Assembly: GCA_026991225.1 (NCBI GenBank)
Contig: JALXCB010000179.1
Coordinates: 1 to 35,292, forward strand
Direction of reading: 5' to 3'
Length of the DNA stretch: 35,292 bases
Origin: Anaerolineae bacterium
GTDB lineage: Bacteria > Chloroflexota > Anaerolineae > J102
Shown: positions 1 through 35,292 of the stretch, one piece after another
Layout: every line of letters starts with the position of its first letter
Numbering within the stretch: the stretch's first letter is position 1
Program-made: the position numbers and the translations under genes
Notes under the pieces: model-generated
What the model was told of the DNA's origin: nothing
What the model saw: the letters and a program-made list of their open reading frames with translations, nothing else
Database searches by the model: none

Positions 1-136
1 AAATGGCTAAAAGTGTGGTAATCTTTGGCATGAGTGGTGTGAATGGTGGAGAGAAACCATTTGGTCGTGATTTCTCTCATTCTATTCACCCACTCGCTTT
101 TTTCCTATTTTTTGGCGAAGGTATTGTTCATTAGGA

Positions 137-565
137 ATGTATTATTTAAGTAAACCCTTGCCGTGGGGGAACCCAGGACGGGCTTGGAGTTGGCCAATTC
201 TCCATACAATATTCTTTACGCCCAGTGTATTCAAGAATAAAGGCGTTGATGATTTGGACGCCATTATCGTCACTGTGCACGAATTAGGACACAAGATTGA
301 AATCCCAGGTTCACTTCCTCCTGGGCAAATGATGAGAAACTTTTTGCAAGCTGTTGGAACGCAACAACGTCCGACTTGGTATGGTAGTCGGAATAAGTAT
401 GAGTGGTTTGCAGAGGCTTTTACCGTCGCAATAATGGGTAGCGATTATACAAATAGGATTCCCCATTCTCGACGGGAGGCCCCATATTTACACGGTCTTT
501 CGCAACCTTATGTGGATTTCTTTAGTCAATATTTTACCGTAAGTCCTACCACCCCCATCCGGTGA
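137..565 (+). CDS. Small HExxH protein, putative zinc metallopeptidase-like
   Basis: Unrecognised 142-residue protein. It has a zinc-peptidase signature, HELGH, at residues 48-52 and a second acidic motif, EWFAEAF, about 40 residues later (E89, E93). A glutamate in this position is the usual third zinc ligand in gluzincin-like and toxin-like peptidase domains, so a peptidase fold is plausible, but no full family domain can be assigned. There is no signal peptide. The reading frame is open only back to a stop at 68-70, and there is no strong ribosome binding site before the ATG, so this may be the 3' part of a longer, broken gene. The next gene starts within or just after its stop codon, suggesting co-transcription. 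Base composition is AT-rich compared with everything after position 1340, which hints at horizontal transfer. Confidence 0.55.
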   Translation: MYYLSKPLPWGNPGRAWSWPILHTIFFTPSVFKNKGVDDLDAIIVTVHELGHKIEIPGSLPPGQMMRNFLQAVGTQQRPTWYGSRNKYEWFAEAFTVAIMGSDYTNRIPHSRREAPYLHGLSQPYVDFFSQYFTVSPTTPIR

Positions 566-570
566 TCGAT

Positions 571-1338
571 ATGCTCGAAAAGCTCTTTATTGCTATTGGC
601 ATCGTCTTAGCCGTGGCTGCCTGCACTGCAACGCCTTATTACACGCCGACACCAGTAAGTTCTATTCAAGCTTTTTCTTTATTAAAGGAAATTCAGCCAT
701 GTGGCTCAATTTATTGTTGGCATAAATTGCCCTTTCAGGATTTGAATATTGATATCGTCACGAAAATCATTTCACAGGAAGCTGCATTTAATAATGTAAC
801 GAGAGAAGAGTACACTTTGTATGATGATTATGTAGCTTATGTGTGGAACTCACAAAAGCCATCGGGTGAGATAGATCACTTTTTCCAGTATATAGCGCAT
901 GGCAAGGAGCCATTTCTATTGACCCGCATTTTCTCTCCGGTACGTATTTCCGATGTCATCTCAATGTTTGGTGAACCAAGTCATATACTCATCTCCGAAG
1001 GCGGATCTGCTCCCAGTCACGGACCGTGGATTCATTTTGTAATTTTTTATGAAGAAAATGGTTTGATGTTCTCATCAGACATGGTTAGATTTTTGGAAGC
1101 TGATGAGATTGAGAGCTATGGCATTTCACCAGAAGCCACTATTATTTCCTATGATCTGACCTCTCCTAAATCTGTTCCTGAGTTGCTTCGTACACAATTA
1201 TTTTCAGAAGGTCAATCTTCTCCCGAAAGAGTGAATAGATTTGTTCAGCTTTGGGGACCATTCATACAGAAGTGGCGTGGGTATGGTGACTATAGATATA
1301 TGAAAGAATGGGAAGGGTTGGTACCAGAATATCGTTAA
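571..1338 (+). CDS. Hypothetical lipoprotein
   Basis: A 255-residue protein of unknown function. The N-terminus is a lipoprotein signal peptide: a basic start, a hydrophobic run, then the lipobox AVAAC with the lipid-bearing cysteine at residue 18, followed by a Thr-Pro-rich stretch. It is therefore expected to be anchored on the outer face of the cytoplasmic membrane. ATG 571 is preferred over the in-frame GTG at 562 because it gives a standard signal peptide. The body contains many aromatic residues and no motif I recognise. It follows the HExxH gene with almost no gap and shares its AT-rich composition, so the two are probably one transferred unit. Confidence 0.6.
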   Translation: MLEKLFIAIGIVLAVAACTATPYYTPTPVSSIQAFSLLKEIQPCGSIYCWHKLPFQDLNIDIVTKIISQEAAFNNVTREEYTLYDDYVAYVWNSQKPSGEIDHFFQYIAHGKEPFLLTRIFSPVRISDVISMFGEPSHILISEGGSAPSHGPWIHFVIFYEENGLMFSSDMVRFLEADEIESYGISPEATIISYDLTSPKSVPELLRTQLFSEGQSSPERVNRFVQLWGPFIQKWRGYGDYRYMKEWEGLVPEYR

Positions 1339-1421
1339 GTTTGAGGATGCAATCTGATGCTCAGCCCCGCACCTTTCAATTGCTGCTTCATGTCGTCCGG
1401 GCTATAGAACGGTGGCCCGTG

Positions 1422-1481
1422 GAGGTCAGAGGGCCAGAGGCCAGAACGACAGAGGTCAGAGCGGCAGAAGTCAGAACGCCT
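1422..1481. repeat. Two tandem copies of a degenerate 30-bp unit in the 1339-1526 gap
   Basis: The gap between the AT-rich genes and aroE contains a unit beginning GAGGTCAGAG at 1422 and again at 1452. The copies agree at about 24 of 30 positions and are purine-rich on the plus strand. This is also where base composition switches from AT-rich to GC-rich. I see no gene or promoter in the rest of the gap. Confidence 0.6.
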
Positions 1482-1526
1482 CCTCGCACCTTCGCCCACT
1501 CGCTCCCTCGCCAAACGCGCACGCGC

Positions 1527-2375
1527 TCACACGCCCGACCCGCCCAACACGGCTGCGCGCATCACCTCCACCGGCGCGGGACGGCCCGTCCATAATTCCC
1601 AGGCCCGCGCGCCCTGATACACCAGCATCCCCAGGCCGTTCCACGCCCGCGCGCCCCCGGCCTCGGCCTGGGCCATGAGCCTGGTGCGGGGCGGGTTGTA
1701 CACCAGGTCGTAGAGGGCCTGGCCGGGCCGGAAGGACAGGTCCTCGGGCCAGGGAGAGGCGTCGACATGGGGCGTCATGCCCACGGGCGTGCAATTGACG
1801 ATGAGTCCAACTGTTAGGGCCAGGTCGGGTAGATGGGACCAGGGATGGGGCTGGATGAGGTCGCCGCGGGGGAGATGGGGAGCCAGCGCGTCGGCCAGGG
1901 CCTGGACCTGCTCGGGCCTGCGGGCCAGGACATGGGTGGGAATGCGCCGCGACGCCAGGGCGTAGGCCACGGCCCGGGCCGAGCCGCCCGCGCCCAGCAC
2001 CAGAGCGCCTCCAACCAACGTCGCCAGGTCCAGCCTTTGCGCTTGCAGATCGCGGGCGAAGCCCCACGCGTCCGTGTTCGTCCCCACTAGTCGCCCGTCC
2101 TCCTCCACCAGGATCGTATTCACCGCGCCGATGGCCCGGGCCTCGGGCGTGAGTTCATCCAGGTGGGGGATGACCGCCTGCTTGTGGGGCACGGTCACGT
2201 TGGCCCCGCGAAATCCCAGCGCCCGCAAGCCCCGCACGGCCTCGCCCACCCGGTCGGGATGCACGGGCAGCAGCGCGTAGAAGCCATCCACGCCCGCGGC
2301 GCGAAACGCGGCGTTGTGCATGGCGGGGGATTTGGAATGGCCCACGGGCCAGCCCATCAGTCCGGTGAGCATCAT
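1527..2375 (-). CDS. aroE: Shikimate dehydrogenase
   Basis: Shikimate dehydrogenase catalyses NADPH-dependent reduction of 3-dehydroshikimate to shikimate, the fourth step of chorismate and aromatic amino acid synthesis, in the cytoplasm. The 282-residue length is normal. Family landmarks are in order: GHSKSPAMHN near the N-terminus (shikimate binding), NVTVPHK with the catalytic lysine at K65, GAVNT, GTNTD with the catalytic D102, the glycine-rich GAGGSARA of the Rossmann domain, NCTPVGM, and a C-terminal GLGMLVYQGA segment. The ATG at 2375 was chosen; a GTG seven codons upstream is also in frame. A TACAAT hexamer lies just before this ATG on the minus strand, so a nearly leaderless transcript is possible. 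It stands alone here and is divergent from the arsR gene. Confidence 0.95.
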   Translation of the reverse strand: MMLTGLMGWPVGHSKSPAMHNAAFRAAGVDGFYALLPVHPDRVGEAVRGLRALGFRGANVTVPHKQAVIPHLDELTPEARAIGAVNTILVEEDGRLVGTNTDAWGFARDLQAQRLDLATLVGGALVLGAGGSARAVAYALASRRIPTHVLARRPEQVQALADALAPHLPRGDLIQPHPWSHLPDLALTVGLIVNCTPVGMTPHVDASPWPEDLSFRPGQALYDLVYNPPRTRLMAQAEAGGARAWNGLGMLVYQGARAWELWTGRPAPVEVMRAAVLGGSGV

Positions 2376-2396
2376 GGTTCGGGCATTGTAGCACAC

Positions 2397-2425
2397 TTGA
2401 CAGGGCGAGGAAAAACTGTTAATAT
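2397..2425 (+). promoter_or_regulatory. Sigma-70-type promoter of arsR
   Basis: TTGACA at 2397-2402, an exact 17-bp spacer, and TAATAT at 2420-2425. This is close to the ideal vegetative promoter and points toward arsR. Its -10 region is overlapped by the proposed ArsR operator. The start of transcription would be near 2432. Confidence 0.8.
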
Positions 2426-2442
2426 ATGAGCAATTACTTATG
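2423..2442 (+). promoter_or_regulatory. Proposed ArsR/SmtB operator 1
   Basis: TATATGAGCAATTACTTATG covers the -10 box and the start point of the arsR promoter. It matches 17 of 20 positions with a second site at 3051-3070 on the other strand. The TGA-x-CA core followed by TTA-x-TTAT resembles the imperfect palindromes bound by SmtB-type repressors. Binding here would block transcription of arsR itself. Confidence 0.65.
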
Positions 2443-2464
2443 CGTTTTGGATTTCCGACTTCCC

Positions 2465-2611
2465 GTAACTGCTAAAGCGCGGCGCCACTTTTTGCCACGA
2501 AGACACGAAGAGGACGAAGGCACGAAGCCTTTTCCCATATTTTTCTTCGTGTCTTCGCAAAACTTCGAGCCTTCGTGGCTTCTTGCGGCCTAAAGTCGAT
2601 GACGTTAGCAG
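2465..2611. mobile_element. MITE-like insertion with 12-bp flanking direct repeats
   Basis: The 12-mer TTCCGACTTCCC occurs at 2453-2464 and again at 2612-2623. Between the copies lies about 147 bp whose ends contain the inverted pair AACTGCTAA (2467-2475) and TTAGCAGTT (2605-2613). Inside are larger inverted arms rich in CACGAAG / CTTCGTG, roughly 2494-2527 and 2544-2579. Short length, no coding capacity, nested palindromes and flanking duplication fit a non-autonomous mobile element or REP-type palindrome. It sits between the arsR promoter and the arsR start. Confidence 0.6.
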
Positions 2612-2628
2612 TTCCGACTTCCCTCGAT

Positions 2629-3024
2629 ATGCCTGACGACATCTCACCCATGCCCACCGACGCCCTCGAAGGACGCCTGACCCTGTGCGCAGATGATCAC
2701 TCGGCCGAAAGTCTCGCTGAGGCGACGGCCGAATTGCTCATCGATTCCGACACCGCGTTCCGGGTGGCGGAGCTGTTCAAGGCCCTTTCCGATCCCACCC
2801 GGGTGCGGATCATCGGGCTGCTGGCCCATGCCGAGCTCTGTGTGGGCGATCTCGCCCGTATCCTGGGCATGACCCAACCCGCGATCTCCCATCAATTGCG
2901 GGTGCTGCGCAACCTGCGCATCGTGCGGTACCGCAAGCAGGGCCGCCACGTCTACTATACCCTCATGGACGAGCACATCCATGATCTCTTCGACCAGGGC
3001 CTGGCCCACGTCCGCTTTGGCTGA
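2629..3024 (+). CDS. SmtB-like ArsR-family metal-sensing repressor
   Basis: A winged-helix repressor of 131 residues, closely resembling SmtB/ZiaR. The metal-family core ELCVGDLA is at residues 69-76, the recognition helix around PAISHQLRVLRNL at 84-96, and the wing RKQGRHVYY at 102-110. The alpha-5 metal site keeps D114, H116 and H127, but the usual last glutamate is replaced by F130. An N-terminal C20 and H24 could contribute ligands, and C71 lies in the alpha-3 position. This predicts release from DNA on binding zinc, cobalt or cadmium-like ions. Longer starts at 2575 and 2599 lie in the inserted element, so ATG 2629 is preferred; no clear Shine-Dalgarno is seen. It heads a locus with a methyltransferase and a metal ATPase. 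Confidence 0.9.
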   Translation: MPDDISPMPTDALEGRLTLCADDHSAESLAEATAELLIDSDTAFRVAELFKALSDPTRVRIIGLLAHAELCVGDLARILGMTQPAISHQLRVLRNLRIVRYRKQGRHVYYTLMDEHIHDLFDQGLAHVRFG

Positions 3025-3043
3025 CGCCGCGTTTTTTATTTGA

Positions 3044-3072
3044 TTATTTCCATAAATAAGTGTTCATATAAT
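3044..3072 (+). promoter_or_regulatory. Promoter upstream of the methyltransferase gene
   Basis: A perfect -10 box TATAAT lies at 3067-3072. The -35 region is weak: TTATTT at 3044-3049 gives a 17-bp spacer, while TTGATT at 3040-3045 would give 21 bp. The spacer contains operator 2. Transcription would start near 3079, ahead of a GGAGAG ribosome binding site at 3086 and the ATG at 3101. Confidence 0.6.
3051..3070 (-). promoter_or_regulatory. Proposed ArsR/SmtB operator 2
   Basis: Read on the minus strand this is TATATGAACACTTATTTATG, matching operator 1 at 17 of 20 positions. The TGAACA-x-TTATT core is very close to SmtB-family sites. It fills the spacer of the second promoter and touches its -10 box, a classic repressor position. 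The match of two sites flanking the same regulator gene makes chance unlikely. Confidence 0.7.
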
Positions 3073-3100
3073 CATTTATTTTGATGGAGAGCGGGTTCCC

Positions 3101-3649
3101 ATGCTTGTTCAATTCCTGTTTTACGCCGCCATCCTCATCGGTTACGCATACATGCTGTTGCTCATCTGGTCCATCCTTCGCCCTCGACGCCGCATCTGGC
3201 CTCCGGGCGCGGTTTCCTGGAAGCTCTATCTCATCTGGGGGATGTTCTACCTGGGTGCGGGACTAACCGTAGCGCTGATGGTCCTCGATTGGAGTACGTG
3301 GACTATCCCGGCCGAGATCCGTGTCGCCATCGGCGTCCCCCTGACGCTGTTGGGGGCGGGCCTGGTGATCTGGGGCGTTCGCACCCTGGGCCTGGAAAAC
3401 ACCCACGGCATCCGGGATCGGTTCGTCATCAGCGGGCCCTATCGGTTCACCCGCAATCCCCAATACCTGGGCGATATCATTCTGTTCACGGGCCTCATCC
3501 TCATCGCCAATTCGGCCCGCGTCACCGTCATACTCTTGCTGTTTGTCTTCAGCTTCATCCTGTTCCCCCTGACCGAAGAGCCCTGGCTGGAGGAGCAATA
3601 TGGCGAAGATTACCTTCGCTACAAAAACCAGGCTCCGAGATTTCTGTAA
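3101..3649 (+). CDS. Isoprenylcysteine carboxyl methyltransferase-family membrane protein
   Basis: A 182-residue integral membrane protein with about four to five hydrophobic segments. The C-terminal half has the ICMT/PEMT-family cofactor region: GPYRFTRNPQYLGD at about residues 111-124, then a hydrophobic segment and EEPWLEEQYGEDYLRYK near the end. Bacterial members are SAM-dependent methyltransferases of mostly unknown substrate and are often next to heavy-metal resistance genes, as here between arsR and a metal P-type ATPase. A GGAGAG ribosome binding site lies at suitable distance from the ATG. Control by the upstream ArsR is inferred from operator 2. Its role in metal resistance cannot be read from sequence. 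Confidence 0.85.
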   Translation: MLVQFLFYAAILIGYAYMLLLIWSILRPRRRIWPPGAVSWKLYLIWGMFYLGAGLTVALMVLDWSTWTIPAEIRVAIGVPLTLLGAGLVIWGVRTLGLENTHGIRDRFVISGPYRFTRNPQYLGDIILFTGLILIANSARVTVILLLFVFSFILFPLTEEPWLEEQYGEDYLRYKNQAPRFL

Positions 3650-3676
3650 TCGTCTGCTCCGTAAATAACGTTGGCC

Positions 3677-3782
3677 CTGCCTGCCAAAAATCGCCAAGCC
3701 AAGGTTGGGCGAGGCGGCAACCGACGTGATGCGTGATGCGTCATCCGTGAGGTCCTTACGCATCACGCATTACGCATTACGT
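3677..3782 (-). repeat. Composite intergenic repeat, copy A
   Basis: An inverted repeat with arms built from CGTGATGCGTGATGCGT and its complement occupies 3725-3782, with a CGTGAGGTCCTTACG-like centre. To its left, on the minus strand, is the module GCCCAACCTTGGCTTGGCGA. Related units occur near 13629, 20590, 22251, 24571, 26646 and 31638. It fills most of the gap between the methyltransferase and ATPase genes. I see no third ArsR operator in this gap. Confidence 0.8.
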
Positions 3783-3853
3783 GCTCGGCTCCCCGCGCCC
3801 GCTAGACATGTTCGCCCGCATCTGCGTTCCCATTTTCGTCCTCAAAATCCATC

Positions 3854-6232
3854 ATGACCGAAAAACTACAACTCGACCTCACCCTGCTTTTGCCCGAGAT
3901 GGAGGACGGCGACGCCTGCGCGTCACTCCTCACCGAAGAATTGGAGAGCACCCGCGGCGTCTCCAAAGCCCACATCGTGCGAGAGGATGGCGTAGCCCGT
4001 CTCTGCCTGCACTACGACCCCAATCTGGTTTCCCTGAGCAAGATCGAGCGCCTGGCCCGTGACGCGGGCGCTCGCGTCACCGACCGCTACCGCCACGAAA
4101 CCATCCCCCTGGGCCGCATTCCCTCCGCCGACGTCGCTGACACCCTGACGAAGGCTCTGGAGGCGCTGCCAGGGATGCTCCATGCCCATGTGAATTATGC
4201 CGCGGGCGTGGCTTATGCGGCCTATGACAGCGAGCAGATCAGCCGGGCCGATATCGAAGCCGCCCTGGGGGAGATGGGCTATCGCCCGGCGACGGAGGCT
4301 GCGCCCGAAAAAGACCATGACCACGGCAGCGCGCCCGCGTTCCTGCCCCACTGGATGCAGGAGCGGTGGACGCTGATTTTGGTGGGGCTGGCAGGCGTTT
4401 TTCTGATCATCGGCTGGGCGGGCGAGCGCTGGCTTGGACTGCCCGCGAACGTCGCCCTGGTTTTCTATATCCTCTCCTACATCGCCGGTGGCTATGACAT
4501 CGCCACCCACGCCATCCCGGCCCTGTTCCGCGGCAGGTTCGACACCGACGTGCTTATGCTGGCCGCGGCTGCGGGCGCAGCCATTCTCGGGGAATGGGCC
4601 GAGGGCGCGTTCCTGCTCTTCCTCTTCAGCCTGGGCCACGCGGGCGAGCATTACGCGCTGGATCGGGCCCGCGACGCCGTCAACGCGCTGGGGAAGCTCA
4701 TGCCCAAGACCGCGCGGGTGAAGCGCGGCGATGAGATCGTCGAGATTCCGGTGGCGCAGGTGCGCATCGGCGATATTGTCGTGGTGCGGCCCGGCGACCG
4801 CATTCCGGTGGATGGCGAGGTCGTGAGCGGCGCGGGATCGGTGGATCAGAGCCCCATCACGGGCGAGAGCGTGCCCGTCCCCAAAGCGCCGGGCGACGAG
4901 GTCTTCGCCGGGACCATCAATCAGGAGGCGGCGCTGGACATTCGGGTGACGAAACTGGCCCGGGATAACACCCTGAATCGGGTGATGCAGATGGTGGCCG
5001 AGGCCCAGAGCCAGCAAAGTCCCACCCAGCGCTTTACCCAGCGCTTCACGGCCAAATTCGTGCCCGCAGTACTCATCTTCGTGGCCCTGGTCATCGTCGT
5101 GCCGCCATTGGTGGGATGGATGACGTGGGAGGAAAGTCTCTATCGGGGCATGTTGCTGCTGGTGGCATCCTCTCCCTGCGCCCTGGCCATTGGCACGCCC
5201 GCGACGGTGCTGGCGGGCATCGCCCAGGCCGCACGCAGCGGCGTGCTCATCAAAGGCGGCGTCCATCTCGAAAACCTGGGCATGGTCAAGGTCATGGCCT
5301 TCGACAAAACCGGTACCCTGACCCAGGGCAAATTCCAGATCACCGACATCATCCCACTGAACGGCGTCGGCCCGGACGACGCGTTAAGCCTGGCCGCGGC
5401 CGTGGAGCAGCAATCCAACCATCCTCTGGCCCGAGCCGTGGTGGAAGCGGCCCAGGCCCGGAGGCTGGATCCGCCCCTGGCCGCGGACGTGGAGAATCTG
5501 GCAGGCAAAGGCTTGCGCAGTCTGGTGGATGGCAAACCCGTGCTGGTGGGCTCCCCTGCGCTGATTCAAGAGGCGAATGGCCGCGTCTGGAATGAGGATA
5601 TGGCCGCGTTGCTGAACGAACTGGAAGCCCAGGGCAAGACGACCATCTGGGTGCAGGCGGATGGCCGGATCATCGGCGTGCTGGCTCTGGCGGATACGCC
5701 CCGACCGGGCGTGCGCGGGGTTATGGAACGCCTGCGCAAGCTGGGCATCCAGCGACTGGTCATGCTCACGGGCGACCACGAGCGGGCCGCGCGGAAGATC
5801 GCCCGCGAGGTGGGCGTCACCGATGTGCGGGCGGAGTTGCTGCCCGAAGATAAGTTGCGAGCCATCCAGGCGCTGGAGGCGGAGTTCGGGCCGGTGGCCA
5901 TGGTGGGCGATGGCGTGAACGATGCGCCGGCGTTGGCGACCGCGACCGTGGGCGTCGCCATGGGCGCGGCGGGCACAGCCGTGGCTCTGGAGACCGCGGA
6001 TGTGGCCCTCATGGCCGACGACCTGACCCAACTGCCTTTCGCCGTGGGCCTGAGCCGGGCCAGCCGCCGCATCATCGTACAGAATCTGGCTGTCTCCCTG
6101 GGCGTCATCTTCCTGTTGATTGGAGCGTCGGTGGCGGGCGTGGTGGCCCTCAGCGGCGCAGTCGTGCTGCACGAGGGCAGCACCATCATCGTCGTGCTCA
6201 ACGCCCTGCGTTTGCTGCGCTATTCGGATTGA
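3854..6232 (+). CDS. P1B-4-type heavy-metal-translocating P-type ATPase
   Basis: A 792-residue membrane pump that would export divalent metal using ATP. Catalytic motifs are complete: TGES at 336-339 (actuator), DKTGT with the phosphorylated D484, and GDGVNDAP with D686 and D690. The transport site has SPC at 440-442 rather than CPC, and HEGST at 773-777. That pair marks the P1B-4 subgroup, with cobalt, zinc or ferrous iron as known substrates. Unusually, the N-terminus carries two ferredoxin-like heavy-metal-domain repeats (about 4-75 and 82-148) that have lost the CxxC pair; only a lone C22 remains at the first site. A short Asp/His run (154-157) follows. The gene lies downstream of arsR and the methyltransferase in the same direction and ends at a strong terminator. 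Confidence 0.93.
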   Translation: MTEKLQLDLTLLLPEMEDGDACASLLTEELESTRGVSKAHIVREDGVARLCLHYDPNLVSLSKIERLARDAGARVTDRYRHETIPLGRIPSADVADTLTKALEALPGMLHAHVNYAAGVAYAAYDSEQISRADIEAALGEMGYRPATEAAPEKDHDHGSAPAFLPHWMQERWTLILVGLAGVFLIIGWAGERWLGLPANVALVFYILSYIAGGYDIATHAIPALFRGRFDTDVLMLAAAAGAAILGEWAEGAFLLFLFSLGHAGEHYALDRARDAVNALGKLMPKTARVKRGDEIVEIPVAQVRIGDIVVVRPGDRIPVDGEVVSGAGSVDQSPITGESVPVPKAPGDEVFAGTINQEAALDIRVTKLARDNTLNRVMQMVAEAQSQQSPTQRFTQRFTAKFVPAVLIFVALVIVVPPLVGWMTWEESLYRGMLLLVASSPCALAIGTPATVLAGIAQAARSGVLIKGGVHLENLGMVKVMAFDKTGTLTQGKFQITDIIPLNGVGPDDALSLAAAVEQQSNHPLARAVVEAAQARRLDPPLAADVENLAGKGLRSLVDGKPVLVGSPALIQEANGRVWNEDMAALLNELEAQGKTTIWVQADGRIIGVLALADTPRPGVRGVMERLRKLGIQRLVMLTGDHERAARKIAREVGVTDVRAELLPEDKLRAIQALEAEFGPVAMVGDGVNDAPALATATVGVAMGAAGTAVALETADVALMADDLTQLPFAVGLSRASRRIIVQNLAVSLGVIFLLIGASVAGVVALSGAVVLHEGSTIIVVLNALRLLRYSD

Positions 6233-6245
6233 GGGTGACATAAGA

Positions 6246-6275
6246 AGAGCCGCCCGACGTGTTGCGGGCGGCTCT
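6246..6275. terminator. Bidirectional hairpin terminator
   Basis: AGAGCCGCCCG (6246-6256) pairs perfectly with CGGGCGGCTCT (6265-6275) around an 8-base loop. It lies between the converging ATPase gene and the Dsb-like gene. T-rich tracts are short (CGTTTCG on the plus strand, CTTATG on the minus strand), so efficiency is uncertain, but position and an 11-bp GC-rich stem support termination for both sides. Confidence 0.8.
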
Positions 6276-6302
6276 CGTTTCGTGGGGATGTGCGGGGTTT
6301 GT

Positions 6303-7673
6303 TTATTGCGTTCCTTCGGCGAGCAGCGAGTCGAGAACCTTTTGGAACGCGTCATAGGGTCGGGCGCCGCTGATCATCTGCCCGTTGATGAAGAAAGATG
6401 GCGTGCCGGTGACGCCCGCGCGGACCCCCTCATCCAGGTCGGCGGCCACCTCATCCGTATATTTGCCGCTGTCCAGACAATCGTTGAATGCGTCCATGTC
6501 CAACCCCAGCTCCTGGGCATAGCCCTTGAAGATGGTCATAGCATCCGGGTTCTTGTTCCAGTCGGGCTGTTGGCCCTGGAACAGGCGGTCGTGCATCTCC
6601 CAATAGCGTCCCTGATCCCCGGCGCATTCCGCGGCCTCCGCGGCTTTGGGCGCTTGCGGGTGGATCTGGGTGATGGGGAAGTCCTTGAACACGTAAAAGA
6701 CCTTGCCCGTCTCGACATAATTCTTTTTGACTTGCTCCAGCGTGTTGTTGAAGTAGCGCAGGCAGAAGGGGCACTGGTAGTCGGAGAATTCGACCATGGT
6801 GATGGGCGCGTTGGGGTCGCCCATCACCGCGTAGGTTTCGGGTTCGAAATCGAGGTCGGGCGTGGGCTCGGGCGTGGGGAGAGCGACGCCCGCGGGCAGT
6901 TCGCCACCCTGGGCCTCGGCCAGGGCCGCATCGACGATCTGCAGGAACTGGTCCTTGGGCAGGAGTCCGCCGATGATGCGCCCGTTGATGAAGAAGGTGG
7001 GCGTGCCGCGAGTGCCCCAGCGACGGCCTTCGTCGAAGTCCTCCTGAATGCGGGGCCGCGGGGTTTGGGCGTCGAAGCAGGCGTCGAAGGCTGCGCCGTC
7101 CAGGCCCAGGTCGCGGGCGGCCTGCTTCAGCGCGTCTGGGCCGATACTGCCTGCGTTTTGGAAGAGCCAGTCGTGCATCTCCCAGAATTTGCCCTGGTCG
7201 GCCGCGCATTGGGCCGCGAAGCTGCCCATGACCGATTTCTGGCCGAGCACGGGGAATTCTTTGTAGACGAAGTAGACCTTGCCGGTCTGAATGTACGCTT
7301 CATCCAGAAGCGGGGCCACTTCGGAGAAGAAGCGGCCACAGTAGGGTCAGGTGTAGTCCGACCATTCGTAGATGACGACGGGCGCGTCGGGATTGCCTTT
7401 GGAGCTGGCCGGGCGGGGCGCAGGGTCGAAGCCGTTGACCAGAGGCGGGAGGACGAGGTTGGGCGCGGCCGCGGGGGGAGGGTCAGAGGGAGTCGCCGGG
7501 GGCGTGGCCTGACTGGGGGATGGCGCGGCGTCCGCAGCCACCGCTGTGAGGGTGGCTTCCACGGCCGCGGCCACGGCGTCGGGATTCTCAGCCTGGGGAG
7601 CGGCGCAGGCGCTGAGGATGATGGCCGCGGTCAATAGCAACAGCGAAAGGGCGAGGATGCGGTTTCGTGTCAT
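6303..7673 (-). CDS. Double DsbA-like lipoprotein with in-frame TGA at the active site (candidate selenoprotein)
   Basis: A 456-codon frame interrupted only by TGA at 7347-7349 (codon 109). The start is a lipoprotein signal peptide, lipobox LSAC with C23, after ATG 7673, which has a GGAG ribosome binding site. A Pro/Ala-rich linker leads to domain 1, EWSDYT-(TGA)-PYCGRFF, and then domain 2, EFSDYQCPFCLRYF with C301 and C304. Both have the DsbA-family helical insert and a cis-proline GTPxFFINGR/Q loop. The TGA falls exactly on the first cysteine of the CxxC motif, so UPYC (selenocysteine) is the simplest functional reading. The alternatives are a nonsense mutation or a sequence error. The protein would act outside the membrane as a thiol-disulfide oxidoreductase or reductase. 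It follows a SHOCT gene and the two-component genes on the same strand and ends at the terminator at 6246-6275. Confidence 0.85.
7314..7337 (-). promoter_or_regulatory. Hairpin just downstream of the in-frame TGA (possible SECIS-like element)
   Basis: In the mRNA sense, GGCCGCTTC and GAAGTGGCC form a 9-bp stem with one G-U pair around a TTCTCC loop. The stem begins 10 bases and the loop 19 bases after the TGA, within the spacing seen for bacterial SECIS elements. The loop lacks the guanine that is usual at its first two positions, so this is weaker than a textbook element. The stem is also part of the coding sequence. Confidence 0.4.
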
Positions 7674-7725
7674 GCAAAACTCCAATGAGCGTGTGTGGAT
7701 GGGTGTGGGATGTGCGAGGAGCAGA

Positions 7726-8019
7726 TCAATAAGCGAGGATATCCGCTTTCATGGATTCGTACTCCTCTTTGGTGATCTCCCCGCGGGCGTAGCGTTTCTT
7801 GAGGATATCCAGAGCGGTTTCTTCCTGAGTGAAGGCGGCGGTTTGCGCGTTCGGGTCGAGAGGCATCCGGCAAGGCGCGTTGTGATGGGCGTTGGCGGGC
7901 GGGGTGGAAAGGGGCTTGGGAAACAGCCAACTGATCATGGCCACGGCCGCGGCGATGATCAAAATGAGAAAGAAAAGCATAAAAAGCAAGCCAAAGGCGC
8001 CAAGGCCCATCATCACCAT
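7726..8019 (-). CDS. Membrane protein with C-terminal SHOCT domain (1)
   Basis: A 97-residue protein: a hydrophobic segment at about 5-35 (a single strong membrane span), a short linker, and a C-terminal SHOCT domain, ALDILKKRYARGEITKEEYE. SHOCT is a short alpha-helical oligomerisation module seen at the ends of many membrane or stress proteins. The ATG at 8019 has an excellent AGGAGG ribosome binding site; longer reading from upstream overlaps the kinase gene and is rejected. It is paralogous to the protein at 10192-10431. It lies between the histidine kinase and the Dsb-like gene, all in one direction, with phased direct repeats directly upstream. Confidence 0.85.
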   Translation of the reverse strand: MVMMGLGAFGLLFMLFFLILIIAAAVAMISWLFPKPLSTPPANAHHNAPCRMPLDPNAQTAAFTQEETALDILKKRYARGEITKEEYESMKADILAY

Positions 8020-8087
8020 GGTAAAATCCTCCTGAAACAGATCTGCGGGGCTCCTGTCTGGGTGTGCCCCAGTTTCGCAAGATCGTA

Positions 8088-8125
8088 TGACGCGCGTTTG
8101 ACGGAAATATGACGATTTGATGAAG
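8088..8125 (-). promoter_or_regulatory. Four 11-bp-phased response-regulator half-sites upstream of SHOCT gene 1
   Basis: Read on the minus strand, CTTCA, CGTCA, CGTCA and CGTCA occur at exact 11-bp steps (plus-strand starts 8121, 8110, 8099 and 8088). Phased direct repeats one helical turn apart are typical of OmpR/PhoB-family binding sites. The same pattern (TGTCA, TGTCA, CTTCA) precedes the paralogous SHOCT gene at 10192. The neighbouring response regulator is the likely binder. Confidence 0.7.
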
Positions 8126-8137
8126 ATTTTGGGCTCC

Positions 8138-9265
8138 TCAGCTACCCCGCTCTGCAATGGGCAGGGTGAACCCGAACTCGCTTCCTTTGCCCAACCCCTC
8201 GCTCTTTGCCCAAATGCGGCCGCCGTGGGCCTCGACGATATATTTGGAGATGGTGAGCCCGATGCCGCTGCCCCCGCTGGCCCGGGCCCGGGATTTGTCC
8301 ACCCGGTAGAAGCGCTCGAAGATGTGAGGCAGGTCTTCGGGCGGGATGCCCCGGCCTGTGTCCCTGACCAGGAACTGGATGACGTCACCCGCGCGGCGGA
8401 CGGCCACCCACATCTCGCCGCCTAAGGGCGTGTATTGCAGAGCGTTGCCCAGGATGTTCACCAGCACCTGGGTGATGCGGGCGGGGTCCGCGTAAATGTC
8501 GGGCAGGTCGGGCGCAATGTTCACGTGCAGGGCCACGCCCTTATCGTGAAACTGCAACGCCAGCCGATCCACCACGCCCGACGCCAGGTCGGCGGGGTTG
8601 ACCCATTCGGGAAACATGGCCATCTCGCCTGCCTCCGCCCGGGAGAGCTCCTGCAGGTCTTGCACCAATCGTTGCAGGCGCAGCACCTCGTTGTTCATGG
8701 TCTGGAAAGTCGCGGGCTCGGGCGGAAGGACGCCATCGGTGAGGGCTTCGAGCATGGTGCGCAGATTCGTCAGGGGCGTGCGCAGTTCGTGGGCCACGTC
8801 CGCGATGAGGTTGAGACGCCGCTGCTCTGTGAGCTCCAGCTCCTCCGCCATCTGATTGAAGCTTTCGGCCAGAGCGCCCAGCTCATCCTCGCTGACCACG
8901 GCCACGCGGCGGTTGAAATGCCCCGCCGCGATCTCGCGGCTGGCCCGCATCATGCTGCGGATGGGCTGCACGATGCGCTGCGATGTAAACAGGCTGACCG
9001 CGATGGCCGCGATGAGGGACACGATGACCGCGGTGGTCGTGATCTCATTGATGGCGCGGATGAAGTTCACGCGCAGGTCTTCGGCCAGGCCCGGATCCGA
9101 GCCCAGATGCGCCTCCATGCGTTCGATGTGCCGCTGGATGGCCGCGGGCGTCTGAATTTGCACCGCGCCCGCCAGCACAACGACGCCCACCAGGATGACG
9201 ATGAGATAGGAGAGGAAAAGTTTGGCGCTGAGACTGCGCTTGAAAAAGGTCAGCAGCTTCCTCAT
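8138..9265 (-). CDS. Sensor histidine kinase, BaeS-like
   Basis: A 375-residue membrane kinase. Two membrane spans at about 15-36 and 75-96 enclose a short outside loop of about 40 residues, followed by a HAMP domain (about 95-147), a HisKA dimerisation domain with the phosphorylated H159 in [13 protein letters not shown], and a HATPase domain with N box [22 protein letters not shown], an F box around ERFYR and GSGIGLTI. It would autophosphorylate and transfer phosphate to the response regulator encoded just upstream, with which it overlaps by 4 bases (ATGA). The tiny sensor loop suggests sensing in or near the membrane, as for BaeS or CpxA-type envelope-stress sensors; the signal itself is unknown. 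Confidence 0.93.
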
Positions 9266-9957
9266 TCCGAACCATCCTCGAAGCGATAGCCCACCCCGCG
9301 CACGGTGGCGATGCGCTTGCCCGCGCCGCCGGCGGCGTCCAGCTTCCTGCGCAGGCGACCGATATGGACGTCCACCACCCGGTCATCGCCATAATAATCG
9401 TAGCCCCACACCTGCTCGATGAGCTGATCCCGGCTCAGCACCCGGCCATGGTGGCGAGCCAGGGCCAGCAGCAGATCGAATTCGATAGGCGTCAGGTCGA
9501 TGAGCTGGCCCGCGACCAGCACCTTACGGGCCGCAGGGTCGATGCGAATATCGTCGAAGATCAGGGGCGTCTCCTCGTCGCTGGTCCCTCCGCCCCGGCG
9601 CAGCATGGCTTCCACCCGGGCCACCAACTCTCTCGGGCTGAAGGGCTTGGTGAGATAGTCGTCCGCACCCATCTTCAGGCCCAGAATCTTGTCCATCTCC
9701 TCGGCGCGGGCGGAGAGCATCAGCACCCAGGCGTTGGACTCCTGCCGCAGACGGCGCAGCACCTCCAGCCCGTCCACCTCGGGCAGCATGATATCGAGAA
9801 CGATGAGGTCGGGCTTGAAGGCGCGGATGGATTGCAGGGCTGCAGCGCCGTCATTGGCGGTGTAGACGGTGTAGCCTTCCCGTTCCAGATAGGCGCGCAC
9901 GGTTTCCCGCACGGGCGCTTCGTCATCGACCACCAGGATCGTTGCGTTTTTGGTCAT
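9262..9957 (-). CDS. OmpR/PhoB-family response regulator
   Basis: A 231-residue DNA-binding regulator. The receiver domain (about 5-118) has the acidic pocket D11-D12, phosphoacceptor D55 in [10 protein letters not shown], and K104 in [10 protein letters not shown]. The C-terminal winged helix (about 130-228) has [14 protein letters not shown] and [13 protein letters not shown]. It is the first gene of the minus-strand unit and overlaps the kinase gene translationally. Its promoter (10002-10030) lies next to phased TGTCA repeats shared with the divergent SHOCT gene, so autoregulation is likely. Targets probably include both SHOCT genes and perhaps the Dsb-like lipoprotein. Confidence 0.95.
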
Positions 9958-10001
9958 ATGGTCATTGCCTTTGAAGAGATTGTGATGAATTGTGCATGTT
10001 C

Positions 10002-10030
10002 ATCTTACCGCATTGCAGGCGGCGAAGCAA
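10002..10030 (-). promoter_or_regulatory. Promoter of the response regulator gene
   Basis: On the minus strand, TTGCTT (10030-10025), a 17-bp spacer and TAAGAT (10007-10002). The start point would be near 9995, giving a leader of about 40 bases before ATG 9957. Confidence 0.6.
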
Positions 10031-10044
10031 GGAAAATCGGACGA

Positions 10045-10071
10045 TGTCACAAAATTGTCATAAAGGCTTCA
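10045..10071 (+). promoter_or_regulatory. Three 11-bp-phased response-regulator half-sites between divergent genes
   Basis: TGTCA at 10045, TGTCA at 10056 and CTTCA at 10067 lie exactly 11 bp apart in the sense direction of the SHOCT gene at 10192. The last repeat is near the -35 position relative to a poor TAGACT -10 at 10094-10099, as expected for an activator-dependent promoter. The same element and phase precede the other SHOCT gene at 8019. Confidence 0.65.
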
Positions 10072-10191
10072 AGTTCCCGACACAATGCACGTGTAGACTG
10101 TAAGTGAATCGGAGGACAAACCCGTTCACCCACCTGAAAAAGCAATCAATCAAAACCACCATTCACCCTATACACCACGGAGGTAATCATC

Positions 10192-10431
10192 ATGATGGGT
10201 TTCGGCTTCGGCTTTCCATTCATGGCGCTTTTCTGGATTTTGCTCATCGGCCTGGGCGTCTGGGCCGTCGTTCGCCTTGCATCCAACGCCAGCAATGCCA
10301 GTTCTCACAACCAGGATGCAACCATGATCTCCCGGCAGGACGCCGCGCTGGAAGTGCTGAAGCAGCGCTACGCCCGCGGCGAGATCACTAAGAGCGAATA
10401 CGAGGCGATGCGTCAGGACCTGATGGTCTGA
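10192..10431 (+). CDS. Membrane protein with C-terminal SHOCT domain (2)
   Basis: A 79-residue protein with a Gly/Phe-rich start, one membrane span at about 8-29, a short polar linker and a C-terminal SHOCT domain, ALEVLKQRYARGEITKSEYE. Its SHOCT segment is nearly identical to that of the protein at 7726-8019, so the two are paralogs. A GGAGGT ribosome binding site precedes the ATG. It is divergent from the two-component genes and preceded by phased regulator half-sites, so it is probably a direct target of that system. Its molecular role is unknown. Confidence 0.87.
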   Translation: MMGFGFGFPFMALFWILLIGLGVWAVVRLASNASNASSHNQDATMISRQDAALEVLKQRYARGEITKSEYEAMRQDLMV

Positions 10432-10480
10432 CCATCCTCGATTTCCCTCACTTCATGCATTCCCACACGAGGAGGCAGCT

Positions 10481-10636
10481 ATGATGTACGACTTCTTTTG
10501 CAACGGCTACGGACCCGCGGGAGACTTCTGGTTCATGACTTCCCACACACTGCGAGGAATCCGCGCACAAGAGACCAGGTCCAAATCGGGCCTGGTCTTT
10601 GCGCGTTTGGACTGTGGGGCGCGTCCCAATTTTTGA
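10481..10636 (+). CDS. Possible 51-residue small protein or gene remnant
   Basis: An ATG at 10481 follows a strong GAGGAGG ribosome binding site. The frame begins MMYDFFCNGYGPAGDFWFM, aromatic and Gly-rich like the start of the SHOCT protein just upstream, then turns into Arg/Ser-rich sequence running through a hairpin (10571-10597) to a stop at 10634-10636. The good start and poor end suggest a third SHOCT-type membrane gene truncated by deletion or by insertion of intergenic palindromes. It could also be a genuine small peptide. Confidence 0.35.
   Translation: MMYDFFCNGYGPAGDFWFMTSHTLRGIRAQETRSKSGLVFARLDCGARPNF
10571..10600 (+). terminator. Hairpin terminator after SHOCT gene 2
   Basis: AGACCAGG (10571-10578) pairs with CCTGGTCT (10590-10597), followed by TTG. 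The T-tract is short. It would end transcripts from the SHOCT gene and lies inside the doubtful small frame, which argues against the later part of that frame. Confidence 0.5.
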
Positions 10637-10638
10637 CA

Positions 10639-10704
10639 GACCTCCGGGAGGTGGCGCTAAACGCTTCATTTTGCCCCAAACCCTGTCGCCATCTCCCGGA
10701 GGTC
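10639..10704. repeat. Long inverted repeat with 18-bp arms
   Basis: GACCTCCGGGAGGTGGCG (10639-10656) and CGCCATCTCCCGGAGGTC (10687-10704) are complementary at 17 of 18 positions and separated by 30 bp. Each arm also contains the smaller palindrome CCTCCGGGAGG-like core. There is no coding capacity. It may be a folded transcript end, a REP-like element or a protein binding site. Confidence 0.75.
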
Positions 10705-10751
10705 GTCTGCGTCGCCAATTGTCTGGAACGCACCCAGGTCGCGGGAGCGGA

Positions 10752-10780
10752 TTGGCGACGGGAAGGGCTCATGATACAAT
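10752..10780 (+). promoter_or_regulatory. Promoter of the binding-protein gene at 10820
   Basis: TTGGCG (10752-10757), a 17-bp spacer and TACAAT (10775-10780). The start would be near 10787, about 33 bases before ATG 10820. Confidence 0.65.
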
Positions 10781-10819
10781 GCGGATGATTTTCAACACGC
10801 TCACTCATTTCTTACCGCC

Positions 10820-13021
10820 ATGTCCCGACCCACACTGTTTCCTCTCATCCTGCTGGTCATGCTGGCGGCGCTGACCGCAGCCTGCGGCAAAACCCAGGCC
10901 GTGCCCACCATCGCGCCCGAAGTCATCATCACCCCGACGCCCGCAGGCGCGACCGCACCCGTCCCCGCGACGACCTCCACGCCCACGCCCCCGTCCGAAT
11001 CGGGCGGGCAGCCTGCGCCTGAAGGCGATGCCTGGTCTCGCATCCAGCAGCGGGGCAGTATGATCGTGGGCACGTCCGCGGATTACCCGCCTTTCGAGTA
11101 TTACACCCAGGATTTCAAGATCGACGGCTTCGATATCGCCCTGATCAAGGAGATCGGTCAGCGGCTGGGCGTGCAGGTGGAGGTCGTGGATATCGCGTTC
11201 GACGGCCTGGGCGACGCCCTGGCTCTGGGGCAGATCGACGTCGCCATCGCCGCCATCTCCATCACCCCCGCCCGGGAGGAAGTGTTCGACTTCAGTCAGG
11301 TGTATTTCGTCTCCGAGGATGCAGTCGTGGCGAAGCCGGGAGCGAATCTTCCCCCCATCACCAAGGTGGAGGACCTGGCGACCCTGCGGGTGGGCGTGCA
11401 AAAGGGATCGGTGTTCGAGGATTGGCTTGATGATCTGCTCGTGAAGACGGGCCTCATGCCCGAGACCAATCTCTTCATCTACGGCGACGTCAAGCAGGCC
11501 ATTCCCGACCTGGAAGCGGGCCGGGTGGATGTGTTGATCATGGATCGGCCCGTGGCTGAGCTTGCTGTGCAGGAGAAGGGGGTGCAGTTGGTCGCCTCGG
11601 GCCTGCACCGGGAGCTCTATGGCGTCGTCATGGCCAAGGGCCAGGAAACCCTGCGCACAGAGATCAATCAGACCTTGAGTGAGATGCTGCGCACCCATGC
11701 CATCGACGATCTCGCTAAGGGATATCTCCATGTGGATCCGGGGGATCTCGAACCTGTGCCCACGCCCACGCCCGTGCCGCCTCAGCCTCTGCCCACGCCC
11801 ACGCCGCCCCAGGGCTGCTACGATGGTCTGGCCTATGTGGAAGACTTGAACTACGACGACCAGAACATGACGAACCCGCCCGTGCTGAATCCGGGCGAGG
11901 TCTTCCGCAAGGGATGGCGGGTGAAGAACACGGGCACCTGCACCTGGGGCAGCAGCTACGTGCTCGATTTCGTCTTCGGCAATGCGGAAGGCGCGCGCAT
12001 GGGCGGTCAGCCCGCGCCCGTGCAGGGGACGGTGGCTCCAGGCCAGACGTATGACATCTACGTGGACCTGGCGGCCCCGGTGAAACCGGGCGTGTATCAG
12101 GGCTTCTGGCAGATGCGCGATGGCACGGGCCAGGCGTTCGGTCAGCGCGTCTATGTGGGCATTCGCGTGCCCAGCCAACCCACGCCCACGCCCTTCCCCA
12201 CGGCCACGCCCTCGACTGCGGTCAACTTCTGGACCGACCAGCCGAATCTCGTGCAGGGCCAGTGCACGGTGAATCATTGGCGCACCCAGAACGTGCAGGC
12301 AGTTTACTACTATCATGACGGCCAGAACTGGCAGGACCATGGCGTCGTGGGCGTGGGCGATGTGCAAGAATGTCCATCTCAATCTATCAATTACTTCCTG
12401 CGCGCGGTGCATCCGGATGGCTCGGTGGAGCAACGCGCCATCCATATCAATGTCGCGCCGGCGGTGGACGCGCCCCAGATTAACTACTTCGTGGTGGAGC
12501 CGCCCGGCCAGATCGGCATCGGGCAGTGTGTTGTGCTGCGCTGGGAGGTGCTGGGCAATGTGAACATGGTGAACATTCGCAGCAACGACCGGGTGTTATG
12601 GCAGGGCGCGCCCTTCCGCGGTTCTCTGCAGGATTGCCCCGGCAGTCCGGGCCAGTACAACTATCAGGTCGAGGCCCAAGGCCCGGGCGGCGTCAGCCGC
12701 GCCACCCATCTGACCAACGTCGTGGATCAGCCCCTGCCCACGCCCACGCCGCCGCCCAGCAGCCAGCCCATCATCTATTCCTTCTCCGTGGAGCCTACGA
12801 ACATCGCCGCGGGCATGTGCGTCACCATCGGCTGGCAGACGGGCGGGGCCACCAGCTACGTCCAGGTTTTGCGCAACAACCAGGTCATCCTGGATGGCGT
12901 TCCCCTGGCAGGAACTCAGCAGGATTGCATTCCGGTAGCGGGGCAGTATGAATTCGTGCTCCGGGCTATCGATCCTATGGGGCAGACCGCCACAGCTACG
13001 GTGAATGTGCAGGTGGATTAG
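10820..13021 (+). CDS. Family-3 solute-binding lipoprotein fused to NBR1-type and other Ig-like domains
   Basis: A 733-residue surface lipoprotein. The signal peptide ends in lipobox LTAAC with C22, followed by a Thr/Pro linker. Residues about 70-315 form a family-3 periplasmic binding domain of the amino-acid-binding type (ADYPPFEYY, GFDIALIKEIGQRLG, DVAIAAISITPAREEVFDFS). After a PTPTP linker comes an NBR1-type Ig-like domain at about 335-455, with the signature GWRVKNTGTCTWG and VQGTVAPGQ. Three further beta-rich repeats, each with a paired cysteine pattern and separated by PTPTP linkers, fill the rest. It probably binds a small ligand outside the cell and projects from the surface. No permease gene is adjacent, so a sensing or adhesion role is as likely as transport. 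It converges on the PfpI gene with a 28-bp gap. Confidence 0.9.
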   Translation: MSRPTLFPLILLVMLAALTAACGKTQAVPTIAPEVIITPTPAGATAPVPATTSTPTPPSESGGQPAPEGDAWSRIQQRGSMIVGTSADYPPFEYYTQDFKIDGFDIALIKEIGQRLGVQVEVVDIAFDGLGDALALGQIDVAIAAISITPAREEVFDFSQVYFVSEDAVVAKPGANLPPITKVEDLATLRVGVQKGSVFEDWLDDLLVKTGLMPETNLFIYGDVKQAIPDLEAGRVDVLIMDRPVAELAVQEKGVQLVASGLHRELYGVVMAKGQETLRTEINQTLSEMLRTHAIDDLAKGYLHVDPGDLEPVPTPTPVPPQPLPTPTPPQGCYDGLAYVEDLNYDDQNMTNPPVLNPGEVFRKGWRVKNTGTCTWGSSYVLDFVFGNAEGARMGGQPAPVQGTVAPGQTYDIYVDLAAPVKPGVYQGFWQMRDGTGQAFGQRVYVGIRVPSQPTPTPFPTATPSTAVNFWTDQPNLVQGQCTVNHWRTQNVQAVYYYHDGQNWQDHGVVGVGDVQECPSQSINYFLRAVHPDGSVEQRAIHINVAPAVDAPQINYFVVEPPGQIGIGQCVVLRWEVLGNVNMVNIRSNDRVLWQGAPFRGSLQDCPGSPGQYNYQVEAQGPGGVSRATHLTNVVDQPLPTPTPPPSSQPIIYSFSVEPTNIAAGMCVTIGWQTGGATSYVQVLRNNQVILDGVPLAGTQQDCIPVAGQYEFVLRAIDPMGQTATATVNVQVD

Positions 13022-13049
13022 CGCTCTTTTCCCGAATTTGCCCTGACGC

Positions 13050-13574
13050 TCACGCCGAAAGCGCGGCGATGAGCTCGCGGTTGAAGTCGGGGATATCAGC
13101 CACGACCCGGCCCCAGACCAGGTGGCCATCCCGGAATGCGGGCGCATCCACCCAGGTCGCGCCTGCATTCTCAAGGTCGTCCTTGATGCCCAGGGAGCCG
13201 GTGGCCCTGTGTCCGGCCACAATTTTTGCGGAGATGCCCACCAGGCCCGCGTGGCAGATCATGCCCACGATACCGCCTTTGTCATAAACGCCCTTGACCA
13301 GGCGTTTGACGCCGTCGTAACGGCGAATTTTGTCGGGGGCCCAGCCGCCGGGGATGACCACCGCGTCGAAGTCTTCGGATCGGACGTCATCCGCGCCGAC
13401 GTCAGCTCGGGCCTTGAGACCTCCGTTTTTGCTTACATACACGTCCCCGGCCTTGATCCCCACCGTGACAATCTCCGCGCCTTCCTCCACCAGGCGCATG
13501 TAGGGAACCCAGAACTCCAGGTCTTCGAAGCCGGGCCCGACGAGAAATGCGATCTTCTTGCCTTGCAACTTCAT
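13050..13574 (-). CDS. DJ-1/PfpI-family protein
   Basis: A 174-residue cytoplasmic protein of the DJ-1/PfpI superfamily, whose members include glyoxalase/deglycase-type enzymes, chaperones and putative peptidases. E17 in GFEDLEFW and the nucleophile elbow MICHAG with C107-H108 form the expected active site. VVIPGGWAPDKIR lies before it, as in PfpI proteins. ATG 13574 is chosen because AGGAGG sits 8 bases upstream; the in-frame GTG at 13583 overlaps that ribosome binding site. Function is likely in protein or metabolite damage control, but the exact activity cannot be read from sequence. It stands alone. Confidence 0.9.
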   Translation of the reverse strand: MKLQGKKIAFLVGPGFEDLEFWVPYMRLVEEGAEIVTVGIKAGDVYVSKNGGLKARADVGADDVRSEDFDAVVIPGGWAPDKIRRYDGVKRLVKGVYDKGGIVGMICHAGLVGISAKIVAGHRATGSLGIKDDLENAGATWVDAPAFRDGHLVWGRVVADIPDFNRELIAALSA

Positions 13575-13628
13575 GGCGTTCACCTCCTGGGGATGGAATG
13601 CGATCGACGTTTGAAGTCAATCCGATTT

Positions 13629-13760
13629 CGTAATGCGTAATGCGTGATGGGTAACCACCTCACCAATGATGGATTACGCATCACGTCGGTGCTGCCTTGC
13701 CCAACCCTGGCTTGGCGATCCTTTCGCACCCAACGCCAAGGCGCTATTTCGGAACAAAAA
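13629..13760 (+). repeat. Composite intergenic repeat, copy B
   Basis: The hairpin part (13629-13685) begins CGTAATGCGTAATGCGTGAT and closes with ATTACGCATCACG. It is followed by the module GCCCAACCCTGGCTTGGCGA and by CAAGGCGCTATTTCGGAACA, which recurs near 24685-24698. It separates the PfpI gene from the tRNA gene. Confidence 0.8.
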
Positions 13761-13762
13761 AG

Positions 13763-13834
13763 CACCCCCGGCAGGACTTGAACCTGCGACCCGCGGATTA
13801 GAAGTCCGCCGCTCTGCCACTGAGCTACGGGGGC
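13763..13834 (-). tRNA. tRNA-Arg (anticodon TCT)
   Basis: On the minus strand a 72-base cloverleaf. The acceptor strands are GCCCCCG and CGGGGGT, with discriminator G. The D arm is TAGCTCAGTGGCAGAGC. The anticodon arm is GCGGA-CTTCTAA-TCCGC, with anticodon TCT reading AGA/AGG. The T arm is GCAGG-TTCAAGT-CCTGC. CCA is not encoded. A run of six T follows the 3' end on the minus strand and probably helps termination. Confidence 0.95.
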
Positions 13835-13847
13835 GCATTCGCGTATA

Positions 13848-13876
13848 ATGGTAAAATACCGCTCAGGTCTTGTCAA
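13848..13876 (-). promoter_or_regulatory. Promoter of tRNA-Arg
   Basis: On the minus strand, TTGACA (13876-13871), a 17-bp spacer and TACCAT (13853-13848). The predicted start lies about 7 bases before the mature tRNA 5' end. Confidence 0.65.
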
Positions 13877-14057
13877 GAAGGGAGAAAGACTGGGGCGCGT
13901 TCTAAAATTTTGGCAAATCGCGTTGTCATCAGGAATTCGGTCATGCGAGCTCCACCCGGCGCTGATGGAATTTTACAAATTAAACGGGGCATAGGCCTCA
14001 TTCTATTACCGGATTGTTTTGTAAACGTTCATGACCCGGCTTTGGGCGCGGGCTGGC

Positions 14058-14176
14058 TCGGAAAGCCCCCTTAAGAGGGCGTCGTTTCTAGCCCGGAGGT
14101 TCACCTCTGGGGCTCCAGGCGCAACGCGCCAATAATTTGAGACGCACCCGAAAGACCTCCCCAGGAGTGCGTTAGC
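14058..14176. other. Cluster of four hairpins in the 13877-14292 gap, possible structured RNA
   Basis: No gene is visible between the tRNA and the Nudix gene. Consecutive hairpins are GCCCCC/GAGGGC (14065-14080), AGCCC-GAGGT/ACCTC-GGGCT (14090-14114), GGCGC/GCGCC (14118-14130) and ACGCAC/GTGCGT (about 14143-14173). The rest of the gap is AT-richer and I see nothing definite in it. The cluster does not match any riboswitch, 6S, SRP or tmRNA signature I know. It could be a leader of the Nudix gene or part of a mobile element. Confidence 0.35.
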
Positions 14177-14292
14177 AGTTGCAAAAACGATATGGTTGGA
14201 GCAAAACTCTGATATTTTTCAGACGAAGACGGTTGGTTGTAAAATGATGGTCTCCCAATAGCCTCTTCATTCCTTGGATCGATTTTCGCGAC

Positions 14293-14970
14293 ATGCCCGA
14301 CTCCGACAACGCTTCCCTGGCCCGCACCCTGGCCCTCATCGCCGACGAACTGCGTTCCCTGGCCCATAACAACCTGCTCTTCACCGACGATCCCTACCAG
14401 ATTCAGCGCAACCGACGCGTGCTGGAACTGGCCGCGCAGCTGCAATCCCTGGCCGACGCCCGTCCTCCTGACGAGATCCAGCGCATCTTCTCCCAAGACC
14501 TGGGTTACATGACGCCTCTGGCCGTGGTAGACACGGCGGTAATCGATCCTGAAGAGCGGGTGTTGCTCATCCGTCGGGCGGACAACGGGCGGTGGGCGCT
14601 GCCAGGCGGGGCCTGCGACGTGGGCGAAACGCCCGCCGAGGCCGCGGCCCGCGAGACCTGGGAGGAAAGCGGCTACCGGGTGGAGATCACGCGGCTGCTG
14701 GGCGTGTTCGATGAGCGTCTCAATGGCGCGGAGAGCGGGCGGCATCTCTATGCCATGCTCTTCGCCGCGGTCCCCATCGACGGCGAGGCCCGACCGAGCA
14801 ACGAGACCCTGGAAGTGAGTTGGTTCAGTTGGGAGTCCATCCCCTGGAATGCGCTTTCGCCAAGTCATCATCGCAAGTTGCAGTACGTGATGCAATGGTG
14901 GTTGAATCCGAAGACGCCAGCCTACTTTGATTGGACTCCCTGGCAGCCGCCAGGGGGCGAAGCCGAGTGA
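14293..14970 (+). CDS. Nudix hydrolase with N-terminal helical extension
   Basis: A 225-residue cytoplasmic pyrophosphohydrolase. The Nudix box is complete at residues 106-128: G106, E112, R120-E121, E124-E125 and G127, following GGRWALPGG-type sequence. Residues 1-70 form a charged helical region like the N-terminal domain seen in a subgroup of ADP-ribose or nucleoside-diphosphate-linked Nudix enzymes. The usual substrates are a nucleoside diphosphate linked to another moiety; which one cannot be told from the box alone. The ATG follows directly on TCGCGAC without a strong Shine-Dalgarno. It is not obviously in an operon. Confidence 0.9.
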   Translation: MPDSDNASLARTLALIADELRSLAHNNLLFTDDPYQIQRNRRVLELAAQLQSLADARPPDEIQRIFSQDLGYMTPLAVVDTAVIDPEERVLLIRRADNGRWALPGGACDVGETPAEAAARETWEESGYRVEITRLLGVFDERLNGAESGRHLYAMLFAAVPIDGEARPSNETLEVSWFSWESIPWNALSPSHHRKLQYVMQWWLNPKTPAYFDWTPWQPPGGEAE

Positions 14971-15061
14971 ACTCGATCGTTTTAGGCGCAGGCCCCCCTC
15001 CTTTGGCTCCTCCTCCGCTTCGAGACGGGCGGGGGAGGACATATGGAAGGCGGATTGCCTA

Positions 15062-15125
15062 GCCGCCTGTCTGCCCAGGCGGACAGGCCCAACCGGGCGA
15101 AAACATGTCCCCGAAGGGGGACATG
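15062..15125. repeat. Hairpins in the 14971-15487 gap
   Basis: CCGCCTG/CAGGCGG (15063-15082) is followed by a perfect 9-bp stem CATGTCCCC-GAAG-GGGGACATG (15104-15125). Further GC-rich small palindromes continue to about 15330. The gap has no convincing gene; an open frame through it is repeat-derived. Only the promoter at 15394-15422 is a clear functional element. Confidence 0.55.
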
Positions 15126-15393
15126 CGGCGGAACGCCCTCGGACCTGAATTTATTCGGCGTATTCGGTGGGAAGCCGGGGGGAGCATCCCCGCCGCATCC
15201 AGGTAAACCAACAGTATCCTTCGTCGACCGGAAGGCCGGACGGAGGAGACCCTCATCTGATTCCCTTCCGCTGTTCTTCCCACTTACGGGGGAGATGAAG
15301 AGGGGCCTGGCCGCAGGCCTGCCGGGTTGCGACTTGGGTCGAACGGTTCACAACTCGTGCGCCCCCATTCTGAATCGCCTCCAACGATCGAAG

Positions 15394-15422
15394 TTGCATG
15401 AAGCCCAGGGGAATGGTATGCT
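15394..15422 (+). promoter_or_regulatory. Promoter of the DUF4332 gene
   Basis: TTGCAT (15394-15399), a 17-bp spacer and TATGCT (15417-15422). It leads to a leader of about 60 bases and an AAAGGAG ribosome binding site before ATG 15488. Confidence 0.6.
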
Positions 15423-15487
15423 AAACTGCAAATTGGCGCCTCACGTTTTTCCCTTATTCCTAACTTTCAACTCAAAGGAGCATCATC

Positions 15488-15892
15488 ATGGCGAAAATCG
15501 AAGCAATCGAAGGCATTGGTGACGCGTATGCTGCGAAATTGCGGGAGATCGGCATCAAGACCACCGAGCAATTCCTGGAACGCGCAGCCACCCGCAAAGG
15601 TCGCAAGGAGCTGGCTGAAACCCTTGATATCAGCGAAAAACTCATTCTGAAGTGGGCCAATCGCGCGGACCTTTTCCGCATCAAGGGTATCGGCGAGGAA
15701 TACTCCGATCTGCTGGAGGCCGCGGGCGTGGACACCGTGCCCGAGCTCGCCCAGCGCAATCCCGAGAACCTGCATCAGAAACTGTTGGAGGTCAACGCCG
15801 AGAAAAAGCTCGTGCGTCGGCCGCCCAGTCTGAAGGCGGTCAGCAGTTGGGTGGCGCAGGCCAAGGAGCTGCCCCGCGTGCTTTCCTACTGA
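15488..15892 (+). CDS. DUF4332 helix-hairpin-helix protein
   Basis: A 134-residue cytoplasmic protein made of two helix-hairpin-helix-like repeats. [19 protein letters not shown] (about 7-25) and [19 protein letters not shown] (about 65-83) are each followed by a helical segment with ELAETL- or ELAQRN-like sequence. This is the DUF4332 arrangement, related to the nonspecific DNA-binding or protein-binding repeats of DNA repair proteins. Function is unknown; DNA or nucleoprotein binding is an inference. It has its own good promoter, an AAAGGAG ribosome binding site and a terminator, so it is monocistronic. Confidence 0.85.
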
Positions 15893-15923
15893 CGCTATTT
15901 CGGCTTCCATTTCATCCACGCGT

Positions 15924-15948
15924 CCTGCCTTCGCGGCAGGGCGTTTTT
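15924..15948 (+). terminator. Rho-independent terminator after the DUF4332 gene
   Basis: CCTGCC (15924-15929), loop TTCGC, GGCAGG (15935-15940), then GCGTTTTT. The stem with a T-run is typical. It lies 32 bases after the stop codon and just before the YigZ gene. Confidence 0.8.
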
Positions 15949-15963
15949 CATGGCCCGAACGTC

Positions 15964-16596
15964 ATGACCGCCAGCCGCTATCCCATCCCCGCCCGCACCC
16001 ATCGCGTCGAAGAGGAAATCCGCCGCAGCCGCTTCATCACCACCGTGGGCTACGCCCCGACGGTGGAGGCGGCCCGCGCGTTCATCCAGGCCATCCGCCG
16101 GGAATTTCCCGACGCCACGCACAACGTGTGGGCCTATCTCGTGGGGCCGCCGGGCGGAACCGCGCAGATGGGCTACAGCGACGATGGCGAGCCCCACGGC
16201 ACGGCCGGGCGTCCCGCGTTCACCGTGTTGCAGCACAGTGGCATTGGCGATATCGTGGCCGTGGTCACCCGCTATTTCGGCGGGACGAAGCTGGGGAAGG
16301 GCGGGTTGGTGCGGGCGTATAGCGGCGAGGTGAAGCTGGCGCTGGAGAGTCTGCCCCTGGGCGAGCATCGGGAGATGGCCGAGCTGGAGGTGGTCATCCT
16401 CTATTCGTTTGTCACGCCCTTGCAACGCCTCTTGCCCGACTATGAAGCTGAAATCCTGACGGAGGATTATGGCGCGGACGTGACCTATCGCCTGCGCCTG
16501 CCCGTGGAGCATGTCGGGGCCTTCACGGATGCCGTCATCGGACTCACCCACGGCGCGGCCTTAATCGAGGAGGTGGGCGATGGCGGAGCTGCGTAA
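15964..16596 (+). CDS. YigZ/IMPACT family protein
   Basis: A 210-residue protein of the YigZ/IMPACT (UPF0029) family. The N-terminal domain has [12 protein letters not shown], then the family signature [14 protein letters not shown] followed by [21 protein letters not shown]; a smaller ferredoxin-like domain makes the C-terminal part. Eukaryotic IMPACT modulates translation-stress signalling. The bacterial role is unsettled and probably linked to translation or RNA. The ATG at 15964 matches the family start. Its 3' end overlaps the next gene by 17 bases, indicating translational coupling. Confidence 0.9.
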
Positions 16597-16963
16597 AGAT
16601 ATCCTCCTCTCCTCGGCCGACTGGCAGAGCCGCACGCTGATCCTGGCCGAACTGCAGGAGTTAGGCTACGAGGTCATGGCCGTGCCCGGCGTGAAATACG
16701 CCATCAACGCCGCGCTCAAGGGGCTCATCGATCCGCCCCTGCTGATCATCGACGTGTACGGTGACGAGAGCGCGACGCCCGACGAAGTGCGGGGGCTGAT
16801 CACCCTCTTCCGGCATCGCCCGACCATCCTCCTGACCCCCGTCTTCGACCAGGCCCGGTGGGAGTCCCTGCGCGGGGAAGTGGCTCGCTATTTCCGCCGC
16901 CCCATCCGCGTCGGCGATGTCATCCAGGGCGTCCAGCAACTCCTTCCCACTGATCACCGATGA
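16580..16963 (+). CDS. Receiver-like hypothetical protein
   Basis: A 127-residue cytoplasmic protein. The alternating beta/alpha pattern, a hydrophobic strand ending [11 protein letters not shown] at about residues 53-63 and a later strand TILLTPV suggest a CheY-like receiver fold. The acidic pair normally near the N-terminus and the conserved late lysine are not clear, so phosphorylation is doubtful. It overlaps the YigZ gene. The final residues LPTDHR come from the GATCAC-type repeat at 16955-16983, so the original end may have been altered. Confidence 0.6.
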
Positions 16964-16983
16964 CCGATCACTGATTACTGATG
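16955..16983. repeat. Short TGATCAC/TGATTAC tandem repeat at two converging gene ends
   Basis: Degenerate copies of a unit like CACTGATCACCGATGAC run across the ends of two converging genes and supply the last codons of both. A matching stretch, CACTGATCACTGATGAC, lies at 20767-20783 and ends gcvPA. The two minus-strand genes therefore end alike, in VISNQ and VISDQ. Confidence 0.6.
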
Positions 16984-17783
16984 ACTGGCCTCAGGGGCGG
17001 GTTGGGGAAATGGCGGGCCGCGAGGGCGTCCCAGGCCCTGTCGGTCATGATGGCGGTCAGTGCGTCGTCGACGGCGTCCGCCAGCTTGGGGGCCTGTTTG
17101 GGCAGCACGATGACGTAAGGGTCGGAAACCAGGGGGGGCGCGTGGATGCGCAACCCCTGTTTGGGATAGAGGGCCGCGGTTACCACGTCTACGATGGCCG
17201 CGTCCACCTCGCCCGACAGCACCGCATCCAGGGCCTCGTCCGGCGTCTCTGTACGAAAGATGGCTGTGAGTCCCTGCGCCCGGGCCCAGGAATCGCCCTG
17301 GCCACCCCATTCCACCGCCACCTGGGCCGAGGTCAGTTGATCGGGCGAAGCGATGGCGCTGTCCACGCGCGTAACCATGACCAGGCCGCCCTCGAAATAG
17401 GGCTGACTGTATCGCACATCCTCGGTCAGGCGCTCGTCCAACGGGAAGGCGGAGATCACCACGTCGGCCTTGCCCGCCATCACTGCATCGGTCAGGCCGT
17501 CGAAGGCAATGGGCAGGAAGGTGACGGGGATATTCAGCCGCCGCCCGATCTCTCGGGCCAGATCCACGTCGAGCCCTACGAGCCGCCCGCTGGCGTCGGT
17601 GGATTCGAAAGGCGGAAAGCTGGGGTCCAGGGCTACCCGCAGAGCCTCGCCCTTTTGCAATCGATCCCAGGTGGCGTCTTGTCCGCGCAACAACAATGCC
17701 CACAGCAGGGCCACGCCGACCACGGCGATGGCCATGCGGGCGGCGAATACGAGCCAGTCGCGGCGGATCATGGAGTTCAGCAT
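16968..17783 (-). CDS. Membrane-anchored family-3 solute-binding protein
   Basis: A 271-residue protein with an N-terminal hydrophobic segment at about 13-33 and no lipobox cysteine, so it is either exported with a cleaved signal or held by a signal anchor. The rest is a family-3 binding domain of the amino-acid type: DPSFPPFESTD, GLDVDLAREIGRRLNIPV, DGLTDAVMAGKADVVISAFPLDERL, and a second lobe with AAIVDVVTAALY. It overlaps the end of the ATP-NAD-kinase-like gene by 7 bases, so it belongs to the gcv transcription unit. No permease is present here. A ligand-sensing role or an amino acid linked to glycine metabolism is possible but unproven. Confidence 0.85.
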   Translation of the reverse strand: MLNSMIRRDWLVFAARMAIAVVGVALLWALLLRGQDATWDRLQKGEALRVALDPSFPPFESTDASGRLVGLDVDLAREIGRRLNIPVTFLPIAFDGLTDAVMAGKADVVISAFPLDERLTEDVRYSQPYFEGGLVMVTRVDSAIASPDQLTSAQVAVEWGGQGDSWARAQGLTAIFRTETPDEALDAVLSGEVDAAIVDVVTAALYPKQGLRIHAPPLVSDPYVIVLPKQAPKLADAVDDALTAIMTDRAWDALAARHFPNPPLRPVISNQ

Positions 17784-18955
17784 GGGATTGAAGTGGGAGC
17801 CGGGAAACCGGGAAAACTGGTTTGGCCCGCGCCTGCCGCCCGCACCGGATACACGATGGCTTCCCGCACGCCCGTGATAACCTGGACATACCCCTTGAAC
17901 AGAGCGTCCACTTCAGGGTCGCCGCTATCCACCAGCAGGGGGCGGTGCTCTAGGCGGTGGATTTTGTCGCGCGTCGCCACCACGATGAGCCCTTTGGGCC
18001 CGACGCGGCGCAGCACCTCCGGGCTGATCTGCTGGTTTCCCCGTCCGAACAGAAATCCCTGCCCGCCGATGGGCGTGACGATGATTTTGACGCGGGGCGC
18101 GTGTTCCTGTACCAGAGCTTCGATCTGCCGGGCGTTCAAATCCCGCCCTGCCAGCCTGCCATCCCGCACCGCGTCCACGCCCAACAGAGTTTTGGGCAGG
18201 CCCAAACGCTGAAAAATGGCCCGAGTGGTCGTGCCCGGCCCCACCACATACAGCCAGCCGGGCCGCATGTGCGCCACCACCTCCTCGGCGATGGCATCCT
18301 GGGCCGCGGCCTCGCTGGGCGCGCTGGCGGCCTTCATGCCTTGCAGAAAACGGCGGCCCGAGGGCGTCTTCATGTACCCATACAGCCGGGCGGCGACGAC
18401 GCCCTGGCGGAAGGCCTCCTCATCGATGTCCATCACCTCGGCCAGGATCAGCTCCTGGATGCGGCCTTCGAGAAAGTCTCGGGCCAGCCAGCCCGCGGCT
18501 TCCGGGCTGACCGCGTAGACCGCGGAGTGGATCTTGACCCCGGCGGGGACGCCGATGACGGGCAGGGTTTCGCCGATGGCTTCGTACACGTTCCTGGCCG
18601 TGCCGTCGCCGCCGGCGAAGAGGAGGAGTGCGATGCCTGCGTCCCGCATCTGCCGCGCGGCCCGCCGGGTGTCCTCGGGCGTGGTGCGCCCCGGCTCGAT
18701 GCGCCCGAGGACCCGCGGCTCGAAGCCCGCCTCGCGCGCCGCATCCTCACCCATCTCCCCTGGATAGCTGATGATTTCCAGCCGCTCCCGCAGGGGCAGG
18801 AGCGTCTTCAGCGCCCGGACAGCCCGTTTTCCCGCTTCCGGCCGCGCGCCCAGGGCCAGGGCCCGGCGCTGCACGTCGATCCCGTCGCTGCCCTTCAGCC
18901 CGGCGCGGCCTCCCAGCCCCGCTACCGGGTTGACGATGAGTCCGAGTCTGGCCAT
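17777..18955 (-). CDS. ATP-NAD kinase-like protein (COG3199 type)
   Basis: A 392-residue cytoplasmic protein with the NAD/diacylglycerol-kinase fold. LGLIVNPVAGLGG opens the chain, and the catalytic loop FAGGDGTARN is at about 113-122, followed by VIGVPAGVKIHSAVYA. Family members are predicted ATP-NAD kinases and are larger than classic NadK. The C-terminal half has VVGPGTTTRAIFQ and VTPIGGQGFLFGRGNQQ. It starts 34 bases inside the end of gcvPB, so it is translationally coupled with glycine cleavage genes. A role in supplying NADP near a one-carbon pathway is an inference. Confidence 0.85.
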   Translation of the reverse strand: MARLGLIVNPVAGLGGRAGLKGSDGIDVQRRALALGARPEAGKRAVRALKTLLPLRERLEIISYPGEMGEDAAREAGFEPRVLGRIEPGRTTPEDTRRAARQMRDAGIALLLFAGGDGTARNVYEAIGETLPVIGVPAGVKIHSAVYAVSPEAAGWLARDFLEGRIQELILAEVMDIDEEAFRQGVVAARLYGYMKTPSGRRFLQGMKAASAPSEAAAQDAIAEEVVAHMRPGWLYVVGPGTTTRAIFQRLGLPKTLLGVDAVRDGRLAGRDLNARQIEALVQEHAPRVKIIVTPIGGQGFLFGRGNQQISPEVLRRVGPKGLIVVATRDKIHRLEHRPLLVDSGDPEVDALFKGYVQVITGVREAIVYPVRAAGAGQTSFPGFPAPTSIPC

Positions 18956-20508
18956 TTGTCACGCTTCTTCAGATAGGCCCGCCAGGTCATGGCCCACAGG
19001 TCGGGGTCATCGAGGGGGGCGGGGTTGATGCGGTGGATGGGGCCGTTGTGGGGGGCGGACCGCACCCGGTCGGGGTTCTCGTAGGCCTCCTGCGCGGCCC
19101 GGGCGAGGATGGCCGCGTATTCATCCAGTTCTTCGCGGGTGTAGGATTCGGTGGGCTCCAGAGTGACGGGTTCGGGCACAAACCAGGGGTGATGGCTGAG
19201 CCAGTATTGCACGCCGAAATCCCCCGCGCGGCGCCCCAAATCCTCGGTGCCGACGCCGGTCTCCCGCGCGAGCTGCTCCCAACTGTACCGCACCTGTTCG
19301 ATGCGGCGATGGCCCTGGGCGAAGGGCGCGTCCACGCCGCGGATTTCCAGGATGCGCTTCATCAGGTAGTTGTTGTTGAGCGCGGCGACTTCCGCCACCT
19401 CGCGCAAGCCTGCCGCACCCATGCGCATGGCCCAGGCGAACGCGCGCAGCACGACCCCGACATTGCCATACCACATGGCCACCTTGCCGATGCTCTTGGG
19501 GCGGTCGAAGTTCAGGAAGTAGCGCTCGCCGTCGAAATCCACCAGGGGGACGGGCAGATAGGGGGCGAGCTTCTCGGTGACGCCGATGGCGCCTGCGCCC
19601 GGGCCGCCCGAGCCGTGCGGCGAGGAGAAGGTCTTGTGCAGGTTGAAGTGGCAGAGGTCGAAGCCCGCTTCGCGGGCGCGGGTGACGCCCAGAATGCCGT
19701 TGGCGTTGGCCTGGTCGTGGACGCACAGCCCGCCCGCTTCGTGCACGATGCGGGTGAATTCGGCGATGTGGGGGTTGAAGATGCCGGTGTCCTCCGGGTT
19801 CGTGATGAAAAGGGCCGCGGTGCGTTCGGAGACCGCGGCCTTGAGCGCATCCACCGAGGGGTAGCCGGTTTCGGGGTCGGGATAGAGGATGATGGCTTTG
19901 TAGCCCGCGGCCACGGCCGCGGCTGCGTCCGAAGGGTGGGAGAAGAGGGTGGTGATGATCTCATCCCGATGGCTTTCGCCCCGGTCGGCGTGATAGGCCC
20001 GGACGATGGCGGCGTTGGCGTAGATGCCGGCGGAGCCCGATTGCGGCTGGAGGGAGAAGCGGTCCATGCCCGAGATGGCTTTGAGGATGTCCTCGAACCG
20101 GGCCATGATCTCGAGGATGCCCTGGACGGTCTCCTCATCCTGCAGGGGATGGAGTTCGGCGAAGTCGGGAGAGCGGGCCAGTTTTTCGTTGATTTTGGGG
20201 CTGTATTTCATGGTGCAGGTGCCCTGGCCCGCGTCGATGATGAGGTCGGCTCCCAGCGTTTCCTGAGAGAGGCGCAGGTAGTGGCGCAGCACCTGCGGTT
20301 GGGTGAGTTTGGGCAGGGCGGGGGGCCGGGCGCGGCGCAGGGAGGCGGGAATGCGGGCCTGGGGGTCGCCCGCCGCCTGGAGGACGCCGGGCTCGGGCCG
20401 CGGGGGCAGGATGCCGCGCAATCCCGGCTGGCTCAGCTCGAAGATGATGGGTTCGTCCCATCGGGCCTGGTGAAAGCGGCGGGGTTCAGGAGGAAGGGTG
20501 GGGGGCAT
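18922..20508 (-). CDS. gcvPB: Glycine dehydrogenase (decarboxylating) subunit 2
   Basis: The PLP-binding subunit of the two-part P-protein of the glycine cleavage system. With GcvPA it decarboxylates glycine and passes the aminomethyl group to the lipoyl H-protein. The 528-residue length is slightly above the usual 470-520. It begins with EPIIFELSQPG; the PLP lysine is about K292 in NLHKTFSSPHGSGGPG, and PEDTGIF, HDQANANG and LEPTESY-type sequence are as expected. It is the second gene after gcvPA on the minus strand, separated by a 257-bp repeat-filled gap, and overlaps the ATP-NAD-kinase-like gene. No Shine-Dalgarno is seen before the ATG. gcvT and gcvH are not in the window. Confidence 0.95.
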   Translation of the reverse strand: MPPTLPPEPRRFHQARWDEPIIFELSQPGLRGILPPRPEPGVLQAAGDPQARIPASLRRARPPALPKLTQPQVLRHYLRLSQETLGADLIIDAGQGTCTMKYSPKINEKLARSPDFAELHPLQDEETVQGILEIMARFEDILKAISGMDRFSLQPQSGSAGIYANAAIVRAYHADRGESHRDEIITTLFSHPSDAAAAVAAGYKAIILYPDPETGYPSVDALKAAVSERTAALFITNPEDTGIFNPHIAEFTRIVHEAGGLCVHDQANANGILGVTRAREAGFDLCHFNLHKTFSSPHGSGGPGAGAIGVTEKLAPYLPVPLVDFDGERYFLNFDRPKSIGKVAMWYGNVGVVLRAFAWAMRMGAAGLREVAEVAALNNNYLMKRILEIRGVDAPFAQGHRRIEQVRYSWEQLARETGVGTEDLGRRAGDFGVQYWLSHHPWFVPEPVTLEPTESYTREELDEYAAILARAAQEAYENPDRVRSAPHNGPIHRINPAPLDDPDLWAMTWRAYLKKRDKWPDSDSSSTR

Positions 20509-20529
20509 GGTTACTCGGGTATGAAAATA

Positions 20530-20553
20530 GGATTCGGATCAGGATTAGGATTG
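20530..20553. repeat. GGATTA-like hexamer array, 4 units, upstream of gcvPB
   Basis: Four head-to-tail hexamers, GGATTC, GGATCA, GGATTA, GGATTG, lie 22 bases before the gcvPB start. Similar arrays precede gcvPA (22178-22220) and lie inside the nuclease gene (35233-35268). Confidence 0.75.
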
Positions 20554-20554
20554 A

Positions 20555-20765
20555 GATCGCCAGGCCGACGTTGAGCGAGCCTGCAACGGGCGTGAAACGT
20601 CAAACGTGAAACGTCATGTCCTCACGCATCACGTTTCACTCGTCACGCCATCGGCTTCCCGCGCCTCTCTGGCCGCGGGGCGTTTTCGTCGGTATCGGCG
20701 AGCTTTCGCTCGTGACGCCTGCTATGAAAAGAGAACGCAGATTTGCGCAGATACACCGCAGATTC
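20555..20765. repeat. Composite intergenic repeat, copy C, between gcvPA and gcvPB
   Basis: From left to right: a GTTGAGCGAGCCTGCAACGG module; the hairpin part 20590-20648 with CGTGAAACGTCAAACGTGAA arms and a TCACGCATCACGTTTCAC right side; then the module GGCCGCGGGGCGTTTTCGTC (about 20651-20730) shared with 22313-22387 and, inverted, 24491-24569. AACGCAGATTTGCGCAGAT-type sequence follows to the gcvPA stop. There is no gene in this gap. Confidence 0.8.
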
Positions 20766-22169
20766 TCACTGATCACTGATGACTTTATTGAGGGTGTGGA
20801 CGAGCCGGTCGATATCGGCCTGCGTATGCTGTTCGGTGATGCAGTAGAGGGCGGACTGGCCCAGGGCAGGGAATTCCCGGCTGAGGTCGTGACCGCCGAA
20901 GACGCCTTGCGCTCTCAAGCCGCGGTTGATTTCGGCCACGGTCAGGCCCGTGGCGTTGAAATCCACCACGAATTCGTGAAAATGGGCCGCCTGGAAGCGG
21001 GGAGCGCGCACGCCGGGCAGGGCGTCCAGGCGCTGCATGGCGTACGCGGCTCGGGCCAGCAGGGTCTCTCCCAGCTCGACCATCCCCTGGGGCCCCATCA
21101 GGGCCAGATAGACGCCCGCGGTGATGGCCCAGAGGTTGGCGGCCGTGCCTGTGAATTCTTTGGCCCGCTCGCGATGGGCGAAGGAGGTGCGCTCGAACGC
21201 GACCTCGCCGAAGCCGAATTCACCGGGTTCGGTGGTGGGCGTGATGCCATAGAGGCGGCTGGGGAATTCCATGACGAAGGTGGGGTCGTCGCGGGTGGCG
21301 ATGAAGCCGCCATGCCCGCCGCCAAACTGCATGTGCACGCCCAACGGCTGGATGTCCCCGCAGGCGATGTCCGCGCCGTAGTCGGCCGGAGGCGCAAGGA
21401 GGCCCAGGGTGATGGGGTTGACGTAGGCGACGGCCAGTGCGCCATGCGCATGGGCCAGTTGTACGATCTCGGGCGCCTGCGCCTCCAGCACGCCCAGATA
21501 GCCGGGATTCTCGAAGAAGACCGCGGCGACCTGGTCGGACAGGGCCTCTGCCAGCGCGTCCAGGTCGATGAGGCCGGTGTGGGGGTGTGTGGGCAGGGAT
21601 CGGAGGGTCAGTTCGGGCTGGCAATAGTCGCGGAATTTGGCGGCCATGCGGGGGGAGATGGCGTCGGGAACCAGGGCGACGCGGCGGCGGGTGATGCGGC
21701 CCGCCATGCGCAGGGCCGTGGCAGCGGCTTGATAGCCGTCGTAGGTGGGAATGTTGACCACGTCCATGTTCAGCAGCTCCCCCATCATGCTGGTGAACTC
21801 GAACAGGGCCTGGAATTTGCCGTGGTCGGTGTAGGTTTTGCCGGCGTAGGCCGTGAGGAATTCCCCCCGGGCGTTGATCTCGTCGCACACCGCGGGCACA
21901 TAATGCTGGTAGCAGCCGCCGCCCAGAAAGCTGAGGTTGTCGGCGCAGGAGGCGTTCTTTTTCAGCAAACCGGTGATGAACCGGGCCAGTTCCGCTTCCG
22001 ATTCGATGGGCGGCGGCAGGTCGAGGGGGCCCTGGAAGCGCAGTTCGGGGGGAATGTCTTCGTACAGCTCCTCGATGTTTTCCGCGCCGATGGCGTCGAG
22101 CATGGCCCGTTTGATGCGCGGCTCGGCGTTGGGGATGTAGGGATGGATGAAGGGCGGGCGGTCGGGCAT
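20766..22169 (-). CDS. gcvPA: Glycine dehydrogenase (decarboxylating) subunit 1
   Basis: The 467-residue partner of GcvPB in the glycine cleavage P-protein. Family landmarks: HPYIPNAEPRIKRAML at the start, IPPELRF, FLGGGCYQHYVPAV, GKFQALFEFTSMMGELLNMDVVN, YDGYQAAATALRMA, FFENPGYLG and GDIQPLGVHMQFGGGHGG. ATG 22169 is chosen since it gives the family N-terminus; the open frame upstream is made of hexamer and hairpin repeats. The last five residues, VISDQ, come from a TGATCACTGAT repeat. It is the first gene of the gcvPA-gcvPB-kinase-like-binding protein unit. No glycine riboswitch signature is seen upstream. Confidence 0.95.
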   Translation of the reverse strand: MPDRPPFIHPYIPNAEPRIKRAMLDAIGAENIEELYEDIPPELRFQGPLDLPPPIESEAELARFITGLLKKNASCADNLSFLGGGCYQHYVPAVCDEINARGEFLTAYAGKTYTDHGKFQALFEFTSMMGELLNMDVVNIPTYDGYQAAATALRMAGRITRRRVALVPDAISPRMAAKFRDYCQPELTLRSLPTHPHTGLIDLDALAEALSDQVAAVFFENPGYLGVLEAQAPEIVQLAHAHGALAVAYVNPITLGLLAPPADYGADIACGDIQPLGVHMQFGGGHGGFIATRDDPTFVMEFPSRLYGITPTTEPGEFGFGEVAFERTSFAHRERAKEFTGTAANLWAITAGVYLALMGPQGMVELGETLLARAAYAMQRLDALPGVRAPRFQAAHFHEFVVDFNATGLTVAEINRGLRAQGVFGGHDLSREFPALGQSALYCITEQHTQADIDRLVHTLNKVISDQ

Positions 22170-22177
22170 GGGGGATG

Positions 22178-22220
22178 GGATTCGGATCAGGATCAGGATT
22201 AGGATCAGGATTCGGGATTG
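22178..22220. repeat. GGATTA-like hexamer array, about 7 units, upstream of gcvPA
   Basis: Units in order are GGATTC, GGATCA, GGATCA, GGATTA, GGATCA, GGATTC and a GGGATTG end. The array begins 8 bases before the gcvPA start codon in the transcript sense, where the ribosome binding site would normally be. Confidence 0.8.
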
Positions 22221-22387
22221 TGGGGCCGGCGTCGGGCGAGGCGGTAAGGGGCGTAAGGCCCGTAATCCGTAATCCGTGACGACCTTACGCATCACGCATT
22301 ACGTTTTACGATCCCAGCTTTCCCGCGCCAACCTGGCCGCGGGGCGTTTTCATTGGCATCGGCGAACGTCGCTCGCGCCGCCTTCTA
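22221..22387. repeat. Composite intergenic repeat, copy D, upstream of gcvPA
   Basis: A GGCGTCGGGCGAGGCGGTAA module is followed by the hairpin part 22251-22310 (CGTAATCCGTAATCCGTGAC, then TTACGCATCACGCATTACG) and the module GGCCGCGGGGCGTTTTCATT, ending CCTTCTAT. The CTA at 22385-22387 is the complement of the dppC-like stop codon TAG, so the repeat abuts or supplies the end of that gene. Confidence 0.8.
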
Positions 22388-23287
22388 TCCCCGGCGGCGG
22401 ATGCGGGGGTCCAGCAGGTCGCGCAGGCCGTCGCCAAGGAAGTTGAAGCCCATGACCACCATGAGCATGGCCAGGCCCGGGAAGGTGGCGATCCACCATT
22501 GGGCGAATTTCTGGCGGCCCATGCTGATCATGGTGCCCCATTCGGGGATGGGCGGCGGCGCGCCCAGGCCGATGAAGCTGAGCCCGGCTGCGATGAGGAT
22601 GGCCGCGCCGATGTCCAGGCTGGCTTTGACGAAGACGGGGGTGTAGGAGTTGGGGAGGATGTGGCGCAGGAGGATGCGGTGGGATGGTGCGCCGATGGAT
22701 CGGGCGGCTTCGATGTATTCGCGCGATTTCACGGCCAGCACCTGCCCGCGGATGACGCGGGCGTAGGTGGGCCACAGCACGACGACGATGGCGAGCATGG
22801 CGTTGTTCAGGCCCGGGCCCAACGCGGCGGTGATGGCCATGGCCAGGACCAGGGAAGGGAAGGCCAGGAACACGTCCGCGACGCGCATGATGAGTTCGTC
22901 GAAGGCCCCGCCCACGTAGCCCGAAATCCCGCCAATGACCACGCCGATGGAACCGCTGAGCAGCACCACGACAATGCCCAGGGGCATGGAGATGCGAGCG
23001 CCATAAAGCACGCGGCTGAAGATATCCCGGCCCAGTTCGTCGGAGCCAAACCAGTGCACGGGGTTGGGCGGCTCCAGCCGGTGCATCAGGTCCTGTTCCA
23101 GGGGATCGTAGGGCGCGATTTTGGGCGCGAACAGGGCGATGAAAAGCCAGAAAAGGATGATGGCCAGGCCGATCATGGCCGCGTTGCTGCGGCGAAGGTG
23201 TCGCAGGCCCAGGCGCAGCCGCGAAGGTCGTCTGGCTTCTGCTGCGGGGAAGGCGTCTTTGTCGATAGCGAGTGGCGTCTGGCTCAT
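22385..23287 (-). CDS. Dipeptide/oligopeptide-type ABC transporter permease (DppC-like)
   Basis: A 300-residue inner-membrane permease. The N-terminal cytoplasmic arm is followed by a first span (about 38-58), a large outside loop with HWFGSDELGRDIFSRVLYGAR (typical of DppC/OppC), and then five more spans. The coupling motif EYIEAARSIGAPSHRILLRHILPN (EAA loop) is clear near residues 190-215. ATG 23287 lies 4 bases after the DppB-like stop, with GGAGG 8 bases upstream inside that gene's last codons. Together with the DppB-like permease and the lipoprotein at 24736-26397 it imports peptides or nickel-like or sugar solutes; substrate is unknown. ATPase genes are not in the window. Confidence 0.92.
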   Translation of the reverse strand: MSQTPLAIDKDAFPAAEARRPSRLRLGLRHLRRSNAAMIGLAIILFWLFIALFAPKIAPYDPLEQDLMHRLEPPNPVHWFGSDELGRDIFSRVLYGARISMPLGIVVVLLSGSIGVVIGGISGYVGGAFDELIMRVADVFLAFPSLVLAMAITAALGPGLNNAMLAIVVVLWPTYARVIRGQVLAVKSREYIEAARSIGAPSHRILLRHILPNSYTPVFVKASLDIGAAILIAAGLSFIGLGAPPPIPEWGTMISMGRQKFAQWWIATFPGLAMLMVVMGFNFLGDGLRDLLDPRIRRRG

Positions 23288-23291
23288 CCCC

Positions 23292-24314
23292 TCATCCTCC
23301 AATGCGAATGCGAGGATCGAGCAGGCCGTAGGTGATATCCGCGGCCAGGTTGACCAGGATGTAGGTGGTGGCGATGACGATGGTCACCCCCATGATGGCC
23401 TGCAAGTCCAGATAGCTGGCGGCGGTGACGGCGTAGCGCCCCATGCCGGGCCAGGAGAAGATGGTTTCGGTGAGCACGGCGCCTGACATGAGATCCCCAA
23501 AAGCCAGGCCGACGATGGTCACCGTGGGAATGAGCGCGTTGCGCAGGGCGTGGCGGAGGATGACGGCCCACTGGCTGAGCCCTTTGGCTTTGGCCGTGCG
23601 CATGTAATCCTGCCCCAGCACGTCCAACAGGCTGGATCGGGTCATGCGGGAGACCGCGCCCATGGTGTAGGCTCCCAGCACGAGCGCGGGCAGGAAAAGA
23701 TGGGCCAGCGCGTTCTTGAAGGTGGCCCATTGCCCCGCCAACAGACTGTCGATGGTGTACAGGCCGGTGACGGTCGGGGGCGGCGGAATGTCTGCGTCCA
23801 GACGCCCGGGGCCTGGCAGCCAATCCAGATGGAAGTAAAATATGTTCAGCAAGAGCAGGCCTAGCCAGAAAACGGGCACCGAAACGCCGATGAGCGCCAG
23901 GACGCGGGCGAGATGGTCGGGCCAGCTATCCCGATAGATGCCCGCGATGACCCCCAAGGGGATGCCGATGAAGATGGTGAACATCATCGCGGCCAGGGTG
24001 AGTTCCAGCGTGGCCGGGAAGAATTGCGCCAGGTCTTCCCGGACCGATCGCTGCGTGGCGATGGATTCGCCCAGGTCGCCGTGCGCCAGATTCTTGACGT
24101 AGACCAGATATTGCTGGTAGAGCGGGAGATCGTATCCCCAACGGGCGCGGTACGCGGCCACGATCTCCGGGTTGTTCATCGCCCGTTCCGAAAGCACCAT
24201 GCCCAAGGGATCGGCGGGCACCAGATGGGAGACGATGAAGGCGAGCAGGGTGATGCCGATGATCAAGATGGGCATCAGCATCAGCCGACGCCCGACATAT
24301 TGCCACAATTGCAT
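23292..24314 (-). CDS. Dipeptide/oligopeptide-type ABC transporter permease (DppB-like)
   Basis: A 340-residue permease with six spans. The first span (about 10-32) is followed by the DppB-type outside region PADPLGMVLSERAMNNPE and GDLGESIATQRSV. The EAA loop DYMRTAKAKGLSQWAVILRHALRNA lies near 225-250, and LTETIFSWPGMGRYAVTAA close to the C-terminus is characteristic. It lies between the binding-protein gene and the DppC-like gene in one direction. A hairpin terminator and repeats separate it from the binding-protein gene, so it may have lower expression or its own promoter in the 24315-24735 gap. Confidence 0.93.
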   Translation of the reverse strand: MQLWQYVGRRLMLMPILIIGITLLAFIVSHLVPADPLGMVLSERAMNNPEIVAAYRARWGYDLPLYQQYLVYVKNLAHGDLGESIATQRSVREDLAQFFPATLELTLAAMMFTIFIGIPLGVIAGIYRDSWPDHLARVLALIGVSVPVFWLGLLLLNIFYFHLDWLPGPGRLDADIPPPPTVTGLYTIDSLLAGQWATFKNALAHLFLPALVLGAYTMGAVSRMTRSSLLDVLGQDYMRTAKAKGLSQWAVILRHALRNALIPTVTIVGLAFGDLMSGAVLTETIFSWPGMGRYAVTAASYLDLQAIMGVTIVIATTYILVNLAADITYGLLDPRIRIGG

Positions 24315-24348
24315 GGGCCACTTCCGTCAACTACGGAGGAAAATCTCA

Positions 24349-24482
24349 CGCAAAGACGCTAAGGCAAGTTTGCAAGTCGCAGGTGGCAGGTAGCAAGTCG
24401 CGCTACGCAAGCTGACTTGCCACTTGCGACTTGCCGCCTGCAAACGCTTCTTTTTCCCTTTGTGGCTCCGCGTCTTGGCGTG
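24349..24482. repeat. Nested inverted-repeat element, MITE-like
   Basis: Outer arms CACGCAAAGACGC (24349-24361) and GCGTCTTGGCGTG (about 24470-24482) pair at 12 of 13 positions. Inner arms built from CAAGTCGCAGGTGGCAGG and its approximate complement span about 24370-24450. The total is about 134 bp with no gene. The architecture resembles the element at 2465-2611. Confidence 0.6.
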
Positions 24483-24490
24483 GATCGATT

Positions 24491-24695
24491 TTCATAGCAG
24501 GCGATACGAGCGACCGCTCGCTGATACCGATGAAAACGCCTCGCGGCCAGGGCGGCTCGGGAAGCCAATGCCGTGACGAGTGAAACGTGATGCGTGAGAC
24601 CGTCACGTTTCACGTTTGACGCATCACGCCCATGGCAAACTCACCCAACGCGGGCTTTGAGGCGCTCTTTCAGACGAACGCGACGCTATTTTCGG
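24491..24695 (-). repeat. Composite intergenic repeat, copy E
   Basis: The inverted orientation of the GGCCGCGAGGCGTTTTCATC module occupies 24491-24569, the CGTGAAACGTGATGCGT hairpin part 24571-24630, and CACCCAACGCGGGCTTTGAG through CGCTATTTTCGGAACAGG the rest. This copy holds all three modules. It lies between the binding-protein and permease genes. Confidence 0.75.
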
Positions 24696-24725
24696 AACAG
24701 GCGGGGCATGGCCACCCCGCCTGTT
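24696..24725. terminator. Strong hairpin after the peptide-binding protein gene
   Basis: AACAGGCGGGG (24696-24706) pairs perfectly with CCCCGCCTGTT (24715-24725) over 11 bp with an 8-base loop. On the minus strand it starts 11 bases after the stop codon. T-tracts are short on the minus strand (TTCCG), longer on the plus strand (TTTTC). It probably limits read-through so the binding protein is made in excess over the permeases. Confidence 0.75.
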
Positions 24726-24735
24726 TTCTATGCCT

Positions 24736-26397
24736 TTACTCCTTGCTCAAGCCATACAAATCCACCCACCATACAGGGTTGAACACGTAGCCCTGTACGT
24801 CGGGCCCGATGGCGATGAGCACTTTGGGCTGGATGAGCCCGATGAAAGGCGCGTCTTCGAGGATTTTCTTCTGGAATTCCAGGTACATTTGGGCGCGCTT
24901 TTCAGGGTCCGTCTCGCGGCCGGCGGCGATGGCGAGATCGCCCACTTCCTTATTCTCATAGTGGACGCGTTTGGCCGCCGAGCCGCCCGGCACGCCGAAG
25001 GGAATGGCCCAGCCGTGGGGGTCCAGGAAGTCGGGCGTCCAGGGCGAGATGGTCATGGCCAGTTTGCCCGCGCGATAATCGGCCAGATGGGAGACAGGCT
25101 CGCGCGGCTCCAGTTCCAGAGTGATGCCCACCTGGGCCAGATCGGCCTGGATCTTGGCGGCCAGGGTCTCAGCGGCCAGGCCGCCCGCAAAGGTGCGGGT
25201 GGGGAAGACCATCTTCACCGTGAAACCGTCCGCATAACCGGCGTCGGCCAGGAGTTGTTTGGCTTTGTCGGGATCATGCGGATAGCCCAGGTTGGGGTCC
25301 GTTCCCAACAGCCCCACCGGGATGATGGTGGGGAGGCGGATGGCGGCGCCGCGCATCAATTGATTGATGATGCCGTCATAGTCGATGGCGTAGGCCACGG
25401 CCTGACGCACCTCTTTGTGGGACAGGGGTTCGGAGATGTCGGGGCTGGTGGTCATGGCCAGATAGATCATGTCCATGGTGTTGCCCTCGACGATGCGTCC
25501 GCCCGCATTCTTGTAATCTTCGATGGCGTCGATATCCATGTTCTGGGCGACGTCGATGTCTCCCCTGCCAACCATCATGCGTTGGGTGGCCGAGTCGGTG
25601 ACATTTTTGATGATGATTTTGTCCAGCTTGGCGGGCTCGCGCCAGTAGTTCGGGTTTTTCTCCAGGGTGACGTCCACATCCCGCGTCCAGCCCTTGAGAA
25701 TGTAGGGGCCCGTGCCTGCGGAGTTCTGATCCAGCCATTCGGTAGCCGTGTCTTTCGTGTCAGCGTCCTCGTCCGCGGTGCCGCCATGCGCCATCACCGT
25801 TTTCGAGTCAACGATGGCGAAGTTGGGCGAGACGAGCATGGCCAGGAAGGCGGCGTTGGGCTCCTTCAGGGTGATAGCCACCGTGTGGTCATCGACGACG
25901 TCGATTTTGTCCACCACGTCCATCAGCCAGGCGGGATTGTCCTTCAGGTTGCGCAGACGCTCGAAGGAGAATTTCACGTCTGCGGCCGTGAGGGGATTGC
26001 CGCTGTGGAACTTGACGTCATCCCGCAAGGTGAACGTGTAGACGAGACCGTCATCGGAGATCTCCCAGCTTTTGGCCAGGAAGGGCACGACTTTGGTGTA
26101 GTCTGTGCCCTCGAAGGTGACCAGGTTCTCGTACACCGCGTGCATGATCATAGGAGGCGTCAGCTCGTACTGGCGTTCCGGATCGAGCGTGCGGATGTCG
26201 AAGACGCGGGCGATGACCAGGGTTTTGCCGCCCTCGGCTGCGGGCGCCTGGGCGGGCTGTTCCTGCGGGGTGGGCTGCGCGGCCGGAGCCTGCGTCGGCT
26301 GTTCCGCGGGCGTGGAAGGCGCGGCGCAGCCAGCCAGGATGAGCGCCCCGATCATCAAGGCCAGAAGAAGTGCGAACGATCGGCGAGAAGAGGGCAT
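24736..26397 (-). CDS. Family-5 peptide-type ABC transporter substrate-binding lipoprotein
   Basis: A 553-residue lipoprotein with lipobox LAGC at C24, an Ala/Pro/Gln-rich linker to about residue 55, then a family-5 (DppA/OppA/nickel-type) binding domain. Landmarks: IRTLDPERQYELT, YENLVTFEG, AKSWEISDDGLVYTFTLRDDVKFHSG, TAADVKFSFERL, SAGTGPYILKGW, NYWRE, VRQAVAYAIDYDGI, and a late APFIGLIQP. ATG 26397 has AGGAGG 8 bases upstream; the GTG at 26406 overlaps that site. It would capture peptides or similar solutes and deliver them to the two permeases encoded downstream. Ligand cannot be inferred. Confidence 0.93.
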   Translation of the reverse strand: MPSSRRSFALLLALMIGALILAGCAAPSTPAEQPTQAPAAQPTPQEQPAQAPAAEGGKTLVIARVFDIRTLDPERQYELTPPMIMHAVYENLVTFEGTDYTKVVPFLAKSWEISDDGLVYTFTLRDDVKFHSGNPLTAADVKFSFERLRNLKDNPAWLMDVVDKIDVVDDHTVAITLKEPNAAFLAMLVSPNFAIVDSKTVMAHGGTADEDADTKDTATEWLDQNSAGTGPYILKGWTRDVDVTLEKNPNYWREPAKLDKIIIKNVTDSATQRMMVGRGDIDVAQNMDIDAIEDYKNAGGRIVEGNTMDMIYLAMTTSPDISEPLSHKEVRQAVAYAIDYDGIINQLMRGAAIRLPTIIPVGLLGTDPNLGYPHDPDKAKQLLADAGYADGFTVKMVFPTRTFAGGLAAETLAAKIQADLAQVGITLELEPREPVSHLADYRAGKLAMTISPWTPDFLDPHGWAIPFGVPGGSAAKRVHYENKEVGDLAIAAGRETDPEKRAQMYLEFQKKILEDAPFIGLIQPKVLIAIGPDVQGYVFNPVWWVDLYGLSKE

Positions 26398-26645
26398 GTT
26401 CTTCACCTCCTATTGGGTTGAGAGAAGGGTTGGCAATGGAATTTACTATACACGTTTCGTTTCGTTTGTCAAATGACCTCGCGCCCTCCACACCCCTGCC
26501 ATTTTTTCGATCCTCCTTGCCTGCACCCCTGGCGACGTTTGCCAGCTCAGACGAATTGGAGTACGATCCGCAAGGTTTGACCGAGCCGCGGCTCGTTGAT
26601 GCAGATGAACATGCCTCGCAGCCGGAATGACGCAGAAAGCCAACT

Positions 26646-26785
26646 ACGTAATGCGTAATGCGTGATGCGTAACGACCTCACGAATTACGCATTACGCATC
26701 ACGTGCGTAGCAGACTCGCCCAACGTTGGATTCGAGTTATTTTTGCAGGCGAGCGCAAGGCAATTCGAAGCCGGCATACGCAAGC
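26646..26785 (+). repeat. Composite intergenic repeat, copy F, in the 26407-26789 gap
   Basis: CGTAATGCGTAATGCGTGAT, a GACCTCACG centre and AATTACGCATTACGCATCAC form a long hairpin (26646-26704). The module CTCGCCCAACGTTGGATTCG follows. Upstream in the same gap is the perfect 14-bp palindrome CGAGCCGCGGCTCG (26582-26595). No gene or clear promoter is seen in this gap. Confidence 0.85.
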
Positions 26786-26789
26786 TCCC

Positions 26790-28013
26790 ATGCCCAACCG
26801 ACCTCGCCTTCTATTCCCCCTCATCCTTCTGGCCCTGGCGCTGTTTCTGCCTGGCCCGATGGCCCGCGCTCAGCAGGGAGACAACCCCACCGAATACACC
26901 ATCCAACCGGGCGACACCCTGCTGATCATCGCTCAGCGCTTCGACGTGCCCATGGATCTGCTGGCCCAGGTGAACGATATTGAGGACCCCAACCTCATCC
27001 AGGTGGGCCAAACGCTGATCATTCCCGGTGCGGACGCTGTGGCCCAGGCCCGACAGGCCGATCTGGCCCGCACCCTGCCGCGCGAGGCCCGGCGGGCGCT
27101 GATGCAAGCGTCCATGACCAGCGCCGCGCCGTTGGCGTTCGGGCTGGGCCTGCACGACGCGGGGGTGGCGATTCCGGTCTTCGCCATGCTGGCCATGCGC
27201 GACCCGGCGTTGCCTCCGCCCCTGCTGGCGATGGAGGCTCCCGAGGGCATCGTGCAGGGGGAAACGGGCGTCGTTTGGGTGACGACGGCCGCGCCTTTCC
27301 CGCCGCAAGGGCGATTTCAAGGGCGCACGCTCATCTTCATCGGCGAGGGCCGGGATGAAGCCGGCTTTCATTACTTCGCGCTGATGCCCACGGGCGCGCT
27401 GGACAAGCCCGGAGAGAAGACGCTGAGCGTCCGGGTGGGGAATGTCGCATGGAAGCAGCCGGTTGCGATTCTGGCGGGCCAATACGAGACCCAGCACATC
27501 GTGCTTCCCCCCAGCAAGGGCGGCCTGCTTGAACCCAAGAAATTGAAAGATGAGCGGGAAATCCTGTACGCCATCTGGGATCGGGTGACCGGCCCGCCTC
27601 GCTGGAACGCGCCCTTCAAATTCCCCATCGGCGAAGGGTTTGCTCGCACCTCGCCCTATGGCACGCGGCGCAGCTACAACGGCGGCCCGGTGTCCTCCTT
27701 CCATGCGGGCTCCGACTGGGGCGCGCCTGAAGGCACGCCCATCCTCGCCCCGGCTCCTGGCGTCATCGCCCTGGCCGAACCTCTGACCGTGCGCGGCGGG
27801 GCTGTGGTCATCGACCATGGCGCGGGGGTGTATTCCAACTTCTGGCACATGTCGCGCATCGACGTGAAGCCGGGCGACGTGGTGCAGACGGGCGATCAGA
27901 TCGGGCTGGTGGGGACGACGGGGTTGTCCACAGGCGCGCATCTGCACTGGGAGATCCGCGTCAATGGCGTGGCTGTGGACCCCATGCAGTGGACGAAGAC
28001 CCCGATGCCCTGA
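26790..28013 (+). CDS. Secreted LysM and M23 peptidase protein
   Basis: A 407-residue exported cell-wall protein. A signal peptide (about 1-28, ending AQQ) is followed by a LysM peptidoglycan-binding domain, YTIQPGDTLLIIAQRFDVP (about 36-79), a long middle region of unknown fold, and a C-terminal M23 (LytM-type) zinc endopeptidase domain. The active-site residues are H305 and D309 in FHAGSDWG and H384-x-H386 in HLHWE. It probably cuts peptide crosslinks or helps remodel the wall. ATG 26790 gives a proper signal peptide; the frame upstream of it runs through repeat sequence and is discarded. No strong Shine-Dalgarno is seen. It is not coupled to neighbours. Confidence 0.93.
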   Translation: MPNRPRLLFPLILLALALFLPGPMARAQQGDNPTEYTIQPGDTLLIIAQRFDVPMDLLAQVNDIEDPNLIQVGQTLIIPGADAVAQARQADLARTLPREARRALMQASMTSAAPLAFGLGLHDAGVAIPVFAMLAMRDPALPPPLLAMEAPEGIVQGETGVVWVTTAAPFPPQGRFQGRTLIFIGEGRDEAGFHYFALMPTGALDKPGEKTLSVRVGNVAWKQPVAILAGQYETQHIVLPPSKGGLLEPKKLKDEREILYAIWDRVTGPPRWNAPFKFPIGEGFARTSPYGTRRSYNGGPVSSFHAGSDWGAPEGTPILAPAPGVIALAEPLTVRGGAVVIDHGAGVYSNFWHMSRIDVKPGDVVQTGDQIGLVGTTGLSTGAHLHWEIRVNGVAVDPMQWTKTPMP

Positions 28014-28072
28014 CGCATGCCAATATGAAACTATTTTCATGCGAAGGGTTTTGGAAGGGGAAGAGCGCATGG

Positions 28073-28101
28073 TTTGGGGACGGGGGGACGTCTTATACAT
28101 T
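28073..28101 (+). promoter_or_regulatory. Possible promoter of the secreted repeat protein gene
   Basis: TTTGGG (28073-28078), a 17-bp spacer and TACATT (28096-28101). The gene has a very good AAGGAGG ribosome binding site at about 28134, 8 bases before the ATG region. Confidence 0.45.
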
Positions 28102-28145
28102 GAAAGCGCATAAACCCATCATCGAACTCACACAAGGAGGCCCCT

Positions 28146-29489
28146 ATGAAAAGCATGTCCTCGCGACGACGCGTCGAACATATCTCCCGCAGCGCACTTT
28201 CTCCCAAACGTCTGATGCTGCTCCTGCTGTTGCTGGCGTTGATGCTGGGAATGGCGGGATTGGCCTGGGCGTTGCAGCCTCAGGAAAGCCTGGCGAGCTG
28301 GCCCGTCGCCGCTCTCGATGGCGACCAAGTCGAGGCCGACATTGCCTACAATCCCGACGACGGTAACTATCTCCTGGTGTTCGTCTCTCATCAGGGCGAT
28401 GACTGGAGCATTTATGGTCAGATCCTGAACGGCGAGGGGTATGTGACTCTGCCCGTGACGCCCCTGGCGACCGGCGGGGGCGAGGAGCGCCATCATCCCG
28501 CGGTGGCCTACAATCAGCAAGCCGGAGAATTTCTCGTCGTCTGGGAGGAGACCTTCCTGGGCCAGGATTGGGATATCCGCGGCATCCGGGTGACGCCCGT
28601 GGGCGTTCCCGTGGGCGATTCCTTCGCCGTGGCCGCCCGCAACAACCCCGAACGGCAGCCCGACGTGGCCTGGGACAGCGTCAGCAACCGCTATCTCGTC
28701 GTGTGGAAGCAGACTGTCGACACGATGACCGACGTCTCGGGCCAGTTGCTGAATGAATTGGGCCAGGCCATCGGATCCGATTTCCCGATCACATTCAGCT
28801 CTGCGGAAGAATCGCTGCCGCAGGTGGCCTTCGAGCCCGGATCACGTCGGTACATGGTGGTTTGGCAGGAGCCGGGCGCGGGCGCTGACGTGAATGTGCG
28901 CGGCCAGCTTCTCGACAAGGATGGCAATTGGGTCGGTGGCGTGATCGACATTGCCGCCAACGGCTGGTTGCAGAAGAATCCCGCTATCGCCGCGGGTGGC
29001 GGGCAATTTCTGACGGCCTGGAGCGAGCAGCCCAACAGCGACCATCGCGATGTCGTGGGACAGCGCTTCAATGTGAGCGGCGCGGCCGTGGGAAGCAAGC
29101 TGATCATTTCCACAGGCGAGAACGATTTTCGCAATAACCCGGCGTTGGCTTACAATCCCGTCAAAGGCGCGTGGTTGGCCGTGTGGGAGTATGAGGCCGG
29201 CGACGACGATGATGACATTCTCGGGCGCTATGTGCAAAGCAATGGGGCCATGCTTGGCGATGAACTTGTCATTGCGGGCAACGGTCGCATGCAGGCGCAG
29301 CCCGCGGTCGCGGCAGGCAACAACGACAGCTACCTGATCGTGTGGCAGGAGAAGGTGAATGACTCGTTCGATATTTATGCGGGCGTGCTGGGAACGCCAT
29401 CGACCCCCACCCCCACGCCCGTGCCGACGGTGACGCCACCGCCTCCTCCCATGCCCTACAAGGTCTGGCTGCCCCTGGTCCAGAAGTGA
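28146..29489 (+). CDS. Secreted beta-propeller-like repeat protein with WLPLV C-terminal tail
   Basis: A 447-residue exported protein of unknown function. A basic start and a hydrophobic segment at about 23-43 form the signal peptide. The body has about six to seven repeats of roughly 55 residues with the pattern PAVAYN...YLVVW...D-x-x-GQ, for example residues near HHPAVAYNQQAGEFLVVWEE and NPALAYNPVKGAWLAVWEYE, which suggests a beta-propeller. A PTPTPVPTVTPPPPP linker leads to the end, KVWLPLVQK. Many secreted Chloroflexota proteins, as I recall, end in a similar aromatic-LPLV-basic tail; a sorting or anchoring role is an inference. It converges on trkA with a 6-base gap. Confidence 0.8.
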   Translation: MKSMSSRRRVEHISRSALSPKRLMLLLLLLALMLGMAGLAWALQPQESLASWPVAALDGDQVEADIAYNPDDGNYLLVFVSHQGDDWSIYGQILNGEGYVTLPVTPLATGGGEERHHPAVAYNQQAGEFLVVWEETFLGQDWDIRGIRVTPVGVPVGDSFAVAARNNPERQPDVAWDSVSNRYLVVWKQTVDTMTDVSGQLLNELGQAIGSDFPITFSSAEESLPQVAFEPGSRRYMVVWQEPGAGADVNVRGQLLDKDGNWVGGVIDIAANGWLQKNPAIAAGGGQFLTAWSEQPNSDHRDVVGQRFNVSGAAVGSKLIISTGENDFRNNPALAYNPVKGAWLAVWEYEAGDDDDDILGRYVQSNGAMLGDELVIAGNGRMQAQPAVAAGNNDSYLIVWQEKVNDSFDIYAGVLGTPSTPTPTPVPTVTPPPPPMPYKVWLPLVQK

Positions 29490-29495
29490 CGTCCT

Positions 29496-30197
29496 CTACT
29501 CCGACAACTGCTCCGCCCCCTCCATCGCCCCGATGACGATCAGCTCATCCCCCGGTTCGATGACGAATTCGGCCGGGGGATTGATGATCATCTCATCCTG
29601 GCGGCGGACCGCGATGACGGTGAGCCCATACTTCTGCCGCAGGTCGGCCTGGGCCAGGCTTTGGCCAATGTAGCGTTTGGGCGCGCGCATCTCCACGATA
29701 CTGATGTCGGGGCTGAGCTCCAGATAGTCGATGAAGCCCGCCTCGGCCAACCGTCGCCCCAAACGCACGCCCGCTTCATGTTCGGGCAGCACCACTTCGT
29801 CCGCGCCGATTTGCAGCAGGATGTCTTTTTGCGTGCGGGTGCGGGCCTTGGCGACGATGTGCGGGACGCCCAATTTCTTGAGCGAGACGGTGGTCAGCAG
29901 ATTGGCTTCGAAATCGGAGCCGATGCAGACCACGGCGGTGTCGAACTGATCTGCGCCGATCTCGCGCAGGGCTTCGATTTTCGTGCTGTCCAGTTGCACC
30001 ACGTGGGGAATCTCGGGCGCGCGCAGCTCGACCGTGGCGTAATCGATATCCACGGCCAGCACGTCATGCCCGGCCTCGACCAGGGTGCGGGCCACGCCCG
30101 CGCCAAATCGGCCCAGGCCGATGATCAGGAACTCCCGTTCATGGCGGTTGCGCAGGAGGTTGAGGGAGGTGCGAAAGCGTTGGCGTTCTTCGGTCAT
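29496..30197 (-). CDS. trkA: TrkA/KtrA-family potassium uptake regulator
   Basis: A 233-residue cytoplasmic RCK protein. The N-terminal Rossmann domain has IGLGRFGAGVARTL at about 26-39 with acidic D50 and D52 for nucleotide binding, then DSTKIEALREIGA and VVCIGSDFEANLLTT. A TrkA_C domain (about 150-230) ends with PGDELIVIG. Such proteins form rings on the cytoplasmic face of TrkH/KtrB channels and gate them in response to NAD(H) or ATP/ADP. It follows the channel gene with a 4-base gap, so both are one operon. The extra N-terminal 20 residues are basic. Confidence 0.93.
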   Translation of the reverse strand: MTEERQRFRTSLNLLRNRHEREFLIIGLGRFGAGVARTLVEAGHDVLAVDIDYATVELRAPEIPHVVQLDSTKIEALREIGADQFDTAVVCIGSDFEANLLTTVSLKKLGVPHIVAKARTRTQKDILLQIGADEVVLPEHEAGVRLGRRLAEAGFIDYLELSPDISIVEMRAPKRYIGQSLAQADLRQKYGLTVIAVRRQDEMIINPPAEFVIEPGDELIVIGAMEGAEQLSE

Positions 30198-30201
30198 GTG
30201 G

Positions 30202-31563
30202 TTAACCCATGGCGATCTTTTCGGTGGGATAGCGGACGTACGTGGGGCGCTCTCGCTGTGCCAGCATGACCACCAGGGTCAGCGGGCCCAGTCTGCCCCA
30301 AAACATGGTGAAGGCGATGAGAAAACGGCCCAGACCATCGAGCTGACTGGTCAGGCCCAGGGAATAGCCCGTGTTGGAGAAAGCGCTGACCACCTCGAAC
30401 ACGACGTTCAGAAAATCCCCCTGGGTGGTGGCCAGAAGCAGCAGGGAGATGACCAGCACCAGGAGGATGGACACCATCATGATAGCCGTGGCCTTGGCGA
30501 TGGTCTCCAGCGGCAGGGTGCGGCCAAAGGCCACCGCGTGGGGATTGCCGCGCACGGTGGAGAAGACGGTGACGGCCAGCACGGCCACGGTGCTGAGGGT
30601 GACGCCGCCCGCCATGGACGCGGGCGCGCCGCCGATGAACATGGAGACCAGGAGGGTGAGGATGCTGGCTTCGCCTAATTCGTGCAGGGGGATGATGGTC
30701 AGGCCCGCGGTGCGGGAGGAGACCACTGCAAAGACCGCCTTCCAGATGCGGTCGTGCCAGCTCATGTCCACGAAGGTCGTACCCTCGAAGATGGGGTCCA
30801 TGAGCACGATGAGGATGCCGATGACGTAGAGGAAGAGGGTGAGCGCCAGGGTGAGCCGGGTGTGCAGGGAGAGGCGGCGGTCCCAATAGTAGGTGACGAT
30901 GTCCGCCCCCACCAGGATGCCCAATCCCCCAATGATGATCAACGCCATCATCACCGTCAGGGTGTAGCCGTCCTTGTCGTAGCCGAACAGGTTCTGGCCC
31001 GTGCCCGAGAACAGATCGAAGCCCGCGTTGCAGAAGGCGCTGACCGAGTGAAACAGGGCCAGGTAGAAGGCTTTCAGGTCGGGCATGGTAGCGCGCCAGC
31101 GCAGCCACAGGGCGAACGCGCCGATGAGCTGGATGCCGATGCTGAAGCCCATCACCGTCAGGGTGAAGGGGACGATGCGGAAGGTTTCGAATACGCCCAG
31201 GGTGTTGCGCAAGATCTGGCGGCCGGCGAAGGTGACCTGGCGGCCGATGAGCACGAACAGGATCACCGAGAAGGAGATGAATCCCGCTCCGCCGATCTCC
31301 ATCAACCCAAGCACCACGAACTGCCCGAATAGGGAGAGGTCCACAGCCGGGGTGATGACCACCAGGCCCGTGACTGTGGTGGCGCTGGTGCTGATGAAGA
31401 ACGCCTCGCTCCAGGTGAGCGCGCGTTCCCCCGCGGCGGCGATGGGCAGCCGCAGCAACAGCATCCCGATGGCGATGATGGTCGCGAAGCCCACTACCAG
31501 GATGAGAGCCTGCTGCCGGGCGACGGGGCTGTATTGCGCGAGCTCAGAACGGCGGTCGGGCAT
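30202..31563 (-). CDS. trkH: TrkH/KtrB-family potassium transporter
   Basis: A 453-residue membrane channel-like transporter for potassium uptake. Four membrane-pore-membrane repeats are visible with pore loops TSATTVTGL, HSVSAFCNAGFDLFS, SSRTAGLTI and SAFSNTGYSLGLT, each carrying the selectivity-filter glycine. Length is typical for KtrB (about 450), shorter than TrkH of proteobacteria. The C-terminus is cytoplasmic and basic. It is the first gene of the trkH-trkA operon; the upstream gap 31564-31750 contains a composite repeat and no obvious promoter boxes that I can defend. Confidence 0.93.
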   Translation of the reverse strand: MPDRRSELAQYSPVARQQALILVVGFATIIAIGMLLLRLPIAAAGERALTWSEAFFISTSATTVTGLVVITPAVDLSLFGQFVVLGLMEIGGAGFISFSVILFVLIGRQVTFAGRQILRNTLGVFETFRIVPFTLTVMGFSIGIQLIGAFALWLRWRATMPDLKAFYLALFHSVSAFCNAGFDLFSGTGQNLFGYDKDGYTLTVMMALIIIGGLGILVGADIVTYYWDRRLSLHTRLTLALTLFLYVIGILIVLMDPIFEGTTFVDMSWHDRIWKAVFAVVSSRTAGLTIIPLHELGEASILTLLVSMFIGGAPASMAGGVTLSTVAVLAVTVFSTVRGNPHAVAFGRTLPLETIAKATAIMMVSILLVLVISLLLLATTQGDFLNVVFEVVSAFSNTGYSLGLTSQLDGLGRFLIAFTMFWGRLGPLTLVVMLAQRERPTYVRYPTEKIAMG

Positions 31564-31637
31564 GGGGGGAGAGGCGGCGGGGATGGATAGGTGGAGAGCA
31601 TGTAGCCGGCCAGTCTGGCGCGGGTGGCCAAAGGCCA

Positions 31638-31745
31638 GATGCGTAAATCGTGATGCGTAAGGTCGTCACGTTTTACGCATTACGCATCACGGACGTGATT
31701 AACTCGCTCCAGGTTGGCCTGGCGATTCATCCGAAAAAATACGCG
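31638..31745 (+). repeat. Composite intergenic repeat, copy G
   Basis: GCGTAAATCGTGATGCGTAA, a GGTCGTCACG centre and TTTTACGCATTACGCATCAC form the hairpin part (31638-31691). The module CTCGCTCCAGGTTGGCCTGG and CGATTCATCCG follow. It separates trkH from the large nuclease gene. Confidence 0.85.
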
Positions 31746-31750
31746 GGACG

Positions 31751-34700
31751 TTATGGTTGGAAGATGGCGATGATGGGGTCGTGGTCCGATTTGCGCTCGG
31801 CCGTGGGGTCGTCCGGCCTGGGCGGGGGGAAGTCCGCGTTCACATGGAGGATGCGGGTCTGGCGGAGCATCTCGAACAGGTTGCGGGTGACAAGGATGTG
31901 GTCCAGCACCTGGCTTTCGCCCTGGAAGATGTAGTTGTAGCGCTGGTCGGGACGGGCGTCATCCAGGACGTGGTCCAGGCCCGCGTCCCGCAGGGTCTGG
32001 ATGGGCTGGGAGTCGAAGAAGGAGTTGAGGTCGCCCATGACCGCGATGAGGGCGTCGGACTCCTGGGCCAGGATGATGTCCTTGACGATGTGGACGTTCC
32101 ATTGGGCCTGGGCGGTGCGCCGCGGCTCGGTGATCTCGACGCCCGCGGCCATCGAGGTGAAATGGTTGTTGATGACGTAGAGGGTCTTCTGGCCTCCCCT
32201 CAGATCCAATTGCAATTTGACGACCAGGGGCGGGCGGCTGGTGAGGCCCTCGGGCGCGTCGTATTGCTTCACGTCCACGATCTCGGCGTCTCCGCGGATG
32301 AGGTAGCCCACGTCGATGCCGCGGTTGTCGAAGCCTTCGATGAGCACGGGCTGATAGGCGGATACGCGAATGGCGTCCTCCGCGGCCAGGTCTTTCAGCA
32401 CGTCGATGTTTTCGATCTCCTGCAGCCCGACGATGGTGGGATAGCCGGCGCGAGCGATGGTGTCCGCCATCTTCTTCAGGGCGAGATGGTATTCCGCCGG
32501 GGAGGGCAGGGGCGGGTCGCTGGGATGGGGCGGCCTGGCGTCGAAGACGTTCTCCGCGTTCCAGGTTATGATAGCGAATTCCGAAGGTCCCAATGTGTTG
32601 AATTGGGGCAGCCGATGGTCGGTGGGGGTGATGGAGGGCGTTTCTACGGGCTCGATCTTGTAGTTGTCGTAGGTGAAGGCCAATGGCCCGACCACGTCGC
32701 TCACCCGATCGCCGGTGTAGACCACGTAGGGCAGGCCCTCGCGGGTGAGGAAGCGTTCGGAGGAGCCGTCATCCACCATGATGGCGATGCCGTTTTGCTC
32801 ATGGCGCCAGCGCCACAGCCGGTTCACGCCATGTTTCTCCAGCACGAGGACGTATTCGCCATATTTCGAAGTGGGGGAGACCGCAATGGCGGGTTCGTCG
32901 ACAGCCACCAGCATCCCTTCCAGGCGTTCGTAGTAGGCGCGGGCGTCGCTGCGGGCCGCGGGCGGGTCGAGAGGAACGGGATCGGGCAGGGGGGCTTCTT
33001 GGCTGATGACCTCGATATCCTCAGCCGCTTCCAACACGAGCTGGGTCTGCTGCGAGGTCTCCCGCACCTGGCCGTAGATGCGCACCACGTCGCCCACGGC
33101 CACGTCGGGGAAGTCATCCAGGCGAGAGGCGTTCACGAACAGCCCCTCGGAGGTGTTGGGGTCCTGGTCGGGCTGCGCATCCTGGATGAAGAAGCCGGGT
33201 AGGTCGGGGAATGCGCCCGTGACCACGCCCTCCACCTGCACCCATTTCATCACGTAGGGCGAACGGTCGCCCGGGCCCTGAATGGCCCACACGGGCACGG
33301 TGTCGCTGAGGAAGGTGATGATCGCGGGGCTGCTGGCGGGCTCGGGCCACTGGTCGGCCACGGCCTGGAAGCCGGCGAAGGTGACGGCGTCGCCCGATTC
33401 GGGCGCGGCGGCCACGAACCACACGTCCGCGCGGCCGCCGTCGGGCCCGAGTGCATCCAGCGTCCAGACGATGCGCCCCTGCTCCACCCGGCCACCCTCG
33501 GAGATTTCGGTCACGGTCGCCCCCTCGGGCGCCTGCGCGGTGACCACGACGTTGGTCATGGGGTCGGGCGTGTGGTTGAAGATGCTGGCGGTGTAGGTGA
33601 TGGGTTGGCCCGGGCGGACGGAGAGGGGCGCGTCCGCAGTCACCCGCAGGATGGGCGGGAAGACCTCGACCAGGTCGCTTTGCACCCGCGGGTAGAGCTG
33701 CACCTTGCCGTCCCGCACTTCGAGGATGCCCGTCGCCCGGTAGAGCTGGCCCTTTTCGATGGCCTCGGGGTTGATGCGGGTTCCTTTGTCGACATAAAGT
33801 GAAAGGATATGGCCTTCGTCGTCGGCCAGGTCGATGGCGTAGCTGTAGGTGAATTCCTCGTTGCGGGTGACTTTGCCCTCCACCTGGATGAGACGGCCCC
33901 ACAGGGTTTCATCCTGGAGCGCGTCGGCGATGGAGACGGTCTGGGGCTGGGGCAGGTGGTCGGGGTCGGCCTTTTGCAGGATGGTGACGTCGTCGGGGAC
34001 CACGTCGGGCACGATCTGCGTGGCTCCTCGATAGGCGCCGATGGTTCCTTTCACCCGCACTTTGTCGCCAATGTGCACGCTGACGGCGCCCTGGCCGCCG
34101 AAGACCTGCACCTGGATGCCAGCGGTGTCATCCTGCACGTAGAATTTGACGTTGCCGCCGCCCGCGTAGAAGCCGCCGGTGTACATGGTGGCCATGCCTT
34201 CGATGGTGAGCTGCGCGCCCTGCAGGGTGCGGGCCGTGGCGATGGGGATGACGCCCCCTTCGATGCGGGTGACTACCGTGGGGCCCGACGCGGGATGGGG
34301 CCAGTCACCCGCCTTGACCTGATAGCTTTGCAGACGGGCGTCGAAGTAGGTGTAGGGCGCGGTCACGGGGATATTGACGCTGACCGATTCCCCGGCGTCC
34401 AGCGCATCCACCCGCCAGACCAGAGCCCCATCCGTTTTCTCCACGCCCTCGGGCAGGTCGCCGATCTTCAGGGTTTTGGGAAGCTGGAGGGTCGCTTCCA
34501 GGTCATGGACGGGCTGGCCCGTGGCGTTGGTCAGGGTGGAAATGTAGACGAAATCGCTGCCCGGCTCCACACTCTCGGGCGCTTCCGCCTGGATGATCAG
34601 GCGCTTTTCGATGGCGGGCGCGGGGTCGGAGGCGGTGTTGCGGGGCGCAGGGTCGGTGAGAGTGAAGTCGGAGGCGTTGTCGTCCGTGTCCTGGCCGTTG

Positions 34701-35292
34701 CCGGCGTCGCCGCCCGGAAGGCGCTCCAGGGCCTGGCCGTTGCTCAATTTGGGGGCGGGCGCGCCTTCGGTGAAGCTGGCGGGCGCTTTTTCGCCCCAAC
34801 CCAACGCGTCGATGCGGTTCCCCTGGCTGTCTTGCAGTTCCAGGCCCCCTTTGGTCAGGTTGATGGCCTGCTCGAAGGTCCCGTCGGGGGACGTCCCCAC
34901 GTCCTGGCCCTCCCGCACCAGCAGAAAACGCCCGTGCGGCGGAACCAGCGCGCTTTGCGTCCAGCGGGCGATGCGCGCGGGGTCCTGCTTGTCGGTGAGC
35001 CGATACCACAGGGAGAGCCCTTGCAGGTCGATGGGCGCGTCGGTGGGGTTGTAGAGTTCGATGAATTCCTGGTTGTTGTTGCCCTTGACGCCGCCCAACA
35101 CCTGGCTGATGAGGAGATGGTCGGCCGCGGGCGCTGGCGTGGGCGACGGCGCAGCCGTGGGTGCGGGCATGGGCGCGGCCTCGGTGGGCGTGGGTGACGA
35201 CGGGACCTGGCAGGCGGCGAGGAGCAGGGGCAGGATTAGGATTAGGATTAGGATTGGGATTGGGGTTGGGAGGAGGCGGGTGGGTTTGGGCA
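31751..35292 (-). CDS. Large surface lipoprotein with lamin-tail and endonuclease/exonuclease/phosphatase domains (5'-partial)
   Basis: An ExeM/NucH-like extracellular nuclease, at least 1180 residues; the start codon lies beyond the window. Reading upstream of the first internal Met (35170), the frame stays open and encodes a lipoprotein signal peptide with lipobox LLAAC (cysteine codon 35212-35210). Domains: lamin-tail fold LLISQVLGGVKGNNNQEFIELYNPT; two DUF11-like Ig regions; OB-fold-like segments around VQVFGGQGAVSVHIGDKVRV and later VRIYGQV; and a C-terminal endonuclease/exonuclease/phosphatase domain over about the last 280 residues, with TWNAENVF, IVGLQEIEN, NNHFTS, GDLNSF, VLDHIL and SDHDPI, the full metal-dependent catalytic set. 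It probably degrades extracellular DNA or phosphorylated substrates at the cell surface, for nutrition or biofilm turnover. Confidence 0.9.
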   Translation of the reverse strand, partial: PKPTRLLPTPIPILILILILPLLLAACQVPSSPTPTEAAPMPAPTAAPSPTPAPAADHLLISQVLGGVKGNNNQEFIELYNPTDAPIDLQGLSLWYRLTDKQDPARIARWTQSALVPPHGRFLLVREGQDVGTSPDGTFEQAINLTKGGLELQDSQGNRIDALGWGEKAPASFTEGAPAPKLSNGQALERLPGGDAGNGQDTDDNASDFTLTDPAPRNTASDPAPAIEKRLIIQAEAPESVEPGSDFVYISTLTNATGQPVHDLEATLQLPKTLKIGDLPEGVEKTDGALVWRVDALDAGESVSVNIPVTAPYTYFDARLQSYQVKAGDWPHPASGPTVVTRIEGGVIPIATARTLQGAQLTIEGMATMYTGGFYAGGGNVKFYVQDDTAGIQVQVFGGQGAVSVHIGDKVRVKGTIGAYRGATQIVPDVVPDDVTILQKADPDHLPQPQTVSIADALQDETLWGRLIQVEGKVTRNEEFTYSYAIDLADDEGHILSLYVDKGTRINPEAIEKGQLYRATGILEVRDGKVQLYPRVQSDLVEVFPPILRVTADAPLSVRPGQPITYTASIFNHTPDPMTNVVVTAQAPEGATVTEISEGGRVEQGRIVWTLDALGPDGGRADVWFVAAAPESGDAVTFAGFQAVADQWPEPASSPAIITFLSDTVPVWAIQGPGDRSPYVMKWVQVEGVVTGAFPDLPGFFIQDAQPDQDPNTSEGLFVNASRLDDFPDVAVGDVVRIYGQVRETSQQTQLVLEAAEDIEVISQEAPLPDPVPLDPPAARSDARAYYERLEGMLVAVDEPAIAVSPTSKYGEYVLVLEKHGVNRLWRWRHEQNGIAIMVDDGSSERFLTREGLPYVVYTGDRVSDVVGPLAFTYDNYKIEPVETPSITPTDHRLPQFNTLGPSEFAIITWNAENVFDARPPHPSDPPLPSPAEYHLALKKMADTIARAGYPTIVGLQEIENIDVLKDLAAEDAIRVSAYQPVLIEGFDNRGIDVGYLIRGDAEIVDVKQYDAPEGLTSRPPLVVKLQLDLRGGQKTLYVINNHFTSMAAGVEITEPRRTAQAQWNVHIVKDIILAQESDALIAVMGDLNSFFDSQPIQTLRDAGLDHVLDDARPDQRYNYIFQGESQVLDHILVTRNLFEMLRQTRILHVNADFPPPRPDDPTAERKSDHDPIIAIFQP
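35233..35268. repeat. GGATTA-like hexamer array, 6 units, within the signal peptide
   Basis: Three GGATTA units, then GGATTG, GGATTG and GGGTTG. On the minus strand, in the nuclease frame, the array reads as alternating Ile and Leu residues (PIPILILILIL), forming the hydrophobic core of the lipoprotein signal peptide. Confidence 0.85.

Follow-up and report, generated by a model that had tools for sequence, protein, structure and literature searches.

The locus described here raises the question of whether a TGA triplet inside an otherwise open reading frame is read as selenocysteine (Sec) or terminates the protein. The window, i.e. the whole stretch of 35,292 nucleotides from an Anaerolineae bacterium that was analysed, carries on its minus strand a frame (6303-7673) that begins with ATG at 7673, ends with TAA at 6303-6305 and has the TGA at 7349-7347, seen as TCA on the plus strand, as its sole interruption. 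A first-pass annotation had noted that the frame continues on both sides of this codon, and the open stretch from ATG to TAA bears this out. With TGA taken as Sec (U), the product of 456 amino acids, Sec included, reads MTRNRILALSLLLLTAAIILSAC...EWSDYT-U-PYCGRFF...EFSDYQCPFCLRYF... and is laid out as a lipoprotein signal, a linker rich in Pro, Ala and Thr, and a pair of DsbA-like domains. The lipoprotein signal peptide (7605-7673, minus strand, like all features of the gene given below), read directly in MTRNRILALSLLLLTAAIILSAC, has the lipobox LSAC; similar lipoboxes are present in most homologues, and the protein is predicted to be anchored in the membrane.

The first DsbA-like domain (6915-7400) was delimited with Pfam and has a confident fold in the AlphaFold2 model. 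The TGA (7347-7349) occupies its first active-site position, corresponding to residue 113 of P0001 (109 if counted from Met), and the resolving cysteine of the resulting UPYC motif (7338-7340), C116, is invariant in alignment A2. The second domain (6330-6836), likewise supported by Pfam and the AlphaFold2 model, has a CPFC active site (6762-6773), of which both cysteines, C305 and C308, are invariant in 20 homologues. The contexts of the two sites, YEWSDYT-U-PYC in domain 1 and EFSDYQCPFC in domain 2, as well as the occurrence of TGC at the codon in two relatives, confirm the earlier alignment of the TGA with the first cysteine of CxxC. Over the whole protein, Pfam detected Thioredoxin_4 (E 3.1e-75) and DSBA (E 1.7e-38), each in two stretches, and both domains were confidently predicted by AlphaFold2 with a mean pLDDT of 83. 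A Foldseek search with this model retrieved single-domain DsbA structures (E about 1e-12 to 1e-11, TM to target 0.63-0.82) and no match aligning well across both domains. By its DSBA/Thioredoxin_4 fold and its UPYC the protein belongs with the DsbA-like selenoproteins, as recognized by PF01323 and UxxC.

The first-pass annotation had proposed a search of the same genome for selA, selB, selC (tRNA-Sec) and selD, and all four are present. The tRNA-Sec scores 75.5 bits, above the gathering score, and has a TCA anticodon; selA (E 2e-143), selB (E 3e-108), whose product carries the winged-helix domain SelB-wing_3 at its C-terminus, and selD (E 4e-106), with an in-frame TGA of its own, were likewise found. 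A search for formate dehydrogenase in the source genome yielded no further in-frame TGA. Among the 20 genomes of the family that were covered, an order-level search having given the same 20, tRNA-Sec and selD each turned up in 19 and selA in 18; not more than one of the three is missing from any genome, as expected from incomplete assemblies. Each of the 19 selD genes found in the order contains a TGA. In these genes (L020 and L174-L191) a SECIS-like hairpin lies distally, with its loop about 32 nt from the UGA and a small hairpin in front of it; the selD of one genome (G007, L187) has the loop CGUGU instead of GGUUC.

The draft state of the source genome (201 contigs) and the frequency of TGA as an ordinary stop, being the commonest one among the window's genes, would suit the view that the TGA is a true stop, introduced by a sequencing or assembly error or belonging to a decaying gene that yields a truncated lipoprotein. 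This is nevertheless very improbable. The identical TGA occurs at exactly the same codon in 12 tandem copies from 11 genomes, those of the source and of 10 related species, with protein identity down to 53%; downstream of it the frame stays open and domain 2 is strongly conserved, and the RNA constraint that follows the TGA disappears wherever TGC or TAY stands in its place. The conservation of the TGA thus refutes a true stop in practice. It was also worth considering that UGA is translated as another amino acid, either through a reassigned code or by programmed readthrough with Cys or Trp, since close relatives have Cys at this position. However, UGA ends 17 of 27 hand-picked ORFs of the window, the genome has a complete Sec machinery and a SECIS-like structure lies downstream, so that this explanation, too, has hardly any likelihood.

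Comparison of homologues at the codon, which had been suggested as a check, gave TGC in two relatives (G018 and G019) beside the 12 copies with TGA. Since the TGA of the 12 copies is accompanied by Sec machinery and by relatives with TGC, the gene is to be regarded as a genuine selenoprotein gene and not as an error or a pseudogene; the proposal of a candidate selenoprotein therefore stands, with the machinery, a conserved RNA structure and the TGA in 11 separate genomes, which takes the place of read support for the codon, behind it. Within genus g9 the Sec version (G017) groups on the evolutionary tree with the Cys versions of G018 and G019, indicating that Sec and Cys have been exchanged inside one genus. 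Seven further copies, all of one genus, have Tyr at the Sec position (motif CDYxYPxC) and form a separate clade of paralogues with 100/100 support. In these paralogues, namely L044 (G000:C74:16218-17609) and its orthologues L034-L037, L042 and L043, the active-site Cys/Sec of domain 1 has been lost (CDYAYPGC/YPNC) and domain 2 still has CPFC or CPYC. A scan of 400 genomes of the phylum revealed, among the matches listed, no tandem Sec form outside the order; tandem Cys forms were found in other families (G390 and G163). Cys-only DsbA-like proteins with two or three domains are present in other groups (L157 of G390, L158 of G163, and L053 and L091 of Myxococcaceae).

Two hairpins, A and B, follow the UGA and together make up the consensus fold of the 12 Sec copies. 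Hairpin A (7314-7337), supported by covariation and by the minimum free energy structure, consists of 9 bp with a 6-nt loop (7328-7323) located 18 nt from the UGA. It is the stem that had been described in the first-pass annotation as a 9-bp stem 10 nt after the TGA with its loop at 19 nt, the loop lacking the usual early G; the positions (7337-7314) and the loop, UUCUCC, agree with that description. Hairpin B (7296-7312), which comes immediately behind A, was passed over in the first-pass annotation and was recognized by its conservation, has the sequence CGCUUC-UGGAU-GAAGCG, its loop (7306-7302) carrying G at position 2 and lying 40 nt from the UGA. For the 57 nt that follow the TGA the folding energy is -24.7 kcal/mol, with z -5.1 relative to dinucleotide shuffles, of which none of 200 was as good, so that the structure exceeds chance; 3 of 500 synonymous recodings folded equally well, several single sequences being only mildly unusual by the latter measure. 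A simple cross-repeat fold pairing CGCUUC with GAAGYG was rejected, as it falls short of A+B by 4-18 kcal/mol in 12/12 copies; in two of these (L031 and L041) a version of it with extra pairs slightly surpasses A+B in stability. An Rfam search of the gene region gave no match to a SECIS family, and a 12-bit lncRNA match obtained there is due to chance.

Across the 12 Sec copies 97% of the pairs of hairpin A are kept, and five of its nine pairs show changes on both sides; the covariation of the whole A+B structure was not reached by any of 500 shuffles. The loop of hairpin A varies freely (UUCUCC in the window; CACAGC, CAAAGU, CGUAGU and others elsewhere) and in nearly all copies has no G in its first two positions. 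Hairpin B is more conserved than A, its sequence CGCUUC-UGGAW-GAAGCG being exact in 12/12 Sec copies and present in no Cys or Tyr copy. When the 20 genomes were scanned for hairpin B with up to two mismatches allowed, only the 12 genes and one site in an unrelated frame were found. In the nine Cys/Tyr copies the pair of hairpins is not kept, and folding is no better than that of random synonymous recodings. Synonymous-codon identity at conserved residues among the 12 Sec copies reaches its gene-wide peak at codons 123-130 (0.956 against 0.363 expected; 0/5000 permutations), and 9 of 13 conserved columns within codons 118-131 have one and the same codon in every copy; outside this stretch the figure is 6 of 219 (Fisher p 7e-10). 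This synonymous constraint is selection on the RNA, and it stops at the end of hairpin B.

We consider the RNA element the most interesting part of the gene. The published bacterial model places the loop 16-37 nt from the UGA (bSECISearch model, restated in PMC13188914). Hairpin A, at 18 nt, falls within this range but begins its loop with two bases neither of which is G; hairpin B, with a UGGAU/UGGAA loop on 6 bp, fits the loop consensus N-G-[G/U]-N-N but lies at 40 nt. Like the consensus element, hairpin B is a stem-loop in the coding region after the UGA, and it differs in that the conserved, covarying hairpin A sits between it and the UGA. Other SECIS elements of the order have loop GGUUC and variants at a spacing of 32 in selD, and loop CGUGU at about 17 in genes of the NF041057 family. 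The elements of selD, those of NF041057 and hairpin B thus all have a loop of 5 nt, the second of which is G; hairpin A has no such loop. Since the loop rule is obeyed by hairpin B and other SECIS loops of the order bear the G, hairpin B is most likely the hairpin bound by SelB and hairpin A most likely a structured spacer holding B within reach of the ribosome. The former role is one that we infer, because the loop of B lies outside the published 16-37 nt.

The opposite assignment, in which hairpin A, in spite of its odd loop, is the functional SECIS of the selenoprotein gene and hairpin B an accessory stabilizer or an RNA with another role, draws on the standard spacing of A and its five covarying pairs, as well as on a review according to which a subset of bacterial SECIS elements breaks the model (PMC13188914). 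The loop of A, however, is variable and mostly without an early G whereas that of B is almost invariant, and both the selD and the NF041057 elements of this order have a G loop; the assignment therefore seems rather unlikely. The stem singled out in the first-pass annotation is real and covaries, but with the invariant G-loop hairpin B following it, it is probably neither the whole SECIS nor its SelB-binding part. We lean, with some reserve, towards a bipartite SECIS, composed of spacer A and the SelB-binding hairpin B at 40 nt from the UGA, as the signal driving the tandem Sec/Cys DsbA. If true, such an element would form a class that departs from the published spacing rule and finds a fainter parallel in the selD of the order. 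Because the gene exists there with Sec, with Cys and with Tyr, the order is a natural setting for testing at what distance from the UGA a hairpin can still be bound by SelB.

The protein is very probably an exported lipoprotein of tandem DsbA fold, the UGA of which is read as Sec by the genome's own machinery under the direction of hairpins A and B. Insertion of Sec at the UGA is almost certain in view of the TGA conservation, the machinery and the conserved covarying RNA. In the mechanism proposed, tRNA-Sec, SelA, SelB and SelD of the genome would decode the UGA at residue 109 and so give UPYC in domain 1. Sec would be brought to this codon by SelB, its winged-helix end presumably bound to the UGGAW loop of hairpin B. 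The resulting protein would be lipid-anchored and face outwards, domain 1 carrying a reactive selenol and domain 2 a pair of thiols. A selenenylsulfide formed in UPYC would allow domain 1 to exchange thiols and disulfides rapidly, and electrons may pass from one domain to the other. The most likely redox role is that of a selenenylsulfide-forming centre acting on extracytoplasmic disulfides.

On the opposite strand, the region adjoining the gene (2575-6232) encodes an ArsR-type regulator, a PEMT/ICMT-like methyltransferase and a P-type ATPase of the heavy-metal type. Upstream, on the same strand (7726-9957), there are a SHOCT-domain protein, a histidine kinase and a response regulator. The SHOCT protein and the histidine kinase are found beside the gene also in the nearest relative (L052) and only there, so that synteny points to no redox partner.

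The nearest named family is NF041057 (Rcas_1661 family thioredoxin-like (seleno)lipoprotein), described as 'DsbG-like' with UxxC in PMC13188914; no paper on 'Rcas_1661' came up in the literature. The protein shares with this family the export as a lipoprotein, the DsbA/Thioredoxin_4 fold, Sec as the first residue of UxxC and a common occurrence in Chloroflexota. Its score of 324.7 bits exceeds the family cut-off of 190 only through the summing of two domains, which individually score 157.3 and 162.8 bits, both under the cut-off. Members of NF041057 have one domain (247 positions), carry the motif DYSDFLUxxCR and possess a single SECIS hairpin, which is proximal and has CGUGU as its loop; the present gene has two domains, the motif YEWSDYTUPYC and two hairpins, and thus lies outside the single-domain form of about 250 amino acids with DYSDFLUxxC. 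A second conserved DsbA-like selenoprotein, a lipoprotein with a single domain and of the NF041057 type (DYSDFLUxxCR, loop CGUGU), is present in five genomes of the order (L095-L099 of G006, G002, G007, G018 and G017, respectively), and the frame directly downstream of it contains RICVFCGSNPG, resembling LOG-family proteins. Further single-domain DsbA-like genes of Chloroflexota (L045, L155, L156, L159-L163 and L165) have TGA in UPYC, UPGC, UPFC and similar motifs, and behind several of them there is a hairpin whose loop contains G.

The solved structures matched by the model, Corynebacterium diphtheriae TsdA/DsbA (7unn, 4pwp), Wolbachia alpha-DsbA1 (3f4r) and Bacillus BdbD (3eu3), resemble a single domain in fold, each covering one of the two. 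DsbA-like UxxC selenoproteins (PF01323) have been catalogued from the Sargasso Sea (PMC1088965), in GOS data as 'DsbA 1' (PMC2398784) and in a bacterial survey (PMC1794560), in accordance with the earlier statement that Sec is known at this site in thioredoxin-fold proteins. The catalogued proteins have in common with the present one the DsbA fold and Sec in place of the first CxxC cysteine, but the passages concerned in the three catalogues mention no tandem Sec/Cys form. The combination of a Sec-type and a Cys-type domain in one lipoprotein, already called unusual in the first-pass annotation, thus looks new as far as these passages go, as does the two-hairpin signal; the DsbA-like UxxC itself is known. 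Gene callers for which UGA is always a stop would break the gene in two and conceal its active site. To the DsbA-like selenoproteins already catalogued, the gene adds a well-supported architecture in which a Sec and a Cys DsbA domain share one lipoprotein.
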